From Nitrosopumilaceae archaeon (GTDB lineage Archaea; Thermoproteota; Nitrososphaeria; Nitrososphaerales; Nitrosopumilaceae): 64,000 bases of DNA. The number at the start of each line of letters is the position of its first letter. Position 1 is the stretch's first letter. The position numbers were made by a program, and so were the translations under genes. This document shows, piece by piece, positions 1-64,000 of this stretch. The stretch is from NCBI GenBank assembly GCA_035631875.1, contig DASQHX010000009.1, forward strand, positions 66,691 to 130,690, written 5' to 3'. The notes under the pieces are model-generated. The model worked only from the letters and a program-made list of their open reading frames with translations, did no database searches and was not told the DNA's origin.

Positions 1-287
1 CCACCATTTGGTTTCATGTTATTCCAAAATAGTGTGTGGTTATCATATCCACCACCGTGAAAATTAACTGCACCTCTAACATTCTCAGGCACTTTATCTA
101 AGCTTGAGAGCAACTTTGTTAGTTCCATGTTTTGCAACTCTGAGCTAAGACTTTCCAAAGCTGTGTTCAGACCGTTTGTGTATGCTTGATGATGTTTGGA
201 ATAGTGAATTTCCATCGTCTTTGCATCAATATGAGGTTCTAGTGCTTCGTACGCATAAGGCAATTTTGGAAGTTCATATTTTGCCAT
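1..287 (-). CDS. sod: Superoxide dismutase Fe/Mn family, 3' part cut by window edge
   Basis: The reverse strand reads about 95 codons from ATG at 287 before leaving the window. It matches the N-terminal helical domain of Fe/Mn superoxide dismutase, which converts superoxide to hydrogen peroxide and oxygen. The first metal-ligand His lies in the motif IHYSKHHQAY (about residue 28) and the second in the motif NHTLFWNN (about residue 84). The FHGGGYDNH segment is also typical. The catalytic C-terminal half, with the Asp and last His ligands, is outside the window, so Fe versus Mn cannot be decided. It is transcribed divergently from the subtilase. A TATA-like sequence lies 27 bases upstream of the ATG, suggesting a leaderless mRNA. 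Confidence 0.93.
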   Translation of the reverse strand, partial: MAKYELPKLPYAYEALEPHIDAKTMEIHYSKHHQAYTNGLNTALESLSSELQNMELTKLLSSLDKVPENVRGAVNFHGGGYDNHTLFWNNMKPNG

Positions 288-309
288 GCAAGAGGTGATG
301 TATGCATGC

Positions 310-318
310 AATTTATGG
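310..318 (-). promoter_or_regulatory. TATA box of sod
   Basis: The reverse strand reads CCATAAATT, centred 27 bases upstream of the sod ATG. This is the usual archaeal spacing for a leaderless transcript. Confidence 0.4.
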
Positions 319-332
319 CTTTGGTTACAAAT

Positions 333-341
333 GTATTTTAT
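333..341 (+). promoter_or_regulatory. TATA box of the subtilase gene
   Basis: GTATTTTAT is centred about 25-28 bases before the two candidate TTG starts at 362 and 365. This supports a non-ATG leaderless start there. Confidence 0.4.
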
Positions 342-361
342 CTAACTAAATTTGATGAAAT

Positions 362-2407
362 TTGTTGAAACACTACAAATTTGTATTTTTTTCACTTGCA
401 ATAATTTTATGTACTGTCTTTATTTTATCAATTGTAAAGGATCAACAAAAAATCGAATTTTATCTTGAAAAAAATACATCGCTTATTGGAGTTGAGATTC
501 CAAGAGAACAAGGGTTTGAAGGGCAGGGAATCAAAATTGGTATAATAGATACAGGGATAGATTACAACCATCCAGATCTTCTGGGTTTTGGTCCTAGTGG
601 CAAAGTTATTGGAGGATATAATTTTGTAGATAATGACAACAAAACAATCGATACTACTGGACATGGTACTGAAGTAGCTGGAATAATTGCTGCAGATGGA
701 AATCTCAAAGGAGTAGCGCCAAAGGCGAAGCTATTTTCGTACAAGGTATCATCAACTGGAGAATCTGTGTCATCAGATCTTATCGTAAAAGCAATTCATC
801 GCGCAATTGAAGACAAGGTCAATGTAATCAATATCAGTTTAGGTGTAAACAAGACAAATGATGAGATTGATCAAGCTGTTAATGAAGCTGTAAAAAATGG
901 AATCATAGTTGTTGTAGCAGCAGGAAACAATGGTCCAGATAATGGTACTATTGGCAGTCCAGGAAAAGATCCAGATGTAATAACAGTTGGTGCAACATAC
1001 AACAACATAACGCAAAGTGTTGTCTCAACATTAGAAATTGACAAAACCCAATACCAAGTGCTTCCAATGCTTGGTACAAACCCATTATCAAAACCAATTA
1101 CAGGGAAAATTGTCTTTGGAGGATATGGTAGGATTAGAGATCTTGTCAATGTGGATGCCAAAGATTCCATATTACTTGAAGAAAGAGGTAGTGACATTAA
1201 AGGAGAGAAGATCTATTTTTCAGAAAAAGAACGTAATGCTGTACAAAGCGGTGCCCAAGCTCTTATAATTTTCAACAATGAACCTGGAATATTTTTTGGA
1301 GAAATTTTTCAACCAAATTCCACCTCCAGTAACAATCCAATAATACCAGTCATATCAATGTCAAAAAGCGACGGACTTGCATTAAAAAAGTCACTTCAAA
1401 ATGAAACAGTAGCAAAGTTAGATGTATTTAGTCATCCAGATTTTGTTGCACCGTTTAGTTCTCGTGGTCCGGTTTCACCGTTTTATATCAAACCTGATCT
1501 TGTAGCACCAGGCGTATTTGTAAATTCCACTCACATAGGAGGAACATATAATCTAACAAGTGGAACAAGTATTGCAGCGCCACATGTTACAGGAGCAGTA
1601 GCTCTTTTGTTACAAAAAGATCCAAATCTTAAGCCTGAGGATATTGCTTCACTTCTTTCTACAACAACAGATCCTGTTACAGATGCTTATGGAAATGATG
1701 AGCCTGTTGATGTTACTGGTAGTGGAAGATTAAATCTTACAAGAGCATTTTCTGCTAATTTAATAATAATTCCACATAGTCTTGTATTCAATCTCGCCTT
1801 AGAAAAACCATATCAAACAAGAACACTACATCTACAAACCATACAAGGAATATTACCAAACATTCAAACAAAATTTATCTCTGATCAAAATGATTTCAAG
1901 TTAGAATCTAGTCTTAAGAATAATTCTTTAAACATAAAAATTTCGATGCAAAAAAACATGACTGGTGATTTTTATAAAATGTTTGAGATTAATGACGGTA
2001 CAACAGCATATCATGTACCTGTTATGATTCATGTAACTAAAGGTATAATCAATACAAGTGAGAGTGATGGGATCTTAACTTTTAGCCTTGAACGCCCAGA
2101 AATCTGGTCATATGCAAAAATTTCTGTAATTAAAGAAGGCACTGACCAAATTCAAAGTGCATCACTTGTTCCACAGCAAATCACATCATTGTCATTATAT
2201 GAACCAGGAAAGTATTGGATTGAAGCTCAAATAACCACACCGGATGGTATTGATAATGTGTATGATGATATCATTATTAAAAAACCTGCAGTGAAAACAG
2301 GAATTGAATTTCTAGAATCCTTTGGAATTCCCATAAAAGAGATAATCATAATTTCTGGAGTAATCGTTGCTTCGATAATTGTTGTGTTGGTGGTAAGACG
2401 TAACTAA
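362..2407 (+). CDS. Secreted membrane-anchored subtilisin-like serine protease (S8)
   Basis: This is an S8-family endopeptidase. The catalytic triad is visible: Asp63 in IIDTGIDYNHPDL, His101 in TTGHGTEVAG and Ser403 in SGTSIAAPHVTGA. The oxyanion Asn is in AAGNNGP (about 189). Residues about 225-365, between the His and Ser blocks, look like an inserted PA (protease-associated) domain. A hydrophobic N-terminal segment (residues 8-25) exports it. A C-terminal membrane helix (about 655-677) followed by RRN anchors it, so it should act at the cell surface. The 460-640 region is probably beta-rich and unassigned. No ATG is in frame near the start; TTG at 362 or 365 fits the TATA spacing. The gene overlaps the convergent pckA by four bases. 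The natural substrate is unknown. Confidence 0.9.
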   Translation: MLKHYKFVFFSLAIILCTVFILSIVKDQQKIEFYLEKNTSLIGVEIPREQGFEGQGIKIGIIDTGIDYNHPDLLGFGPSGKVIGGYNFVDNDNKTIDTTGHGTEVAGIIAADGNLKGVAPKAKLFSYKVSSTGESVSSDLIVKAIHRAIEDKVNVINISLGVNKTNDEIDQAVNEAVKNGIIVVVAAGNNGPDNGTIGSPGKDPDVITVGATYNNITQSVVSTLEIDKTQYQVLPMLGTNPLSKPITGKIVFGGYGRIRDLVNVDAKDSILLEERGSDIKGEKIYFSEKERNAVQSGAQALIIFNNEPGIFFGEIFQPNSTSSNNPIIPVISMSKSDGLALKKSLQNETVAKLDVFSHPDFVAPFSSRGPVSPFYIKPDLVAPGVFVNSTHIGGTYNLTSGTSIAAPHVTGAVALLLQKDPNLKPEDIASLLSTTTDPVTDAYGNDEPVDVTGSGRLNLTRAFSANLIIIPHSLVFNLALEKPYQTRTLHLQTIQGILPNIQTKFISDQNDFKLESSLKNNSLNIKISMQKNMTGDFYKMFEINDGTTAYHVPVMIHVTKGIINTSESDGILTFSLERPEIWSYAKISVIKEGTDQIQSASLVPQQITSLSLYEPGKYWIEAQITTPDGIDNVYDDIIIKKPAVKTGIEFLESFGIPIKEIIIISGVIVASIIVVLVVRRN

Positions 2408-4008
2408 ATCTGTGGACCTGCATCACGAATTTCTTTTGTAGTATTTCCAAATTTCTTAAAGTTATCAACAAACATCTGTGCAAGTTTTCTTGCAGAATTA
2501 TCATATCCTTCTTTTTCTGCCCATGTATTTCTTGGATTTAGTACTTCTGGAGGCACTTCAGGACATGTCTCTGGCACATCCAAATTGAACACCTCATCGT
2601 GTCTATATTTTACCATATCAAGCACACCAGTAAGGGCAGCTGTAACCATCATCCTTGTATGTTTGATGTTCATTCTCTTACCTATACCGTATGGTCCTCC
2701 AGACCATCCCGTGTTTATGAGATAGACTTTGGTGTTGTGTTTTGTGATTTTTTCTCCAAGCATCTTTGCATATATTGATGCATGTCTCGACATGAAAGGT
2801 GCTCCAAAACATTCTGAAAATGTTGCTTTGGGTTCTGTAATTCCACGTTCAGTTCCTGCAAGCTTGCTTGTATATCCCGACATAAAATGATACATAGCTC
2901 CTTCTTTTGTCAATCTTGCAACAGGTGGAAGTACACCAAACGCATCTGCTGTTAAAAACACAATTATTTTTGGATTTCCTCCAATGCTTGGAGTTATGGC
3001 GCCAGGAATGTAGTCAAGTGGGTATGCAGCTCTTGTGTTCTCAGTTAAGCTTCCATCGTTAAAGTCTGGTGTTAGTGTTTTTTTGTCCAGTACAACATTT
3101 TCTAAAACTGAACCAAACTTGATGGCATTCCAAATTTGTGGTTCTGCATCTCTGTTAAGATTGATACATTTTGCATAACATCCTCCTTCAAAATTAAAAA
3201 TTCCGTTATCAGACCATCCATGTTCATCGTCTCCAACTAACATTCTGTTTGGATCTGCTGAAAGTGTTGTTTTCCCAGTACCTGATAGTCCAAAAAATAA
3301 TGCAGCATCGTCTTTTTTCCCAATATTTGCAGAACAGTGCATTGGAAAGACGCCTCTAGGTGGAAGTATGTAATTCATGACAGAAAACATTGCCTTCTTT
3401 ATCTCGCCTGCATAACAAGTTGCCCCAATTAGTACAATTTTTTTTGTGTAATTTAATATGATAAAAGCATCACTTCTGGTTCCATCAACTTCTGAAATAG
3501 CTTTGAAATCATTTAACGCAAGTAAAGTAAACTCTGGTTTGTGTGATTCAAGCTCTGCTTCTGACGGTCTGATGAATAATTGTCTGACAAAGAGATTTTG
3601 CCACGCATGATCAGTTATAACTCGTATAGGCAATCTGTTATCGAGATCTGCTCCAACAAAACCATCAAAGACAAAGATTTCTTTTCCTTCAATGTGTTTC
3701 TTCATTTTTTCATATAGTTTGTCAAATTTGTCCTCAGGAAAAGGGTGGTTGACTTTGCCCCAGTCTACATTAACATGGGTTTCAGAATCATCAACGATAT
3801 AACGGTCATCAGGGGATCTTCCAGTATATTTTCCTGTACGTACTGAAAGAGAGCCGTTGGATGTAAGGATGCCCTCATTTTTTTCAAGTATAATATCAAT
3901 AAGTAATTTTACAGGCAGGTTTCTGTGTATGTTACTTGTAGTAATGCCCTGCTCCTTTAGCTGTGTAATAAATTTGCCAGTGATAGTTGCCTTGAGATCC
4001 TCAATCAT
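2404..4008 (-). CDS. pckA: Phosphoenolpyruvate carboxykinase (ATP)
   Basis: ATP-dependent PEP carboxykinase converts oxaloacetate and ATP to PEP, CO2 and ADP, the entry to gluconeogenesis. The signature P-loop GLSGTGKTT (about residues 240-248 from this start) and the metal-binding DDEHGW a few residues later are intact, as is the RSPDDRY substrate-binding motif near the N-terminus. The open frame extends to 4095, with in-frame starts at 4095, 4053 and 4008. I prefer ATG at 4008 (534 residues) because it gives the usual family length and places the conserved N-terminal helix at the start; the longer versions add unrelated sequence. It is convergent with the subtilase and divergent from rpl32e. 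In an autotrophic thaumarchaeon it would feed sugar synthesis from C4 acids. Confidence 0.9.
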   Translation of the reverse strand: MIEDLKATITGKFITQLKEQGITTSNIHRNLPVKLLIDIILEKNEGILTSNGSLSVRTGKYTGRSPDDRYIVDDSETHVNVDWGKVNHPFPEDKFDKLYEKMKKHIEGKEIFVFDGFVGADLDNRLPIRVITDHAWQNLFVRQLFIRPSEAELESHKPEFTLLALNDFKAISEVDGTRSDAFIILNYTKKIVLIGATCYAGEIKKAMFSVMNYILPPRGVFPMHCSANIGKKDDAALFFGLSGTGKTTLSADPNRMLVGDDEHGWSDNGIFNFEGGCYAKCINLNRDAEPQIWNAIKFGSVLENVVLDKKTLTPDFNDGSLTENTRAAYPLDYIPGAITPSIGGNPKIIVFLTADAFGVLPPVARLTKEGAMYHFMSGYTSKLAGTERGITEPKATFSECFGAPFMSRHASIYAKMLGEKITKHNTKVYLINTGWSGGPYGIGKRMNIKHTRMMVTAALTGVLDMVKYRHDEVFNLDVPETCPEVPPEVLNPRNTWAEKEGYDNSARKLAQMFVDNFKKFGNTTKEIRDAGPQI

Positions 4009-4109
4009 TGGGTAAAACGATCCGCCTCTAATTTCCTTATTATCTCTTCTCATTATGTATTTTGCCTCCAGAAACGTATTTATTTTAAAATTCAAGCAGG
4101 TTCTTCTAC

Positions 4110-4511
4110 ATGCCGATCAACAAAGACCTGTTAGAGTTAAGAAAAAAAGTAGCAGATCACAGACCTGAGTTTGTTAGAGAAGAGAGCTGGAGATACTTTA
4201 GGTTAGCAGAAAACTGGAGAAAACCAAAGGGAATTGACAATCATCAGAGAAAGTCTAAGAAGGGTTGGCCTGCACTTGTCAAGGCTGGTTATGGTGGACC
4301 AAATATTTCAAAAGGATTACACCCATCAGGATATACCGATAATTTAGTTCATAATGTAAAGGAATTGGAAAAACTTGATCCAAAAACTGATGGTGTAAGA
4401 CTTGGTCACAGTGTAGGAAAAAAGAAGAGATTAGAAATAGTATCTAAAGCAAAAGAGAAAAATTTCAAGATATTTAACGCAAGGGTGTCAACAAGTGGTA
4501 GTAAATCTTAA
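4110..4511 (+). CDS. rpl32e: 50S ribosomal protein L32e
   Basis: This archaeal/eukaryotic large-subunit protein has 133 residues. It is recognised by the basic central region (SWRYFRLAENWRKP, then KSKKGWPALVKAGYGGP) and the HPSGY segment typical of L32e. It binds 23S rRNA and is a structural component of the 50S subunit. The 3' end overlaps the GTG start of rpl19e by 17 bases, so the two are almost certainly co-translated. In many archaea L32e and L19e sit inside the large S10/spc cluster. Here they form an isolated pair. Confidence 0.95.
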   Translation: MPINKDLLELRKKVADHRPEFVREESWRYFRLAENWRKPKGIDNHQRKSKKGWPALVKAGYGGPNISKGLHPSGYTDNLVHNVKELEKLDPKTDGVRLGHSVGKKKRLEIVSKAKEKNFKIFNARVSTSGSKS

Positions 4512-4947
4512 AACCAAACGACGTCTTGTTGCAAGGATGTTAGGAGTAGGTGCAAACAGAATAAAGTTTGATTCACAATATTTGGATGATGTTTCAGATG
4601 CAATTACACGAGACAACGTTCGAAGTCTAATTACTGCAAACATAATTGAAGTCAGACCGATAAAGGGTACATCCAAAGGTAGAGCGCATCACAAAAAATC
4701 TCAGAGGCGTAAACGTGGAACAAAACAAGGTTCAAAGAAAGGTGCTAAAGGATCGCGTATTGGTAAAAAACAAGTCTATGTAAAAAAGATAAAGGCTTTA
4801 CGACACCGTCTCCATGTTTCAAAGGGTAGAAAAGAGATAACTAACCCAGAATATTGGAAATTATACAGACAAGCAGGTGGAAATCAAATCAGAAACGTGG
4901 CACATCTTCGAACTTTGATTGAAGAGACACATAAAAAACGCACTTAG
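4495..4947 (+). CDS. rpl19e: 50S ribosomal protein L19e
   Basis: The 150-residue L19e protein begins at a GTG inside the end of rpl32e (17-base overlap), reading MVVNLKTKRRLVARMLG. The N-terminal globular part contains the typical GVGANRIKFD segment, followed by the very basic linker (HHKKSQRRKRGTKQGSKKGA) and a C-terminal helix that reaches over the 50S surface. GTG is the only start that preserves the conserved N-terminus. Its stop overlaps the convergent alkyltransferase gene by four bases. Confidence 0.95.
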   Translation: MVVNLKTKRRLVARMLGVGANRIKFDSQYLDDVSDAITRDNVRSLITANIIEVRPIKGTSKGRAHHKKSQRRKRGTKQGSKKGAKGSRIGKKQVYVKKIKALRHRLHVSKGRKEITNPEYWKLYRQAGGNQIRNVAHLRTLIEETHKKRT

Positions 4948-5240
4948 AATCTATAGATCATTTCTAGATCAATAATTTTTCCATTCTTAATTTTTACGCC
5001 CTCTTTTGATAACATATTGGTCTTTATCTTTTCTCCCCATGCATATCCACCAATTTTTCCATTTGATTTTATAACTCTATGACACGGAACTATGACTGGG
5101 TATGGATTTTTGTTCATAATTCTACCAATTGCTCTTTGTCCATTTTTAAGACATACTGCCTTAGCAAGCTCTCCGTATGTAGTCACCATACCCGGAGGAA
5201 CTTCGAGCAGCTTTTTGTACACCTTATCTTCAAGCTTCAA
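4944..5240 (-). CDS. ogt: O6-alkylguanine-DNA alkyltransferase (short form)
   Basis: This single-domain methylated-DNA-cysteine methyltransferase has 98 residues. It carries the acceptor-cysteine motif PCHRVI with the family surroundings NPYPVIVPCHRV, followed by the G-K-IGGYAWG segment. The helix-turn-helix-like GMVTTYGELAKAV region precedes it. The N-terminal domain of full-length Ogt/Ada proteins is absent, as in short archaeal and alkyltransferase-like members. Here the Cys is present, so it should be a true suicidal acceptor. TTG at 5240 overlaps the stop of dtdA (TTGA), indicating translational coupling. Confidence 0.9.
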   Translation of the reverse strand: MKLEDKVYKKLLEVPPGMVTTYGELAKAVCLKNGQRAIGRIMNKNPYPVIVPCHRVIKSNGKIGGYAWGEKIKTNMLSKEGVKIKNGKIIDLEMIYRF

Positions 5241-6013
5241 ACTCGTATCATCCCAAGATTTGTTGTTTCTAAAAGTGAAACTATCTTTTGTTTGTTTTTA
5301 CCCAAACTACTCCAATCTACTAGAGCATATTTTGCTTCGTTGTTTCTCTCTAAAATATGTGAAAACAATTTCTCATCTATGTGATCTAGAGCATGTTTTG
5401 GTACAACAGTACCCAAAGCGTATTGACCTTCAATTAGTTCTTTGGTGAATTTTTCTGGATAGTGAGTTCCTCCAAAACATATAGCTATATTGTTTTTTTG
5501 TGGTGTAATTGACATCACTTCTTCTATGACAGAAGCCACGGAATCACATAATACTTTGTCATTCCATTGTTTTTCTGTTGTTCCGACTTCAATAAACAAA
5601 GCAGGTTTGTTTAGTGCTGTAGGACCATGATGTGTTGCTTCTATTGTGATCTCAAATTTTGTAAAATTATTTCTTTTTTCCCACAAGGCTCGCATATATG
5701 ATTTCTGTATATGCGGATGTGGTATTGCAACTTCTCGCGGTCTTCCTCCAAATAGTGCTTCTGAAAAATTTCCTGTACTATGGCACGTAAGCGCCAGCGT
5801 ACCTGTTTCAGAGGCGTGCTTTGATAGAAACACAAATCCATCATAGTGATATTTTTCTTCAAGCCAGTCTGCAGATATGGATGGTGTTGGAATTGTTACA
5901 AGATCATAATTTTTCCCGCGATAAATCTCTCCGTCTTGTTTCATGTTTTGTGATATATGATATGCCAAGTTAGAGCCTGCAGGGTCTGATTGATACGCAA
6001 CAAGTAATTGCAC
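5237..6013 (-). CDS. dtdA: D-aminoacyl-tRNA deacylase, archaeal DTD2 type
   Basis: DtdA hydrolyses D-aminoacyl-tRNAs and so keeps D-amino acids out of proteins. The 258-residue length, the N-terminal QSDPAGSNLAYHI region, the HHGPTALNKPALFIEVG core and the C-terminal GGTHYPEKFT motif are characteristic of the archaeal/plant DTD2 family. The start is GTG at 6013; no ATG is available without losing the conserved beginning. It is the first gene of a two-gene unit with ogt, both dealing with chemical damage or misincorporation. It is divergent from secE. Confidence 0.9.
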   Translation of the reverse strand: MQLLVAYQSDPAGSNLAYHISQNMKQDGEIYRGKNYDLVTIPTPSISADWLEEKYHYDGFVFLSKHASETGTLALTCHSTGNFSEALFGGRPREVAIPHPHIQKSYMRALWEKRNNFTKFEITIEATHHGPTALNKPALFIEVGTTEKQWNDKVLCDSVASVIEEVMSITPQKNNIAICFGGTHYPEKFTKELIEGQYALGTVVPKHALDHIDEKLFSHILERNNEAKYALVDWSSLGKNKQKIVSLLETTNLGMIRV

Positions 6014-6052
6014 AAGATAAGAGATATAAGTCGACTTTATTAATTTCCTCCA

Positions 6053-6232
6053 ATGGCAAACCCAAGACAGATGTTAAAGGATATGGTAAATACAATTAAG
6101 CTTGCCAAAAAATCTGATAAGGATGACTATATGCAACACCTCAGGTTAGTCCTTCTTGGAATGGCAACCGTAGGTGCAGTTGGATTTATAATTCAGTTCG
6201 TATTTGCAGTAATTAATCTCGGACACAGATAG
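6053..6232 (+). CDS. secE: Protein translocase subunit SecE (Sec61 gamma)
   Basis: This short gene (59 residues) runs from ATG 6053 to TAG 6230-6232. It encodes an N-terminal amphipathic, basic region (residues 1-30, with repeated Lys and Asp) followed by one membrane helix (about residues 33-54) and a very short tail. This is the layout of archaeal SecE/Sec61-gamma, the clamp of the SecY channel. The position directly before the Spt5/NusG gene and L11 is the classic secE-nusG-rplK order of archaea and bacteria, which makes the call firm despite its small size. The stop is two bases before the TTG of spt5. Confidence 0.88.
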   Translation: MANPRQMLKDMVNTIKLAKKSDKDDYMQHLRLVLLGMATVGAVGFIIQFVFAVINLGHR

Positions 6233-6234
6233 CA

Positions 6235-6690
6235 TTGACTCAGGAAATAAAATCACATTTTTTTGCAGTAAGGACAACTGGAGGACAAGAAAAAGTAGTC
6301 ATGGGATTATTAGAAAATAGAATAAAACTAAAAAAAATAAACATTCAAGCAGTTTTACTTTTAGATAACCTCAAGGGATATGTGGTAGTAGAAGCAATTG
6401 ATGCAAATGCTGCCTTTGATGCACTACAGGGAATACGACATATCAGAGGACAACTTAGAGGTGAGTTACAGTTCAAGGATATAGAAGGATACTTAGTTAA
6501 GAAATCAACAGTATCTGAGCTTGCAGTAGACAAGATTGTTGAAATCATAGGTGGTCCATTTAAAGGAATGAAAGCGACTGTCACCAGAATAGATCATGAA
6601 AAAGAAGAGGCTACTGTCATTTTGCTTGATGCACCATATCAATTACCAGTAACTGTTGATGCAAACTACCTAAAGTTATCAACACAGTAG
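6235..6690 (+). CDS. spt5: Transcription elongation factor Spt5 (NusG family)
   Basis: Spt5 clamps RNA polymerase and increases processivity; it normally works with Spt4. The 151-residue protein has an NGN domain (residues about 7-90, beginning FFAVRTTGGQEK) and a C-terminal KOW domain with the motif VDKIVEIIGGPFKGMKATV. The TTG start at 6235 follows the secE stop by two bases and preserves the conserved beginning. The order secE-spt5-rpl11 indicates one operon that couples transcription and ribosome genes. Confidence 0.95.
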   Translation: MTQEIKSHFFAVRTTGGQEKVVMGLLENRIKLKKINIQAVLLLDNLKGYVVVEAIDANAAFDALQGIRHIRGQLRGELQFKDIEGYLVKKSTVSELAVDKIVEIIGGPFKGMKATVTRIDHEKEEATVILLDAPYQLPVTVDANYLKLSTQ

Positions 6691-6727
6691 CAAGGATTAA
6701 ATTTACAGATTCTAGGAAAGAAAAATC

Positions 6728-7210
6728 ATGGCAGATATACAGACTGTTTCCGCACTTGTTACGGGAGGACAAGCAAATGCAGGTCCTCCACTTGGTCCAA
6801 CACTTGGTCCATTAGGTGTCAACATTTTACAAATTGTAACTGCCATAAATGAGAAGACAAAAGACTTTGAAGGAATGAAAGTTCCTGTTACAGTTGCAGT
6901 TGATAAGAAAACAAAACAGTGGACAGTCGAGGTTGGAATTCCATCTGCAGCAGCACTCATACTAAAAGAAGCTGGCATTCAGAAAGGATCTGGGACTTCA
7001 GGAGCAACATGGGTTGGAGATATCAAAATGGATTCAATAATCAAAGTAGCAAAGTTGAAAATTGATTCTTCTTATGCACAAGACATCAAAGGTGCAGCAA
7101 AAGAAATTGTGGGCACCTGTTTGCCACTAGGAGTAAAAATCGATGGTAAGAATCCGAAAGAGATTACTGTTGAGATAAACTCAGGCAAGTGGGATGATAA
7201 ATTAAAGTAA
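6728..7210 (+). CDS. rpl11: 50S ribosomal protein L11
   Basis: L11 forms the base of the GTPase-associated stalk with its 23S rRNA site. The N-terminal domain carries the proline-rich signature ALVTGGQANAGPPLGPTLG and the C-terminal RNA-binding domain ends with KKIDGKNPKE-type sequence. Length 160 residues is normal for archaea. It ends the secE-spt5-rpl11 unit. In many archaea L1, L10 and L12 follow directly, but here a reverse-strand Lrp gene separates L11 from L1. Confidence 0.96.
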   Translation: MADIQTVSALVTGGQANAGPPLGPTLGPLGVNILQIVTAINEKTKDFEGMKVPVTVAVDKKTKQWTVEVGIPSAAALILKEAGIQKGSGTSGATWVGDIKMDSIIKVAKLKIDSSYAQDIKGAAKEIVGTCLPLGVKIDGKNPKEITVEINSGKWDDKLK

Positions 7211-7211
7211 A

Positions 7212-7670
7212 TTATTCTTTTAATTCGTAAGACTGGTCTTTTTCTGTTCGTTGTAGTTCCACGAAGGTTTCTGTATTTTGAATTCCCTCTATTTTTCCAA
7301 TCTTTTCTATTGCTACAGAGTGCAATTCCTCTAGATTTTTGGCTCGTACTGTAAGTAACATATCAAATCTTCCAGTCACTTCAGACATCATAATGACCTC
7401 GGGAGTTTTCAGTAATGCCTTGTGGATCTGCTCTTTTTGTTTTGGATCGCGATTTATTCCCATTGTAGCCCGCACACCTATGCCAATAAGTGATTCATCT
7501 ACTACAATTGTGAATTTTTTTATCAGTTTCTTTTTGAGTAATCTCTTTATCCTACTATACAAAACAGATGTGTTAATTCCTAACCTTTTTGAGAGATTTG
7601 GTACGGAGACATTACCGTCTTTTGTAAGTTCGGTAAGAATTTTCATATCAAGTTCATCGAATTTATGCAA
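7212..7670 (-). CDS. Lrp/AsnC family transcriptional regulator
   Basis: This 152-residue protein has an N-terminal winged helix-turn-helix (residues about 5-60, LDMKILTELTKDGNVSVPNLSKRLGI) and a C-terminal RAM/ligand-binding domain (about 68-145; MSEVTGRFDMLLTVRAKNLEEL). The family regulates amino acid and central metabolism genes and usually binds as dimers or octamers. The target cannot be read from the sequence. It ends one base after rpl11 on the opposite strand and is divergent from rpl1 across about 150 bases, so it could regulate rpl1 or itself. Confidence 0.9.
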   Translation of the reverse strand: MHKFDELDMKILTELTKDGNVSVPNLSKRLGINTSVLYSRIKRLLKKKLIKKFTIVVDESLIGIGVRATMGINRDPKQKEQIHKALLKTPEVIMMSEVTGRFDMLLTVRAKNLEELHSVAIEKIGKIEGIQNTETFVELQRTEKDQSYELKE

Positions 7671-7791
7671 ACTTAACGAATTACTTTTTATTCCTAGTTA
7701 AAAATGTAAGTTCAATTCTCAAGTGATCTATACTCTTGTAACTCAAATTTCACTACAAAGTAAGAAATTATTCCATCCATACCTGTAAACG

Positions 7792-7801
7792 ATTTTAAAT
7801 A
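7792..7801 (+). promoter_or_regulatory. TATA box of rpl1
   Basis: ATTTTAAATA is centred about 28 bases upstream of the rpl1 ATG at 7825. The L1-L10 unit therefore has its own promoter and a leaderless or almost leaderless mRNA. Confidence 0.5.
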
Positions 7802-7824
7802 GGCTTCTCAGAAACGATTTCGTA

Positions 7825-8481
7825 ATGATTAGCGATGCTCATCTAACTCAGATGATAGGAGAGGCAAAGAAAAGTCAGAAACAACGCAAGTTCAAACAAT
7901 CCGTAGAGCTAATCATGGTTTTTAGAGATATTGATGTAAAGAAGGGTTTTGCAATAAATGAGACTGTTCAACTTCCAAAAACGCTTAGTCAACCAGCGTC
8001 TGTCTGTGTTGTAGCTTCAGGAGATCTCGGTTTGAAGGCAAAAAGTGCCAATGCAGATAGAATAGTAGATGGAACCGAAGTAAACAAAATAGGTGCAAAC
8101 AAGCGCGAATCAAGAAAGCTGATTAACGGTTTTGATTTTTTCCTTTCAGACACTTCACTTATGGCAACTGTAGGTAAGACTCTGGGTCAGTTTATGGGTC
8201 CAAGAGGTAAGATGCCAACGCCAGTTCCTTTCAATGCACCAATTGATTCAATTTTAGAAAGATTCCGATCTTCAATACGTGTCAGACTACGAAATTCACT
8301 TTCTCTTGCATGTAAGATAGGCGATGAGACAATGTCTGATGAAGATCTAACTGCAAATGCTAATGCAGTGATTAGCTTGGTAGAAAAAAAATTACCAAGT
8401 GGAGATAAGAACATTAAAAAAATTATGATAAAAACCACCATGGGAAAACTCGTTAAACAACCACTAGTAGAAAAGAAGTAA
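7825..8481 (+). CDS. rpl1: 50S ribosomal protein L1
   Basis: L1 forms the mobile L1 stalk that helps release deacylated tRNA. The 218-residue chain contains the conserved motif MGPRGKMPTPVP with the LGQF segment before it, and the C-terminal IKTTMGKLVKQPL strand. It starts at ATG 7825 downstream of its own TATA box. The L10 gene follows after one base. Confidence 0.96.
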   Translation: MISDAHLTQMIGEAKKSQKQRKFKQSVELIMVFRDIDVKKGFAINETVQLPKTLSQPASVCVVASGDLGLKAKSANADRIVDGTEVNKIGANKRESRKLINGFDFFLSDTSLMATVGKTLGQFMGPRGKMPTPVPFNAPIDSILERFRSSIRVRLRNSLSLACKIGDETMSDEDLTANANAVISLVEKKLPSGDKNIKKIMIKTTMGKLVKQPLVEKK

Positions 8482-8482
8482 A

Positions 8483-9349
8483 ATGCACCAAAATAGAACA
8501 AAATATCCACAAAAGAAATCGTTGATGTATCAACAACTCCAAGAGCTTCCAAAAAAATATAATGTAATTGCTCTTGTAAGAATGGAAAAAGTAAGATCAT
8601 CACAATTATTGCCTTTAAGAAAAAAATTCAAAGGCGAAGTAGAAATTGTTAGCATAAAAGACAAAGTTGCACAAAAGGCACTAGCTGGACTGAAAATGCC
8701 TTCTATTGACAAGATGGTAGACAAACTAGTTGGACAATGTGTATTGATGTTCACAAACATGACTCCTTTCAAACTAAACATCTTACTTAGTAAAAACAAG
8801 ATAATGATGGCTGCACGTGGTGGAGATCTTGCAAGTATCGATGTTGTAATCAAGGCAGGAAATACTGGCATTACACCAGGTCCAATTCTTACTGACTTTA
8901 AAGAAGCTGGCGTAGCTACAAAAATTGATCAAGGAACAATTTGGATAACAAAGGATTCTATCCCTGCCAAAAAAGGAGCAGTTATTTCTGAAAAGCTTGC
9001 CACATTACTAAGTAAGCTTGATGTAAAACCAGTAGAAGCCGGCATAATACTTGATGCAGCTGTTGCAGAAGATATCCTATATGCAAAGAACGAATTAGTA
9101 ATAGATGTAGAAAAGTATCGTGACGCATTTGCACAGGCACATCATGAGGCGATGGCGCTTGCAATAGAAATCGGTTATGTCACCAAAGAAAACGTATCAA
9201 CAATACTTGCAAAGGCAGCTCAGCAAGCAAGATCTGTTGCATTGGAAGCAGGAATTCTAACTGATGATATCAAGGATCAAGTAATACAAAAGGCCAACGC
9301 ACAAGCAAATGCACTAGCTAGAAAGGCAAAGAATTACACTCCACAGTAG
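8483..9349 (+). CDS. rpl10: 50S ribosomal protein L10 (P0 stalk protein)
   Basis: L10/P0 anchors L12 dimers on the ribosome and recruits GTPase factors. The 288-residue protein has the rRNA-binding N-terminal domain, the archaeal insertion (GNTGITPGPILTDFKEAGVATKI) and long C-terminal helices rich in Ala (residues about 205-288) that bind L12. The usual acidic FG-tail seen in some archaeal P0 proteins is not obvious: the chain ends NYTPQ. It follows rpl1 by one base. L12 lies 750 bases further on, on the other strand. Confidence 0.94.
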   Translation: MHQNRTKYPQKKSLMYQQLQELPKKYNVIALVRMEKVRSSQLLPLRKKFKGEVEIVSIKDKVAQKALAGLKMPSIDKMVDKLVGQCVLMFTNMTPFKLNILLSKNKIMMAARGGDLASIDVVIKAGNTGITPGPILTDFKEAGVATKIDQGTIWITKDSIPAKKGAVISEKLATLLSKLDVKPVEAGIILDAAVAEDILYAKNELVIDVEKYRDAFAQAHHEAMALAIEIGYVTKENVSTILAKAAQQARSVALEAGILTDDIKDQVIQKANAQANALARKAKNYTPQ

Positions 9350-9379
9350 AAGCCATTTCTTAAAAATTCCTAAAAAGAA

Positions 9380-10018
9380 TTACAGTTTTTCTCGTACCTT
9401 TGGCAGATTCCAATTATACTTCATTGCAACAAGTCTAAGTATTGTGGAAGTTGCAATTCCAGCAAATGTAGCTATGTTTGGTTCTGCATTAACGCTTAGA
9501 AGAATAAAGAAAGTTACAACACCTACAAAACTTGCAGAAGCATAAAGTTCCTTTACAAACACTATTGGAATTTCGTTTACAAACATGTCTCTCAAGATTC
9601 CTCCCCCAACTGCAGTAAGCATTCCGGCTAATGCCATTGCAAGAAAGTTTAGTCCAAAAACATCATACGCAAATGTTGCACCAATTATTGTAAATACTCC
9701 TAGCCCCAAGGCATCAAATTTTAAAAACAGATTCCAGTGTTTCTGTATTCTTGGATATAGAAAGAATATGGCAATTCCCGTTAAAACTGTAATTACCACA
9801 TACAACGGATTTGAAATGGAATGAGGTGGAAAATGACCTATCATCACATCTCTGATAGTTCCACCCGCTACACCTGTTATTGTAGCTAAAATTATTATCC
9901 CTACAATGTCTGCCTTGTGTTCAATGGCTTTGAATGCTCCAGTAACAGCAAACGCCATTGTTCCAAAAAGATCGAGTGCCAAAATAAGAGTAGAAATCGA
10001 TGGGGATAGTTCAGTCAA
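9380..10018 (-). CDS. TRIC-like membrane channel (UPF0126 / YadS family)
   Basis: This 212-residue integral membrane protein has about seven hydrophobic segments and two copies of a glycine-rich half-repeat (AFAVTGAFKAI...GVAGGTIRDVM and FALAGMLTAVGGGILRDM-like). That architecture defines the UPF0126 family, prokaryotic homologues of trimeric intracellular cation channels. The paired GGTIRD/GGGILRD motifs are the clearest signature. Ion selectivity cannot be deduced. It lies between L10 and L12 on the reverse strand and interrupts the ribosomal stalk operon. Confidence 0.85.
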   Translation of the reverse strand: MTELSPSISTLILALDLFGTMAFAVTGAFKAIEHKADIVGIIILATITGVAGGTIRDVMIGHFPPHSISNPLYVVITVLTGIAIFFLYPRIQKHWNLFLKFDALGLGVFTIIGATFAYDVFGLNFLAMALAGMLTAVGGGILRDMFVNEIPIVFVKELYASASFVGVVTFFILLSVNAEPNIATFAGIATSTILRLVAMKYNWNLPKVREKL

Positions 10019-10106
10019 ATCACAGTTAGTTGTATCATATGGTAAATAATGTTTAGAGATCTAAACAAAGAACAAAATGTAAAAGGGAGTTTTAAAAATG
10101 ACGTAC

Positions 10107-10409
10107 CTAACCAAATAATGCAGAGAGGCCTTCCATTGCTTGTTCTTCGGTCTTAGCAGATGGTGTCTCTACTTCTTTCTTTTCTTCCTTTCCACCAGAT
10201 GCGGCTGCTGCGGCAGGTGCTGCTGCTACTGCTACTGGGGCTGCTTTGATAGCTTCATCAATGTTTACGTCAGCGAGTGCTGCTACAAGTGCCTTTACTT
10301 GTGCTTCGTTTACTGCAGCTCCTGAAGCTTTGATTACACTTGTAATATTAGCTTCGTTGATTTCCTTCTTTTGCTTGTGCAAAAGTAATGCGGCATATAC
10401 ATATTCCAT
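10107..10409 (-). CDS. rpl12: 50S ribosomal protein L12 (P1/P2 type)
   Basis: This 100-residue stalk protein has the N-terminal helical dimerisation domain ([21 protein letters not shown]), an Ala/Pro/Gly hinge (about residues 62-80) and the acidic C-terminal tail ending MEGLSALFG, which binds translation factors and aIF5B/EF-2. It is the functional partner of L10 but is encoded on the opposite strand with its own TATA box 28 bases upstream. Confidence 0.96.
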
Positions 10410-10430
10410 CGTAAACGGAATTTGCTAAAG

Positions 10431-10443
10431 GCATAATATAAAA
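10431..10443 (-). promoter_or_regulatory. TATA box of rpl12
   Basis: The reverse strand reads GTTTTATATTATGC, centred about 28 bases before the rpl12 ATG. This is consistent with a strong leaderless promoter. Confidence 0.5.
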
Positions 10444-10510
10444 CTATGGAGTAGATATTGAACCGAATTTATTATTCCAATATACAAAACTCGGAAATGT
10501 AAAAAATGAA

Positions 10511-11017
10511 CTAGTTTAGAATCTTAAGACTGCGGCAAATAGAGTACATGTATTTTTTCAATTCTTTATCGTATAAAGTATCCATTCTTTGCTTTAGAAT
10601 TCTTTTTGCTTGATCTTTTTCTGCACCATCAGACAGTGAAAGAACATTATTGATCAATTCTGGAATCGATTCTCTTACCCATCCATCAATTACATTGTGA
10701 ATTCTTTTGTGTATTTTAACTACCGAATCAGTGTTAATGTCAAAGACACCAGTATAATTATCAAATTCTACTCTATATATCAAAGCCAATATACAATCTT
10801 TTGGGTCTGGATTTTTTAGTTGCTCTATAGACTGCGGTCCTCCTTTGTTTTGAGCAACTTTGTTTTTGAGACCAACCGCATTTATTATAATACCGTTAAC
10901 ACCTATCTTGGAATTTTCAACGCCTGTGACCACCCCAACAACTATGTTTCTAAATTCTCCGTCTTGTACAGATGTAAAAGCATGATCTCCTTCCTTCCAT
11001 GTTTTTTTATTGAACAT
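10511..11017 (-). CDS. Conserved hypothetical protein, 168 residues
   Basis: I do not recognise this protein. It is soluble, with no signal peptide or membrane helix. The first 75 residues look beta-rich (VVGVVTGVENSKIGVNGIIINAV), the rest mostly helical and charged (about residues 100-160). No cysteine pairs or catalytic motif stand out. It is head-to-head with alaS and appears to share a TATA element with it (10038-equivalent position 11038-11047), so its expression may be tied to translation genes. Normal base composition argues for a real gene. It is probably lineage-specific. Confidence 0.75.
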   Translation of the reverse strand: MFNKKTWKEGDHAFTSVQDGEFRNIVVGVVTGVENSKIGVNGIIINAVGLKNKVAQNKGGPQSIEQLKNPDPKDCILALIYRVEFDNYTGVFDINTDSVVKIHKRIHNVIDGWVRESIPELINNVLSLSDGAEKDQAKRILKQRMDTLYDKELKKYMYSICRSLKILN

Positions 11018-11037
11018 GGCAGCTTTTCAAAAAAGAT

Positions 11038-11047
11038 CATATTTAAT
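11038..11047. promoter_or_regulatory. Near-palindromic TATA element between the 168-residue gene and alaS
   Basis: CATATTTAAT reads as a TATA box on both strands. On the reverse strand its centre is 25 bases from the ATG of the hypothetical gene (11017), the spacing for a leaderless mRNA. On the forward strand it would start a transcript near 11069 with a leader of about 28 bases before the alaS ATG at 11097. Confidence 0.4.
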
Positions 11048-11096
11048 GTGTTGCTTCAGAATGCTTAATATCGGTCATTCCGAAAACTTCTCAAAG

Positions 11097-13802
11097 ATGG
11101 ACAAGGAACAAATTCTTGCAAAGTTTTCTACCGATCCTGATAGGTATTACAAAGTAGCATTATTTGAAAATGAAGGATTTGTACGAAAATCATGCACAAA
11201 ATGTAAACGATATTTCTGGACTATAGATACTAATCAAAACTTTTGCCCTGATGATTCTGAAAATAATTATTCATTTATTGGCAATCCCCCCACAAAGAAA
11301 AGATTTGATTATGTTCAAGCATGGAGAGAAGTAGAATCTTTTTTTGTGCAAAACGGCCACAAATCAGTCAGCAGATACCCAGTTGTCTGCAGATGGCGCG
11401 ATGATCTGTATTTTACAATAGCATCAATTGTAGACTTTCAAAGAGTTATGGGTTCTAAGGTTGTTTTTGAATTTCCTGCAAATCCATTAGTGGTTCCACA
11501 AACTTGTCTTAGATTCAAAGACATTGAAAATGTTGGAGTTACAGGAAGACATTTTTCTAGTTTTTGTATGATTGGACAGCACAGTATTCCAAATTCACAA
11601 GGATATTGGAAAGACAAATGTGTTGATCTAGATTTTCGACTACTAACAGAAAGATTTGGCATTGATAAAAAAGAAATAGTTTTTGTAGAAGATGTATGGG
11701 TGGGAGGTGGTTCATTTGGCTCTTCATTAGAATATTTTGTTAGAGGGCTAGAACTTGGAAATGCAGTTTTTACTGAATTTCAAGGAGATCTAGAAAATTA
11801 TTCTGTTTTAGACCAAAAAATAATAGACATGGGAGCAGGCCTAGAGAGGTTTGCTTGGATTACCATGGGCACTCCAACTGCATATGATTGCTGTTTTGGT
11901 CCTATTACAAAAAATCTCATACAAAAAGCATGCATAGATCTTGATTCTAAAATTATATCAAACTATTTCATATCAATAGCAAAAAGCCTTGGCGATTCAA
12001 AAGATATATCAATCGCAAGAAAAATTGCTGCAAAACAAGCAGGAATTGATGAAATCCGGTTTAATAAAACAATAGCGCCACTAGAAGGGATTTATCTAAT
12101 TGCAGATCATCTCAGAACTTTGGTGTTTGCAATTTCTGATGGTGCTTTGCCAAGTAATGTAGGTGGAGGATACAACTTACGAATGATTCTAAGAAGAACA
12201 GTAGCTACAATGGATAGGTTTGGCTGGAATTTTGATCTAAAAGAATTAGTTGACATGCATGTGGATTATTTAAAATCAACATATCCAGAATTAGAAGAAA
12301 CACGAAATGATGTCAAGACCATAATTGGAATAGAAAGTGAGAGATACAATGAATCAAAAACAAGAATGAAAGGCATTGCAAGTACACTAAAGAATCAAGA
12401 CAAGAAATTAACCGTAGATGATCTTATCAGATTATACGAATCTGATGGAATAACTCCCGACTTTTTAAAAGAGACCCAAATAATTTCTGAAATTCCACCT
12501 ACATTTTATGAGAGGTTATCAGACTTGCATCAATCAGAAAAACAAGAGAAAAAAGAAGATTTGGACTTGAAAGGAATTCCAGATACCGAATTATTATACT
12601 ATAAACATGATCCAGAAGAGTTTGAGGCCAGAGTTCTCAAAATAATAAAAAACAAGCTAGTTGTTTTAGACAAGACATCATTTTATCCCAGAGGTGGAGG
12701 CCAAGAACCAGATCATGGAGAGATTGGGACCTTTGAGGTGATTGATGTAAATAAACATGGAAATGTCGTAGTTCACGAAATTAAGGGTGGCACATTAAAA
12801 GAAGGAGAGATTGTGAAATGTGCAATAGATGCATCTCGTCGATATGGAATAACAAGGAATCACACTAGTACCCATGTGCTAAATGCTTCTGCACGAAAAA
12901 CTCTGGGATCATGGATTTGGCAACACTCTGCATTTAAGGAAAAAGATTACGGTAGATTAGATATTACTCATCATTCTAACCTGACTGAAGATGATGTAGC
13001 GAAAATTGAAGATTTGGCAAACTTTACTATTAGAAGAGATGTTCCCATCATGATTAATGAATTTGAACGAGGAAATGCTGAACAAAAGTATGGATTTAGA
13101 ATTTACCAAGGCGGTGTAGTTCCAGTAAAATTAGTTAGAATTGTAAACATTGAAGGTTACGATGTAGAAGCATGTGGAGGAACACATGTTAAAAAAACAG
13201 GAGAGATAGGACTCATTAAGATTACAAAGGCAGAAAGAATTCAGGATGGAGTTGTCAGAATGGAGTTTGTTTCTGGCGAAACTGCTATAAAATACACTCA
13301 AAATCAAGATAGAAAAATTTCTCAGATTGTAAAGTTACTAGGCTCAAGTAAAGAAAAGATAATGGAATCATTTGAACATACCATAAAGGACGCAGATTCT
13401 TCCAAGAAAAAGCTAAAACAATTAATCAAACGAGTATCAGAACCTACTGCAAAAAATGTCATACTCCAAGCAAAAAATCTAGGTAAAGTAAAACTATACT
13501 CCACGATAGACGAGGACATGGATGAGGAATTCCATATTGCAGTAGGAGAACAAACAATCAAGATGGATCCATCTATGATATATTGTGCATTGATTTTGAA
13601 AAACGACGGCATACGAATAGTTGCATTTGCTGGTCCAGAGGCAGTAAAAACAAAGAAGGCTGGAGATTTGGTTCGTGATGTTTCCAAAATCTTAGGCGGT
13701 TCCGGAGGAGGAAACGAGATCTTTGGCCAAGGAGGAGGAAAAGACTTGTCCAAACTAAAAGATGCATTAATTGCTGCTGAACAATCTATTTTGGAAAAGT
13801 GA
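11097..13802 (+). CDS. alaS: Alanyl-tRNA synthetase, archaeal type
   Basis: AlaRS charges tRNA-Ala and edits misacylated Ser/Gly. The catalytic class II domain occupies the first half. The editing domain shows HTSTHVLN (about residue 620) and the CGGTH zinc site further on. The archaeal-type N-terminal CTKC...CPDD zinc-like cluster is present near residue 25. The C-terminal oligomerisation region ends with the glycine-rich GGSGGGNEIFGQGGG. The frame is open back to 11010, but that start lies upstream of the TATA element. ATG 11097 (901 residues) gives the usual archaeal beginning and a transcript start that fits. The stop is four bases before the GTG start of leuS. Confidence 0.95.
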   Translation: MDKEQILAKFSTDPDRYYKVALFENEGFVRKSCTKCKRYFWTIDTNQNFCPDDSENNYSFIGNPPTKKRFDYVQAWREVESFFVQNGHKSVSRYPVVCRWRDDLYFTIASIVDFQRVMGSKVVFEFPANPLVVPQTCLRFKDIENVGVTGRHFSSFCMIGQHSIPNSQGYWKDKCVDLDFRLLTERFGIDKKEIVFVEDVWVGGGSFGSSLEYFVRGLELGNAVFTEFQGDLENYSVLDQKIIDMGAGLERFAWITMGTPTAYDCCFGPITKNLIQKACIDLDSKIISNYFISIAKSLGDSKDISIARKIAAKQAGIDEIRFNKTIAPLEGIYLIADHLRTLVFAISDGALPSNVGGGYNLRMILRRTVATMDRFGWNFDLKELVDMHVDYLKSTYPELEETRNDVKTIIGIESERYNESKTRMKGIASTLKNQDKKLTVDDLIRLYESDGITPDFLKETQIISEIPPTFYERLSDLHQSEKQEKKEDLDLKGIPDTELLYYKHDPEEFEARVLKIIKNKLVVLDKTSFYPRGGGQEPDHGEIGTFEVIDVNKHGNVVVHEIKGGTLKEGEIVKCAIDASRRYGITRNHTSTHVLNASARKTLGSWIWQHSAFKEKDYGRLDITHHSNLTEDDVAKIEDLANFTIRRDVPIMINEFERGNAEQKYGFRIYQGGVVPVKLVRIVNIEGYDVEACGGTHVKKTGEIGLIKITKAERIQDGVVRMEFVSGETAIKYTQNQDRKISQIVKLLGSSKEKIMESFEHTIKDADSSKKKLKQLIKRVSEPTAKNVILQAKNLGKVKLYSTIDEDMDEEFHIAVGEQTIKMDPSMIYCALILKNDGIRIVAFAGPEAVKTKKAGDLVRDVSKILGGSGGGNEIFGQGGGKDLSKLKDALIAAEQSILEK

Positions 13803-13806
13803 TTTT

Positions 13807-16680
13807 GTGACAGATTGGTCATCTATAGAATCCAAATGGAGAAAAATATGGCATGATGAAAAATATTTCGAGGCAGATCCAAGCTCACAAAAAAAATTTT
13901 TTGTCACAGTAGCATACCCATATCCAAATTCTCCACAGCACATAGGCCACGGAAGAACCTATACTTTAGCTGATGTTCATGCAAGATTCATGCGTATGCG
14001 TGGTTACAACGTACTTTTTCCAATGGGCTTTCACTACACAGGAACACCAATTCTTGGCATGGCAAGACGTGTTCAAGAAAACGATAAGGAATTAATCGAG
14101 GCCTTTAGAACATTATACAAAGTTCCAGAAAAAAATATTGTAGAGTTTTCAGAGCCAGTAAAAATTGCAGATTATTTCCATCAAGAAATAAAATCAGGAA
14201 TGATAGAGATGGGTTACTCTATAGACTGGAGAAGAGAGTTTACTACAATAGATCCGGTCTACAATAAATTCATAGAATGGCAGTTTAGAAAGTTGAGAAG
14301 TAAGAATTTGGTCATTCAAGGATCACATCCTGTTGGCTGGTGCCCAAAAGATCAAAATCCAGTATCACAACATGATACGTTAGGTGATGTAGAACCAAGT
14401 TTTACAGAGTATATTCTCATCAAATTCAGATATGAAAAATATATCATACCAACTGCCACACTTAGACCTGAAACAATATTTGGTGTAACAAATCTCTGGA
14501 TAAACCCACAGGTTACTTACAAGATTACAAACGTAGATAATGAAACATGGATTGTTAGTGCAGAATGCGCGAGAAAACTAGAGTTTCTTGATAAGAAAGT
14601 CAAGATAACAGGCGAGATAAAAGGTTCTGAACTTGTAAGCAAAAAAGTCAAAGTTCCAGATAGAAATGAAGAGATCATAATATTTCCTGCAAGCTTTGTC
14701 AAGAGTGAAAACGGTACTGGAATTGTAATGTCAGTGCCAGCACATGCACCATTTGACTATCAAGCTTTAGAAGATATTAAAAAGTTGAGCAATGATCAAA
14801 ATCTTGCTTCCATTGCAAGAACGATTTTACCAATTTCCATCATACAAACTGACGGATGTGGAGAGATTCCTGCAAAGGAAGTTACTGAAAGATTTCAAAT
14901 AGAAGACCAAAACAATCCCAAACTTGAAGAAGCAACAAAAGAACTTTATGCAAAAGAATTCTACGGAGGAAAATTAAAACAAAACACTGGAAAATTTGCA
15001 CAAAAAACTGTTGTAGAAGCTAAAGAAGAAGTCAAAAAATGGATTCTGCAAAGTAATAATGCAGATATTTTATTTGAACTAAATGATGGACCGATCCGTT
15101 GTAGGTGCGGCGCCGAGTGCGTAGTAAAATTACTCAATGATCAATGGTTTCTAGATTATTCTAATAAAAAATGGAAGGATGATACGCATCATTGGATAAA
15201 TGAAATGAAGATACTTCCAGAAGAGATACGGGGAGAATTCAATTATGTTGTGGATTGGCTTAGGGAAAGGGCATGTGCAAGACAACACGGTCTTGGTACA
15301 AAATTACCGTGGGACAAGGATTGGATAGTTGAGAGTTTGTCAGATTCAGTAATTTACATGGCATACTACATCTTGGCAAAATATGTAAATGAAAAACAAC
15401 TAGTAGCAGAAAGTCTTGGGGATGAGTTTTTTGATTATGTATTTTTTGGAGAGGGAGATTCAAAGAAAATTGCTTCATCATCTAAAATATCATATGATGT
15501 TTTAGAAATGATCAGAAACGAATTTCAGTATTTTTATCCTGTTAATGCAAGACATTCAGGACGTGATCTTGTTCCAAATCATCTAACTTTCTTTGTTTTT
15601 AATCATATTGCAATATTTCCCAAAAAATATTGGCCTGAAGAGATAGTAGTAAATGGTTCTGTCTTGATGGAAGGAAAAAAAATGTCAAAATCAATGGGAA
15701 ACATAATTCCATTACGGGATGCAATTAGAACACATGGAGCTGACCCAATTAGATTAGCTATCTTAATTTCTGCAGAGTTATTGCAGGATGCCGATTTTAA
15801 TTTGGAAGCAGTTAGAGGAATTAAAAACAAGCTTGAAAACATGTTGGGCGAATCTACCAAATACAAAGCAGGCCAATTCAACAATCAAGAACAAGAAGAC
15901 AGATGGCTACAAAGTAGACTGCAACAGCTTATCTTTGAAATTACATCAGCTATGGAAAAAATGAGATTACGTGAAGCCTTGCATTATGTACTGTACGAAT
16001 TTGATTCAGACATGCAATGGTATCTAAAGAGAACAGAGGCAAAGAATAGAAAAAATACATCTGGTATCTTACATGAAATTTTTTCTGCTAGAGTATCCAT
16101 GCTTTCTCCTTTTGCACCACATGTTGCAGAAGAGATGTGGAATAAATTAGGAAATTCTGGAATTGTTTCAAAATCGTTGTGGCCATTAGTTCATGAAAAC
16201 AAGATTGATGCCGTAGCACTCCAATCAGAAAATCTTCTCAAATCAACATTGGAAGATATCAAGAACATTCTCAAAGTAACCAAAATTTCACCAAAACGAA
16301 TCATCATTTATACTTCAGACCCATGGAAGACAAAGGCATACCAAAAGATTCTTTCAAGTGTTATCAAAGGTGAGATGAATATTGGAATTCTTATAAAATC
16401 TCTAATTGCAGACAAGGATACAGAAAATGTAAAAAAAGATCCCGATTTTGTCAAAAAAACTGTTAATGATATATTATCAGAACCTGTAGAATCAAGAAAA
16501 TCCAGAGCAAAGTCAGGTCTTGTTGATGAGAAGAAAATTCTTTTAGAAATTAATTCACTTGTCCAAAAAGAATTCGGTGTGGAGGTACAAGTGTTTGGTG
16601 AATCAGATACCCAAAAATATGATCCCAAAAACAAGGCACGTACTGCAAGGCCATTCAAGCCTGCAATATTAATAGAATAG
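13807..16680 (+). CDS. leuS: Leucyl-tRNA synthetase, archaeal/eukaryotic type
   Basis: This class I synthetase charges tRNA-Leu. The HIGH motif is in NSPQHIGHGRTY near the N-terminus, the CP1 editing domain spans roughly residues 160-420, and the KMSKS motif is in GKKMSKSMGN. The archaeal C-terminal extension ends KARTARPFKPAI. An open frame extends back to ATG 13771 inside alaS, but GTG at 13807, four bases after the alaS stop, gives VTDWSSIESKWRKIW, the standard beginning, so I use it (957 residues). The alaS-leuS pair is presumably co-transcribed. Confidence 0.95.
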   Translation: MTDWSSIESKWRKIWHDEKYFEADPSSQKKFFVTVAYPYPNSPQHIGHGRTYTLADVHARFMRMRGYNVLFPMGFHYTGTPILGMARRVQENDKELIEAFRTLYKVPEKNIVEFSEPVKIADYFHQEIKSGMIEMGYSIDWRREFTTIDPVYNKFIEWQFRKLRSKNLVIQGSHPVGWCPKDQNPVSQHDTLGDVEPSFTEYILIKFRYEKYIIPTATLRPETIFGVTNLWINPQVTYKITNVDNETWIVSAECARKLEFLDKKVKITGEIKGSELVSKKVKVPDRNEEIIIFPASFVKSENGTGIVMSVPAHAPFDYQALEDIKKLSNDQNLASIARTILPISIIQTDGCGEIPAKEVTERFQIEDQNNPKLEEATKELYAKEFYGGKLKQNTGKFAQKTVVEAKEEVKKWILQSNNADILFELNDGPIRCRCGAECVVKLLNDQWFLDYSNKKWKDDTHHWINEMKILPEEIRGEFNYVVDWLRERACARQHGLGTKLPWDKDWIVESLSDSVIYMAYYILAKYVNEKQLVAESLGDEFFDYVFFGEGDSKKIASSSKISYDVLEMIRNEFQYFYPVNARHSGRDLVPNHLTFFVFNHIAIFPKKYWPEEIVVNGSVLMEGKKMSKSMGNIIPLRDAIRTHGADPIRLAILISAELLQDADFNLEAVRGIKNKLENMLGESTKYKAGQFNNQEQEDRWLQSRLQQLIFEITSAMEKMRLREALHYVLYEFDSDMQWYLKRTEAKNRKNTSGILHEIFSARVSMLSPFAPHVAEEMWNKLGNSGIVSKSLWPLVHENKIDAVALQSENLLKSTLEDIKNILKVTKISPKRIIIYTSDPWKTKAYQKILSSVIKGEMNIGILIKSLIADKDTENVKKDPDFVKKTVNDILSEPVESRKSRAKSGLVDEKKILLEINSLVQKEFGVEVQVFGESDTQKYDPKNKARTARPFKPAILIE

Positions 16681-16700
16681 AATTAGAAAAATACTGCACA

Positions 16701-16711
16701 TCTTTTTATTA
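16701..16711 (+). promoter_or_regulatory. TATA box of the geranylgeranyl reductase-like gene
   Basis: TCTTTTTATTA is centred about 29 bases before the TTG start at 16735. It supports a leaderless TTG start. Confidence 0.4.
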
Positions 16712-16734
16712 GGTATTTTCAGAATAAGCTTCAA

Positions 16735-17742
16735 TTGAAAATAGCAGTTGTTGGCATTGGAGTTGCAGGTGGATATCTTCTTGGTAGATTGAAAAATGAA
16801 CATGAAGTAGTTGGTTTTGAAAGATCCACACAAGAAAATCATGATTCCATATGTGCTTGGGGCACAACTCGCGGACCAATGCAAGAATTTGCTAAAAAAT
16901 GTAATCTCGATTTTAACGATTACATAATTCATGACGGAAAAAACATGTACATTGACATGAATTCAGACAGATTCAACATCAAATTGATGGGTCTTTGTAC
17001 CTACGACAAAATTGGTCTTATCAAAGACATGTCAAAAGGATGTAAGATCAATTATGGTACCACACCAAAACTTGCAGATTTAGAATCAGAATTTGATCTC
17101 ATAATTGATGCAACTGGATTTTACAGAATGTATCTTCCAAGACTTGCTCAAGATTTTCATCTGCCAACATACCAATACAAGGTAGAATATGAAGACAAAG
17201 TGCCATTTGACGACTTTTACCTTAAGCCATTTTCTTCAATTAGTGGATATTTTTGGTATTTTCCATTAGGGGAAAAACATGCACATATTGGTGCTGGCGA
17301 TAAAAACAGAAAACATGTTGAAGTAACTGATGCATTTTTTAAAAAATATGGTGGAAAAATACTCAAAACAGTTGGAAGACCAATTCGTCTTGCTACACCT
17401 GATATGTGCGAACCATTTTATCATGGAAAGGTTGTTGGTGTCGGTGAATCGATTGGAACTGTTTACCCACTTTTAGGAGAAGGCATCATACCAAGCATGA
17501 CCTGTGCGGACATATTTATCGAGAATATTGGTAATAATGAAAGATACAGACAGCAAGTACTTGAAAAGTTTGCCATATACTCCAAGGTACTTGCATTTGT
17601 CAGAAATAAAATGGACAGCAAATTTAGTACGATAAAGCACTTTGCAGATCTTATTGCAATTTATAGATACATGAAAAAAAATGAACAGAGATTTGGTATG
17701 GAAATTAAAATGACAGATATGATGAAGGTTGCAAAGGCCTAG
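16735..17742 (+). CDS. Geranylgeranyl reductase-family FAD-dependent oxidoreductase
   Basis: This 335-residue flavoprotein has an N-terminal Rossmann dinucleotide-binding motif (VVGIGVAGGYLLGRL) and the second FAD motif region with DLIIDATGFYR (about residue 120). The third block, VVGVGESIGTVYPLLGEGI (about residue 240), is typical of geranylgeranyl and digeranylgeranylglycerophospholipid reductases. These saturate the isoprenoid chains of archaeal lipids. The family also includes halogenase- and hydroxylase-like members, so lipid reduction is the likeliest but not the only role. TTG at 16735 is the only start that keeps the Gly-rich motif at the N-terminus. Its stop overlaps the convergent cysteine-cluster gene. 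Confidence 0.78.
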   Translation: MKIAVVGIGVAGGYLLGRLKNEHEVVGFERSTQENHDSICAWGTTRGPMQEFAKKCNLDFNDYIIHDGKNMYIDMNSDRFNIKLMGLCTYDKIGLIKDMSKGCKINYGTTPKLADLESEFDLIIDATGFYRMYLPRLAQDFHLPTYQYKVEYEDKVPFDDFYLKPFSSISGYFWYFPLGEKHAHIGAGDKNRKHVEVTDAFFKKYGGKILKTVGRPIRLATPDMCEPFYHGKVVGVGESIGTVYPLLGEGIIPSMTCADIFIENIGNNERYRQQVLEKFAIYSKVLAFVRNKMDSKFSTIKHFADLIAIYRYMKKNEQRFGMEIKMTDMMKVAKA

Positions 17743-18443
17743 AACCCCATAGTAACAGATCCAAAATTTTCTCGCACCGTTCTGTTTGAATTCATGTTAT
17801 AATCATATATCATTTTAGAATATTCCAAAAGAACACTCTTCATTTCATCAATTGATTTTGAAAGATAAAAACCCGGACAGTCGCCGGTAAACTGAAAGCT
17901 TGCATGAACACGAGCTCTGCCTTTTTCATTTTCAAGCCAAGATGAAAACGGATAGAGGTAACAGACTCCAGGTCTATTTGGATGCAATCCACAGTAACCT
18001 TTCTCATCCAAAAATCTACAAGAGATATGGGTTCCATCATCTTCCTCTGTCTCATTTTCTTTTCGTTTCAGGTTTATCATGGTCATTGTTATATTATTTC
18101 CAGATGGGCCTCTTTCTTCCCAAGTAGCAATGTTAGTGTCATTTTTTATAAAGTCTGTAACTTTTTGGTACTTTAGTCCCTTTGCAATTGTGATTAGATC
18201 ATTTGATGTAAGAGGTAATCTGCCTTGTCTGTCACAGCAATTATGGCAATCAGGCCAGTAACATTTCCAGAGAACATAACTTTCTGCTTTTGCAATATAT
18301 GGAATATGAAAAACAACATCTTTTACTTTGATAGCAAAATCAGAAACATCACTTCTGTTTCCTAGAATAAAATCCCGTATGATTGGATTTATTTCCCAAT
18401 TTTTTGATAAAAGTTCAAGTGATTCCTCAAGTTCCTTTCGCAT
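17739..18443 (-). CDS. YkgJ-family cysteine-cluster protein
   Basis: This 234-residue protein carries the CxxxxxCxxC-type cluster CYWPDCHNCCDRQGR (about residue 66) and a second set CRFLDEKGYCGLHPNRPGVCYLYP (about 142-165). This is the signature of the YkgJ/UPF0153 family, thought to chelate zinc or an iron-sulfur cluster; the biochemical function is not established. ATG 18443 is preferred over TTG 18446. It is convergent with the reductase and divergent, with a 38-base gap, from the small gene at 18482. Confidence 0.8.
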   Translation of the reverse strand: MRKELEESLELLSKNWEINPIIRDFILGNRSDVSDFAIKVKDVVFHIPYIAKAESYVLWKCYWPDCHNCCDRQGRLPLTSNDLITIAKGLKYQKVTDFIKNDTNIATWEERGPSGNNITMTMINLKRKENETEEDDGTHISCRFLDEKGYCGLHPNRPGVCYLYPFSSWLENEKGRARVHASFQFTGDCPGFYLSKSIDEMKSVLLEYSKMIYDYNMNSNRTVRENFGSVTMGF

Positions 18444-18481
18444 CAACTAATAAATTACAAGCACAACTTTGAACGTTATTA

Positions 18482-18802
18482 ATGTTGAGGGAAAAAGGCA
18501 AGTACGCATCTGCTACCGAAAACAGACGATTTGTATGGGAAAAAGTGATGTGGCCCTTGATTTTAGAATTAAACAACATTAGTTTTACTACATCACAATA
18601 CAAAAAAAAACGTGATGCAGTTTGTAAAGAATTTGGAATACCATCATCAAAAATTGCTGGTGGTTTTGTATCACTTTTGTTAAAAGGAATTCTTTACAAG
18701 GAAAACGATCTTTATTCAATTCATTACAGATTAATTCCATATATGAGACTCAAAGCTGATTGTGATTATGCAACAGCAGTACGGGAAACAAACACCAAAT
18801 AA
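18482..18802 (+). CDS. Small hypothetical protein, possible winged-helix fold
   Basis: This 106-residue basic protein starts at ATG 18482. Segments such as TTSQYKKKRDAVCKEFGIPSSKI and GGFVSLLLKGILYKENDLYSIHYRLIPYMRLK resemble a winged-helix with a beta-hairpin, but I recognise no named family. No membrane segment is seen. It lies directly upstream of the tRNA-Gln gene, whose TATA box overlaps its stop codon. Confidence 0.7.
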   Translation: MLREKGKYASATENRRFVWEKVMWPLILELNNISFTTSQYKKKRDAVCKEFGIPSSKIAGGFVSLLLKGILYKENDLYSIHYRLIPYMRLKADCDYATAVRETNTK

Positions 18803-18809
18803 TTATATT
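18801..18809 (+). promoter_or_regulatory. TATA box of tRNA-Gln
   Basis: AATTATATT is centred 30 bases before the 5' end of the tRNA and overlaps the stop codon of the upstream gene. Confidence 0.4.
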
Positions 18810-18852
18810 CTCAGGTATTCCAAGTCGTGTCGGTAGCCCGATAGTCTAGTGG

Positions 18853-18868
18853 CCAAACAAATTTTGGG
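18853..18868 (+). other. Predicted non-canonical intron in the tRNA-Gln D loop
   Basis: The 16-base insertion lies between G18852 and T18869. Its ends CCAAA and TTTGG can form a five-pair hairpin, consistent with a bulge-helix-bulge splice substrate. Shifting the boundaries by one base (18852-18867) gives the same mature product. Removing it restores a standard D arm. Confidence 0.65.
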
Positions 18869-18888
18869 TTAGGGATTCCAGGCTCTGG

Positions 18889-18903
18889 ATCTTACGAGAG
18901 GAA
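18889..18903 (+). other. Predicted canonical intron in tRNA-Gln after position 37
   Basis: This 15-base insertion follows the base 3' of the anticodon, the canonical archaeal position 37/38. CTCT (18883-18886) can pair with AGAG (18897-18900), giving a relaxed bulge-helix-bulge structure on top of the anticodon stem. Confidence 0.75.
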
Positions 18904-18965
18904 ACCTGGGGACGGCAGTTCGAATCTGCCTCGGGCTACTTTATCTTTGATAAAATTATAATTGC

Positions 18966-19565
18966 CTATCTAGAGGCCATAGCTATTCTTTCAAGCTCAT
19001 TTTTCTTTTTCACAGAAGGAGCATTCATGTCATTTGCTGCTGCGAGAATAAGGTGTTCTGCAAGGTTCTCTTCGATTGCTTTTGGATTTGAAAATGATGC
19101 GTCCCTTACACCTTCCGCAATGAATCGTAATGCAAGATCCACTCTTCGTAAAGGTGCAACATCTACTGACACATGATAAACAGTACCACCATAAACTATT
19201 CTTGTAGTATCTTCATTTGGAGCAGAGTTTTCAATTGCTCGTACAAGAACCTCAATTGGATTTTTACCTGTTTTGAGAAACATAATGTCAAGTGCTGCTT
19301 TGACAGTGTTTATTGATCGAGTTTTCTTTCCACCCATCCTACCTGTGTTTTTTGCATATCTTTTTCCAAAGTGTAAAAGCTTGTTTGCAAGTCTTTCTAC
19401 TATGTTAACTTCAGCCTTGTTGAATCTCTTTAGTGCAGAACGACCAAAAGTTAAGGGCATTATAATTTTGTTTACCGATATAGCATTTTTTAAACCGGGA
19501 TCTTTAATCTCTATTTTTGAGAGGTCCCATTTCCTAAAAAGTAAAAGATTTGCAGTTTCTGTCAT
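18966..19565 (-). CDS. rps7: 30S ribosomal protein S7
   Basis: S7 nucleates assembly of the 30S head. The 199-residue archaeal form includes the KKTRSINTVKAALDIM helix and the GGTVYHVSVDVAPLRRVDLALR region that contacts 16S rRNA. It is the last gene of the rpoH-rpoB-rpoA-rpl30e-nusA-rps12-rps7 unit. Its ATG follows the rps12 stop by two bases. In many archaea the EF-1 alpha and S10 genes follow; here tRNA-Gln is downstream on the other strand. Confidence 0.95.
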   Translation of the reverse strand: MTETANLLLFRKWDLSKIEIKDPGLKNAISVNKIIMPLTFGRSALKRFNKAEVNIVERLANKLLHFGKRYAKNTGRMGGKKTRSINTVKAALDIMFLKTGKNPIEVLVRAIENSAPNEDTTRIVYGGTVYHVSVDVAPLRRVDLALRFIAEGVRDASFSNPKAIEENLAEHLILAAANDMNAPSVKKKNELERIAMASR

Positions 19566-19567
19566 TT

Positions 19568-20005
19568 CTATCTCCTTGGTTTTTCTTTCTTACCATATAC
19601 AAGTTCTTTGAGTGAAGTTCCATTTACCTTGAATACCTTCCATCTTACACCAGGAATATCTCCCATTGCTCCTCCCATGGATGCGCCCATTCCTTCTACG
19701 TGTACTTCGTCATGTTCATCAACAAAATTCATAGCACCGTCTCTTGGTAAAAATGCAGTAACAGTCTTTCCATTTTTTATGAGTTGTACACGAACACATT
19801 TTCGAACAGCAGAGTTTGGCTGCTTTGCTTCAATACCTACTTTTTCTAAAACAATTCCACGAGCTTGTGGTGCACCACCTAATGGACTTGCTTTTTTGTC
19901 AAGGCCAAGATTTCTTCTTTTATAAGTACCAATAGACCAACGTTGTTTCTTTCTTTTATCTTTTAGAACTCTTCCTGAAAATAGACCGAGTGGTGATTTT
20001 GCCAT
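19568..20005 (-). CDS. rps12: 30S ribosomal protein S12
   Basis: S12 sits at the decoding centre. Key motifs are [24 protein letters not shown] with [15 protein letters not shown] and the [15 protein letters not shown] loop. Length 145 residues is normal for archaea. It lies four bases after nusA and two before rps7, as in the str-type operons of other archaea. Confidence 0.96.
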
Positions 20006-20009
20006 ATTT

Positions 20010-20468
20010 TTATTCCATTATTTTTTCTGGACTTTGTATTAGAACACTGGAAATTTGAAAGTATCTTTTTGCAAGTAGTCTTGCCTTCTCAGCGTTACGA
20101 CCTTCACGACCAACTACGATACCTTTCTTTTTTGCATCAACCATAACAATTGCTTGCATAGAACCATCAAGTCTTTTGTTTATTTTAACTTCAGATACAA
20201 GCTTTTGATTTAACATATTTTTGAGAAAATCTGCAGGATCATCAGAATATTCCACAAGTTCAACATTTCTTTTTACTACGTTTTGTAGGTTTCGAATTGT
20301 GGAACCACCCTTGCCTATTGCAAGACCCATCTTACCTGGATTTACAACAAAGATTACTCTATCAAGTTTTTCATCTTCAATACAATCACGAGCTGTTGCA
20401 CCAGTTACGTTTTGAAATAGCGACATCAGTTTAATTTGGTCGGTTGTTAGTTTGATTGTTTCCGTCAT
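20010..20468 (-). CDS. nusA: NusA-like transcription termination/antitermination factor
   Basis: Archaeal NusA is a short protein with two KH RNA-binding domains. Here the first GxxG loop is [15 protein letters not shown] and the second [20 protein letters not shown]. Neither the bacterial N-terminal polymerase-binding domain nor S1 domain is present, as usual in archaea. An upstream ATG at 20507 would add 13 residues; ATG 20468 (152 residues) gives the usual start before [13 protein letters not shown]. It sits between rpl30e and rps12, the standard place. Confidence 0.92.
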
Positions 20469-20544
20469 TTCTATGCCTGTTTTAAAATCGATCTCTTCGT
20501 GGGACATTTAAATCTTCATAAAAAATTATGCAAAAATAAGACAT

Positions 20545-20865
20545 TTATTGTTGTATCTCCTCTTCCACTTCTTTCAAAAGTGTTTTGAGATTTGTTTCAC
20601 TCAAAGTTTTAAGCGAAAGTGCAGAGATTCTAAATTGCGTACCACAAAGCCTTCCAAGTTCAACAGACGAGCCCTTAAAATTCAAAGTAGGAACTTTGGA
20701 GCTTGTTGCAGTCTCTTGTATCTTTTGAAGTGTATTCTTTGGAATAGATTGAGATAAAATTATCAATTTAGAATTTTTCATTGAACCAATTACCTCTTTT
20801 GCACCTAGAGAACACTTTTTGTCATCCATGGCATCTTTGATTATTTTTTCTAGAAGTTTAGCCAT
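20545..20865 (-). CDS. rpl30e: 50S ribosomal protein L30e
   Basis: L30e belongs to the L7Ae/L30e/S12e RNA-binding fold that recognises kink-turns. The 106-residue protein has AKEVIGSMKNSKLIILSQSIP and the C-terminal ELGRLCGTQFRISALSL segment typical of L30e. ATG 20865 lies inside the end of rpoA (an eight-base overlap) and is preferred over TTG 20871. Confidence 0.93.
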   Translation of the reverse strand: MAKLLEKIIKDAMDDKKCSLGAKEVIGSMKNSKLIILSQSIPKNTLQKIQETATSSKVPTLNFKGSSVELGRLCGTQFRISALSLKTLSETNLKTLLKEVEEEIQQ

Positions 20866-23800
20866 CTTCAACTACCTTCATGTAAAGATCCACGGTTCCA
20901 GTTCCTACAGGAATATTTCCACCAACAATTACATTTTCTGTCACACCTTTTAGTTGTTCAACTTCTCCAGCCAATGCAGCTTCTGCAATGGTTGGAACAG
21001 TAATTTCAAATGCAGCTCTTGCAAGTACACTTGTCTTTGTTCCAGCAATTCCATGTCTTCCAATTTGTTGCATATATCCTCTAGAACACATCAAATCTGA
21101 AACAAGCATAAGATATCTAATGTCTACTTCAAGACCTTGGTCCTCAAGTGTTGAGCTAAGCTCATTTATCAGTGCGTTACGTGCAGCTTCAATTCCTAGT
21201 GTACTTGCAATTTCAAAGACATTGTTTGTGCGTATATTTTTCTTGTCAACACCATCAATTTCAAACACCTTTGCAATGTTAGAACCAGATGTTTGTATTA
21301 CCCATTCATCGTCTTGTTGCACTATAGTAACTCTTTCAACATCAGCTACCCCTTTTACTTTGGTACCAAGAATTTTATTTCTCATTGCAAGAACTGTTTG
21401 AGCATCTGATTCTTCAGCAAGTGTTAGTGTAATGGAATTACCGTTAGTTTCAATTTCAAATTTCTTTTTTGATGATTGTAATGCCTCTTCAACATCAGCT
21501 ATGGTACAAGCCCTTTCTTTTAGCTTGTCAGTATTTAGATTCAGTTTGATTTTTGTGGAATAATCAGTTTCTGTGCTTGATACAAGTGCACTAACCTTTG
21601 TATGTAAGATTTCACGTGCAACTTTGATTGCTTTTTCTTTTGATTTTTTGTAGTTTTCTTCCAGATAGATGTCCATTGTTGGTGTTACTGGTTTTTTGCG
21701 TGCATCAACAAGTTCAATTAATCTTGGAAGACCGAGTGTTACATTTCTTTCTCTAATTCCTGCAAAGTGAAATGTTCTTAGTGTCATCTGAGTTCCAGGC
21801 TCACCAATAGATTGTGCAGTTACTACACCTACTGCTTGCCCCGGTTCTACTTTGGCATCATCATACAACTCTAATGCCTTCTTGCAAACTTTTTCAACAC
21901 CGTCTCTGCTTATTTTTGATTCAAGTAAGGCATCGTGTACTGCGTGTGTTAATCGTGGATTGAATGTCTTTGTGTATTTCTTGGAAAGTTCTGTTATCTC
22001 TTCCTTTGTTGCTTTTTTACCAATGTCAATAATTGTTTCAGATTCTATTAATCTTTGAACTCTAAATGCTTCACCGTGATCACTTTTTGCGACATCGATT
22101 CCATCTTCACCATATAAGAATTGTATAATATGACCATGTGGATCTCGTACAGTTCCATCATATTCTAGCTTAAGGTGCTCAAGTGCATTGATCAATCTTC
22201 TTTGCATGTAACCACTTTGTTGGGTTCTAACTGCAGTATCTACAAGACCTTCACGCCCTCCCATTGCATGGAAGAAAAATTCTAATGTAGAAAGACCCTC
22301 ACGATAGTTTGATTTTACAAATCCCCTCGAATCTGGATTAGTATCATTTTCTTTAAAGTGTGGAAGAGATCTATTGTTGTATCCTTTGTTGATTCTTTTT
22401 CCTCTGATTGATTGCTGACCTAAGGCACCAGCCATCTGTCCTATATTCAGAGATGAGCCCCTGGCACCAGTTGTAGCCATAATTCTTCCAGCATTTGTTT
22501 CATCAAAAGACTTGTCAGCTGTGCTTCCTGCCTTGTCTCTTGCTTTTGAAAGCTCATTTACAATATATGCTTCTAATGCTTCATCTGCAGAAAGACCTCT
22601 ACTAAGCTGCAAAGTTCCTTTCTTTGCTTGGGAGATAAGATCATAAACCTTGTCGTATGTTTCTTGTATTCCGCCTAGAATGTTTTCTTTTGTTTTTGTT
22701 GAAAGCTCAAGATCAGAATAGCCATAACTAAAACCATAATGTGTGATAAATTGTTTTAGCATTACCAAAATAGAATTTAGGAACTTCTTTGCTTCATCAT
22801 ATCCATAGTCTTTTGTGATTCTATGCAAAACACTATCTGGTTCTTCAGCACCAATTGATGCTTTGTCAATTACACCACTGATTAACTGACCATTTTTTAT
22901 TACAACATCTTTTGTTGGACCTTTGGTTCCTTTAGACCACTTTGACGTAATTACATAGTTAAAGTCTTTTGGCATGAAAAGTGAGAATAGTTGTTTTCCA
23001 GTATAAAACTGACCGTTTTTATTTTTAATTGCAGGTTCTGGAAAAGTTCCATCGTATCCTCCAATCATTGCAAGATTTGCAAAGTATTCTGGTGTTAGTG
23101 TAGTGTCATCTTTTGTTAATAGATATGCTCCTGTGATGAAATCTCGTAATGCTCCAATGATTGGTCCTCCATATCTTGGTGAGATCAACTGATCCTGTAC
23201 ACGCATCAAAAGAATTGCTTCAGCTCTAGCTTCCTCACTTTGTGGTACATGTAAGTTCATCTCATCTCCATCAAAGTCAGCGTTGTATGGAGGACATACC
23301 GATGGATGTAATCTGAAAGTTTTTCCTGGTAAGACCTTAACATAATGACCCATAATTGACATTTGGTGTAAAGATGGTTGTCTGTTAAACATGACAATGT
23401 CACCGTCTGACAGATGTCTTTCTATGAGATATCCAATCTCGATGTTGTTTGCAATTGTTTCTCTGTCTTCAACAAAATCAAGTCTAATCTTTACTCCATC
23501 AGGTCTTACAATATAATTTGCTCCTGGGAATTTGTTTGGACCATTTATCACAAGTCTCTTTAGTCTTTCAATATTCCATTCTGTAACAACTTCAGGTATT
23601 GTAAGTTTGATTGCTACAGCTTCTGGGACTCCAACCTCAGCAATGTCAAGATTTGGATCTGGTGAAATCACAGTTCTGCTGGAAAAGTCTACTCTTTTTC
23701 CAGAAAGTGAGCCTCTGAATCTTCCCTCTTTTCCTTTTAGTCTTTGTGTTAAAGTTTTCAGCGGTCTACCTGATCTGTGATGAGCTTGTGGAATTCCAGA

Positions 23801-24652
23801 AACCTCATTATCGAAATATGTTGTTGTATGATATTGTAACAAATCAACAAGATCTTGAACAATAAGTGGAGGAGTTCCTGCTTCTTTACTTTCTTTTAAT
23901 CTCTGATTTACTCTTATTATGTCAACAAGTTTGTGTGTTAGATCATCTTCTGATCTAATTCCTGTTTCTAAAATTATTGATGGTCTTACAGTTACAGGTG
24001 GTACAGGTAGAACTTGGAGTACAAACCATTCTGGTCTTGCAGTGGAAGGATCATATCCCAAAAGTTTCAAATCATCATCAATCATGTGAGAGAATCTTTC
24101 TCTAATTGTTATTGGCAGTAATCTGTTTTCACCAAGTTCCGTCTTTTCAATAAAGATTGTCGGCTTTGTAAAGATCATATCATATTGTGATTTGCCACAA
24201 TGCGGACATGTCTTTTCTTTTTTTGCTTTTTCAATAATTTGGTCTGGTATATGTTTTACAGATATTACCGTATATGCTGCCTCTTTGTTCAGTATTCTAT
24301 GATATTCTTCCAGGTCCTCTTTTGGAATTTTCAGTCTAGCACAGGATCTGCATGTAGTCAAAAGAAGTTTGTAGATATTATCAATGAATGCTATATGTAA
24401 GACAGGTTCGGCAAGTTCAATGTGACCAAAATGTCCAGGACACCTTGCAGCAGTATTGCCACATGTAATACATTTCTGTCCTGGTTCTAATGTTCCAAGC
24501 CGTCCATCCATTAGTCCACCTTGTACAGACATCCCGTCTTCATCATAAGTTTCTGGAGCAGTAATTTCTGCAACAGAATACTTTCTAATTTCTGTTGGTG
24601 ACCAAACGGAAAATTTGATTCCGTCGATTATCTTTATTGTTTCAAGAGCCAT
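20858..24652 (-). CDS. rpoA: DNA-directed RNA polymerase subunit A, unsplit A'-A'' fusion
   Basis: This largest subunit has 1264 residues. The N-terminal zinc motif CITCGN...CPGHFGHIEL (about 61-78), the second CxxC pair (about 149) and the catalytic NADFDGDEMN magnesium loop (457-466) lie in the A' part. The bridge helix and trigger-loop region (AQSIGEPGTQMTLRTFHFAG, about 940-960) lie in the A'' part. Most archaea encode these as two genes, rpoA1 and rpoA2. A single gene is a known character of Thaumarchaeota. There is no internal stop or restart. The gene overlaps rpoB by one base and rpl30e by eight. Confidence 0.97.
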   Translation of the reverse strand: MALETIKIIDGIKFSVWSPTEIRKYSVAEITAPETYDEDGMSVQGGLMDGRLGTLEPGQKCITCGNTAARCPGHFGHIELAEPVLHIAFIDNIYKLLLTTCRSCARLKIPKEDLEEYHRILNKEAAYTVISVKHIPDQIIEKAKKEKTCPHCGKSQYDMIFTKPTIFIEKTELGENRLLPITIRERFSHMIDDDLKLLGYDPSTARPEWFVLQVLPVPPVTVRPSIILETGIRSEDDLTHKLVDIIRVNQRLKESKEAGTPPLIVQDLVDLLQYHTTTYFDNEVSGIPQAHHRSGRPLKTLTQRLKGKEGRFRGSLSGKRVDFSSRTVISPDPNLDIAEVGVPEAVAIKLTIPEVVTEWNIERLKRLVINGPNKFPGANYIVRPDGVKIRLDFVEDRETIANNIEIGYLIERHLSDGDIVMFNRQPSLHQMSIMGHYVKVLPGKTFRLHPSVCPPYNADFDGDEMNLHVPQSEEARAEAILLMRVQDQLISPRYGGPIIGALRDFITGAYLLTKDDTTLTPEYFANLAMIGGYDGTFPEPAIKNKNGQFYTGKQLFSLFMPKDFNYVITSKWSKGTKGPTKDVVIKNGQLISGVIDKASIGAEEPDSVLHRITKDYGYDEAKKFLNSILVMLKQFITHYGFSYGYSDLELSTKTKENILGGIQETYDKVYDLISQAKKGTLQLSRGLSADEALEAYIVNELSKARDKAGSTADKSFDETNAGRIMATTGARGSSLNIGQMAGALGQQSIRGKRINKGYNNRSLPHFKENDTNPDSRGFVKSNYREGLSTLEFFFHAMGGREGLVDTAVRTQQSGYMQRRLINALEHLKLEYDGTVRDPHGHIIQFLYGEDGIDVAKSDHGEAFRVQRLIESETIIDIGKKATKEEITELSKKYTKTFNPRLTHAVHDALLESKISRDGVEKVCKKALELYDDAKVEPGQAVGVVTAQSIGEPGTQMTLRTFHFAGIRERNVTLGLPRLIELVDARKKPVTPTMDIYLEENYKKSKEKAIKVAREILHTKVSALVSSTETDYSTKIKLNLNTDKLKERACTIADVEEALQSSKKKFEIETNGNSITLTLAEESDAQTVLAMRNKILGTKVKGVADVERVTIVQQDDEWVIQTSGSNIAKVFEIDGVDKKNIRTNNVFEIASTLGIEAARNALINELSSTLEDQGLEVDIRYLMLVSDLMCSRGYMQQIGRHGIAGTKTSVLARAAFEITVPTIAEAALAGEVEQLKGVTENVIVGGNIPVGTGTVDLYMKVVEDG

Positions 24653-27600
24653 TATACCTTCTCCTTTATCAAGAGTCTTGGAGCAACATCTAAGCTCATC
24701 ATTTCTTGTAACAAGAGCTTGAATGCATAGGCTACTGAAATTGATGTCACCTTTGCTTTATCGCCACAAACTCTACAAACAAAGCGTCGTTGTTTGATGT
24801 CATAATATGAGACTAGCCCACATCTTTCACAGATATAAATATCGGCCTTGTCTGATTCATCAAGCAGTCTATCCTTTAACATCATAGAAGCACCGTATGC
24901 AATAAGACAATCTCTTTCCATTTCTCCAAATCTCAAACCGCCTCCACGTGCACGTCCTTCTGTAGGTTGTTTTGTTAGCATCTGTACTTGTCCTCTTGCT
25001 CTAGCATGGATCTTATCTGCAACCATGTGGTGAAGTTTTTGATAATATACAACTCCAATGAAAACTTCGGCAGGAAATGCTTTTCCTGTTCTTCCATCAT
25101 ACATCATTTCTTTTCCAGAATATTTGAAACCTGCAGATTCTAGGACTCCTTTGACATCCTCCAATTTTTCTCCTACAAATGCAGAGCCATCCATTTTAGT
25201 GCCTCTAAGTGCTGCAGCTTTTCCAGTCACTGATTCTAGAAACATTCCAACAGTCATTCTAGATGGAAATGCATGTGGATTAATTAATACGTCTGGAACA
25301 ACTCCATCAGCTGTATATGGTAGATCTTCATGATTTACAAGTAAACCTACAACTCCTTTCTGACCATGTCTAGATGCAAATTTGTCACCTATTTCCGGAA
25401 CTCTGACATCTCTAACTCGAATCTTATACATCCGGCCACCATCGTGTGATTGAGTCATGACAACGGTATCAACAACACCATTCTCCGATGGTCTTACTCC
25501 GATTGAGGTATCTCGTCTATATGGTCCTTTTACCTCAAATTCTCTATATTCTTCCATGAATCTTGGTGGACTTGTCTTTCCAATCAAAATATCTCCACCT
25601 TGAACTGTTGATTCAGTTGCAATTACGCCATCTTCTTCTAACAATCTGTAAGCTTTTTCACCACGAAAACCACGAATATTTGCTTCTGCATTTGGAATTT
25701 CAAAGTTATCTCTCATTCCTCCAGGATATTGTTTCGCTTCTGCTTCATAGATTCTATAAAAGAAAGTTCTTCCTAGTCCTCTTTCTACAGATGATCTGCT
25801 TAAAACTATAGCATCTTCAATATTGTAACCATCAAAAGGTAGTACTGCAACAATACAATTTTGTCCAGCAGGCCTGTCTTCTAATCCTAAAAGTCCCATC
25901 GCTTTTGTTGTTACGATTGGAGTTTGAGGATATAACATGAAATGCTGTCGCACATATGTACTTGCATTCATCAACGGGGTAGAAAAACCAAGACTTTGTT
26001 TTGCCATGGCGGATTCATATGTATTTCTTGGAGATTGATTATGTTCAGGATATGGAATTATAGATGCGCCAGCTCCAAGAATTGCAGATGGGAATATTTC
26101 CATATGAGTATGTTTTTTTACATTCTCTTCATCCATTGCAATGTAACAGTTTTCTTCCTCATTTGCATCCACTAATTCAATTACCCCCATGTGTAAAAGA
26201 TCACTCCAGGAAAGGAATTTTTTGCTTACCTTATCTATGAGTTCTTGTGTTAAAAGCGGTTTGTTATCTTTTATTACGATTAAAGGACGTAGAACTCTTC
26301 CTGCATTACAGTTTACATAAAGTCTTTTTGTAGAACCTTCAATATCAGACTGGTACAAAAATATTCCAATGTGAGGATGAATTTTGAAATTTCTTCTTAG
26401 CTCACGTAATGAATCTACAAGCTTTTGTCCATCTTTATAATATCCAATTAGTCTTCCATCAACAAAAATTCTTGTTCCTTCTTTTTTTAGCTCATCTTTT
26501 GCATCTGAAACATAAGTCACTCCAAGATCGTAGAGTTTTTCAATAATATCTTCTGATGGAACATTCACCGATATTATTGCAGAAAGAGCCAGATTCTTGA
26601 CTAGTCCACAATTTGATCCCTCAGGGGTTTCACTTGGACATATTCTACCAAAATGTGTTGAATGTAAATCTCGTGCCTCAAAGTTTGGTTGACTTCTGCT
26701 CAAAGGAGATTGAATTCTTCTAAGATGACTAATTGTTGAAAGATAGTTTGTTCTATCTAAAAGCTGGGTTACTCCTACTCTGCCTCTTCCCCAATTTCCT
26801 GTTGCAATTGCATTATTTAGTTTGTCAGTAACTATACCTGGTCTTACTGCTGCTGCAACCGCATTAATTCCTCTTTTCTGTCCAGAACGTTCAAGTTGAT
26901 ATTTCATATCTCGAACCAAGTTTCTAAAAGCAGTTCTGAATAAATCTGCCAGCATCTGACCCGCAAATTTTATGACCTTATTTCCATAATGATCTTTATC
27001 ATCAGGTGTAAGCCAGCCTAGTTTTAATTCAATTAATTTGCAAGCTGCTTCGCCCAGAAATTGTGATTTTTCCTTTCTATTATCTGGATGCTTTCCAAGA
27101 TGTGGTAAAAGTCCCCAGTCAAGCAAAGTTTCTGCTCTCTTTATCTGAAATTCTTCAAGCATTCCAGGCGCTATTCTCTTACTGATGTATACTATCGCAT
27201 CCTTTGCAGTTGGTACATCGCCTGACTTTTCAAATGATGCTTCAAGTTCATCTTGAATGTCATCAACAAGTGAAACTGCAGCTGCAATTTCTCTATCAGA
27301 TTCAAGTCCTAGAGCTCGCATTAAAGTAACTACAGGTATGTCAACAGGTGAACCCGGAATTTTTGCAACTATCAAACCATCATTTTTCATTACAAGTTCA
27401 AGTTTTGCGCGATAACCAACAATAGATGAATAGACTTTAGCTTTGAAGACAGTGTTACCTCCAACGGTTTCTTTATCAACTATAATTTTATTGTAAGAAA
27501 GATCTTCTAGTCCAACAATCACTCGTTCTGATCCATTTATAATAAAATATCCACCAGGATCGTTTGGATCCTCACCATGTTCTACAAGTTTTTGATCAGA

Positions 27601-27999
27601 GAGGTTATGCAAAAGGCAAGCATTAGATCGTACCATAACTGGCATGTCACCAATGTGAACAAATCTTGATTCTAGAATTTTTCCATCTTCTACAACACTT
27701 GCCTCAAGCATTACTGGAGATGCGTATGTAACATTACGCAGTCTTGCTTCCATAGGAGCTATGTGTGTTATAGAACCATCAAGTTCCATCATTCTTGGTT
27801 GTTGTAGTTTTAGCTTACCAAGTTGAATTTTGTATGGATATTCTGCGCTTTCAATTTCTATTTGTCCAACTTCATCAATTATACTTTGAAGACCTCTTTC
27901 CAAAAACTCATCATATGAATTAAGATGTTGGCGAGCTATACCCTCTCTTTTTAATATGTCCTGAATTATTGGCCAACGTTTATTTGAAATATTTGCCAT
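24652..27999 (-). CDS. rpoB: DNA-directed RNA polymerase subunit B, unsplit
   Basis: This second-largest subunit (1115 residues) has the conserved RRIQSPLSRSQ and LHSTHFGRICPSETPEGSN blocks, the GYNIEDAIVLSRSSVERG segment and MTVGMFLES near the catalytic site. The C-terminal zinc site CERCGLVSYYD...CRVCGD is present. It is a single chain, unlike methanogens and halophiles, which split it into B' and B''. Its ATG is next to the rpoH stop and it overlaps rpoA by one base. Confidence 0.97.
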   Translation of the reverse strand: MANISNKRWPIIQDILKREGIARQHLNSYDEFLERGLQSIIDEVGQIEIESAEYPYKIQLGKLKLQQPRMMELDGSITHIAPMEARLRNVTYASPVMLEASVVEDGKILESRFVHIGDMPVMVRSNACLLHNLSDQKLVEHGEDPNDPGGYFIINGSERVIVGLEDLSYNKIIVDKETVGGNTVFKAKVYSSIVGYRAKLELVMKNDGLIVAKIPGSPVDIPVVTLMRALGLESDREIAAAVSLVDDIQDELEASFEKSGDVPTAKDAIVYISKRIAPGMLEEFQIKRAETLLDWGLLPHLGKHPDNRKEKSQFLGEAACKLIELKLGWLTPDDKDHYGNKVIKFAGQMLADLFRTAFRNLVRDMKYQLERSGQKRGINAVAAAVRPGIVTDKLNNAIATGNWGRGRVGVTQLLDRTNYLSTISHLRRIQSPLSRSQPNFEARDLHSTHFGRICPSETPEGSNCGLVKNLALSAIISVNVPSEDIIEKLYDLGVTYVSDAKDELKKEGTRIFVDGRLIGYYKDGQKLVDSLRELRRNFKIHPHIGIFLYQSDIEGSTKRLYVNCNAGRVLRPLIVIKDNKPLLTQELIDKVSKKFLSWSDLLHMGVIELVDANEEENCYIAMDEENVKKHTHMEIFPSAILGAGASIIPYPEHNQSPRNTYESAMAKQSLGFSTPLMNASTYVRQHFMLYPQTPIVTTKAMGLLGLEDRPAGQNCIVAVLPFDGYNIEDAIVLSRSSVERGLGRTFFYRIYEAEAKQYPGGMRDNFEIPNAEANIRGFRGEKAYRLLEEDGVIATESTVQGGDILIGKTSPPRFMEEYREFEVKGPYRRDTSIGVRPSENGVVDTVVMTQSHDGGRMYKIRVRDVRVPEIGDKFASRHGQKGVVGLLVNHEDLPYTADGVVPDVLINPHAFPSRMTVGMFLESVTGKAAALRGTKMDGSAFVGEKLEDVKGVLESAGFKYSGKEMMYDGRTGKAFPAEVFIGVVYYQKLHHMVADKIHARARGQVQMLTKQPTEGRARGGGLRFGEMERDCLIAYGASMMLKDRLLDESDKADIYICERCGLVSYYDIKQRRFVCRVCGDKAKVTSISVAYAFKLLLQEMMSLDVAPRLLIKEKV

Positions 28000-28250
28000 T
28001 ACTCTTCCACCACGTATCTGTAATAGACACTCTCACCAGCAGTTGCACTTTTTCTTGTTATCTTAATCATATCACCAGGTTTTACTCCCAAGCCTTTGAT
28101 GGCAGGATCGTTTACATAAATAAGTGGCATTTCAGTAGGTTTTGTATGAAATTTTTCTAGTGTTTCTTCAGCTTCTTTTTTTGTCATTATCTCATGTTTT
28201 GGAACATAGATATGATCTGGAACTAGGATGTGATCTTTTTTAGTTATCAT
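27999..28250 (-). CDS. rpoH: DNA-directed RNA polymerase subunit H (Rpb5-like)
   Basis: The 83-residue subunit H matches the C-terminal assembly domain of eukaryotic Rpb5, with HDILVPDHIYVPKHE-type beginning (here DHILVPDHIYVPKHEIM) and the ending GDMIKITRKSATAGESVYYRYVV. It sits in the jaw of the polymerase near the downstream DNA. It is the first gene of the rpoH-rpoB-rpoA unit. A GGAG sequence lies about 12 bases before the ATG, and a strong TATA element further upstream implies a leader of about 55 bases. Confidence 0.95.
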   Translation of the reverse strand: MITKKDHILVPDHIYVPKHEIMTKKEAEETLEKFHTKPTEMPLIYVNDPAIKGLGVKPGDMIKITRKSATAGESVYYRYVVEE

Positions 28251-28323
28251 GTTAAAGAGCTCCTTCTAACATTAGCTGTAAATGAACAATTAATCCACAA
28301 ACTATGAATTTTCAGCCGAGAGG

Positions 28324-28339
28324 TTAATATATATGTAAT
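28324..28339 (-). promoter_or_regulatory. TATA element of the rpoH operon
   Basis: A TTAATATATATGTAAT run lies about 80 bases upstream of rpoH. If used on the reverse strand it gives a leader of about 55 bases that includes the GGAG element. It is AT-symmetric, so direction is inferred from the neighbouring genes. Confidence 0.35.
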
Positions 28340-28388
28340 TAGCGGGATTTGAAATTTACTGTTTCTTGTCAATAATTTTTTTCGCAAC

Positions 28389-28397
28389 CTTAAATAG
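28389..28397 (+). promoter_or_regulatory. TATA box of the first PEFG-CTERM gene
   Basis: CTTAAATAG is centred 28 bases before the ATG at 28421, implying a leaderless transcript. Confidence 0.5.
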
Positions 28398-28420
28398 TGA
28401 AAAAATAATCCAAAAACAAG

Positions 28421-29326
28421 ATGAGTACTCGTTTTAGTGGATTTGCATTACTTGCAATTCTGGTTGCTGCAACAGCGACTATTCCGGTTTTTGCAGACAA
28501 TTCTACAAATACAAATTCTACAGGGACGCAAAATCCGTACCAGAATCCCATACTTGCAGGTACACAAAATCCTACAACCACAACAGGAGTACCAATTACC
28601 GTTACAACAGACAAAACATCGTATAACGATGGAGACAAACTCACCATATCAGGAACAACACAAGACTACATTTCTGGTACACCAGTTTCAGTTATAGTTA
28701 GAAATCCTATTGGAAATGTTGTGCAGATAGCTCAAGTAGATCTCGGAAGTGATAGAACATACAGTACAACGATCACAGTTGGTGGGAGTAGTTTGTGGCA
28801 ATCTGCTGGTACTTACGAAGTAGATGTACAGTTTGGTAGTAAAGATAGATCGGCCAAAACAACATTCCAGTTTACTGGTTCTGGACAGAGCGGACCATCA
28901 GGAAACACCATAAAAGTGGATGGTACTGACTTTTCAGTTACATATAGCATCACAAATGGTAAAGTGCTTGGAATTAAGGCTGATATCCCATCTAAATCAT
29001 TGATAGTATCAATACAAACAACAGGGAATGGACAATTAACTATAGATCTACCAAGAGCATTGATAGATGCAAAGATAAATAATCAAACAGATGATCAATT
29101 CTTTGTCTTAAACGATGGTCAAGAAGCTCAATTTACTGAAACAAAAACAACTACTGACAGGACTCTAACAATTCCATTCACTGATGGAACTGGACAAATA
29201 GAGATCATTGGTACATGGATAGTTCCAGAGTTTGGCCCAATAGCAATGCTAGTACTTGCAATTGCAATTATATCCATAATTGCTGTATCTGCAAAGACTG
29301 GGTTAAGATTCATGCCAAAATACTAG
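28421..29326 (+). CDS. Secreted PEFG-CTERM surface protein, copy 1
   Basis: This 301-residue protein starts with a signal peptide (FSGFALLAILVAATATIPVFA). An Asn/Thr-rich linker follows, then an Ig/MG2-like beta-sandwich (about residues 52-145; VTTDKTSYNDGDKLTISG, then SAGTYEVDVQFG). A second beta domain (about 160-258) contains TVDLPRALIDAKIN-type sequence. The C-terminus has PEFG (266-269), a hydrophobic helix and a basic end KTGLRFMPKY. This tripartite end is the PEFG-CTERM sorting signal known from thaumarchaea, thought to be processed by an archaeosortase. Many NxT/NxS sites suggest glycosylation. No catalytic motif is seen, so an adhesin or envelope role is an inference. Confidence 0.88.
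   Translation: MSTRFSGFALLAILVAATATIPVFADNSTNTNSTGTQNPYQNPILAGTQNPTTTTGVPITVTTDKTSYNDGDKLTISGTTQDYISGTPVSVIVRNPIGNVVQIAQVDLGSDRTYSTTITVGGSSLWQSAGTYEVDVQFGSKDRSAKTTFQFTGSGQSGPSGNTIKVDGTDFSVTYSITNGKVLGIKADIPSKSLIVSIQTTGNGQLTIDLPRALIDAKINNQTDDQFFVLNDGQEAQFTETKTTTDRTLTIPFTDGTGQIEIIGTWIVPEFGPIAMLVLAIAIISIIAVSAKTGLRFMPKY
29221..29325 (+). repeat. 105-base sorting-tail cassette, copy 1
   Basis: This block encodes VPEFG through MPKY up to the second base of the stop codon. It is identical base for base in all five genes of the array. Confidence 0.95.
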
Positions 29327-29553
29327 AACATTCAATTTTTTTCATTTTTTTAAAATTCTATTACCTTCAAGGACCCAAACTCTTCTGTTTCTAACGTGAT
29401 ATCAGAACTCACAGTATCAAAATTGAAGGAAATAAATGGATTACAATACAAAACGCAAGTAAATCAAATTGAAAGTTTTGTATGTTGATTTTATATCCAG
29501 ATCGGTAAGAGGAACAAAAATGTCCTATCAGGTATCAAAGTCTTTTTAAATAT
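29327..29553. other. Longest gap in the PEFG array, possible gene remnant
   Basis: About 230 bases without a convincing gene. After the poly-T terminator, the reverse strand holds an open frame of about 38 codons ending at TAA 29350-29352 (last residues FGSLKVIEF) that begins after an in-frame TGA and has no clear start. It may be a relic of a gene lost here, or chance. Confidence 0.3.
29331..29351 (+). terminator. Poly-T terminator after PEFG copy 1
   Basis: Two seven-T runs separated by CA follow the stop codon. Archaeal RNA polymerase terminates at such U-rich runs. The same sequence follows copies 2 and, with one T fewer, 3. Confidence 0.6.
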
Positions 29554-29563
29554 ACATAAATAT
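29554..29563 (+). promoter_or_regulatory. TATA box of PEFG copy 2 (shared ACATAAATA element)
   Basis: TACATAAATA is centred about 29 bases before the ATG at 29588. The preceding TTTTTAAATA and the following AATCGCAAACAAG before the ATG are also shared with copy 3. Confidence 0.55.
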
Positions 29564-29587
29564 CCATTCTTCCTAATCGCAAACAAG

Positions 29588-30148
29588 ATGAGTACTCATA
29601 AAGAATACGCGCTGATCGCTATTCTTGCCACAATAGCTGTTGTGGGAGTGGTTCCAGCTTTTGCAGACTGTCCACCAGATTGTCTACCGAAGGCAACTTA
29701 CAACCCTCTTACTGCCAGCGGACCAATTCTGCCAATATCTGTAACTACGGATAAATCAACATATGATCACAGCTCCATCATCATGGTAAGTGGTCATGTA
29801 GATCACCCATATCCTGGTCAAGATGTAGGTATGAAAGTAACTAGTCCATCTGGAAATGTTGTAAGCGCTGCACAACTAACTGTTGATAGCAATGGTGACT
29901 TCACAACCAAATTAAACACTAGTAGTCCAATATGGACAGAAAATGGAGCATACACAATTTATGTCCAACAGGGCGATGAGCAATCCAGAACCAACAGCGT
30001 TCAGGTTGAGCTTACCGGTACATTACCAGCACAACCACCAGCAGTTCCAGAGTTTGGCCCAATAGCAATGCTAGTACTTGCAATTGCAATTATATCCATA
30101 ATTGCTGTATCTGCAAAGACTGGGTTAAGATTCATGCCAAAATACTAG
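29588..30148 (+). CDS. Secreted PEFG-CTERM surface protein, copy 2 (short form)
   Basis: The 186-residue protein has a signal peptide ending VVPAFA, one Ig/MG2-like beta domain (about residues 50-140; VTTDKSTYDHSSIIMVSG, ENGAYTIYVQQG) and then directly the PEFG tail (PEFG at 153-156). The second beta domain present in the other four copies is missing, so this is the minimal version. Its first 66 conserved bases after codon 4 are identical to copy 3, and the MG2-like domain is also clearly most similar to that copy. A short Cys-containing segment (CPPDCLP) follows the signal peptide; no other copy has it. The role is probably envelope-associated. Confidence 0.87.
   Translation: MSTHKEYALIAILATIAVVGVVPAFADCPPDCLPKATYNPLTASGPILPISVTTDKSTYDHSSIIMVSGHVDHPYPGQDVGMKVTSPSGNVVSAAQLTVDSNGDFTTKLNTSSPIWTENGAYTIYVQQGDEQSRTNSVQVELTGTLPAQPPAVPEFGPIAMLVLAIAIISIIAVSAKTGLRFMPKY
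29600..29665 (+). repeat. 66-base signal-peptide cassette, first copy
   Basis: This stretch encodes KEYALIAILATIAVVGVVPAFA. It is identical at all 66 bases to 30224-30289 in the next gene. Confidence 0.93.
30043..30147 (+). repeat. 105-base sorting-tail cassette, copy 2
   Basis: Identical to the other four copies. Here identity with copy 1 continues through the stop codon into the poly-T terminator (to about 30176), about 130 bases in all. Confidence 0.95.
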
Positions 30149-30152
30149 AACA

Positions 30153-30173
30153 TTCAATTTTTTTCATTTTTTT
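30153..30173 (+). terminator. Poly-T terminator after PEFG copy 2
   Basis: Same T7-CA-T7 structure as after copy 1. It runs straight into the AAATA of the next promoter. Confidence 0.6.
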
Positions 30174-30178
30174 AAATA

Positions 30179-30188
30179 TACATAAATA
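30179..30188 (+). promoter_or_regulatory. TATA box of PEFG copy 3 (shared ACATAAATA element)
   Basis: TACATAAATA is about 30 bases before ATG 30215, with the same AATCGCAAACAAG leader as copy 2. Confidence 0.55.
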
Positions 30189-30214
30189 GTGATACCGACT
30201 AAATCGCAAACAAG

Positions 30215-31090
30215 ATGAGTAATAAAGAATACGCGCTGATCGCTATTCTTGCCACAATAGCTGTTGTGGGAGTGGTTCCAGCTTTTGCACAATGGCAAAT
30301 GCTTCCTTCGGGAACATCCAATCCATTGCCTGGTGAAAGTATACCTATTCCATTAACAGTGTCGACAGACAAGGCAGTATATGATCACAACTCCATCATC
30401 ATGGTAAGTGGTCATGTAAGAAATCCTTACCCAGGTCAACAGATCACCTTACGAGTAAGTGATCCTTCTGGAAGTATTGTTCAAGTCAGTCAACTAACAT
30501 TGGACAACAATGGCGATTTTGGAACGAAGTTGACCACTGCAAGTCCATTATGGACTAAAAGTGGAGTTTACACAATTTTTGCCCAATATGGAAACCAACA
30601 AGGGACATCAGCTAAAGTCCAGTTTACGATTCCTGGCGGCGGTGCAATAAGTTGTGATTCAAATCAACTTGCAGCCACACTAAATGATGAAGTATACTGC
30701 ATACCCTACAGCATCAACGGTGGCACTGTGTTAAGTGGAACTCTTAGTGTCGCATCAAAAACCTTGACTGTGAACATTCAAGCTAACGATGATGGACAAA
30801 TTATACTTAACATTCCAAGATCAGTACTTGATTCAAAAAACGGCAACAATGATCAAAGCTTTGTTGTGTTAGTAGATGGTGAAGAAAAAGACACTGCTAC
30901 AGAAACAACTACCTCTGATACAAGAACAGTAACAATTCCATTTACTGTAGGAGCTGGACAAATAGAGATCGTTGGCACACAAATAGTTCCAGAGTTTGGC
31001 CCAATAGCAATGCTAGTACTTGCAATTGCAATTATATCCATAATTGCTGTATCTGCAAAGACTGGGTTAAGATTCATGCCAAAATACTAG
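30215..31090 (+). CDS. Secreted PEFG-CTERM surface protein, copy 3
   Basis: This 291-residue protein has a signal peptide almost identical to copy 2, an Ig/MG2-like domain (about residues 45-138; VSTDKAVYDHNSIIMVSG, SGVYTIFAQYG), the second beta domain (about 148-248) and the PEFG tail (PEFG at 258-261). Two cysteines in the second domain (in ISCDSNQ and VYCIPYS) could form a disulfide. The second domain ends in SVLDSKNGNNDQSFVVLVDG, close to copies 1 and 4. The PEFG motif and following helix should be recognised by an archaeosortase; no such enzyme is encoded in this window. Confidence 0.88.
   Translation: MSNKEYALIAILATIAVVGVVPAFAQWQMLPSGTSNPLPGESIPIPLTVSTDKAVYDHNSIIMVSGHVRNPYPGQQITLRVSDPSGSIVQVSQLTLDNNGDFGTKLTTASPLWTKSGVYTIFAQYGNQQGTSAKVQFTIPGGGAISCDSNQLAATLNDEVYCIPYSINGGTVLSGTLSVASKTLTVNIQANDDGQIILNIPRSVLDSKNGNNDQSFVVLVDGEEKDTATETTTSDTRTVTIPFTVGAGQIEIVGTQIVPEFGPIAMLVLAIAIISIIAVSAKTGLRFMPKY
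30224..30289 (+). repeat. 66-base signal-peptide cassette, second copy
   Basis: Identical to 29600-29665. Confidence 0.93.
30985..31089 (+). repeat. 105-base sorting-tail cassette, copy 3
   Basis: Identical to the other copies. Upstream identity with copies 4 and 5 extends a further 13 bases (TTGGCACACAAAT). Confidence 0.95.
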
Positions 31091-31094
31091 AACA

Positions 31095-31114
31095 TTCAAT
31101 TTTTTTCATTTTTT
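31095..31114 (+). terminator. Poly-T terminator after PEFG copy 3
   Basis: T7-CA-T6, one T shorter than after copies 1 and 2, then diverging sequence. Confidence 0.55.
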
Positions 31115-31162
31115 AGATCTAATCATAGTAAAGGAAATATACACGTAGAGATCAAATTTGTT

Positions 31163-31984
31163 ATGCGTTATTTTGTTTTTCCAATATTTGCACTCTTTGT
31201 CTTATCAGTTTGGTGCATCCCAAGTTTTGCACAAACAGCTCCTAATATTACAGTCACCACAGACAAATCATCTTATACTATTAATGATTCTATTGTGATT
31301 TCCGGAGTTGTAAAAGCTGTTGTGCCAGGAACCCCTATAACCATTCAGATTTTCAATGCCAATAGTAATTTGGTTAATGTAGATCAGATTGATGTTTCAC
31401 AAGATGGTACTTATTCAGATACCAACATTAAAGCTAAAGGTCCATTATGGGTATCCAGTGGAACATATACAGTAAAGGTGCAATACGGTCCTACGGTTAC
31501 AGCACAGACAACCTTTATTTTTGCTAGCTCCATAACTCCAGTAAGTAATTACTTCATAGTCAAAGATCCCAGTAGTCAACAAACATTTAGTGTAAATTAT
31601 ACCATCAGTGGCGGGATGGTAAAAGATATGACCATAGATCCTCAAAGCATTTCCCTAATCGTCTCTTTAAATTCCACTAGTGACGGAACTGTTGTACTAC
31701 AAATTCCAAGAACATTGATTGATGCCAAAACTAGTAATGGACAAGATGATTCGTTTATTGTCTTAATTGATGGTGCAGAAGTAAAACCATCAGGTGAAGA
31801 AACAAACAATAGTTTTAGAACATTAACAATACAATTTCTGCAAGGAGATCAGGACATAGAGATCATTGGCACACAAATAGTTCCAGAGTTTGGCCCAATA
31901 GCAATGCTAGTACTTGCAATTGCAATTATATCCATAATTGCTGTATCTGCAAAGACTGGGTTAAGATTCATGCCAAAATACTAA
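31163..31984 (+). CDS. Secreted PEFG-CTERM surface protein, copy 4
   Basis: This 273-residue protein has a divergent signal peptide (YFVFPIFALFVLSVWCIPSFA), an Ig/MG2-like domain (about residues 30-120; VTTDKSSYTINDSIVISG, SSGTYTVKVQYG), the second beta domain (about 130-230; RTLIDAKTSNGQDDSFIVLIDG) and the PEFG tail (PEFG at 240-243). Unlike its neighbours it stops with TAA instead of TAG and lacks the shared poly-T block after the stop, so the repeat ends exactly at the coding end here. The promoter is GAAATATAC about 25 bases before the ATG. Confidence 0.87.
   Translation: MRYFVFPIFALFVLSVWCIPSFAQTAPNITVTTDKSSYTINDSIVISGVVKAVVPGTPITIQIFNANSNLVNVDQIDVSQDGTYSDTNIKAKGPLWVSSGTYTVKVQYGPTVTAQTTFIFASSITPVSNYFIVKDPSSQQTFSVNYTISGGMVKDMTIDPQSISLIVSLNSTSDGTVVLQIPRTLIDAKTSNGQDDSFIVLIDGAEVKPSGEETNNSFRTLTIQFLQGDQDIEIIGTQIVPEFGPIAMLVLAIAIISIIAVSAKTGLRFMPKY
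31879..31983 (+). repeat. 105-base sorting-tail cassette, copy 4
   Basis: Identical to the other copies up to the second base of the stop codon, then TAA instead of TAG. Confidence 0.95.
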
Positions 31985-32013
31985 AACTCCAAGTCAACTT
32001 TTGTTTTATTAAT

Positions 32014-32023
32014 ACATAAATAC
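32014..32023 (+). promoter_or_regulatory. TATA box of PEFG copy 5 (ACATAAATA element)
   Basis: TACATAAATA again, about 34 bases before the ATG at 32053, giving a predicted leader of about eight bases. Confidence 0.5.
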
Positions 32024-32052
32024 TCATTATCATTGATTATTTGCTAGTAAAT

Positions 32053-33300
32053 ATGAAGAAGTCGATATGTTTAGTTTACATTATTTTAACTATAGTTACC
32101 ATATCTACCGTTATCACATTAAATCCAGCTCATGCCGTAATTTCGCATCCATTAACTGTTAATGTCACTCCGCTTAGTGGTCAAGCACCATTAACAGTTA
32201 ATCTGAGCGTCAATCTTGGCGGATTTAGTTCTAAAGCGATAGAGTGGAATTTCGGAGATGCAACTCCTCATGATATATTAAATAAGACAACACTTAGTCA
32301 TACATATCAAAGAAGTGGAAACTTAACTGGTAGTGTGGATGTCACTTACAAAGACGGGACCTCTAGCTTTCAAGTATTTTATGTAAATATAGGAACTGCA
32401 GCTGCTACAGGAGTTCCACAATCATCTACTAACAATCAAACAAATGCACATCAAATACTTGAAAATACTCAATCAGGCACAGCTCTTGGTGCAACTCTAC
32501 CAATGGTAGTTACCACAGATCAACAATCATACAATCAAGGAGATACTGTAATCATAAAAGGAACCATAAGAGACATACAAAATCAAACAGCGATTGCCGT
32601 CATAGTGAGAGATTCACTAAAAAATTTAGTTTCAATTGGTCAACCGCCTCTATCTTCCACCGGAACTTTCACTATCACACTTAAAGCAAATGGACCATTA
32701 TGGAAACAAGCCGGAAACTATACCGTTATAGCTCAGTATGGCAAATATCAAAATGCTACAATCACATTTCGATACAGTGGAGGTAATGGGCAAATTATTA
32801 CAAATACGCCTATGATAAGTGATACCTTCCAGATTAACTCTGGAGGTCAAACATATAGTGTTCCATATATCATCAAGGGAGGAACTGTAAAAAGCATGGA
32901 TGTTTATGCTGACAAGCTAATGCTCGAAGTAACAATAGCTGCTACATCTGACGGTTCTCTAACTGTAGATCTACCACGAACTTTAATGGATGCCAAAGTA
33001 CAGGCTAATCTAACTGCTGATCAAAAAATGACTGGTGTGCAAATAAATCCAAATACACAACCAGATGACAAATTCATAGTCATGGTAAGTGGAGCACCAG
33101 TGCAGTTTACAGAAACAAAAGATAGTATCACAAGAGATCTTAGCATTCCATTCCATGCAGCTGATACTAAAATAGATATCATTGGCACACAAATAGTTCC
33201 AGAGTTTGGCCCAATAGCAATGCTAGTACTTGCAATTGCAATTATATCCATAATTGCTGTATCTGCAAAGACTGGGTTAAGATTCATGCCAAAATACTAG
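32053..33300 (+). CDS. Secreted PKD and PEFG-CTERM surface protein, copy 5
   Basis: This is the largest member (415 residues from ATG 32053; a TTG at 32041 is also in frame). After the signal peptide (ending AHA) comes a PKD domain (about residues 30-115) with LSGQAPLTVNLS and IEWNFGDATPH, which the other copies lack. An Asn/Gln/Ser-rich linker leads to the Ig/MG2-like domain (about 150-245; VTTDQQSYNQGDTVIIKG), the second beta domain with an insertion around KVQANLTADQKMTG, and the PEFG tail (PEFG at about 382-385). PKD domains are common in archaeal surface proteins and mediate protein or polysaccharide contacts. Confidence 0.88.
   Translation: MKKSICLVYIILTIVTISTVITLNPAHAVISHPLTVNVTPLSGQAPLTVNLSVNLGGFSSKAIEWNFGDATPHDILNKTTLSHTYQRSGNLTGSVDVTYKDGTSSFQVFYVNIGTAAATGVPQSSTNNQTNAHQILENTQSGTALGATLPMVVTTDQQSYNQGDTVIIKGTIRDIQNQTAIAVIVRDSLKNLVSIGQPPLSSTGTFTITLKANGPLWKQAGNYTVIAQYGKYQNATITFRYSGGNGQIITNTPMISDTFQINSGGQTYSVPYIIKGGTVKSMDVYADKLMLEVTIAATSDGSLTVDLPRTLMDAKVQANLTADQKMTGVQINPNTQPDDKFIVMVSGAPVQFTETKDSITRDLSIPFHAADTKIDIIGTQIVPEFGPIAMLVLAIAIISIIAVSAKTGLRFMPKY
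33195..33299 (+). repeat. 105-base sorting-tail cassette, copy 5
   Basis: Identical to the other four copies. Identity ends shortly after the stop codon (TAGAAC shared with copies 1-3). Confidence 0.95.
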
Positions 33301-33359
33301 AACGTTTAATTTCTTATTTTTAGTTAAACTTATTATTATACAATAACAAACGTCACATA

Positions 33360-33698
33360 ATGAATTTTGAGTTTGAGGAATTTAATTCCCCAGAAGATAT
33401 TTTCGTATACATGTCAACCATAGCACCACCCATGAAAAACATGTTACCAATTAATTCTTACAAAGGTTACATATTTTCATTAATTCCACTCAATCCAACA
33501 ACAGGAGACATGTATCTTATGATATACACGAAAGGAAAACTTGATGGAAAAATGCTGGAATTTGACATGAATACAAAAAAATACAGGTCTGTAGAAGCAG
33601 CTGAAAGGACAGATAAAAATTATTTTGTGGTACTAACTCCAAAAAGAAATACTATTGCAGATGCTGCAATAAAAGAACTAGAAAAAAATCCTACCTAG
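33360..33698 (+). CDS. Hypothetical protein, 112 residues
   Basis: I do not recognise this protein. It is soluble, acidic at the N-terminus (NFEFEEFNSPEDI) with a probable beta-sheet core (YKGYIFSLIPLNPTTGDMYLMIYTKGKLDGK) and a basic C-terminal helix. It has no signal peptide or Cys. A TATA-like TATTATTATA 25 bases upstream of ATG 33360 suggests its own leaderless promoter. It overlaps the convergent radical SAM gene by eight bases. Confidence 0.7.
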   Translation: MNFEFEEFNSPEDIFVYMSTIAPPMKNMLPINSYKGYIFSLIPLNPTTGDMYLMIYTKGKLDGKMLEFDMNTKKYRSVEAAERTDKNYFVVLTPKRNTIADAAIKELEKNPT

Positions 33699-35256
33699 TA
33701 TATGCAGGAGCATTAACGGATCTACTTCTTGCGTAATGTTCCATTATTTCATCTGGTAGTCTTCCATTGAATAGTTCTTTACTCAAGCCTCTCAAATATC
33801 GCATAATTGCCCAAGTTCCAGCCTTTATCATACCATACATGAGTACTTTCATAGGAGGTCCAAACGATTTGTTCCTAATGATTATTGGGATTATATCGTT
33901 TATAACTCGCAAGTTATGTTCCCAACATTTCCAGAATAATGTAAACTGGGCTTCGTTTAGGTTACCAAAGTGCATAGAGTTTTTCTCATTAAAGTCTTGA
34001 TAAAGTAAAGGTGCTACAAGACCGCGCATTCGTGTTTGTTTGAAATCTTCTACTAGGTCTATAGTGTATTTTGTTTCGTCGGGGGTTTCGTCTGGCCATC
34101 CTATTATGAGAGTAGCTGCAGGGAACCAATGATTTTGATTTAATATCTTTGCACCCTCTCGGACAACCCAACCCCATTCATCAGTAGAGAAGGGTTTAGT
34201 TTTTACTCCGAGGTGTTTTTTGACCATTCTTGGTGCAACTGTTTCTATTCCCAGATTTGTCGCAAGCCACTTTTCATTACTCATGCCATTAATTTCTGAC
34301 ATATCGTGTAACAATTTTGGATCAGCACAAACAGCAGAAAATGTCATGTGGGTCGTACCAACAAACCTTGCACCTAGAGATTTTAATCCCCTCCACAGTT
34401 CAGTTATTGCATCATAATTTGGTTGAAAGTTTCGATTGTCACAACCATAAAGCAGCATTTCATCAGAGTGTAACCAGATCGAATCAAATCCATAATTTAG
34501 GTTGATCTTTGCCTCATGCTGTAATCGGTCTAGAGGTAAATCTTTTTTTGATCTCTTATTAACATCACAAAAGTCACAGCCTCGTCCACATCCACGCATT
34601 GCTTCAATCAGTGAGTTTACTGTAGGACCTTGAATAATTGGAATGTTTTGAATGTTTTTAACAAAACAATGCATTAATTCGGGAGCATCACCTTTTTCTA
34701 AATCATGAAATAGATCAAGTGCAAGCTCATCTGCTTCACCTACAACCACAGTATCAATACCGTGAATTTTCATTCTATCAGTTTTTGCAAGTTCCCATGC
34801 ACCATTTCCACCAACAACAACATGAAAATTATATTTTTTCTTCAATTGTATTATACTAGCACACATTCTTTTGAATTTCATTGCAACATAGGAAAGTTTC
34901 TCTGGTGACATTGTTGTAGTAACAGGGGCCATGCCAAGAGGATCCATGACATTTATTCCAACAACTTTTGTGTCAGGACCTATACATTTTTCAAGATTTT
35001 CAGGTTGGGCCACAAAGACTTCATCTCTTTTGTATCCTTGTAAGAGTGCAGATTCTACTCTTCGTAAACCAACTTGGGCTACTTTTGCTTCACCCGTTAC
35101 GGGATCGGTTTCTACACTTGGACAAAATACTTTATCAAAGACCCATTCAGGAAGTACCTCATAAGGACCACATGCAATAAAACCGTAAAGGAAGTTACCT
35201 CTGTAATTAGTCATCAGGCTACGGTCTGCAGTTAAGACTATCCTCTTACCAGCCAT
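33691..35256 (-). CDS. Radical SAM protein with B12-binding-like N-terminal domain
   Basis: This 521-residue protein has an N-terminal Rossmann-like region (about residues 75-215; VVGINVMDPLG, FHVVVGGNGAW, VVVGEADEL) resembling cobalamin-binding domains but without an evident DxHxxG. The radical SAM motif is CGRGCDFC (Cys-x3-Cys-x2-Cys, about residue 234), and the TIM-barrel continues through IIGWPDETPDET. The C-terminal 100 residues contain hydrophobic helices (VLMYGMIKAGTWAIMRYL), which may contact membrane. Enzymes with this layout methylate or form C-C bonds at unactivated carbons; lipid-modifying GDGT ring synthases share it. The substrate cannot be fixed from sequence. Confidence 0.82.
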   Translation of the reverse strand: MAGKRIVLTADRSLMTNYRGNFLYGFIACGPYEVLPEWVFDKVFCPSVETDPVTGEAKVAQVGLRRVESALLQGYKRDEVFVAQPENLEKCIGPDTKVVGINVMDPLGMAPVTTTMSPEKLSYVAMKFKRMCASIIQLKKKYNFHVVVGGNGAWELAKTDRMKIHGIDTVVVGEADELALDLFHDLEKGDAPELMHCFVKNIQNIPIIQGPTVNSLIEAMRGCGRGCDFCDVNKRSKKDLPLDRLQHEAKINLNYGFDSIWLHSDEMLLYGCDNRNFQPNYDAITELWRGLKSLGARFVGTTHMTFSAVCADPKLLHDMSEINGMSNEKWLATNLGIETVAPRMVKKHLGVKTKPFSTDEWGWVVREGAKILNQNHWFPAATLIIGWPDETPDETKYTIDLVEDFKQTRMRGLVAPLLYQDFNEKNSMHFGNLNEAQFTLFWKCWEHNLRVINDIIPIIIRNKSFGPPMKVLMYGMIKAGTWAIMRYLRGLSKELFNGRLPDEIMEHYARSRSVNAPAYTR

Positions 35257-35361
35257 TTCTGTCTTCTTCTTTATACTATGATATAAATCGTTTAGGTCGT
35301 TATCTTCTTTTGACAGATTTTATATTTTGACATATAAATCGGGACAACTTTGTATATTATT

Positions 35362-36081
35362 ATGGGCATATCAGAACCAAGGCATGTAGAAAGACATCAG
35401 AAAGAAATCAGCTCAATTAGAGACTTTGTGTTTGGTTTTGGTGATGGAATCAACACCTCTCTTGGCATTGTTGCAGGAGTTGGCGGTGCAGATGTTTCTT
35501 CAAACATAATTATACTTGCTGCCATTGTAGCAATGTTTACAGGGGCAAAAGCCATGGCTGTACAAAATTATCTTGCAGTAAAAGCACAAACACAGCTATT
35601 ACATTCAGAGATAGAACGAGAAAAATGGGAAATGGAAAATGTTCCAGAAGCTGAAAGACAAGAAATAGAAGATGTTTACAAGGCAAAAGGATTTTCTGGA
35701 AATGAACTTGAGAGAATTGTAAACAAGATAACTTCTGATAAAAAAGTTTGGCTTGATACTATGCTTACTGAAGAATTAAAATTAAACTTGGAAATTATTG
35801 GCAGTCCATTAAAAAGTGCGTTTCGCATGTTTGGATCTTTTCTGATTGGAGGAATATTGCCAATCATTCCATATTTCTTTGCACATGGATATGTACCATT
35901 GCTTGTTGCAATAGCAACCAGTCTATCAGCATCATTTGTAATAGGAGCGGTCAAATCTAGACTTGCCAATCTTAGTATTATCCGTGGTGGATTAGAAATG
36001 GCAGGACTTGGTACTGGTATTGCATTAGTAGGATTTGGAATAGGTTCAGAATTAGCAAATATCGGTATACTCAAACTCTAG
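35362..36081 (+). CDS. VIT/CCC1-family membrane transporter
   Basis: This 239-residue membrane protein has SIRDFVFGFGDGINTSLGIVAG in the first helix, the metal-binding signature of the CCC1/VIT1 iron/manganese exporters. The cytoplasmic helical domain (about 80-140) is rich in Glu (EIEREKWEMENVPEAERQE), as in plant VIT1, where it binds metal. Three more hydrophobic helices follow. It probably moves Fe2+ or Mn2+ out of the cytoplasm. ATG 35362 is chosen over TTG 35350. It is divergent from the radical SAM gene and overlaps larB at the 3' end. Confidence 0.85.
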   Translation: MGISEPRHVERHQKEISSIRDFVFGFGDGINTSLGIVAGVGGADVSSNIIILAAIVAMFTGAKAMAVQNYLAVKAQTQLLHSEIEREKWEMENVPEAERQEIEDVYKAKGFSGNELERIVNKITSDKKVWLDTMLTEELKLNLEIIGSPLKSAFRMFGSFLIGGILPIIPYFFAHGYVPLLVAIATSLSASFVIGAVKSRLANLSIIRGGLEMAGLGTGIALVGFGIGSELANIGILKL

Positions 36082-36853
36082 TTTTTTTTCTAACACTTCT
36101 GTTTGCAATGTTAGCTGCAATAGCACCTGCTCCTATACCATTATCAATATTTACTACAGAAAGTCCAAGTGTACAACTTTGCAGCATTGAAGCAAGTGCT
36201 GCAACTCCCTTTTCTCCATAACCATATCCAATTGATGATGGTACTCCTATTACAGGAATATCTACAAGAGACGAAACTATAGATGGTAAAGCACCTTCCA
36301 TTCCAGCAACTACCACAATTGCATCTACATCTGCTCGTATCATTTTTTTTATTATAGGAAATACCCTATGCAATCCAGCAATACCCACATCATAGCTACA
36401 TGTACACATACAGCCCATTGCTTCTGCTATCAATCTTGCTTCTTCAGCTATACCAATATCTGAAGTTCCAGCAGTCAGTATGCCAACACGGCCACCAGAA
36501 GTCTTTATCATTTTTTTAAAAAACAACACCGATGTAGTATTTTTTCCAAGATTGGTCTTGATCTTATTTTTATTTGAAAAAGAAATGATTTTTTTAAAAT
36601 CATTTTTATTAATTCTTGATACAAGTAGTGGATCAGATCTTGAAATAGCTGCAAGTAATATTTTTTTTAGATCTACTAGTTGTTTTTTTTCTGCAAAGAT
36701 TACCTCAGGAATACCACGCCTAAATTTCCTACCAACATCAAATTTAGCAATTTCTTCTATTTTTTCTACAGAGTGTAAAGAAAGTAGTTTTTTTGCTTTA
36801 GTTACAGAGATCTTTCCTATCTTGAGCGATTCCAGAATTTCTATGAGATTCAA
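36071..36853 (-). CDS. larB: Nickel-pincer cofactor carboxylase LarB
   Basis: LarB carboxylates and hydrolyses nicotinic acid adenine dinucleotide, the first step to the nickel-pincer nucleotide. The 260-residue protein has the larB N-terminal region (KIGKISVTKAKKLL) and a PurE-like C-terminal domain with GILTAGTSDIGIAEEA, YDVGIAGLHR and GMEGALPSIVSSLVDIPVIGVPSSIGYG. It is read toward VIT, with mdh upstream on the same strand (37 bases away), and belongs to the cluster with larC and larE. Confidence 0.9.
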   Translation of the reverse strand: MNLIEILESLKIGKISVTKAKKLLSLHSVEKIEEIAKFDVGRKFRRGIPEVIFAEKKQLVDLKKILLAAISRSDPLLVSRINKNDFKKIISFSNKNKIKTNLGKNTTSVLFFKKMIKTSGGRVGILTAGTSDIGIAEEARLIAEAMGCMCTCSYDVGIAGLHRVFPIIKKMIRADVDAIVVVAGMEGALPSIVSSLVDIPVIGVPSSIGYGYGEKGVAALASMLQSCTLGLSVVNIDNGIGAGAIAANIANRSVRKKTRV

Positions 36854-36890
36854 TGATAACTGTAAATCCTTATTGTAGTTAAAAATCTAA

Positions 36891-37805
36891 TCAGAATTCC
36901 AGACCAGAAATAGCTGTCTTGACGCTTTCAATGCCTTTTTTGAACAATTCTTTTTCATTAGAATCAAGATCTAGTTCAATAATCTTTTCTACACCATTTT
37001 TACCAATAACTGCAGGCACACCAATAGTAACATCAGAATAACTATATTCTCCATCAAGACATGTTGCAACTGGAATTACTTGTTTTGTATCTCTAACTAC
37101 TGCTTCAATTATAGCTGAAATCGCATTTCCAGGTGCATGTACAGTAGCACCCTTTAGTTCTATGACTTTGGCCGCTACTTGTTTTGTATCTTGTACAATC
37201 TCATCGAGTTTTGGTTTTGATAAAATTGATGTAAGAGGAATTCCTGATACAGTGGAATATCTTGCGAGAGGTAACATGTTCTCACCATGTTCACCTATGA
37301 CTAGTGCGCGTATAGAATCACGTGAAAAACCAGTTGCTTGATGTATGAACTGTACAAATCTGGATAAGTCAAGCATTCCACCCATTCCAAATACTCTATT
37401 TTTTTGAAACCCAGATACTTTGTAAGTAAGGTATGCCATTGGATCAAGTGGATTTGTAACCGGTATTATCATAGAATCCTTGGCATATTTTTTTATGTTC
37501 TCTACAACGCCTTTAACAATAGATGCATTAATTTTTAAAAGATCCATTCTTGTCATCCCTGGTTTTCGCCCAGAACCTGCTACCACAACAACAATCTCAG
37601 AGCCTTTCATTTCAGAATAATCGTTTGAACCACGTATATTCACATCAATTCCCTTTTCTGATAACATGTGATTAAGATCCATGGCTTCTCCTTGTGGAAG
37701 GCCTTGCACAACATCCAAAAGAAGAATTTCATCAGAAAGTTTTCGTAACGCAGTAAAAAGTGCAGCTGCACCACCTACTTTACCAGAACCTACAATAGTA
37801 ATCAT
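36891..37805 (-). CDS. mdh: Malate dehydrogenase (LDH-like family)
   Basis: NAD(P)-dependent malate dehydrogenase interconverts malate and oxaloacetate. The 304-residue chain begins with the Rossmann motif [13 protein letters not shown], has [12 protein letters not shown] with substrate Arg, TNPLD and the catalytic His in GEHGENM. Arg rather than Gln at the substrate loop (GRKPGMTR) favours malate over lactate. It is 37 bases upstream of larB on the same strand and divergent from larC, so it sits inside the lar cluster. Confidence 0.9.
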
Positions 37806-37870
37806 AAACAGGCGTGATTTTAATCGCTAATTAAACTTCACTATTATATTATAGAATAAAGTCGTGTATG

Positions 37871-37902
37871 AAGTAATTTCTCTGAATTTGATAAAATTAC
37901 TT
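37871..37902. promoter_or_regulatory. Inverted repeat in the mdh-larC intergenic region
   Basis: AAGTAATTT (37871-37879) and its exact inverse AAATTACTT (37894-37902) are separated by 14 bases, midway between the divergent mdh and larC genes. It could be an operator for both directions or a chance AT-rich palindrome. Confidence 0.35.
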
Positions 37903-37929
37903 GAAACCGCACGTGAATTAAAATTACAA

Positions 37930-37938
37930 TTTATATGC
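37930..37938 (+). promoter_or_regulatory. TATA box of larC
   Basis: TTTATATGC is centred 27 bases before the larC ATG at 37961. Confidence 0.5.
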
Positions 37939-37960
37939 ATTCTCATGAGTTTACAATTCT

Positions 37961-39193
37961 ATGGTGTTAATAATAGATCCACAAGTAGCTGGAATTTCAG
38001 GCGATATGCTACTTTCAGCTCTAGTAAGCATGGGTGCAAATAAATCAAAAGTAATTGATGGAGTTCATGTCTCAGAGAACTATCTTTCAGGATCTAAAAT
38101 CCAAAAGATTGACTTTGACAAAATTGTTAATCATGGAATAGAAGCAATTCAACTTTTACTTGATATTAAAGAAAATATTCATGAACGTAAAGGTACTGAC
38201 ATTCAAGAATGTATATTATTAACATCAGATAAAATTGATCTTTCTGAACACGCCAAAGTGTTTGCCAAAGAAAGCATTAGATCGTTGATAAAGGCGGAAT
38301 CAAAAATTCATGGAGAGCCTATGGAATCAGTACATTTCCATGAGGCTTCAAGCATAGATACAGTGGTTGATATAATTGGAACTGCAGTTGCTTTAGATGA
38401 TTTGAATTTTTTCTCAGAAGAGGTAATCACCATGCCAGTAGCAGTGGGAGGAGGCACACTTACTTTTTCACATGGAACGGTATCAAATCCTGCTAGTGCG
38501 ATTTTAGAAATTTTCCGAAATTCAAATATCATAATTTCTGGTGGGCAAATTAAGGAAGAACTCACTACACCTACAGGAGCTAGTCTTCTTGTCAATCTGG
38601 CAGATAGTTGTGCAGAATTTTATCCTGCAATGAGAGTAAAATCAATAGGATATGGGTCAGGAAAGAAAAAATTTGATGGATTTCCTAACGTGCTTAAAAT
38701 TGTAAAAGCTGACAAGACAGAACAATTTCAACAAGATACAGTACAAATACTTGAGACAAATCTTGATGATATTTCTGGCGAAGTTTTGGGCCACATGATT
38801 GATAAAATAATTGCAAATGGAGCAAAAGATGTTACAGTAGCTCCTGCTATAACGAAAAAAGGCAGGCCGACAAATCTAGTTTCTATTATATGTGATTCTA
38901 GTTCTATAAATGCCATTCTCGATACTTTGATCTCTGAAACAGGTACATTAGGAATAAGAATTAGATCATCATCTAGGTTTGTTGTACCAAGAGTAACTAT
39001 TTCTGTGCCTGTAATAATCTATGGAAAAAGTTTTACAGTAAGATGCAAAATGGTAAAAAATCAGGATATTATACAGCACTTCAAAGTGGAAGCAGTAGAT
39101 ATTAAATTAATTGCAGATTCACTTTCAATATCATTTAAAGATGCAAACGAGTTTATTAGAACTGAGATCAAGCAAAAATTGAGTTTGAAATGA
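37961..39193 (+). CDS. larC: Nickel insertion protein LarC
   Basis: LarC is a CTP-dependent cyclometallase that inserts nickel into the pyridinium dithio-mononucleotide to complete the pincer cofactor. The 410-residue protein starts LIIDPQVAGISGDML (family DP-x-GISGDM) and contains GAxxV-type metal-handling HFHEASSIDTVVDIIG, ETNLDDISGEVLGHMIDK and TKKGRPTNLVSIIC. It is full length in one frame; in some lactobacilli larC is made by a programmed frameshift, not needed here. It overlaps larE (ATGA). Confidence 0.92.
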   Translation: MVLIIDPQVAGISGDMLLSALVSMGANKSKVIDGVHVSENYLSGSKIQKIDFDKIVNHGIEAIQLLLDIKENIHERKGTDIQECILLTSDKIDLSEHAKVFAKESIRSLIKAESKIHGEPMESVHFHEASSIDTVVDIIGTAVALDDLNFFSEEVITMPVAVGGGTLTFSHGTVSNPASAILEIFRNSNIIISGGQIKEELTTPTGASLLVNLADSCAEFYPAMRVKSIGYGSGKKKFDGFPNVLKIVKADKTEQFQQDTVQILETNLDDISGEVLGHMIDKIIANGAKDVTVAPAITKKGRPTNLVSIICDSSSINAILDTLISETGTLGIRIRSSSRFVVPRVTISVPVIIYGKSFTVRCKMVKNQDIIQHFKVEAVDIKLIADSLSISFKDANEFIRTEIKQKLSLK

Positions 39194-39990
39194 CAAAGAT
39201 TGATGAATTGATTAATTGGTTTAATGGACAATCTAAAGTGCTTGTTGCATTATCTGGTGGGGTAGATAGTGCGCTTGTTGCATATGCAGCACATAGATCA
39301 CTTGGAAACTCGGCAATTGCAATTACAGCTGATTATAAGACGTTGGCACAAGAGGAATTAGAATCTGCAGAAAAAATTTGCTTAGAAATTGGAATCAAGC
39401 ATATTGTAATTCAATATAATGAACTTGAAAATCCTGAATTTGTAAAAAATGATAACACTAGATGTTTTCATTGTAGAAATGAACTTTCAGAACATCTTAA
39501 TGAAATCTCTAAAAAAGAGAATGCCAGTATCATCGTGGACGGTACTAATCTTGATGATCTAAGAGAATACAGACCTGGAATAAAGGCTCTAAAAGAAAAT
39601 GGGGTTAGGAGTCCACTTGTAGAGACAGGGTTTACAAAAGAGAATGTTAGAGAATATGCACAAAAAGTCGGTTTATCAGTATACGATAGACCATCAAACT
39701 CTTGTCTTGCGTCTCGTATTCCATGGGGACAAGAAGTAACAGTAGAAAGACTTGCAAGAATTGAGATGGGCGAAATTTTGGTCAAGCAGTTTTTTGGAGT
39801 ACGACAAGTTCGTGTACGTGATTTTAATGGTGTTGCAAAAATTGAAGTGGAGCAGAAAGAAATAAACCTACTTTCTGATCAAACAAAATTATCAAAACTC
39901 ATTGAGAGGTTAAAACAGATTGGATTCACATCCGTTATTGTAGACCCAGAAGGATACAGACCTGGAAAGCTCAATGTGATAGTAGATTGA
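39190..39990 (+). CDS. larE: Sulfur transferase LarE
   Basis: LarE adds sulfur atoms to the LarB product. The 266-residue protein carries the PP-loop ATP-binding motif ALSGGVDSALVA. Three cysteines at 92 and 95 (NTRCFHCRNE) and 172 (SNSCLASRIPWG) match the set used to bind a [4Fe-4S] cluster in one LarE class, in contrast to the sacrificial single-Cys type of Lactobacillus. The start overlaps larC and the stop overlaps the cysteine desulfurase gene, so the three are translationally coupled. Confidence 0.9.
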   Translation: MTKIDELINWFNGQSKVLVALSGGVDSALVAYAAHRSLGNSAIAITADYKTLAQEELESAEKICLEIGIKHIVIQYNELENPEFVKNDNTRCFHCRNELSEHLNEISKKENASIIVDGTNLDDLREYRPGIKALKENGVRSPLVETGFTKENVREYAQKVGLSVYDRPSNSCLASRIPWGQEVTVERLARIEMGEILVKQFFGVRQVRVRDFNGVAKIEVEQKEINLLSDQTKLSKLIERLKQIGFTSVIVDPEGYRPGKLNVIVD

Positions 39991-41144
39991 TATATCTAGA
40001 TAACGCCGCATCGACTCCAGTACACGAAAAAGTAATTGAAGAGATGATTCCATATTTCAAAGAACAGTACGGAAATCCCTCATCTATTCACAAGTATGGT
40101 CGTCTTGCCAACATTGCAATTCAAAATGCAAGAAAAAGAATTGCGTCATTGATAAATGCGGAAAGCAGTGAGATGCTCATAACATCGGGAGGAACAGAAT
40201 CAAACAATACTGCGCTTTATGGAATTGCACATCATAACATGGGTAAACACATCATAACATCATCAATAGAACACGATGCAATACTGGAACCATGTAAACG
40301 ACTTGAGGAAGAAGGTTTTCAGATAACATATCTTCCTGTGGACAAATATGGTCTTGTAAATCCAGAAGATGTTGAAAAAGAAATTTCGCATGATACTTGT
40401 CTTGTCAGTATAATGTTTGCCAATAATGAAGTGGGCACCATTCAGCCAATTACAGAGATTGGGAAGATCACACAAGCAAAAAAAATTGTATTTCATACAG
40501 ATGCAATACAAGCTGCAGGAAAAACTCCAATTAATGTAAAGGATCTTGGCATAGACTTGTTATCTATATCTTCTCATAAAATAAATGGACCAAAAGGTGT
40601 TGGCGCGTTATACATCAAAAAAGGTGTTAAAATTGATCCTCTCATTTTGGGCGGCGGTCAAGAAAATGGTCTGCGTTCAGGAACAGAAAACGTGGCAAGT
40701 ATTGTGGGTTTTGGCATGGCGTGCCAACTTGCAAATGATAACATTGTACAAAATCATGAACATTTTAAAAAATTAGGTATGAAGCTTATCAATGAGGTTT
40801 TAAAAGAAATCCCACATACCAAACTTAATGGTCATCCTGAAAAAAGAATACCAAATAACATTCATTTTACATTCCTTGGTGTAAATGGTGAGGATCTAAT
40901 AATCAAACTTGATGAAAATAAAGTTGCTGCATCAACCGGTTCCGCTTGTTCTGTGAAAGTACAAAAAGCATCACACGTACTTAGAGCCATGGGATTTTCT
41001 CATGAACAAATAACGGGATCTCTGCGTTTAACTATTGGAATAACAAACACAGAAGAAGAGATTAATGAAACTGTTCAAGTCTTAAAAAAAGTAGTAAAAG
41101 AATTACGTACAGTTTCACCATACAAAGAAAAATATAATTTTTAG
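39987..41144 (+). CDS. iscS: Cysteine desulfurase (IscS/NifS family)
   Basis: This PLP enzyme releases sulfur from cysteine as a persulfide. The 385-residue chain has the PLP Lys198 in SSHKINGPKG, the GGTESNN phosphate-binding motif and the active Cys321 in STGSACSVK. TTG at 39987 overlaps the larE stop. Overlap with larE suggests it supplies sulfide or persulfide for the cluster-type LarE, while possibly also serving Fe-S assembly in general. Confidence 0.92.
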   Translation: MIYLDNAASTPVHEKVIEEMIPYFKEQYGNPSSIHKYGRLANIAIQNARKRIASLINAESSEMLITSGGTESNNTALYGIAHHNMGKHIITSSIEHDAILEPCKRLEEEGFQITYLPVDKYGLVNPEDVEKEISHDTCLVSIMFANNEVGTIQPITEIGKITQAKKIVFHTDAIQAAGKTPINVKDLGIDLLSISSHKINGPKGVGALYIKKGVKIDPLILGGGQENGLRSGTENVASIVGFGMACQLANDNIVQNHEHFKKLGMKLINEVLKEIPHTKLNGHPEKRIPNNIHFTFLGVNGEDLIIKLDENKVAASTGSACSVKVQKASHVLRAMGFSHEQITGSLRLTIGITNTEEEINETVQVLKKVVKELRTVSPYKEKYNF

Positions 41145-41181
41145 ATCTAATATAAACATTGTAATTTAAACAGATAATTGT

Positions 41182-44100
41182 TTATTTAGAAATAACTTCT
41201 ACACTATATGTTGTTTTTTGTGTAAGAGGTAATGCAACTCCATTTTTATCCCATACAAAAATTTCTACAGTATATTTGCCTACAGAGTTAGGAGTCCAAG
41301 AAAGTTCTGCTGTTTTTGTGCTTGCAGGATCAACGTATCCATTTACCAAATTGATATACACAACTCTATCGTTTTCATCTTTTATTTGTACAATATATGA
41401 ATAACCTTTTGTCAACAGGTTATCGTTATTTGAAATCTGTGTTACAAAATTTAGATTTGTTCCAACTGTTGGTTTTTCCAATAGTGGTCTATCATAATTA
41501 TCTGTCATCTGTGGATTTATACTGATTGTAGATGATGTGGTTTGAGTTTGCTGAGTTGTAGAAGAAGGCGTTGAGATAGGATAAGATTGGGTAGGAGGTG
41601 AAGGAGACAGACCTACAATAATAGATCGTCCTAAAGCATCTCTGAAATCATGATACCATACTTGAACGCTTCCTCCTATTGGAGAAATTAATGCGGTTCC
41701 ATCTTCACTACAAATTTGTGTTGGCATACCAAAGCTTCCTTTGAAAATTCCAGTACCTGGACCAGTTTCAGTAAGAGCAAATCCTGTTGAAGCAAGACCC
41801 CCGTGAAAAACACCACCTACTGTACAGTGATGAAATCTGAATCCTTTAATCCAGACTTCTAAGAGTATGTTACCACTTGAATCTCCTACCGTATCATCTG
41901 CAGGAGAGTTGGGATCATTTACTGTAGTATAAGTCTGAATTGCATTCGGATCCGTGTTAAGATCTGGATCGTTTAGAGTTATAGTGACAGGTCGCCCAAG
42001 TCCATAGCTTTGTGAATCAAGTGTAACTATTCCTGTGTGCGTTTGAATACCAGATTGTAAACTTGAAATGTTATTTCCTCCGCTAGCTGAAACACCTGAG
42101 ATTGAAAGATGTACTGCGTTATTATCTGTCAATTGATCATTTACAAGAAATTTTATATCCTGACCAAATGTTCTGAGACTTTTGATTAAATTCGGATCAT
42201 ACTGATTTAATTGATTTGTAATTGCATATTCCAAAGTCCCTGTAAATATACTGGAGTTGGCAGATGTTTCTTGTAGTTCAGCTCTGTATATCGCATTGTT
42301 TATTTTTTGATTATTTTGATTTCCAAAAGAGAACAAATCAAACACAATTGGTTCAGTTCCACTTGATATTGTTCCTCCATTTGATGGACTGCCAGATGTA
42401 TCAAAATTAATTTCTAAAAACACTGGAGATGATGAAGATATTGCATTTATTGCAGCTACATTAGCATCACTTATTTGGACAAGGCCATTTCTAGATGATA
42501 TGCTGCCCGGAGTTAGTATCTGAACTGGGTTATTTCCTAAAGCACCAAAGTATAGAGTCATGCTAGTATCTGAAAATGAGTTAATTCCAAGTTGAAGCTG
42601 AAATGATCTTAGATCATAATTTATCCAATTGGTTCCACCTGAATTTGGTTGACTTGTATCAATAAACAGACTTTTCAGGGTTTGTTCTGTGATTCCAAGA
42701 TTTAATATAATTTTCTTAAAAGGACCACTGGGTGAAGAGGTAGTATCAATTATCAATCTAGCAGAATTTGAGTCAGGTACATTAGATGGAACCGATATTC
42801 CTCCAGCAAAGCCAGCAGAACTTGGATAAAATTGTACGTTTGATGCACTATTCAATGTAACTGGATTTCCAAGTTTTAGTGTAGGTAATATTGCAGAGCT
42901 TCTAAAATCATCCAGACGTTCAACTATTGCTCCATTAAGGTTTTGATTACTATCTACAAGCGTTATTATTGCTTTTTGACCAGGATTAAATTGTCCACTT
43001 GGTGCAACAAGAGACAGTGTTGGTTTCTGATTAGAATTTAATTGCACATTTGGAGGTGTACCAAGAGATAGATCCGCATTAGCAGTACCAGATAATATTG
43101 AAGTAGATTGTGAATTGTAAGATATAGAAGCCGATTGACCCCTTGGTGCATTATTTAAAATTCCAATTGCAGATGTACTGGCATACGAGCTTTCAAAAAT
43201 TCCTGAATTTGGTGCAGTTTCTACAAATGTTACCAATTTATTATAGGTAGCTCCACTTGTGATTGAAGTAGTGGTTTGAAGTTGATTTGTTTTCAATTGT
43301 GCTACAGCACCTAAATTCATTTCGACATGTCCGTTATCTTTGAAGCCTAAGCTGCTAAGATTTGGGTACAAGTTTACTAATCCTGCTGGACTAGGAACAG
43401 AACCAGATTCTGGAAATGCTTGATAGAAGGTTGCTTCTGGAGAATTAACATTGAATGTCCAAGAATTTATGGCGGTAGGATCTTCATTGAGTTGCATATC
43501 ATTTATTGTTGCAAAGACATCAGAGCCTTGCGGATAATTAGTTCTGTCAAGTTTCGAGGAAATGTCCGTCATGTCGTCATATGTCAGATTTACAGTTTCA
43601 GAGCCTCCAGCTTTATCATATTCTATAGTTACATTATTACTAAAAGTAAAAAGCTGGACAAGTGGCCATGCATTTGGATTTATCCCAATCTGACCAGTTT
43701 TCACTCCAGAATTCATGTTAAGACCAGGAGGATTTCTAATCACACTCATTTGATCGGTAGGAGGGCCTAGAACACCAGTACATGCAGTAAATGATGCGGT
43801 ACCTTGGGTTGCACCTGTTATTCCATTATTTGGAATTGCAACACCGTCAGTTTGTGAAAAACTGACTCCTAATACAGATGGATCAGTACTCCTGTCACAA
43901 AAGACACCAAAGTCTAAGTTTTGACCAGCTGTTCCAGGTAATGAAATTTGATCTGCTTGCTTTGCTTTGTCTACGTTAGCAAAAAATGCATACCATGCTC
44001 CACTAGAGCCTTGCACCATCCTAAGTGGACTTCCGTTTAATGTAACGGTTGGTTCACCTAGTTGTTGATCAACTGGACTAATACTACTATCTCTTACAAC

Positions 44101-44268
44101 CACTTCTACAACCATAGCTCCTGAGAAATGATTCTCAAACGCACTATTTTCTGCAGATATAAACAGATCTGGATGATCAGAATAAGCATGTACTACATTA
44201 ATTACCGATAGCGGAGTGGTCATAAGAAATACTATGAGAGTAAAAGCCATTATCGTACGCAGGTTCAT
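41182..44268 (-). CDS. Large secreted S-layer-like protein
   Basis: This 1028-residue exported protein has a signal peptide (FTLIVFLMTTPLSVINVVHA) and a mature start YSDHPDLFISAENSAFENHFSG. It is Asn/Ser/Thr rich, has almost only beta-type sequence, many NxS/T sites and no catalytic motif. A Pro/Ser/Thr/Gln linker (about residues 905-930) precedes a C-terminal Ig-like domain ending YSVEVISK. There is no C-terminal membrane helix or PEFG tail, unlike the array at 28-33 kb. The composition and recurring oxygen-rich Asp/Asn loops (DPDLNTDPNAIQTYTT) resemble thaumarchaeal S-layer proteins, but whether it is the main lattice protein cannot be told. Confidence 0.72.
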   Translation of the reverse strand: MNLRTIMAFTLIVFLMTTPLSVINVVHAYSDHPDLFISAENSAFENHFSGAMVVEVVVRDSSISPVDQQLGEPTVTLNGSPLRMVQGSSGAWYAFFANVDKAKQADQISLPGTAGQNLDFGVFCDRSTDPSVLGVSFSQTDGVAIPNNGITGATQGTASFTACTGVLGPPTDQMSVIRNPPGLNMNSGVKTGQIGINPNAWPLVQLFTFSNNVTIEYDKAGGSETVNLTYDDMTDISSKLDRTNYPQGSDVFATINDMQLNEDPTAINSWTFNVNSPEATFYQAFPESGSVPSPAGLVNLYPNLSSLGFKDNGHVEMNLGAVAQLKTNQLQTTTSITSGATYNKLVTFVETAPNSGIFESSYASTSAIGILNNAPRGQSASISYNSQSTSILSGTANADLSLGTPPNVQLNSNQKPTLSLVAPSGQFNPGQKAIITLVDSNQNLNGAIVERLDDFRSSAILPTLKLGNPVTLNSASNVQFYPSSAGFAGGISVPSNVPDSNSARLIIDTTSSPSGPFKKIILNLGITEQTLKSLFIDTSQPNSGGTNWINYDLRSFQLQLGINSFSDTSMTLYFGALGNNPVQILTPGSISSRNGLVQISDANVAAINAISSSSPVFLEINFDTSGSPSNGGTISSGTEPIVFDLFSFGNQNNQKINNAIYRAELQETSANSSIFTGTLEYAITNQLNQYDPNLIKSLRTFGQDIKFLVNDQLTDNNAVHLSISGVSASGGNNISSLQSGIQTHTGIVTLDSQSYGLGRPVTITLNDPDLNTDPNAIQTYTTVNDPNSPADDTVGDSSGNILLEVWIKGFRFHHCTVGGVFHGGLASTGFALTETGPGTGIFKGSFGMPTQICSEDGTALISPIGGSVQVWYHDFRDALGRSIIVGLSPSPPTQSYPISTPSSTTQQTQTTSSTISINPQMTDNYDRPLLEKPTVGTNLNFVTQISNNDNLLTKGYSYIVQIKDENDRVVYINLVNGYVDPASTKTAELSWTPNSVGKYTVEIFVWDKNGVALPLTQKTTYSVEVISK

Positions 44269-44424
44269 TCTATAATTACATGAACTGCAGAACTTGCAAA
44301 TATTGTTGTCGAATGATTTGTACTTTATTTAGAAAAATTACTCCATATTCCAACTTAAAATTTTTTATATTTTTAATTCATCTACAATCCCAAGTTTTAA
44401 CTAGGGTTATCTTCAACTTTCGCT
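44269..44424. other. Divergent intergenic region
   Basis: 156 bases separate the S-layer-like gene and the small membrane protein gene. They hold GTTTTAACTA at 44394-44403, about 27 bases before the GTG start at 44425, probably its TATA box. A CTTTATTTAG at 44322-44331 could serve the reverse gene with a leader of about 30 bases. Confidence 0.4.
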
Positions 44425-44934
44425 GTGAAAAAATTCAAGATAGTTATTATAATCAGCGCAGTTTTGGTAATTATCGGAATTGCACTTACATTTTATGAAT
44501 CTCAATTAATAAACGGAAGTGTTATAAATCAGCAACAAAATCTTTTGCCTGGTGCATCAATGACCCTAACAAAAGATCTTGATCCATCAAAGAATCAAAA
44601 CGGTGTTTATTCTATTCAAATTACAGATTTTCAAAAAGAAGACAATATCAAAGTAAGTATTCTTAGTCCTGTAGGCGAGACAGTCATATCAAAGTCAATA
44701 ACAAAAAGCCAGATCCAAGAAAATTTTATCATTTCTACTAGTGGAACATACAAAATACAAATTGAAAATCAAGGATCGCGAGAAATCCAAATTTTGGCAG
44801 TAATAGGAAATTATCCACAAAACATAGCACTAATAGACATGTGTAGTTTTATTCTGCTTATAACAGGACTAAGCGGACTTGCAATAGGAATAATGTATCT
44901 TGTTAAGAATCGCGGTAAAACCAATATCAATTAA
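44425..44934 (+). CDS. Small membrane-anchored protein with extracytoplasmic beta domain
   Basis: This 169-residue protein has a membrane helix near the N-terminus (IVIIISAVLVIIGIALTFY), an exposed beta-type domain of about 90 residues (VYSIQITDFQKEDNIKVSIL, SGTYKIQIENQG) and a second helix (about 140-160) followed by basic residues. No family is recognised. The start is GTG 44425, placed by the TATA spacing. It is convergent with the wHTH-VWA-MoxR genes (8-base overlap). Proteins of this shape often flank MoxR/VWA clusters, but that link is only positional. Confidence 0.72.
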   Translation: MKKFKIVIIISAVLVIIGIALTFYESQLINGSVINQQQNLLPGASMTLTKDLDPSKNQNGVYSIQITDFQKEDNIKVSILSPVGETVISKSITKSQIQENFIISTSGTYKIQIENQGSREIQILAVIGNYPQNIALIDMCSFILLITGLSGLAIGIMYLVKNRGKTNIN

Positions 44935-45247
44935 GATATTGATCAAGTTCAGTTAAACCGTCAACAACCCCTGAAAAATTCTCATCCATCTCCATAATAT
45001 CATTTAGTTTTTCCTTATCAACAGTGTAAATGGCTTTATTTTCTATCAGATCTAGTTTAACAAAACCACATTGTATTACATATGCTAATCTTTCTTTTAT
45101 TTCCGTGTCAGATATCTGCAATTTTTCCACAAGATAGGAAGAGTCTTTACTTCCATCTTCAAGTTCTGACAATATTATAGAAACGTCTGGATCTACTAAA
45201 ATTTCTAACATTTTTTGTTTGTCATAATTTTTATCCATTTTTACCAT
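44927..45247 (-). CDS. Winged-helix-like small protein
   Basis: This 106-residue protein resembles an ArsR-type winged helix (MLEILVDPDVSIILSELEDGSKDSSYLVEKLQISDTEIKERLAYVIQCGFVKL). A short wing-like YTVDKEKL segment and an acidic C-terminus (MEMDENFSGVVDGLTELDQYL) follow. It overlaps the end of the VWA gene by seven bases and is the last gene of the MoxR-VWA unit. It is probably a DNA-binding regulator or an adaptor; no target can be named. Confidence 0.7.
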   Translation of the reverse strand: MVKMDKNYDKQKMLEILVDPDVSIILSELEDGSKDSSYLVEKLQISDTEIKERLAYVIQCGFVKLDLIENKAIYTVDKEKLNDIMEMDENFSGVVDGLTELDQYLN

Positions 45248-46608
45248 GCCTGTTTTGAACTTAATATTTTCTTCTTGTTTGAAATGAAATCGGTAATCAA
45301 TATCTTATCAATATTCTCAGGGTTTATGTAATATGCCCTTCCTTTAAGCTGCCTTTCCAATCCTTCCACATAACTCAAAAGTTCAACTTCCTCACTTACC
45401 ATAATAGTATCAATTTCAATTCCTTCACGCTTACATTTTTTTGCCTCAAAGAGAGTTTTGGCATCTATTACTGGATCAACCTGTCTATATCGGTAACAGA
45501 GATACACCATCTCTCCACCCGTATCCAATTTTATATCGCGTTCATTTTGTAATTTCAAAAGTGTGGCTTCATCAGGTTTGTAAAAGTGAGAGTATGGCTT
45601 GTCAGAAAGTATATCCTTTTTTTGAGATTCATTATCAATAAAACTAGCACTTGGTTGACCATCAGTTATCATTACTATTCTTTTATTTTGAGAACCGTCA
45701 CGTTTTAAAATTTTTAATGATAGTCTAAATGCTGCCTGATAATTGGTATAATGTAAAAAATTATCATTTGCATCATATGTTTTCAGGTATGGAATGTCAT
45801 AAGGATCTATTTCTGATGCAAGAGAACCAAAACCAACCACGTAAATAGAATCATTAGGAAAAAATTTTTTATTTAAAACATACAAAGTCCAAAGTGCTTT
45901 TTTTGCAGCTTCTATCCTGCTTCCTTCTCCTGAACTAACAGAATATTTCATGGTGGAACTGAGATCAATACAATACACAACAGCAACTTTGGTCTCTTCA
46001 ATTGTCTCAAATTCTTCAAAGTCATCAATATTTAGAGAGATTGGAAATTTGATTTCTGAAGATTTTTTAATTCTTTGAATCGAATTTAGTATAGTTTGTG
46101 GAACGTTAAGATTTCTCACATCATCACCAAGTTCTAGTTTTTTTGTAGTGTCCATGATGACACTTCCTGCACCAGCATTTTTTGTTTCATGAAATCCAAA
46201 TCCTCCTTCACTTATTGACTTCATTACATCATGTAGTAGTTTTCCTCCGATCTCAAAAAATGCCTTGTTTGTCAGCCATTTTTTTTCATCCTTGAGATAG
46301 CCAATTTTTTTCAAGTACTTTGTGATTGGCTCACCTGTTCCTTGAATGTCTGTTTCTTTTTCTTCCTGATTTTGTTGCATTTCTGATTTTTCGTTAGATT
46401 GTTGAATAATTCCCTCTAAGATACGATCGAGTTCTTGAACATTAGGTGTTTTTTCTTTTAGAGCTTGTTTTGCCATTGTCTGGAGGATTTTTTGTAGTGT
46501 GTTGTTTGACACCTCAGTATTTGATGTTTTTTTGTCGTTTTCTTGGTTTAAAAAATAGACAAAATTTTTGGATCTAGGCTGCAACAAATACAGCCTCTTT
46601 TTTGTCAA
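45241..46608 (-). CDS. VWA-domain protein, partner of MoxR ATPase
   Basis: This 455-residue soluble protein has an N-terminal region of about 200 residues (Gln/Glu-rich, partly coiled) and a C-terminal von Willebrand A domain starting at about 208. The MIDAS motif is DLSST (215-219), with Thr in place of the usual last Ser, and the later metal Asp lies in VMITDGQPS. The layout resembles the BchD/CobT/YehP group of VWA partners of MoxR ATPases, which use metal-ion-linked complexes to remodel or insert cofactors. Starts are TTG 46608, 46587 or 46584; all overlap the MoxR end, so the true one is uncertain. Confidence 0.82.
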   Translation of the reverse strand: MTKKRLYLLQPRSKNFVYFLNQENDKKTSNTEVSNNTLQKILQTMAKQALKEKTPNVQELDRILEGIIQQSNEKSEMQQNQEEKETDIQGTGEPITKYLKKIGYLKDEKKWLTNKAFFEIGGKLLHDVMKSISEGGFGFHETKNAGAGSVIMDTTKKLELGDDVRNLNVPQTILNSIQRIKKSSEIKFPISLNIDDFEEFETIEETKVAVVYCIDLSSTMKYSVSSGEGSRIEAAKKALWTLYVLNKKFFPNDSIYVVGFGSLASEIDPYDIPYLKTYDANDNFLHYTNYQAAFRLSLKILKRDGSQNKRIVMITDGQPSASFIDNESQKKDILSDKPYSHFYKPDEATLLKLQNERDIKLDTGGEMVYLCYRYRQVDPVIDAKTLFEAKKCKREGIEIDTIMVSEEVELLSYVEGLERQLKGRAYYINPENIDKILITDFISNKKKILSSKQAW

Positions 46609-48208
46609 GAATTTTTGGATCTATGGCACATAGTCCTTCTAGTATCAACTCTGTTATCGCAGCTCTTAGTTCACTTTTTGCACTATCAGATATGGAGAGA
46701 TATTCAGATCTTATATTATGTTTCTGTGTTTTTTTCTCAAATTCTTTTTGTTCATCGGATATTTTTTCATATATTGTTCCAATCAAAGATCTCATAGTTT
46801 CAAAATTCTTTAGTTGGTTTTCATACGAAGTTTGCATACTATTTGCGCCTAGGATCTTTTGAGAAACTTGAAATGTCTTGCCCACAAATTCTTGTTTAAT
46901 CCGCTCCAGTATGGAGAGATCAGTTCCTTTTACATATTCAAGTGAAGTCTCTTTGAGTGCGATTGTAATTAAATTGTTGAGTACTTTTTCTCTATTTGTA
47001 ATGGTGTCATCCATTTCTGCAAGCTCAAATTTTGTAGCTTGACTGATACAAAATATGTCAGAAGGTCGTGGAATTGCAAGAACTTTGTGCGATACGGCTC
47101 GTGCTCGTTCAGATTCACCAACTAAAAGCTCAAGGCTATGTACTCCCATGCGTACACTAACTCCCTTGTCTTGATTTACTTCATTACTTATACGTGCATC
47201 TTGAATTATTTTTGCTAAAATTCTTAACATGAAAATTGGAATGAATGATTTTGAGATTTTTGCTTCTTGTATTATGATTAACATTTCATCATCTATTAAT
47301 TTTGGATAGTGAGTGTGAATGTGGCTTTTTAGTCGGTCATAAAGAGGCTCTATTATCTTACCAGAATGTGTATAGTCAATAGGGTTTGCAGTTGCAAAAA
47401 AGACAGTTTTTGGTTCAAATATAACAGGATAAGCTCCAGTTGTAAACCGGCCTTCCTGAAGAACAGAAAGTAGTGCAACTTGCTTTCTTGTATCAAGTAC
47501 AGGTAATTCATCTATGCAAAAGAGACCATGCTTTGCTTGCATCAACTGACCTGGCGAATATGATTCAATTTTATACATCTCGGTTCCTTTTTTTGTAATT
47601 TTAATTGCGTCTATCTGTCCAACAAGATCTTTTACCGATATATCTGGTGTAGCAAGTACATACTTGTATCTGTCCTTGCCTTCAACCCATTCAATTTTTG
47701 TATCAAGTTTGTTGTTACGAATTTTTTCCATACTTTCAGAATCCATGTAAAATTTTGGAACTGATGTTGTGTTTTCTTTATCTTCTAATAATGAAATCAT
47801 CTCGTCTTGTGGCAGATCCATTGGAGAATCATTTGTTATACTTCCCTTGATAACCGGTATTGGCGACAAAAGATTCTTGGAAATGGTGTTAGCAATCTTT
47901 GTTTTTGCTTGGCCAATTTGTCCAACTAGCATCACATCATGACACGCCAAGATTGCTCTATCTAGTGCAGGAATTACATCATCTTCAAATCCAATAATTT
48001 CCGGATATTTGGTCTCATTTGTCAGCATTTTTGAAATTAGGTTTTGTCGAAGTTGTTCTTTAGCTCCAATTATTTTGTAGTTAATTTCTAAAAGATCACC
48101 TAGAGTCTTGATTTGTTTGTAATCTTCAGGGAGACCTGCCATTACTTCAGTATATTTTGGAGTTGAAGAATAGCTTCGTCTTACAAGATTTTCAAATTCC
48201 TGCGCCAA
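46574..48208 (-). CDS. MoxR-family AAA+ ATPase
   Basis: This 544-residue ATPase has Walker A GQIGQAKT (96-103), Walker B FCIDEL (230-235), sensor-1 region TANPIDY and Arg-finger-type LYDRLKSH. A helical C-terminal part of about 150 residues follows the core, so it is longer than typical MoxR proteins (about 330). Together with the VWA gene it forms a chelatase-like pair (compare BchI/BchD, CbbQ/CbbO). The role here, for example activating a metal enzyme, is an inference. It is divergent from rps13 over about 80 bases. Confidence 0.86.
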   Translation of the reverse strand: MAQEFENLVRRSYSSTPKYTEVMAGLPEDYKQIKTLGDLLEINYKIIGAKEQLRQNLISKMLTNETKYPEIIGFEDDVIPALDRAILACHDVMLVGQIGQAKTKIANTISKNLLSPIPVIKGSITNDSPMDLPQDEMISLLEDKENTTSVPKFYMDSESMEKIRNNKLDTKIEWVEGKDRYKYVLATPDISVKDLVGQIDAIKITKKGTEMYKIESYSPGQLMQAKHGLFCIDELPVLDTRKQVALLSVLQEGRFTTGAYPVIFEPKTVFFATANPIDYTHSGKIIEPLYDRLKSHIHTHYPKLIDDEMLIIIQEAKISKSFIPIFMLRILAKIIQDARISNEVNQDKGVSVRMGVHSLELLVGESERARAVSHKVLAIPRPSDIFCISQATKFELAEMDDTITNREKVLNNLITIALKETSLEYVKGTDLSILERIKQEFVGKTFQVSQKILGANSMQTSYENQLKNFETMRSLIGTIYEKISDEQKEFEKKTQKHNIRSEYLSISDSAKSELRAAITELILEGLCAIDPKILDKKEAVFVAA

Positions 48209-48291
48209 TATGGTAAATTAGCCTAAATGCGATTTAAAGTATTGTTTGCTTTAGCATGGTTTTTATCGGGGTTTAGGAAATTTTGTTTTAC

Positions 48292-48894
48292 TTGTCTTCA
48301 CAAGAATACAGACACATTGTTAGGATTGCGGGGAAGGATGTTCCTGGAGCAAAAAAAATGATCATAGGGGTAAGTCAAGTAAGAGGAATAGGATACAATT
48401 TTGCCAAAGCAATCTTAGATGTTCTTAAGATAGACCAGAATAGCAATATTGGATTTCTCACTGAATCTCAAGTAGAGGAAATAGAAAAGGTAATGAAAAA
48501 TCCATCATCAATTAATGTACCTTCATGGTTTCTAAATAGACGAAAAGATATGGATTCTGGAGAAAACTTGCACTTGATTACTTCAGATATAGAATTTAAT
48601 GTTAGAAATGATATAGAGCGTGAAAAAAATACAAACAGTTGGAGAGGTTTTCGTCATACTTATGGATTAAAGGTTAGAGGTCAGAGGACACGTACTACCG
48701 GAAGAAAAGGTGGTGCAGTAGGAGTTCGTAAAGGAGGCAAGGTTCTTCCACCTGGTGCAGTTCCAGAAGGCGCAGCAGCTCCAGCAGAAGGTGCAGCAGC
48801 TCCAGCAGCTCCAGCAAAGGGTGGCGCAGCAGCTCCAGCAAAAGATTCGAAACCAGCAGCTGCAAAACCGGTGGAGAAGAAACCAACAAAATAG
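48292..48894 (+). CDS. rps13: 30S ribosomal protein S13 with Ala/Pro-rich C-terminal tail
   Basis: S13 contacts the head of the small subunit and the inter-subunit bridge. The first 150 residues match archaeal S13 ([48 protein letters not shown]). After [11 protein letters not shown] there is a low-complexity tail of about 45 residues made of Ala, Pro, Gly and Lys ([17 protein letters not shown]...). The open frame begins at TTG 48283; TTG 48292 gives the usual N-terminus (200 residues). rps4 follows nine bases after the stop. Confidence 0.93.
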
Positions 48895-48903
48895 GTGATT
48901 TGA

Positions 48904-49440
48904 TTGGGAGATCCTAAAAATCCACGAAAAATTTGGAGAAAACCAAAACGTCCACTAAACTATGATTTACTGAATGAAGAGCTTTATGTATTAGGAACTT
49001 TTGGATTGAAGAATAAAAGAGAGCTCTGGAAAGCACACACAGAATTATCTAGAGTAAGAAAACAGGCAAGATCACTTTTAGCTCTAACTCAAGAAGTGAG
49101 AGAGAGAAAAGAACCAACATTAATGAAATCACTAGTGAGGGTTGGATTTGTAAGAGAAAACTCTACGCTTGATGACGTTTTAAATTTGAAAGTAACTGAT
49201 TTACTATCACGTAGATTACAAACAATGGTTCAGAAAAAGGGTTTGATAAAAAGTCCATATCAAGCAAGACAGGCAGTAGTACACGGTCATGTAATGATAG
49301 GAGATAGAGTAGTTACAATTCCTTCATATACTGTTAAAGTAGATGAAGAAAACGAAATTCATTTGGCTCCAGGTATAAACTATGGACAGCCAAAAAAACA
49401 GGAAGTCGAATCTGTTATCACAGAACAACCACAAGTGTAA
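48904..49440 (+). CDS. rps4: 30S ribosomal protein S4
   Basis: S4 is a primary 16S-binding protein. The 178-residue archaeal form has the S4 RNA-binding domain (residues about 100-160; SRRLQTMVQKKGLIKSPYQARQAVVHGHVMIG) and the typical N-terminus GDPKNPRKIWRKPKRP. The start is TTG 48904, nine bases after the S13 stop. In many archaea S11 and rpoD follow; here glmS does. Confidence 0.95.
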   Translation: MGDPKNPRKIWRKPKRPLNYDLLNEELYVLGTFGLKNKRELWKAHTELSRVRKQARSLLALTQEVRERKEPTLMKSLVRVGFVRENSTLDDVLNLKVTDLLSRRLQTMVQKKGLIKSPYQARQAVVHGHVMIGDRVVTIPSYTVKVDEENEIHLAPGINYGQPKKQEVESVITEQPQV

Positions 49441-49490
49441 GATATCTTACACGCAATTATTATTATCGAGAAAGTAAGTAAGATCATCAT

Positions 49491-51251
49491 ATGTGTTCAA
49501 TAATTGGTTATCTTGGAGACGGTTCTGCTGCACCCATACTGGTTAAAGGGCTAAAACGTATGGAGTATAGAGGATATGATAGTGTTGGTGTTGCCACAAT
49601 TTCAGGCAATCAGATTACTTTAAGAAAGGGTGTCGGAAAAGTTGCGGAAGTAAACAAAGCAGTAAATCTTGACATGCTTTCTGGTTCAGTTGGAATAGGC
49701 CATACAAGATGGGCAACACATGGAGGCGTAACTGAAACAAACGCACACCCACATCCATCTAGTACTGGTGAAGTTGCCATAGTGCATAATGGAATAATCG
49801 ATAATTTTGCAGAATTAAAAAAAGACTTGCAACAAAAAGGATATGTCTTTAAAAGTGAAACAGATAGTGAGGTCATTGCAAATCTTTTGCAACACAATTT
49901 TGATCAAACAAAAGATGTTAAAAAATCCATAATTCAGACAGTGTCATCCTTGAAAGGAAACTATGCCTTTGTTGTAGTATTTGAAGACGGTACACTTGCA
50001 GCAGCAAGATTTCATGAACCACTAATCATCGGTGTAGGAAAAAATGGTTATTTCATTTCAAGTGATGTTTTAGGATTTGTAGAGCATACTGATGAAGTAA
50101 TTTATCCAGATAACCGAGAGTTTGTCATCATCAATCTAAAAGGCATTCAATTTTTTGATTTTGATGGCAATCCAGTACAACATCAGATAACTAAAATTTC
50201 AAAAGAACTTGCTGATGTATACAAGGGCGATTATGCACACTTTACTCTCAAGGAAATTTCTGAGCAGCCAGATACAATACTAAAAGCAGGAGAATCCACC
50301 AGGGTGGAGCTTGATTTGACGACAGAATTTGTAAAACATGCAAAGAATCTTTACTTGACAGGAAGCGGTACAAGCTATAACGCAGCTCTTGTGGCAAAAC
50401 ATATTTTTTCAAAATATGCAAAAATAAAGATAGAGCCCATATTATCTAGCGAAGTGGCACATTCTCCAAACAATTTTGATCAACAATCAATTCTTATTGC
50501 ACTTTCTCAAAGTGGAGAAAGTGCCGATGTATTAGAAGCTGTAAAAATTGCTCAAAAAGAAGGAGCAAAAATCATATCTATTGTTAATATAATGACCTCG
50601 TCACTAGTACAATCAGCCTCTATTTCTATTGGCTTGAATTGTGGACCTGAAATTGGTGTTGCTGCGACTAAAAGTTTTACCGCACAACTTTCTATTTTAT
50701 ATAAAATCGCCGATAAATTATGTGGAGGTTGTATTGGATTAGATCTTGATAAGGTTTCCACATGTATAACAAAGATACTTTCAGATCACACAAAGATTCA
50801 GGATATTGCAAGAAATCTCAAAACTATTTCTGACATTTATGTACTAGGCAGAGGAATTCATTACGCAATTGCGTCAGAGGCATCACTAAAGCTAAAAGAG
50901 CTTACATATATACACGCAGAAGGTCTTCCGGGCGGAGAGTTAAAACACGGACCATTGGCGCTAATGGATTCTAACGTCTTTGTAATAATAATAAATCCTA
51001 ATGATTCCACTTATGTTGACACTTTAGCAAGTGCCCATCAAATAAAAGCCCGAGGTGCAAAAATAATCGGAATCTCTGACAAGCCAAATGATGTATACGA
51101 TTATTGGATAGAAATACCAGAAATTAATGAAGCGTTATTCCCGCTTATTGAGATAATTCCAATTCAACTCTTAGCATATTATGCCGCTCTTGAAAAGGAT
51201 ACAGATCCAGATTATCCAAGGAATTTAGCAAAGTCTGTTACTGTGAAATAA
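49491..51251 (+). CDS. glmS: Glutamine-fructose-6-phosphate aminotransferase (isomerizing)
   Basis: GlmS makes glucosamine-6-phosphate, the first step to amino sugars for glycoproteins. The N-terminal glutaminase domain starts with the catalytic Cys2 (MCSIIGYLGDG) and has GIGHTRWATHG. Two SIS domains carry LTGSGTSYNAALVA and ALSQSGESADVLEA, and the end KSVTVK is the usual C-terminus at the active site. Length 586 residues is normal. A run of ATTATTATT about 28 bases before the ATG may be the TATA box. It overlaps the convergent cobT-like gene by 14 bases. Confidence 0.96.
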   Translation: MCSIIGYLGDGSAAPILVKGLKRMEYRGYDSVGVATISGNQITLRKGVGKVAEVNKAVNLDMLSGSVGIGHTRWATHGGVTETNAHPHPSSTGEVAIVHNGIIDNFAELKKDLQQKGYVFKSETDSEVIANLLQHNFDQTKDVKKSIIQTVSSLKGNYAFVVVFEDGTLAAARFHEPLIIGVGKNGYFISSDVLGFVEHTDEVIYPDNREFVIINLKGIQFFDFDGNPVQHQITKISKELADVYKGDYAHFTLKEISEQPDTILKAGESTRVELDLTTEFVKHAKNLYLTGSGTSYNAALVAKHIFSKYAKIKIEPILSSEVAHSPNNFDQQSILIALSQSGESADVLEAVKIAQKEGAKIISIVNIMTSSLVQSASISIGLNCGPEIGVAATKSFTAQLSILYKIADKLCGGCIGLDLDKVSTCITKILSDHTKIQDIARNLKTISDIYVLGRGIHYAIASEASLKLKELTYIHAEGLPGGELKHGPLALMDSNVFVIIINPNDSTYVDTLASAHQIKARGAKIIGISDKPNDVYDYWIEIPEINEALFPLIEIIPIQLLAYYAALEKDTDPDYPRNLAKSVTVK

Positions 51252-52299
51252 CTCTATTGTATTCTCTTTCTGTTAATAAAAGTAATTTTTCTGATCCTAT
51301 ACCAGTTTTTAACATGCATGCAATTGATGCACCGCCAGCACCAGCGCCTTCCTTTACAAATCCTTCTGCATAAGATCTCAGTCCAGAAATTTTTGACTCG
51401 CCTAATTTTAGTTTTGCAACAAGTATTGGAATGTCAGAGATTTGTTTTATTAATTCCACAAGGTTTGCCATATTATCATTTATGATGTATGAGGTAGTTC
51501 CAAGCGCAGTATTTGTTTCATTAAAACCAAGATGTTTTGCAAATGCTAGAACTGCTGCCATTTGTGTACCTCCTGCCAAAATTACATTTGTAGATTCTGA
51601 GGCTGTACCAAGTATTCCTGCAACGGTAGGAATCATTGGATCCCCTAATTGTGAAATAATGTCGTAAGGATCTTTCGATTCCAGTCTTTTTAATGCAGAT
51701 TGTACCGTTTGTTTTTTTAACATGACAGGATTCTCCGGCATGCTACTACTTACTGTAGCCTGTATGCCAAATCCAGTCATTACAGCAAGAGCTGTTGTAG
51801 TGCCTCCAGGAATACTTTCACCGATTATTAGACAGTCTGTTGAAGAACCAAGAGACCTTCCTACAATTCTTCCATATTCAACAGCTTTTTTGACAGAATC
51901 TTGATTAAGGCCTGGTTCATGTGCAATATTTTTTCCTGGCTCTAAGCCGATCTCTAAACATGGTAGTTTTGGAATAACCCTGCTTCCGGCATTGACAACA
52001 AAGCTTGGGACGCTTGCAGCTTCTAGTGCAGTTTTAGTAAGTAGAGCTGGAGTTGGTTTTCCATCAGGAGTCATAGGTATTACATCAATTGATTTACAAT
52101 ATCCATAATGAAGAAACTCTGCATCAGCAGCTGCAGTAAACTTTAGCAGATCAGGGTTTGCTCCAGCAACAGTAATGCCAGGTATCTCGCAAGTGGCAGT
52201 ATATGAAATCACTAATGAGAATACAAATTTTTTATTTTCAACTTTTTTTACAAAATCAACTCCTCTTTGCGTGTTTCCTAAAATTTCTATATCTTGCAA
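51238..52299 (-). CDS. cobT: Archaeal CobT-like nicotinate-nucleotide phosphoribosyltransferase (UPF0284)
   Basis: This 353-residue protein belongs to the archaeal homologues of CobT, which activate 5,6-dimethylbenzimidazole or another base for the lower cobamide ligand. Typical are EIPGITVAGANPDLLKFTAAADAEFL, the GESIPGGTTTALAV glycine loop and GGTQMAAVLAF. Thaumarchaea make cobalamin, so it probably attaches the lower ligand, but activity of this archaeal subgroup is less well proven than for bacterial CobT. TTG 52299 follows the MBL gene stop by three bases. Confidence 0.85.
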   Translation of the reverse strand: MQDIEILGNTQRGVDFVKKVENKKFVFSLVISYTATCEIPGITVAGANPDLLKFTAAADAEFLHYGYCKSIDVIPMTPDGKPTPALLTKTALEAASVPSFVVNAGSRVIPKLPCLEIGLEPGKNIAHEPGLNQDSVKKAVEYGRIVGRSLGSSTDCLIIGESIPGGTTTALAVMTGFGIQATVSSSMPENPVMLKKQTVQSALKRLESKDPYDIISQLGDPMIPTVAGILGTASESTNVILAGGTQMAAVLAFAKHLGFNETNTALGTTSYIINDNMANLVELIKQISDIPILVAKLKLGESKISGLRSYAEGFVKEGAGAGGASIACMLKTGIGSEKLLLLTEREYNRVISQ

Positions 52300-52302
52300 T
52301 TT

Positions 52303-52917
52303 TTATTCACTATTCATAAATTCAAGAAATTCTTGTTCTGTCCTAGGCTGTAAAACAAAATTTGTCTTTTTTTCTTTTTCTAATGTAGACGAGGGATAGC
52401 TTCCATAGTTATGACCAGGATAAAGAACTAATTTTTCATCCATTTTATGAAGAATATCAAACAAACTATGATAGAGTTCCTTTGCACTTCCACCAGGAAG
52501 ATCAACTCTACCACAATTACCAACAAAAAGCGTATCACCTGAAAAAATTTTTCCATCACCGATAAGGCATATGCTGTCCTTTGAATGACCTGGAGTATGA
52601 AAGACAGTAAGCTCCGAATTTCCAAATTTTATTTTATCACCATCTGATACTGTCATATCGTTCTTTAGTGTAGAAGCACTATGTTGTATTATTTTTGCAC
52701 CCGTGATTTTTGTCATGTATTCATTACCTACAGTATGATCAAAATGGTGATGTGTATTGACAATGTATTTTATCTTTAGATTATTCTTTTCTATCACCTT
52801 TTGGATCTCCTCAAGATCCCATGAAGGATCTAAAACTATGGCAGTATCAGTGTCTTCATCCTCTAAAATGTAGGTAAAGTTCTGCATATTTCCAACTTGC
52901 ATTTGATGTACTTTCAT
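52303..52917 (-). CDS. MBL-fold metallo-hydrolase (glyoxalase II-like)
   Basis: This 204-residue metallo-beta-lactamase-fold protein has the metal motif NTHHHFDHTVG (HxHxDH), a later metal His in FHTPGHSKDS and Asp in GKIFSGDTLFVGNCGR, and the last His in YPGHNYGS. It is close to hydroxyacylglutathione hydrolase and persulfide dioxygenase in pattern, but these archaea lack glutathione, so the thiol substrate would be different. ATG 52917 overlaps the nnrE stop; cobT follows three bases after its own stop. The three genes form one unit. Confidence 0.83.
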   Translation of the reverse strand: MKVHQMQVGNMQNFTYILEDEDTDTAIVLDPSWDLEEIQKVIEKNNLKIKYIVNTHHHFDHTVGNEYMTKITGAKIIQHSASTLKNDMTVSDGDKIKFGNSELTVFHTPGHSKDSICLIGDGKIFSGDTLFVGNCGRVDLPGGSAKELYHSLFDILHKMDEKLVLYPGHNYGSYPSSTLEKEKKTNFVLQPRTEQEFLEFMNSE

Positions 52918-53564
52918 AGTACACCAACCTCGGCCTCTGGAGGTATACCAATTTTTTCAACCAGAATAGTTCCACACATATCTTTTCTCTTTGGCATCCC
53001 TACTTTCATTTTATGAAATGTTATAGTCACATCAGCTTTGACACATTTGTCGTTTGTATTTCCAGTATCTGGATCAAGACCTGATGGAATGTCTATTGCA
53101 ATCTTAAATGCCTTTAGTTTATTTATAGAATCAATTGCAGATGCATATGGTTCCCTAATTTTTCCAGAAATTCCCGTTCCCAAAATTCCATCAATAACAA
53201 CATCTGCTTTTAGATCAAGATCACTAATGTCAGACGCAATTACCAAATCTATTGAATTCATTTTTTCAAGTATTGCCCAGTTTATCCTAGATTCATCTGT
53301 TTTTATTTTTTCTGGATTTCCAAGTAGTAATACTTTGACATCGGATCCAAAACCAGTCAAATGTCTTGCAACTACTAGAGCATCACCTCCGTTATTTCCA
53401 AGTCCAGCAAAAACAAGAATTTTTTTTGATGAGATGTCTGGAAATTTTTCTAACAAGTATCTTGCAACAGATGCTCCTGCATTTTCCATCATGAAATTTC
53501 TTTTAAATCCCATCTGATGACCGTTTTCCTCTATCTGCATCATTTGTTTGACTGTTATATCCAT
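52914..53564 (-). CDS. nnrE: NAD(P)HX epimerase (YjeF_N)
   Basis: NnrE interconverts R and S forms of hydrated NAD(P)H before the dehydratase repairs them. The 216-residue protein shows NAMMENAG-type FMMENAGASVARY, GLGNNGGDALVVARHL and GTGISGKIREPYASAIDSIN, ending with AVDIPSGLDPDTG-like sequence (here AIDIPSGLDPDTG). It is the epimerase domain only; the NnrD dehydratase domain is absent here. The open frame goes back to TTG 53588; ATG 53564 gives the family start. The gene downstream is MBL (4-base overlap). Confidence 0.9.
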   Translation of the reverse strand: MDITVKQMMQIEENGHQMGFKRNFMMENAGASVARYLLEKFPDISSKKILVFAGLGNNGGDALVVARHLTGFGSDVKVLLLGNPEKIKTDESRINWAILEKMNSIDLVIASDISDLDLKADVVIDGILGTGISGKIREPYASAIDSINKLKAFKIAIDIPSGLDPDTGNTNDKCVKADVTITFHKMKVGMPKRKDMCGTILVEKIGIPPEAEVGVL

Positions 53565-53607
53565 ATGATAACTCAAAAATAATGTCAAATAAGGGCTTTA
53601 CCAAACG

Positions 53608-53616
53608 ACTTTATCC
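53608..53616 (+). promoter_or_regulatory. TATA box of the translin gene
   Basis: ACTTTATCC is centred 24 bases before the ATG at 53636, the start I prefer for the translin gene. Confidence 0.35.
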
Positions 53617-53635
53617 TAGTTTTTCATCTACTTAC

Positions 53636-54250
53636 ATGTCATTGAAGAATGTTAAATCATCATTATCCAAAATATCAAAATCACTAGAGGAAGCTCAAAA
53701 TTCGCGCGAATATATCATCAAGAGAACACGTGAAGTAGTTATCCTATGTAGCCAAGCAATAATTTCTGTTCATAAATTAGATATTGCAGATGGAAAAGAA
53801 AAAGCGGCCAAAGCAAAAAAACTACTTGATGAAATAAGAAAAAAATCAAACGCAGAGTTGTATAGACATATTATGACATCGGAGCAAGAGCTTGTTGAAG
53901 CATCTGCATTTCTTGCAATAGTACAGAAATCAGAAATACCATCAGCAGAATCATTAGGAGTAAAAGGAGAATCATACATACTTGGTTTACTTGATTGTAT
54001 TGGTGAATTAAAAAGACTAGTTTACGATTCTATAAGAGCGGGAAAAGCTAAGGATGCAAGCAAATTCTTTGAAATAATGGAAAATCTCTATCTCTCCTTG
54101 TATCCTTTTGCCATCTATGACAAATTGGTAAATGAAACCAGAAGAAAACTTGATGTAAACAGAATACTAATCGAGGATGCAAGAGCGGCGGTAACTGAAG
54201 AAATAAGGCGTTCCGCACTTATTGATTCAATTAACAAGTTTAAAAAGTAA
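53636..54250 (+). CDS. Translin family RNA/DNA-binding protein
   Basis: This 204-residue, almost entirely helical protein resembles archaeal translin: a long N-terminal helix (SLEEAQNSREYIIKRTREVVILCSQAI), ESYILGLLDCIGELKRLVYDSIRAGK and the C-terminal KLVNETRRKLDVNRILIEDARAAV. Translins form octameric rings that bind and sometimes cleave single-stranded RNA. The open frame starts at ATG 53582, but ATG 53636 fits the TATA box and the family's usual start. It is divergent from nnrE. Confidence 0.8.
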   Translation: MSLKNVKSSLSKISKSLEEAQNSREYIIKRTREVVILCSQAIISVHKLDIADGKEKAAKAKKLLDEIRKKSNAELYRHIMTSEQELVEASAFLAIVQKSEIPSAESLGVKGESYILGLLDCIGELKRLVYDSIRAGKAKDASKFFEIMENLYLSLYPFAIYDKLVNETRRKLDVNRILIEDARAAVTEEIRRSALIDSINKFKK

Positions 54251-54261
54251 TTTTTTTAAAA

Positions 54262-54972
54262 TTAATTAGGTACAGTATAATTTTTCCAGATATTTTCTAC
54301 ATATCTATATTGTGCAGTGTTATTTAGCGTCAAGCCATTAAAATAATCACTTACAGGAAAGAGTCTATAATCTGCATTATGTTGTATTACAGCAAGTGAG
54401 TGAACTACTGTTGCATCTGTCTTAAAATCAGCAGGTGCTAAATTATAAAGATCACATGTTTTTAAAAACCTCTTAAATTGATCACTAAACTTTACGAAAC
54501 AGGTCGTTTCAAGATTCCAATCAGTTACTTTACCAAGATAGACAGTATAGTTTCCAGTAACTATTGGGTCTCCTGTAATACCTCTACTATATGTAATAGT
54601 TGGAGGTGAGTTTACCATTAAAGTTGAACTAGCCAACCCTGTGGAATAACCAGCCTTTGTAACAACTGCATTTATCATATAATAACCAGCCAAAATTGGC
54701 AGTACAGAATCATATTTGAAATTCCCATATTGATCACTGGTAGTAGTAACAACCTCTTTTGCAAATGTAATTTTGACAAGAGCGCCTACAATGGGTTTGC
54801 TTGCTTCGTCCGTAACTGTTCCTATTATAATTGGAAATTCAGTATCTTTGATTGGTGATTTTTCTGGTTTTACTGTAACAAGAAGATTATACTGCAGATA
54901 TGAATCAGATATATGAATATTAGAAAATATCAAAAGCATACTAAGTATTATTCCAGCAAGAATAATTTTCAT
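54262..54972 (-). CDS. Secreted protein with carboxypeptidase-regulatory-like domain
   Basis: This 236-residue protein has a signal peptide (MKIILAGIILSMLLIFSN) and a carboxypeptidase-regulatory-like beta domain (about residues 45-120; IIGTVTDEASKPIVGALVKITF, TSDQYGNFKYDSVLPILAGYYMINAVVTKAGY). A C-terminal part of about 90 residues has two Cys (about 157, 171) and no match I know. No membrane anchor or PEFG tail is seen, so it is probably released or bound to the envelope. Confidence 0.75.
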   Translation of the reverse strand: MKIILAGIILSMLLIFSNIHISDSYLQYNLLVTVKPEKSPIKDTEFPIIIGTVTDEASKPIVGALVKITFAKEVVTTTSDQYGNFKYDSVLPILAGYYMINAVVTKAGYSTGLASSTLMVNSPPTITYSRGITGDPIVTGNYTVYLGKVTDWNLETTCFVKFSDQFKRFLKTCDLYNLAPADFKTDATVVHSLAVIQHNADYRLFPVSDYFNGLTLNNTAQYRYVENIWKNYTVPN

Positions 54973-55064
54973 TAAAAATTAGATTTAATTTCATTTGTTA
55001 AGATCCAATATCTACTACTTTTATCAAGTAAGTCAAATTTGATTTGTTTAAAAAAATTTTCAAG

Positions 55065-55149
55065 TGCGGGAGAAGGGATTTGAACCCTCGAAATCCTAAG
55101 ATACTAGCCCCTCAAGCTAGCGCCTTTGGCCAGGCTGGGCGACTCCCGC
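55065..55149 (-). tRNA. trnL-GAG: tRNA-Leu (GAG)
   Basis: The reverse strand gives acceptor GCGGGAG / CTCCCGC with discriminator A. The D arm is GCC-rich, the anticodon stem CTAGC/GCTAG has loop TTGAGGG (anticodon GAG), there is a long class II variable arm of about 14 bases and the T arm is GAGGG-TTCAAAT-CCCTT. It is 85 bases long, has no intron, and CCA is not encoded. Confidence 0.93.
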
Positions 55150-55170
55150 ATTATGCAAATACCCATGCAT

Positions 55171-55184
55171 GGTTTTTATAAGCC
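55171..55184. promoter_or_regulatory. Bidirectional TATA box for tRNA-Leu and rpoN
   Basis: GGTTTTTATAAGCC is centred 27 bases before the rpoN ATG on the forward strand and 28 bases before the tRNA-Leu 5' end on the reverse strand. One TATA element could therefore serve both genes. Confidence 0.5.
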
Positions 55185-55203
55185 TTGATTACTTTTTGAA
55201 AAT

Positions 55204-55440
55204 ATGTTAATTCCTGTCAGATGTTTTACTTGTGGAAATTTAATAGCTGACAAATTTAGGGATTATCAAACGAGAGTAAAATCCGGAGAAGATCCAGCAA
55301 AAGTTCTTGATTCTTTTGGATTCAAAAGATATTGTTGCAGAGCAATGTTGTTAACATCGGTTGAAACAATTCACCAAGTTATTCCATTCTACGAAGCAAT
55401 TCGAAGAAGACAGCAAGAAGTGCAATCTGAGTTAGAATAG
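55204..55440 (+). CDS. rpoN: DNA-directed RNA polymerase subunit N (Rpb10)
   Basis: This small zinc subunit links the D/L assembly platform to the large subunits. The 78-residue protein has the zinc site CFTCGN near the N-terminus and the double cysteine YCCRAML (about residues 44-49), both diagnostic. The eno gene starts one base after the stop, so these genes are read together. Confidence 0.96.
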
Positions 55441-55441
55441 G

Positions 55442-56680
55442 ATGCCGAAGATTACTTCCATAAAAGGAAGACTACTTTACAATAGTAGGGGAAGTAAAAC
55501 AATTGAAGTCGACATTGTATCTGATAAATCACATCTTGGCAGAGTTTGTGCTCCCTCAGGTGCTAGTGTTGGGAAACATGAGGCAGTAAGTTTTCCTGAT
55601 AATAATCCAGAAAAAAGCCTGGTTACTCTTAATTCAAATTTAAAAAAATTCATAGGACTTGATCCTTCTAACTTAAAATCAATTCATGATACAATAAGGA
55701 AAATTGATTCTTCTACTAGCTATTCAAAGATAGGAGGTTCAGTTGCTTTTGCGGTTACCATTTCAGCTGTAGATTCAGCAGCCAAAGCCCTTGGCATACC
55801 GCTGTTCAAATTATTAACAAAGGATACTGACTTGAGGTTTCCTTTTCCACTAGGAAATATTTTAGGTGGCGGGGCACATGCTGGTCCTGGAACTCCAGAC
55901 ATTCAAGAGATTTTGATCTGTGCCAAGGGCTCAAAAACAGTAAATGATGCAATAGAGGTAAACTTTGCAGTACATAAAGAACTAAGAAAAGTTCTTCAAA
56001 AAAATGATTCAGGATTTACTAATGGACGTGGTGATGAAGGGGGATGGGCACCTAAATTGGACAATCAAAAGGCACTAGAACTTTCTGCAAAGGCTTGTGA
56101 AAATTTGGGCTATACTTTAGGAAAAGAAGTCACACTTGGTGTAGATTTTGCATCATCTACTCAATGGAATGAAAAGAAAAAGAAATACGTTTACGATAGA
56201 GAAGGTTTTGAAAACACTCCTGAAGAACAAATAGAATTTGTCTCAGAAATAATAAAAAAATACAAACTTGTTTATGCTGAAGATGCAGTTCATGAAGAAG
56301 CCTTTGAAGAAATGGCTATTCTGACCTCCAAATTTCCCAAAGTTTTGATAACTGGTGATGATTTGGTTGTCACAAATACGGAAATTCTCAAAAAAGCAGC
56401 AAAATTAAAAGCATGTAATGCAGCCATCTTGAAAGTAAATCAAGCTGGAAGTCTTTATGATGCACTTGAATTTGCAAAGGAAGCTCACAAAAATAAGATT
56501 AAACTGATCACATCACATAGATCTGGAGAAGCTATAGATTCACACATAACACACATAGGAATCGCAACAAAATCAAAGATGTTAAAAGTTGGTGTAGTTG
56601 GAGGCGAAAGAGTAGCAAAGCTCAATGAATTGCTTCGTATCACAGAGTATGATTTAATACATGGAATGGCAGAGATTTAA
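55442..56680 (+). CDS. eno: Enolase
   Basis: Enolase interconverts 2-phosphoglycerate and PEP. The 412-residue chain has the metal/catalytic residues in GRGDEGGWAPKL (catalytic Glu), GVDFASSTQW, AEDAVHEE and GDDLVVTN, the catalytic Lys in KVNQAGSL, and SHRSGEAIDSHI. It begins with the expected SIKGRLLYNSRGSKTIEVDI. Several usually constant positions differ from bacterial enolase (for example GGGAHAGPGTPDIQE), consistent with a divergent archaeal branch. It is preceded by rpoN and followed by rps2 with nine bases between. Confidence 0.94.
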   Translation: MPKITSIKGRLLYNSRGSKTIEVDIVSDKSHLGRVCAPSGASVGKHEAVSFPDNNPEKSLVTLNSNLKKFIGLDPSNLKSIHDTIRKIDSSTSYSKIGGSVAFAVTISAVDSAAKALGIPLFKLLTKDTDLRFPFPLGNILGGGAHAGPGTPDIQEILICAKGSKTVNDAIEVNFAVHKELRKVLQKNDSGFTNGRGDEGGWAPKLDNQKALELSAKACENLGYTLGKEVTLGVDFASSTQWNEKKKKYVYDREGFENTPEEQIEFVSEIIKKYKLVYAEDAVHEEAFEEMAILTSKFPKVLITGDDLVVTNTEILKKAAKLKACNAAILKVNQAGSLYDALEFAKEAHKNKIKLITSHRSGEAIDSHITHIGIATKSKMLKVGVVGGERVAKLNELLRITEYDLIHGMAEI

Positions 56681-56689
56681 AAACACAAC

Positions 56690-57361
56690 ATGAGTAAGCA
56701 AGAAGAATTTGAGCATATGGAAAAATACGTTCTATCTACTGGTATTAGGGTAGGAACTCAAGTTAAAACAAAATTCATGGTTCCATTTATTACAAAGGCT
56801 ACTAATGAAGGACTTTACATTATTGACAGTAAGAAAACCCTAGCAAGAATTCAAACTGCGGCCAAATTCATAAACAGAGCAGAGATTTCAAGAGTGATAG
56901 TATGTTCTGGAAGAGAATATGCAACAACACCAATAGAAAAATTCTGTGAGGTAACTGGCGCTACCCCAATGCTTGGAAGATTCATGCCAGGAACTCTGAC
57001 AAATCCACTATTGCCATATTACATAGAACCACAACTAATTTTAATTTCTGATCCACAAACTGATGAACAAGCTATACTTGAAGCGACAAATGCAGGAATT
57101 CCAGTAATCGGTATTTCAAACACAGACAACATAACATCCAAGATTGATCTTATTATTCCAGCAAACAACAGAGGAAGAAAATCTTTAGCTGCAATATACT
57201 GGCTTTTGGCAAGAGAGATACTTTTGCAAAAAGGTCAGCTTAAAGCAAATGAATCAATGAAATACGAAATTGATGACTTTGAGACCAAGATTACAGAAGA
57301 AGAGTTGGAAGAAGAATCAGAAAAACCTACACCAAGATTCGGTAGAACTCCGAGGCAATAA
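56690..57361 (+). CDS. rps2: 30S ribosomal protein S2
   Basis: This 223-residue archaeal S2 contains the GIRVGTQVKTKFM start, the RFMPGTLTNPLLPYY loop and VIGISNTDNIT. The C-terminal tail is acidic (ITEEELEEESEKPTPRFG). It sits in the rpoN-eno-rps2 order typical for archaea. Confidence 0.95.
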   Translation: MSKQEEFEHMEKYVLSTGIRVGTQVKTKFMVPFITKATNEGLYIIDSKKTLARIQTAAKFINRAEISRVIVCSGREYATTPIEKFCEVTGATPMLGRFMPGTLTNPLLPYYIEPQLILISDPQTDEQAILEATNAGIPVIGISNTDNITSKIDLIIPANNRGRKSLAAIYWLLAREILLQKGQLKANESMKYEIDDFETKITEEELEEESEKPTPRFGRTPRQ

Positions 57362-57365
57362 AGTA

Positions 57366-58202
57366 ATGCAGGTAAGAACACCAGCTGTTGCTGGCATGTT
57401 CTATCCAAAAGAAAAAAATGAGTTAAAAACTGCCATACATGATTGTTTTTTGCATCCTTTTGGACCGGGAAAAATTCCTCCAACATCAGACAATGAAAAA
57501 ATTCTTGGTATTATCTCTCCACATGCAGGTTACATGTATTCTGGCCCAGTAGCAACAAATTCTTTTTACTCTATATCATCACAAAAACCTGAACTTGTCA
57601 TAATTACTGGCCCAAACCATTATGGAATAGGCTGTAATGTTGCAGTGATGAAGGAAGGCATGTGGAAAACTCCTCTTGGCGAAGTAGAAGTTGACACTGA
57701 ATGTGCCGTGGAAATAAACAAAATTTTCAAAGACATCGAGTTGGATTTTTTTTCCCATACGAGGGATCATAGTTTAGAAGTCCAGATACCAATGCTTCAA
57801 GAAATTTATTCTCATAAATTCAAGATACTTCCTATAATTTTGATAAATCAAGACTACCAGACTACAAAAAGGGTAGGCTCTGCAATAGCAAAGATTACAA
57901 AGATGCGAAAAACTATAGTTATTGGTTCCTCTGACTTTACACATTATGAAGAAAACAATTTTGCGCACAAACAGGATTCTGCCATAATAGAACCAATCTT
58001 AAATTTAGATTTAGATGAATTTTACAGAGTTTTACAAGAAAAACAAGTTAGCGCATGCGGATATGGAGCGATCGCATCTACCATGATGGCCTGCAAGGAG
58101 CTTGGAGCAAAAAAAGGAAGGTTGTTAAAGTATGCTACAAGCGGCGATGTAACAGGTGACAAGAGTTCTGTGGTAGGATATGCATCGATCGTGTTTTCAT
58201 GA
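57366..58202 (+). CDS. MEMO1 family protein (AmmeMemoRadiSam protein B)
   Basis: This 278-residue protein has the family beginning RTPAVAGMFYPKEKNEL, the SPHAGYMYSGPVA motif, the GPNHYG motif and C-terminal GSSDFTHYE with GDVTGDKSSVVGYAS. MEMO is related to class III extradiol dioxygenases (the His residues here are the corresponding ligands), and in many microbes it occurs with AMMECR1 and a radical SAM enzyme; neither is in this window. The true start is ATG 57366, five bases after the rps2 stop. Its end overlaps the mevalonate kinase start (ATGA). Confidence 0.9.
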   Translation: MQVRTPAVAGMFYPKEKNELKTAIHDCFLHPFGPGKIPPTSDNEKILGIISPHAGYMYSGPVATNSFYSISSQKPELVIITGPNHYGIGCNVAVMKEGMWKTPLGEVEVDTECAVEINKIFKDIELDFFSHTRDHSLEVQIPMLQEIYSHKFKILPIILINQDYQTTKRVGSAIAKITKMRKTIVIGSSDFTHYEENNFAHKQDSAIIEPILNLDLDEFYRVLQEKQVSACGYGAIASTMMACKELGAKKGRLLKYATSGDVTGDKSSVVGYASIVFS

Positions 58203-59149
58203 AATCTGTTGCTTCAGCACCTGGAAAGGTCATTTTATTTGGCGAGCATTTTGTTGTGTATGGCATAAAGGCGATACTTTGTTCTATTGATAGGCGAATT
58301 ACAGCCACATCGCAAATAATTGATGAAAAAAAGATCAAGATAAAATCCGATATTGGTAATATGGAAATAAATACAGATTCACTATCAAAGCCGGACAGAT
58401 CCATGGATGTAATGAAACCATTTTTGTATATTGCAAAAAAGGCATTAGAAAAATCGGGGAAAAATGTTGGAATTGAAATAAAGATAGACTCTGAGATTCC
58501 TGCAGGTATTGGTCTTGGCTCCTCATCTGCCTGTTGTGTTGCAGTTGCGGCATCAGTTATGGGATTATTTGAAAAGTTGCCAAAAGAGGAAATTTTGAAA
58601 ATTGCAATAGAAGCTGAACGTACCATATTTGAAAATACATCAGGGGCAGATTGTTCTGTCTGTACTTTTGGCGGACTGATGGAATATGATATGAAAAACG
58701 GTTTTAAAAAGATCAACTCAAACGCTAATTTTGATCTTGTGATTGCAAATTCAAAACAAGCACATTTTACTAGCGAGATTGTTGAAAACGTAAGAAGATT
58801 TCGGGAAAATAATGAGGACTTGTTTGCTTCATTTTGTGATCAGGAATCAATCCTAATTCAAAATGCTCTTGTGCATTTAGAAAAAAAGGATCTGGAATCA
58901 CTTGGTTTACTAATGTCAAAGAATCAAGATTTACTGGAAAGAATAAACATCTCCACTGAAAAGCTTGCACTTTTGGTAAGAGAGGCTAAAAAAACTTCAT
59001 TTGGTGCAAAAATAACTGGTGCTGGCGGTGGAGGATGCGTAATTGCACTTGTGGATAAGTCCAATCTTGAAAAAACCCTATCTAATCTAAAAACCCATAG
59101 TGAATGTTTTTCTGCTAAAATTGATTTTAATGGACTTGTATGCACTTAG
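58199..59149 (+). CDS. mvk: Mevalonate kinase
   Basis: This GHMP kinase phosphorylates mevalonate at C5. The 316-residue protein has SAPGKVILFGEHFVVYGIKAI (substrate site), the ATP motif EIPAGIGLGSSSA and the C-terminal KITGAGGGGCVIAL. The GLGSSSA Ser and the LFGEH residues are intact. It is the first isoprenoid gene of the run and overlaps MEMO by four bases and the next gene by ten. Confidence 0.94.
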   Translation: MKSVASAPGKVILFGEHFVVYGIKAILCSIDRRITATSQIIDEKKIKIKSDIGNMEINTDSLSKPDRSMDVMKPFLYIAKKALEKSGKNVGIEIKIDSEIPAGIGLGSSSACCVAVAASVMGLFEKLPKEEILKIAIEAERTIFENTSGADCSVCTFGGLMEYDMKNGFKKINSNANFDLVIANSKQAHFTSEIVENVRRFRENNEDLFASFCDQESILIQNALVHLEKKDLESLGLLMSKNQDLLERINISTEKLALLVREAKKTSFGAKITGAGGGGCVIALVDKSNLEKTLSNLKTHSECFSAKIDFNGLVCT

Positions 59150-59586
59150 GAATAAAATTGCAAAAAATACAACTTGTAAAGACTATCAATGTAGAAAGAG
59201 AAAAGGCATTCAAAGCAGGAACTGATTTTGAGAGTCTTACATCAAAGCTACCGCAATATTTCAAACTAATCAGGATACGCTCAGTTCGCGAGTTTACTTC
59301 TGTAGTTGAGATTCATGGAAAAATAGCAGGTAAAGAATTTGCTATCATGACTAAAAATGTGATAAAACAGCCTGAAATTCATGAAACTTTTGTTTTGTCC
59401 GGAGATGCAAGGGGAAGTCATTTTATAAAAAAATATGAAAGTGTACCAGGAGGTACCAGAATCACAATTGACATTGACTTAAAATTAAGAGGTTTCCTCA
59501 GATTCACCAGTGTTTTTTCATCAAATAAGATTCAAAAAATCATTAATGAATATTTTGATGATTTTACAAGGGCAATAGAAACTTGA
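59140..59586 (+). CDS. SRPBCC/START-like small protein in the mevalonate operon
   Basis: This 148-residue protein has the SRPBCC pattern: an N-terminal KIQLVKTINVEREKAFKA helix-strand, a curved beta sheet (EFTSVVEIHGKIAG, HFIKKYESVPGGTRITIDIDLKL) and a long C-terminal helix (IQKIINEYFDDFTRAIET). The fold carries lipophilic ligands such as polyprenyl quinones or sterols. ATG 59140 overlaps mvk by ten bases; TTG 59158 is an alternative start. Position between mvk and ipk suggests a link to isoprenoid intermediates or products, an inference. Confidence 0.72.
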   Translation: MHLGIKLQKIQLVKTINVEREKAFKAGTDFESLTSKLPQYFKLIRIRSVREFTSVVEIHGKIAGKEFAIMTKNVIKQPEIHETFVLSGDARGSHFIKKYESVPGGTRITIDIDLKLRGFLRFTSVFSSNKIQKIINEYFDDFTRAIET

Positions 59587-59658
59587 AACATCTTTTTTGG
59601 GGTTATGTTGCTCATGCTTGTGCCTAGGAATGAAATTTTGGTTTTCTTGCAGATAGAT

Positions 59659-59669
59659 ACTTTTTAAAC
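59659..59669 (+). promoter_or_regulatory. TATA box of ipk
   Basis: ACTTTTTAAAC is centred 27 bases before the ATG at 59692, so ipk has its own promoter within the run. Confidence 0.45.
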
Positions 59670-59691
59670 CGAGAGAATTGCTGAAAAAAAT

Positions 59692-60432
59692 ATGATTTTG
59701 ATAAAGCTTGGAGGTTCTATCATAACCAATAAGCAACAGCCTTTGACTCCAAACATTTTGGCAATAAACAAAATTGCTATTCAATTAAAAAAAGTAAAAG
59801 AGCCTATAATCATAGTGCATGGCGGAGGATCATTTGGCCACTATTGGTCAGTAAAATATGACATGCATACAAAACCTGCAAAATATAGTAAGAAGGGTGT
59901 AGCAGTAGTAAAAAATTCTATGATAGAATTGAATAAGATAATCTTGAATTCATTTTTAAAAAATAAACTAAATCCTTACTGCTTACCTCCAACTGATTTT
60001 ATGTTTGGTGATAAAGCTGACACTAAAAAAGTAAAAGAGATTTTAAGAATTGCCAAAAATGGACTTGTTCCGGTATCATATGGCGATGTATTGTGGCACG
60101 GTCAAAACCAGTTCTACATTTTATCTGGAGATAAAATTATGGAAATCTTGGCAAAAGTTCTAAAACCAAGGTTAGCAATTTTTGTGTTAAATGTAGATGG
60201 AGTATATTCAGACATGAAAACAAAAAAACTCCTTTATGAGATAAAGGGTCAGGAGATTACCATTTCAAAGGTAGGAATGGACGTTACGGGTGGCATGACT
60301 CGTAAAATAAAAGAGGCCATTATGATTTCAAAGGGTGGAGTTAACGTGTTTTTGGTAAATGGTAACAAACCTGAGAGAATTGTAAACGCTATAAAAGGTA
60401 AAAAATTTGAAGGGACTGTATTCAGAGGATAA
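59692..60432 (+). CDS. ipk: Isopentenyl phosphate kinase
   Basis: IPK phosphorylates isopentenyl phosphate to isopentenyl diphosphate, the last step of the archaeal alternative mevalonate pathway. The 246-residue amino-acid-kinase-fold protein has LIKLGGSIIT, the substrate-site His50 in HGGGSFGHYWS, and MDVTGGMTRKIKEA at the nucleotide site. The gene lies between mvk and idi and belongs to the same pathway. Confidence 0.92.
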   Translation: MILIKLGGSIITNKQQPLTPNILAINKIAIQLKKVKEPIIIVHGGGSFGHYWSVKYDMHTKPAKYSKKGVAVVKNSMIELNKIILNSFLKNKLNPYCLPPTDFMFGDKADTKKVKEILRIAKNGLVPVSYGDVLWHGQNQFYILSGDKIMEILAKVLKPRLAIFVLNVDGVYSDMKTKKLLYEIKGQEITISKVGMDVTGGMTRKIKEAIMISKGGVNVFLVNGNKPERIVNAIKGKKFEGTVFRG

Positions 60433-60442
60433 AAGGACAGAC

Positions 60443-61078
60443 ATGGAATATTTGATTCTGGTAGATAATAATGATAACCCAATAGGAACTGAGGAAAAGG
60501 TAAAGTGTCATTTGCCAAATGGCAAGTTGCATAGAGCTTTTACAATTCTTTTGTTTAATAGAGATGGAAAGTTGCTTCTAACACAGCGCAGTATGGACAA
60601 GATGTTATGGCCAGGTGACTGGGACGGAACTGTAGCAAGTCATCCAAGACAATCAGAGACATATGTTTCGTCTGCAGAAAGAAGACTACCAGAAGAATTA
60701 GGAATATCTTGCAAGCTTGATTACCTGTTCAAATTTGAATACCATGTTCCATACAAGGACATTGGTTCTGAAAACGAAGTGTGTGGAACTTTGATTGGTA
60801 TAGTTGATGATCCTACAAAAATAAAATTAGTAAAAGAAGAAATCAAGGACATAAAATGGAATACATTAGATGATCTTCTAAATGACATTAAAAAATCACC
60901 TCAGATCTACTGTCCGTGGATGATTGTTGCATTGTATTTTTTGTCAGAATCCAAAAAAGACATACTACCACAACACAATTCAATTTTGAACAAGTGGATT
61001 AGAGAGGATGTCAAACAAATTCTTGAAAAACCACTCAAGCATCATTTTCCTGACAACAAATGGGAGCTTAAAAAATAA
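60443..61078 (+). CDS. idi: Isopentenyl-diphosphate delta-isomerase, type 1 (Nudix)
   Basis: IDI converts IPP to DMAPP. The type 1 (Nudix) form is recognised by CHLPNGKLHRAFTILLFNRDGKLLLTQR and the Nudix-like SAERRLPEELGI; ENEVC (110-114) includes the catalytic Glu112. The position of the catalytic Cys, which in characterised enzymes reads CGHP or CSHP, is Ala65 here (VASHP), a base-level change (GCA at 60635-60637) that should affect the isomerase mechanism. The 211-residue length is typical. ATG 60443 is chosen over the upstream 60407 start, which would overlap ipk. Confidence 0.85.
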   Translation: MEYLILVDNNDNPIGTEEKVKCHLPNGKLHRAFTILLFNRDGKLLLTQRSMDKMLWPGDWDGTVASHPRQSETYVSSAERRLPEELGISCKLDYLFKFEYHVPYKDIGSENEVCGTLIGIVDDPTKIKLVKEEIKDIKWNTLDDLLNDIKKSPQIYCPWMIVALYFLSESKKDILPQHNSILNKWIREDVKQILEKPLKHHFPDNKWELKK

Positions 61079-62058
61079 TGTCATTTAATTCCATATCAAA
61101 AAATGCAAAAAAAGTAAATTCGTTTCTTCTCTCATGTCTTCATGGCAATCCAGAAGAGATCTACGAGGCAGCTTCATATCTCATAGAGCATGGCGGTAAG
61201 AGATTAAGGCCATTTATGGTCATAAAGAGTTGTGAAATTCTAGGTGGCGATATAAAACAAGCAATGCCTGCAGCTGCAGCAATAGAAATGGTTCACAATT
61301 TCACATTAATTCATGATGACATTATGGATAATGACGAAATGCGACATGGTGTACCTACAACACATACTAAATTTGGAATACCGGTGGGCATTTTAGCTGG
61401 AGATGTCTTGTTTTCAAAAGCATTTGAAACAATTTCACATGATTCTAAGATGCCAAAAGATGTACGTCTTAGATTAGTTTCCAATCTTGCCAAGGCATGT
61501 AGTGAGGTGTGTGAAGGTCAAGCACTTGACATAATGATGGCCCAGTCAAAAAAAATCCCTACAGAAAAACAATACATCGAAATGATAGAAAAAAAGACAT
61601 CAGCTCTATTTGCCACTGCATGTGCAATGGGAGCAATTAGCGCAAATACAAAAAGCAAAGACGTTGCAAACCTTTCTTCTTTTGGGATAAATCTAGGAGT
61701 TGCATTTCAAATAGTTGATGATTTAATTGGCATAATTGGAGATCCGAAAGTTACAAAAAAACCTGTTGGAAATGATTTACGCGAAGGTAAAAAATCACTT
61801 CCTATACTTCTTGCAATAAACAAAGCGAGTGGTCAGAAAAAGAAAACAATTCTAAATGCATTTGGAAATTCCACCATATCAAAAAAAGAATTAGAAAATG
61901 CAGTAAAAATAATATCATCTATGGGAATAGAAAATGCAGTTAGGAAAAAGGCTTTACAGTATTCTAACGCAGCAAAAAAATCACTATCAAGCTACAAGGG
62001 TTCAGCAAAAAATGAGCTATTGTCTCTTTTAGATTTTGTAGTAGAGAGGCGTCAATAA
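61078..62058 (+). CDS. idsA: Geranylgeranyl/farnesyl diphosphate synthase (polyprenyl synthetase)
   Basis: This prenyltransferase extends DMAPP with IPP. The 326-residue protein carries the first aspartate-rich motif DDIMD (80-84), the second DDLIG (about 217-221), GGKRLRP at the IPP site and FQIVDD. The residues before the first motif (MVHNFTLIH) are consistent with a C20 or longer product; exact chain length is not readable. It overlaps the idi stop by one base (ATG at 61078) and is adjacent to gltX with no gap. Confidence 0.92.
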   Translation: MSFNSISKNAKKVNSFLLSCLHGNPEEIYEAASYLIEHGGKRLRPFMVIKSCEILGGDIKQAMPAAAAIEMVHNFTLIHDDIMDNDEMRHGVPTTHTKFGIPVGILAGDVLFSKAFETISHDSKMPKDVRLRLVSNLAKACSEVCEGQALDIMMAQSKKIPTEKQYIEMIEKKTSALFATACAMGAISANTKSKDVANLSSFGINLGVAFQIVDDLIGIIGDPKVTKKPVGNDLREGKKSLPILLAINKASGQKKKTILNAFGNSTISKKELENAVKIISSMGIENAVRKKALQYSNAAKKSLSSYKGSAKNELLSLLDFVVERRQ

Positions 62059-63768
62059 TTGGAAGATGATGTCAGAAAGGCTATCAGGGGAATAGCTTTA
62101 CAAAATGCTTCAGAACATGAGGGAAAAACCCGTAACGATGCAGTAATATCAAAAATACTTGGTACAAGGCCAGATCTTAGGACCAAGGCAAAGGAGATAA
62201 TGCCATTAATTACAGAAATTGTTTCAAATATTAACAAAATTTCATTAGCTGAGCAAAAAGCTGAGCTTGAAAGTAGTTTTCCAGAATTACTAGTGGTAAA
62301 ATCAAAACACGAAAGAGTAGGATTGCCGCCACTTGAAGGTGCAGAACAGGGAAAAGTGGTAACAAGATTTCCTCCAGAACCAAACGGTTATCCGCATATA
62401 GGTCATGCAAAAGCTGCAATCATTGATGAGGAATATGCAAAGATGTATGGTGGAAAACTAATACTGCGATTTGATGACACAAATCCTGAAAATGAAAGGC
62501 TAGAATATTATGCGGCAATTAAAGTCGGGCTTGATTGGCTTGGAGTAAGATATGATCAAATCAAGAACACTTCAGATGATATGGAATTAATCTACAAAAA
62601 AGGATTGGAAATGATAGAAGCAGATAACGCATATGTTTGTACGTGCGACAAGGAGACAATAAGCAAGAACCGAAGAGAAATGAAAGCTTGCAAATGTCGT
62701 GCAGGAGATCATGATCAAAATATCAAAAGATGGCATGACATGTTTAAGAAATACAAACCTGGAGAAGCAATTGTAAGATTTCGCGGCGACATGCAATCTG
62801 AAAATACAGTAATGCGCGATCCAGCAATGTTTAGAATAATAGATGAAATTCACCCATTGCTTATTGACAAATACAGAGTCTGGCCAAACTACGATTTTGC
62901 AGTTGCCATAGAAGACAGCATAGACGGAGTAACTCATGCATTTAGAACAAAAGAGTATGAGCTTCGAAATGAGCTTTACCAAGCTATTTTGGACAAGCTT
63001 GGAATGAGAAAGCCGAAGATGCTAGAATTTTCAAGACTAGAGTTTGAAGGCATGCCTGTCTCAAAAAGAATTCTAAAGCCGTTGGTTCAAGATGGCAAAG
63101 TATTAGGATATGACGATCCAAGGTTGCCCACACTTGAGGCAATGCGCAGAAGGGGAATAATTCCAGAGGCAATCAGAAAATTTGTTCTCTCACTAAGCTT
63201 TACAAAATCAGATACACTTGCACCATTTGACACACTGGAATCATTTAACCGAAAAATAATTGATGTAACAAGCATCAGACTGTTTATGGTAACAGAGCCT
63301 GTAAAAATAACAATAAAGAACAACATGCTTACACAAGCCGAACTTCCCAATCACCCACAAAGAAGCGAGATGGGTAAGAGGCATGTGGAAATTGACGGTA
63401 ATTTTTACATCTCTGGATCGGATGCAAAAACTCTCAAAGTCGGAGATCAAATTAGGTTGATCGAACTTTACAATGTAAAAATAACAAAGACTGGATCAGA
63501 GATAGAAGCAGAGTATTCAGATAATGATTTCAAGGCAGAATTGCCAAAGATTCAATGGATTCCACAAAAAACTGCGACAAAATTAAACATTTTGATACCA
63601 AAAACTCTCTTTGTAAATGAAAAATTCAATGAGGACAGTCTCGAAACTCTACAAGCTTATACAGAAAATCACTACTTAGAATTAAATGAGGGCGCAGAAA
63701 TTCAATTTGTCAGATTTGGTTATTGCAGAAAAGATTCTGCGATGCAAGCAATCTATACTCACAAGTGA
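62059..63768 (+). CDS. gltX: Glutamyl-tRNA synthetase, archaeal type
   Basis: This class I synthetase charges tRNA-Glu, and in archaea also tRNA-Gln before amidation. The 569-residue protein has an N-terminal extension, the HIGH motif (113-116, in PPEPNGYPHIGHAKAA) and VSKRIL as the KMSKS equivalent (LEFEGMPVSKRIL), followed by the GlnRS-like beta-barrel anticodon domain. The start is TTG 62059 directly after the idsA stop. If tRNA-Gln is first loaded with Glu here, this enzyme would charge the tRNA-Gln at 18.8 kb too. Confidence 0.94.
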   Translation: MEDDVRKAIRGIALQNASEHEGKTRNDAVISKILGTRPDLRTKAKEIMPLITEIVSNINKISLAEQKAELESSFPELLVVKSKHERVGLPPLEGAEQGKVVTRFPPEPNGYPHIGHAKAAIIDEEYAKMYGGKLILRFDDTNPENERLEYYAAIKVGLDWLGVRYDQIKNTSDDMELIYKKGLEMIEADNAYVCTCDKETISKNRREMKACKCRAGDHDQNIKRWHDMFKKYKPGEAIVRFRGDMQSENTVMRDPAMFRIIDEIHPLLIDKYRVWPNYDFAVAIEDSIDGVTHAFRTKEYELRNELYQAILDKLGMRKPKMLEFSRLEFEGMPVSKRILKPLVQDGKVLGYDDPRLPTLEAMRRRGIIPEAIRKFVLSLSFTKSDTLAPFDTLESFNRKIIDVTSIRLFMVTEPVKITIKNNMLTQAELPNHPQRSEMGKRHVEIDGNFYISGSDAKTLKVGDQIRLIELYNVKITKTGSEIEAEYSDNDFKAELPKIQWIPQKTATKLNILIPKTLFVNEKFNEDSLETLQAYTENHYLELNEGAEIQFVRFGYCRKDSAMQAIYTHK

Positions 63769-63774
63769 AAAAAA

Positions 63775-64000
63775 ATGAAAATTGCAAGATTGTTAACAAA
63801 CAATATGGAAACATATGGTTTTGTAAATGGTAATAATGTAATTACTAAAGATGGGATTACATCTCAAACAGGAATTCCCATACCACAGAACATTAAGGAC
63901 TTTCTTTTTGATGGGTGGTATGACGAGGTAAAACCTAAAATTCCAAAATTAAATTTTACACAAAACATTTCAGATGTAAAGTTTCTTGCACCAATACCAA
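63775..64000 (+). CDS. FAH-family protein, 5' part cut by window edge
   Basis: Seventy-five codons are visible from ATG 63775. The beginning (KIARLLTNNMETYGFVNGNNVI) and the segment DVKFLAPIP match the N-terminal domain of fumarylacetoacetate hydrolase-family enzymes (2-oxohept-3-enedioate hydratase/isomerase group). The catalytic half is outside the window, so no substrate can be assigned. It follows gltX by six bases. Confidence 0.75.
   Translation, partial: MKIARLLTNNMETYGFVNGNNVITKDGITSQTGIPIPQNIKDFLFDGWYDEVKPKIPKLNFTQNISDVKFLAPIP

Follow-up and report, generated by a model that had tools for sequence, protein, structure and literature searches.

The window analysed here (64,000 nucleotides; G000:C9:66691-130690) comes from the genome of an ammonia-oxidising archaeon of the Nitrosopumilaceae, which spans 1.76 Mb and is rated 99.99% complete. 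At positions 18835-18938 it contains what reads as a working, single-copy gene for tRNA-Gln(CTG) that carries two short introns; the D-loop intron, which is the unusual one, is on the sequence evidence real. A functional single-copy gene with two bulge-helix-bulge introns, which would be cut by an alpha-beta endonuclease to give a 73-base tRNA, is the reading we favour, with a probability of about 0.95. The ribosomal-protein block of this genome is closest to those of Nitrosopumilales archaeon PowLak16_MAG10 and Nitrosotalea-like genomes. The covariance model search proposed with the original prediction recovered the gene: the Rfam tRNA model, run on the full genome, scored it at 41.6 bits despite its 31 extra bases (C9:85525-85628, equivalent to 18835-18938 of the window). 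The gene was not reported by ARAGORN or by a fast Rfam scan of the window, presumably on account of those 31 bases, and the sole tRNA that these programs reported in the window was a tRNA-Leu at 55064-55149. Annotations relying on ARAGORN would wrongly report this genome as being without tRNA-Gln(CTG), and automatic annotation may wrongly omit it throughout the Nitrosopumilaceae; the likely splice sites of an intron in the D loop, overlooked by common tRNA finders, are now fixed.

The 31-base excess that had been claimed was confirmed, and removal of both inserts gives a 73-base cloverleaf with acceptor AGCCCGA/TCGGGCT, T arm GGCAG-TTCGAAT-CTGCC and anticodon CTG; the spliced form computed in this way carries A14, GG18-19, A21, U33 and TTC. 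The gene adjoins the uS7 gene, is flanked by the same neighbours in relatives, and has a AATAATTATATTCT-like block at about the same upstream distance in nearly all Nitrosopumilaceae loci. If the locus were a pseudogene, with tRNA-Gln(CTG) supplied by another gene, its neglect by standard tools would be unsurprising, but the Rfam search that served as tRNA census found no second tRNA-Gln(CTG), intron-free or other, in this near-complete genome. The intron-free copy that had been named as a possible refutation was thus looked for and not found there, the promoter block is conserved, and the exon stems are intact and conserved across the family, leaving the pseudogene an exceedingly improbable reading. 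The features of the working gene that we propose are listed in Table 1.

Table 1. Features of the tRNA-Gln(CTG) locus, in window positions.
Feature	Position	Strand	Basis or remark
TATA-box-like element TTATATTC	18803..18810	+	25-32 bases upstream of the tRNA
tRNA-Gln(CTG) precursor gene	18835..18938	+	104 bases; mature form 73 bases
Central-helix 5' strand GGCC, exon (D loop)	18851..18854	+	pairs with 18867-18870
5' three-base bulge AAA, predicted cut after AA	18855..18857	+	sequence; the intron begins at 18857
Intron 1 (at 21/22, where the D loop ends), 16 bases	18857..18872	+	register scan, A21, unguided enumeration
Intron-internal stem, CAA (18858-18860) with TTG (18864-18866), 3-base loop	18858..18866	+	
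Central-helix 3' strand GGTT, intron	18867..18870	+	pairs with 18851-18854
3' three-base bulge AGG, predicted cut after AG	18871..18873	+	sequence register
Anticodon CTG	18885..18887	+	position in cloverleaf
Intron 2, 15 bases, canonical 37/38 site	18889..18903	+	in relatives' anticodon-loop regions

Several registers are possible for the removal of 16 D-loop bases, and both 18853-18868, the boundaries originally predicted, and 18857-18872 leave a 73-mer. The location of the intron in the D loop and its length of 16 bases held, while its boundaries proved to be four bases off: of the two registers compared, only 18857-18872 restores both the conserved A21 and a bulge-helix-bulge motif. Homologues were collected from the same locus in named genomes and from further genomes of the family and class, giving 118 fetched loci that represent 63 distinct genes with a D-loop insert. 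At register 18857-18872 (shift 0), 99.2% of cells pair and all four central pairs form in 61 of the 63 distinct genes; position 21, which ends the exon, is A throughout, the last intron base is G, A or T among relatives, and the mature D loop is AGYGGYCAA in nearly all genes. The same form is seen in the mature D loop of tRNA-Gln(TTG) from the same genome, AGCGGTCAA. An intron at 18853-18868, recognised via its own CCAAA/TTTGG hairpin, would likewise leave a 73-mer, and this hairpin does belong to the minimum-energy fold of the window gene; at that register (shift -4), however, 62% of cells pair, none of the 63 distinct genes forms the four central pairs, and position 21, almost universally A, becomes variable (G, A, T). 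The hairpin, which had been put forward as the self-pairing of the insert, breaks A21 and is not the conserved structure, being absent from other relatives (for example CCAAATTAATTCAAGG in L058), and we consider this register very improbable. When every pair of introns offering a splice motif was enumerated without guidance, 18857-18872 and 18889-18903 were the two returned (index 22-38, 54-69).

The 118 fetched loci (63 distinct genes) share the position of the D-loop insert, and its pairs covary, for which reason it is judged, from these alignments, not to be a chance feature. In the pair count, each distinct segment pairs 18851-18854 with 18867-18870, GGCC being matched with GGUU, GGCU, GGCC or GGUC, and GGUC with GAUC, GACU, GGCU, GGCC or GAUU; C at position 20 is never opposite A, and this position shows C-G/U-A covariation. 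Over a set of 30 distinct segments of fixed length, the paired cells amount to 97.6%, compared with 81.7% when shuffled, and both-side changes number 43 cells against 12.2. The covariation score was 0.698 against 0.365 shuffled and was reached by 0 of 500 shuffles, which ignore relatedness and do not amount to probabilities; slid versions, which keep relatedness and agree, all scored 0.29 or less. For the internal stem, 130 of 135 pairs form against 89.7 shuffled, each of the three pairs shows both-side changes, and relatives have the variants CAA/TTG, TAA/TTA, TGA/TCA, CTC/GAG, TGG/CCA and CAG/CTG. The structure was also used to pick the register, which biases these figures in its favour, and three supports for the register are independent of structure: A21, the intron-free genes and the D loop of tRNA-Gln(TTG). 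In two loci from the 0.8-Mb genomes of genus g5 (L193, L202), the 21/22 intron has only 11 bases, three central pairs and no internal stem.

The two three-base bulges fit the sequence register, with a predicted cut after the second base of each. The outer exon-exon helix of the motif, read from the sequence, is weak: Y16-G23 and A14-U25 can pair, and G15 faces A24. Because of this weakness, the motif appears to fit the relaxed HBh' type better than the strict hBHBh' type, by the definitions that PMC6379350 quotes. For the 21/22 intron, a strict motif whose outer helix is complete was considered and rejected, as the D-loop bases beside the bulge pair incompletely. In the window gene the splice-motif fold lies 1.7 kcal/mol above the minimum-energy fold, with a mean central-helix pair probability of 0.18; among 58 distinct genes it has the lowest energy in 28 and comes within 1 kcal/mol of the lowest in 42. 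Retention of the insert in a mature tRNA with a long D loop is also very unlikely: the covariation follows the splice motif, and the insert varies from 11 to 22 bases and changes freely in sequence while its pairing is kept. It is moreover exactly absent from several Nitrosopumilus lineages, and a suitable endonuclease is encoded.

Each of the 51 distinct anticodon-loop regions that were parsed from relatives contains the second intron, at 37/38, and the mature loop CTCTGGA is constant among them; in the window gene, shifting this intron by one base leaves the mature sequence identical. If standard three-base bulges are assumed, a single mismatch, at C34, interrupts its central helix in 41 of the 51 regions, whereas the 21/22 helix pairs fully, so it is the intron at the canonical site that has the more relaxed central helix. 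The original prediction of two introns in tRNA-Gln(CTG), at the canonical site and in the D loop, was in this way borne out by the cloverleaf, the conserved position and the covariation.

Splicing of this kind had been expected to require an endonuclease of relaxed specificity, and genes matching that type are encoded in the genome. Two EndA-type genes were found (L144 and L145), with PF01974 and PF02778 domains above cut-off. The 178-aa product is closest to the catalytic subunits of solved crenarchaeal enzymes (2cv8; Aeropyrum 3p1z and 3ajv), and alignments to solved structures show that this alpha subunit keeps Y116, H124 and K155; in its loop, GYYGKPVGIAKPKP, K35 aligns gap-free with position 44 (K44) of A. 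pernix 3p1z, the lysine that confers broad specificity on A. pernix EndA (PMC6379350). The 189-aa beta subunit is without the catalytic His (Ala in alignment with 1a79). By homology, the genome is predicted to encode a two-subunit splicing endonuclease of the broad-specificity type, and Thaumarchaeota are recorded with the alpha-beta type and many unusual tRNA introns (PMC4090602). The (alpha-beta)2 enzyme of A. pernix (3p1z, 3ajv; PMC6379350) likewise has two subunits, and its catalytic Tyr/His/Lys and loop lysine are aligned in the predicted alpha subunit of the present genome, but it belongs to a different lineage.

From the gene, the observed intron positions and covariation, and the two encoded subunits, we infer transcription, cutting, joining and an order of removal. 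The pre-tRNA would be transcribed from its own TATA-box promoter, and in the precursor the D-loop GGCC would pair with a GGUU that lies close to the 3' end of the 21/22 intron; this would leave the two bulges in which the endonuclease would cut, as it would in the relaxed 37/38 motif. A ligase would then join the exons into the 73-base tRNA, with D loop AGUGGCCAA and a predicted 21/22 exon junction of ...AGTGGCCAA to GGAT...

The rarity implied for the D-loop intron was overstated, as the 21/22 intron is common to most Nitrosopumilaceae and to a sister family. It was found in the fetched Nitrosotalea loci, including the N. devanaterra gene (L081), in those of Nitrosotenuis and Nitrosarchaeum, and also in many of those from Nitrosopumilus. 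Group f3 (L212-L216, L218), which from its placement is probably Nitrososphaeraceae, has it in all six parsed genes; five of these (L212-L215, L218) have a third intron at 10/11, giving introns at 10/11, 21/22 and 37/38, with four central pairs for each non-canonical intron in the best parse. Families f8, f9, f10 and f12 of the class showed no 21/22 intron in the genes that were read. In f2 and f5 (L210, L217), tRNA-Gln(CTG) is also without it but has other extra sequence between its D and anticodon arms, which may be an intron near 25/26. The 21/22 intron is probably as old as the split between Nitrosopumilaceae and the sister family.

Within Nitrosopumilaceae, the loci lacking the 21/22 intron are of Nitrosopumilus type, with an exact gap (AGYGGTCAAGGAT) and the 37/38 intron retained; the loci without the intron make up 35 rows, some of them duplicated between collections. 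On a tree of the KH-S12-S7 neighbour block, the intron presence label needs at least four changes. Nitrosopumilus introns end in GATCAA after exon GGTCAA, which places a TCAA repeat at both ends, and a deletion between these repeats would remove exactly the 21/22 intron, as suggested by this one clade. A speculative history, which we think improbable as a whole, is that the intron has been kept since before the family split as a help to the tRNA (for example in ordering modification or in quality control) and has been lost by TCAA-repeat deletion; loss by the copying back of a spliced tRNA is set aside here because the adjacent 37/38 intron always stays. With an old non-canonical intron that several lineages lack exactly, next to a canonical one that is never lost, the locus makes a clean test case for the disappearance of archaeal tRNA introns. 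One tRNA-Gln copy (L054, G096:C61) is without 14 bases between GGATCT-like repeats and has most of its anticodon arm gone; it is either a broken gene or an assembly error.

That Thaumarchaeota have multiple non-canonical tRNA introns, as had been stated, is published (PMC8450103, PMC4090602): tRNAscan-SE 2.0 has a Thaumarchaeota-specific model for them, and 107 were reported in Thaumarchaeota genomes (PMC8450103). The introns described there share the short length, the sites away from 37/38, the bulge-helix-bulge motif and often more than one intron per gene, with no essential difference from the present case. The N. devanaterra genome paper mentions putative introns in various tRNAs (PMC4836417). 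D-arm introns and several introns per gene are likewise known from the multi-intron tRNAs of Thermoproteales and Caldiarchaeum subterraneum (PMC4033280, PMC3293823), but these concern other lineages and tRNA species, and the present data give no sign of the mobile-element gain proposed for Caldiarchaeum. Our literature search found nothing on the exact 21/22 intron of Gln(CTG), which may already be listed in GtRNAdb. It is a real new example of a published phenomenon, ordinary for its lineage.

Other intron-bearing tRNAs of the genome were parsed automatically, with clear results for Gln(TTG), Glu(TTC) and the two introns of Leu(TAA), ambiguous ones for initiator Met, Asp and Trp, and a near tie for Arg(CCT). 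The 10/11 intron of tRNA-Gln(TTG) (L152, G000:C9:268240-268500) is 17 bases long and its central helix is perfect, with four pairs, so both Gln tRNAs carry non-canonical D-arm introns. tRNA-Leu(TAA) (L159, G000:C11:209837-210136), with a D-arm and a 37/38 intron, appears to be the second two-intron gene of the genome. Intron-like extra D-loop sequence with ambiguous boundaries was seen in tRNA-Arg(CCT), initiator Met and Asp(GTC) (L154, L157 and L158; G000), and tRNA-Glu(TTC) (L156, G000:C11:172626-172900) has a 16-base T-arm insert that is probably an intron.
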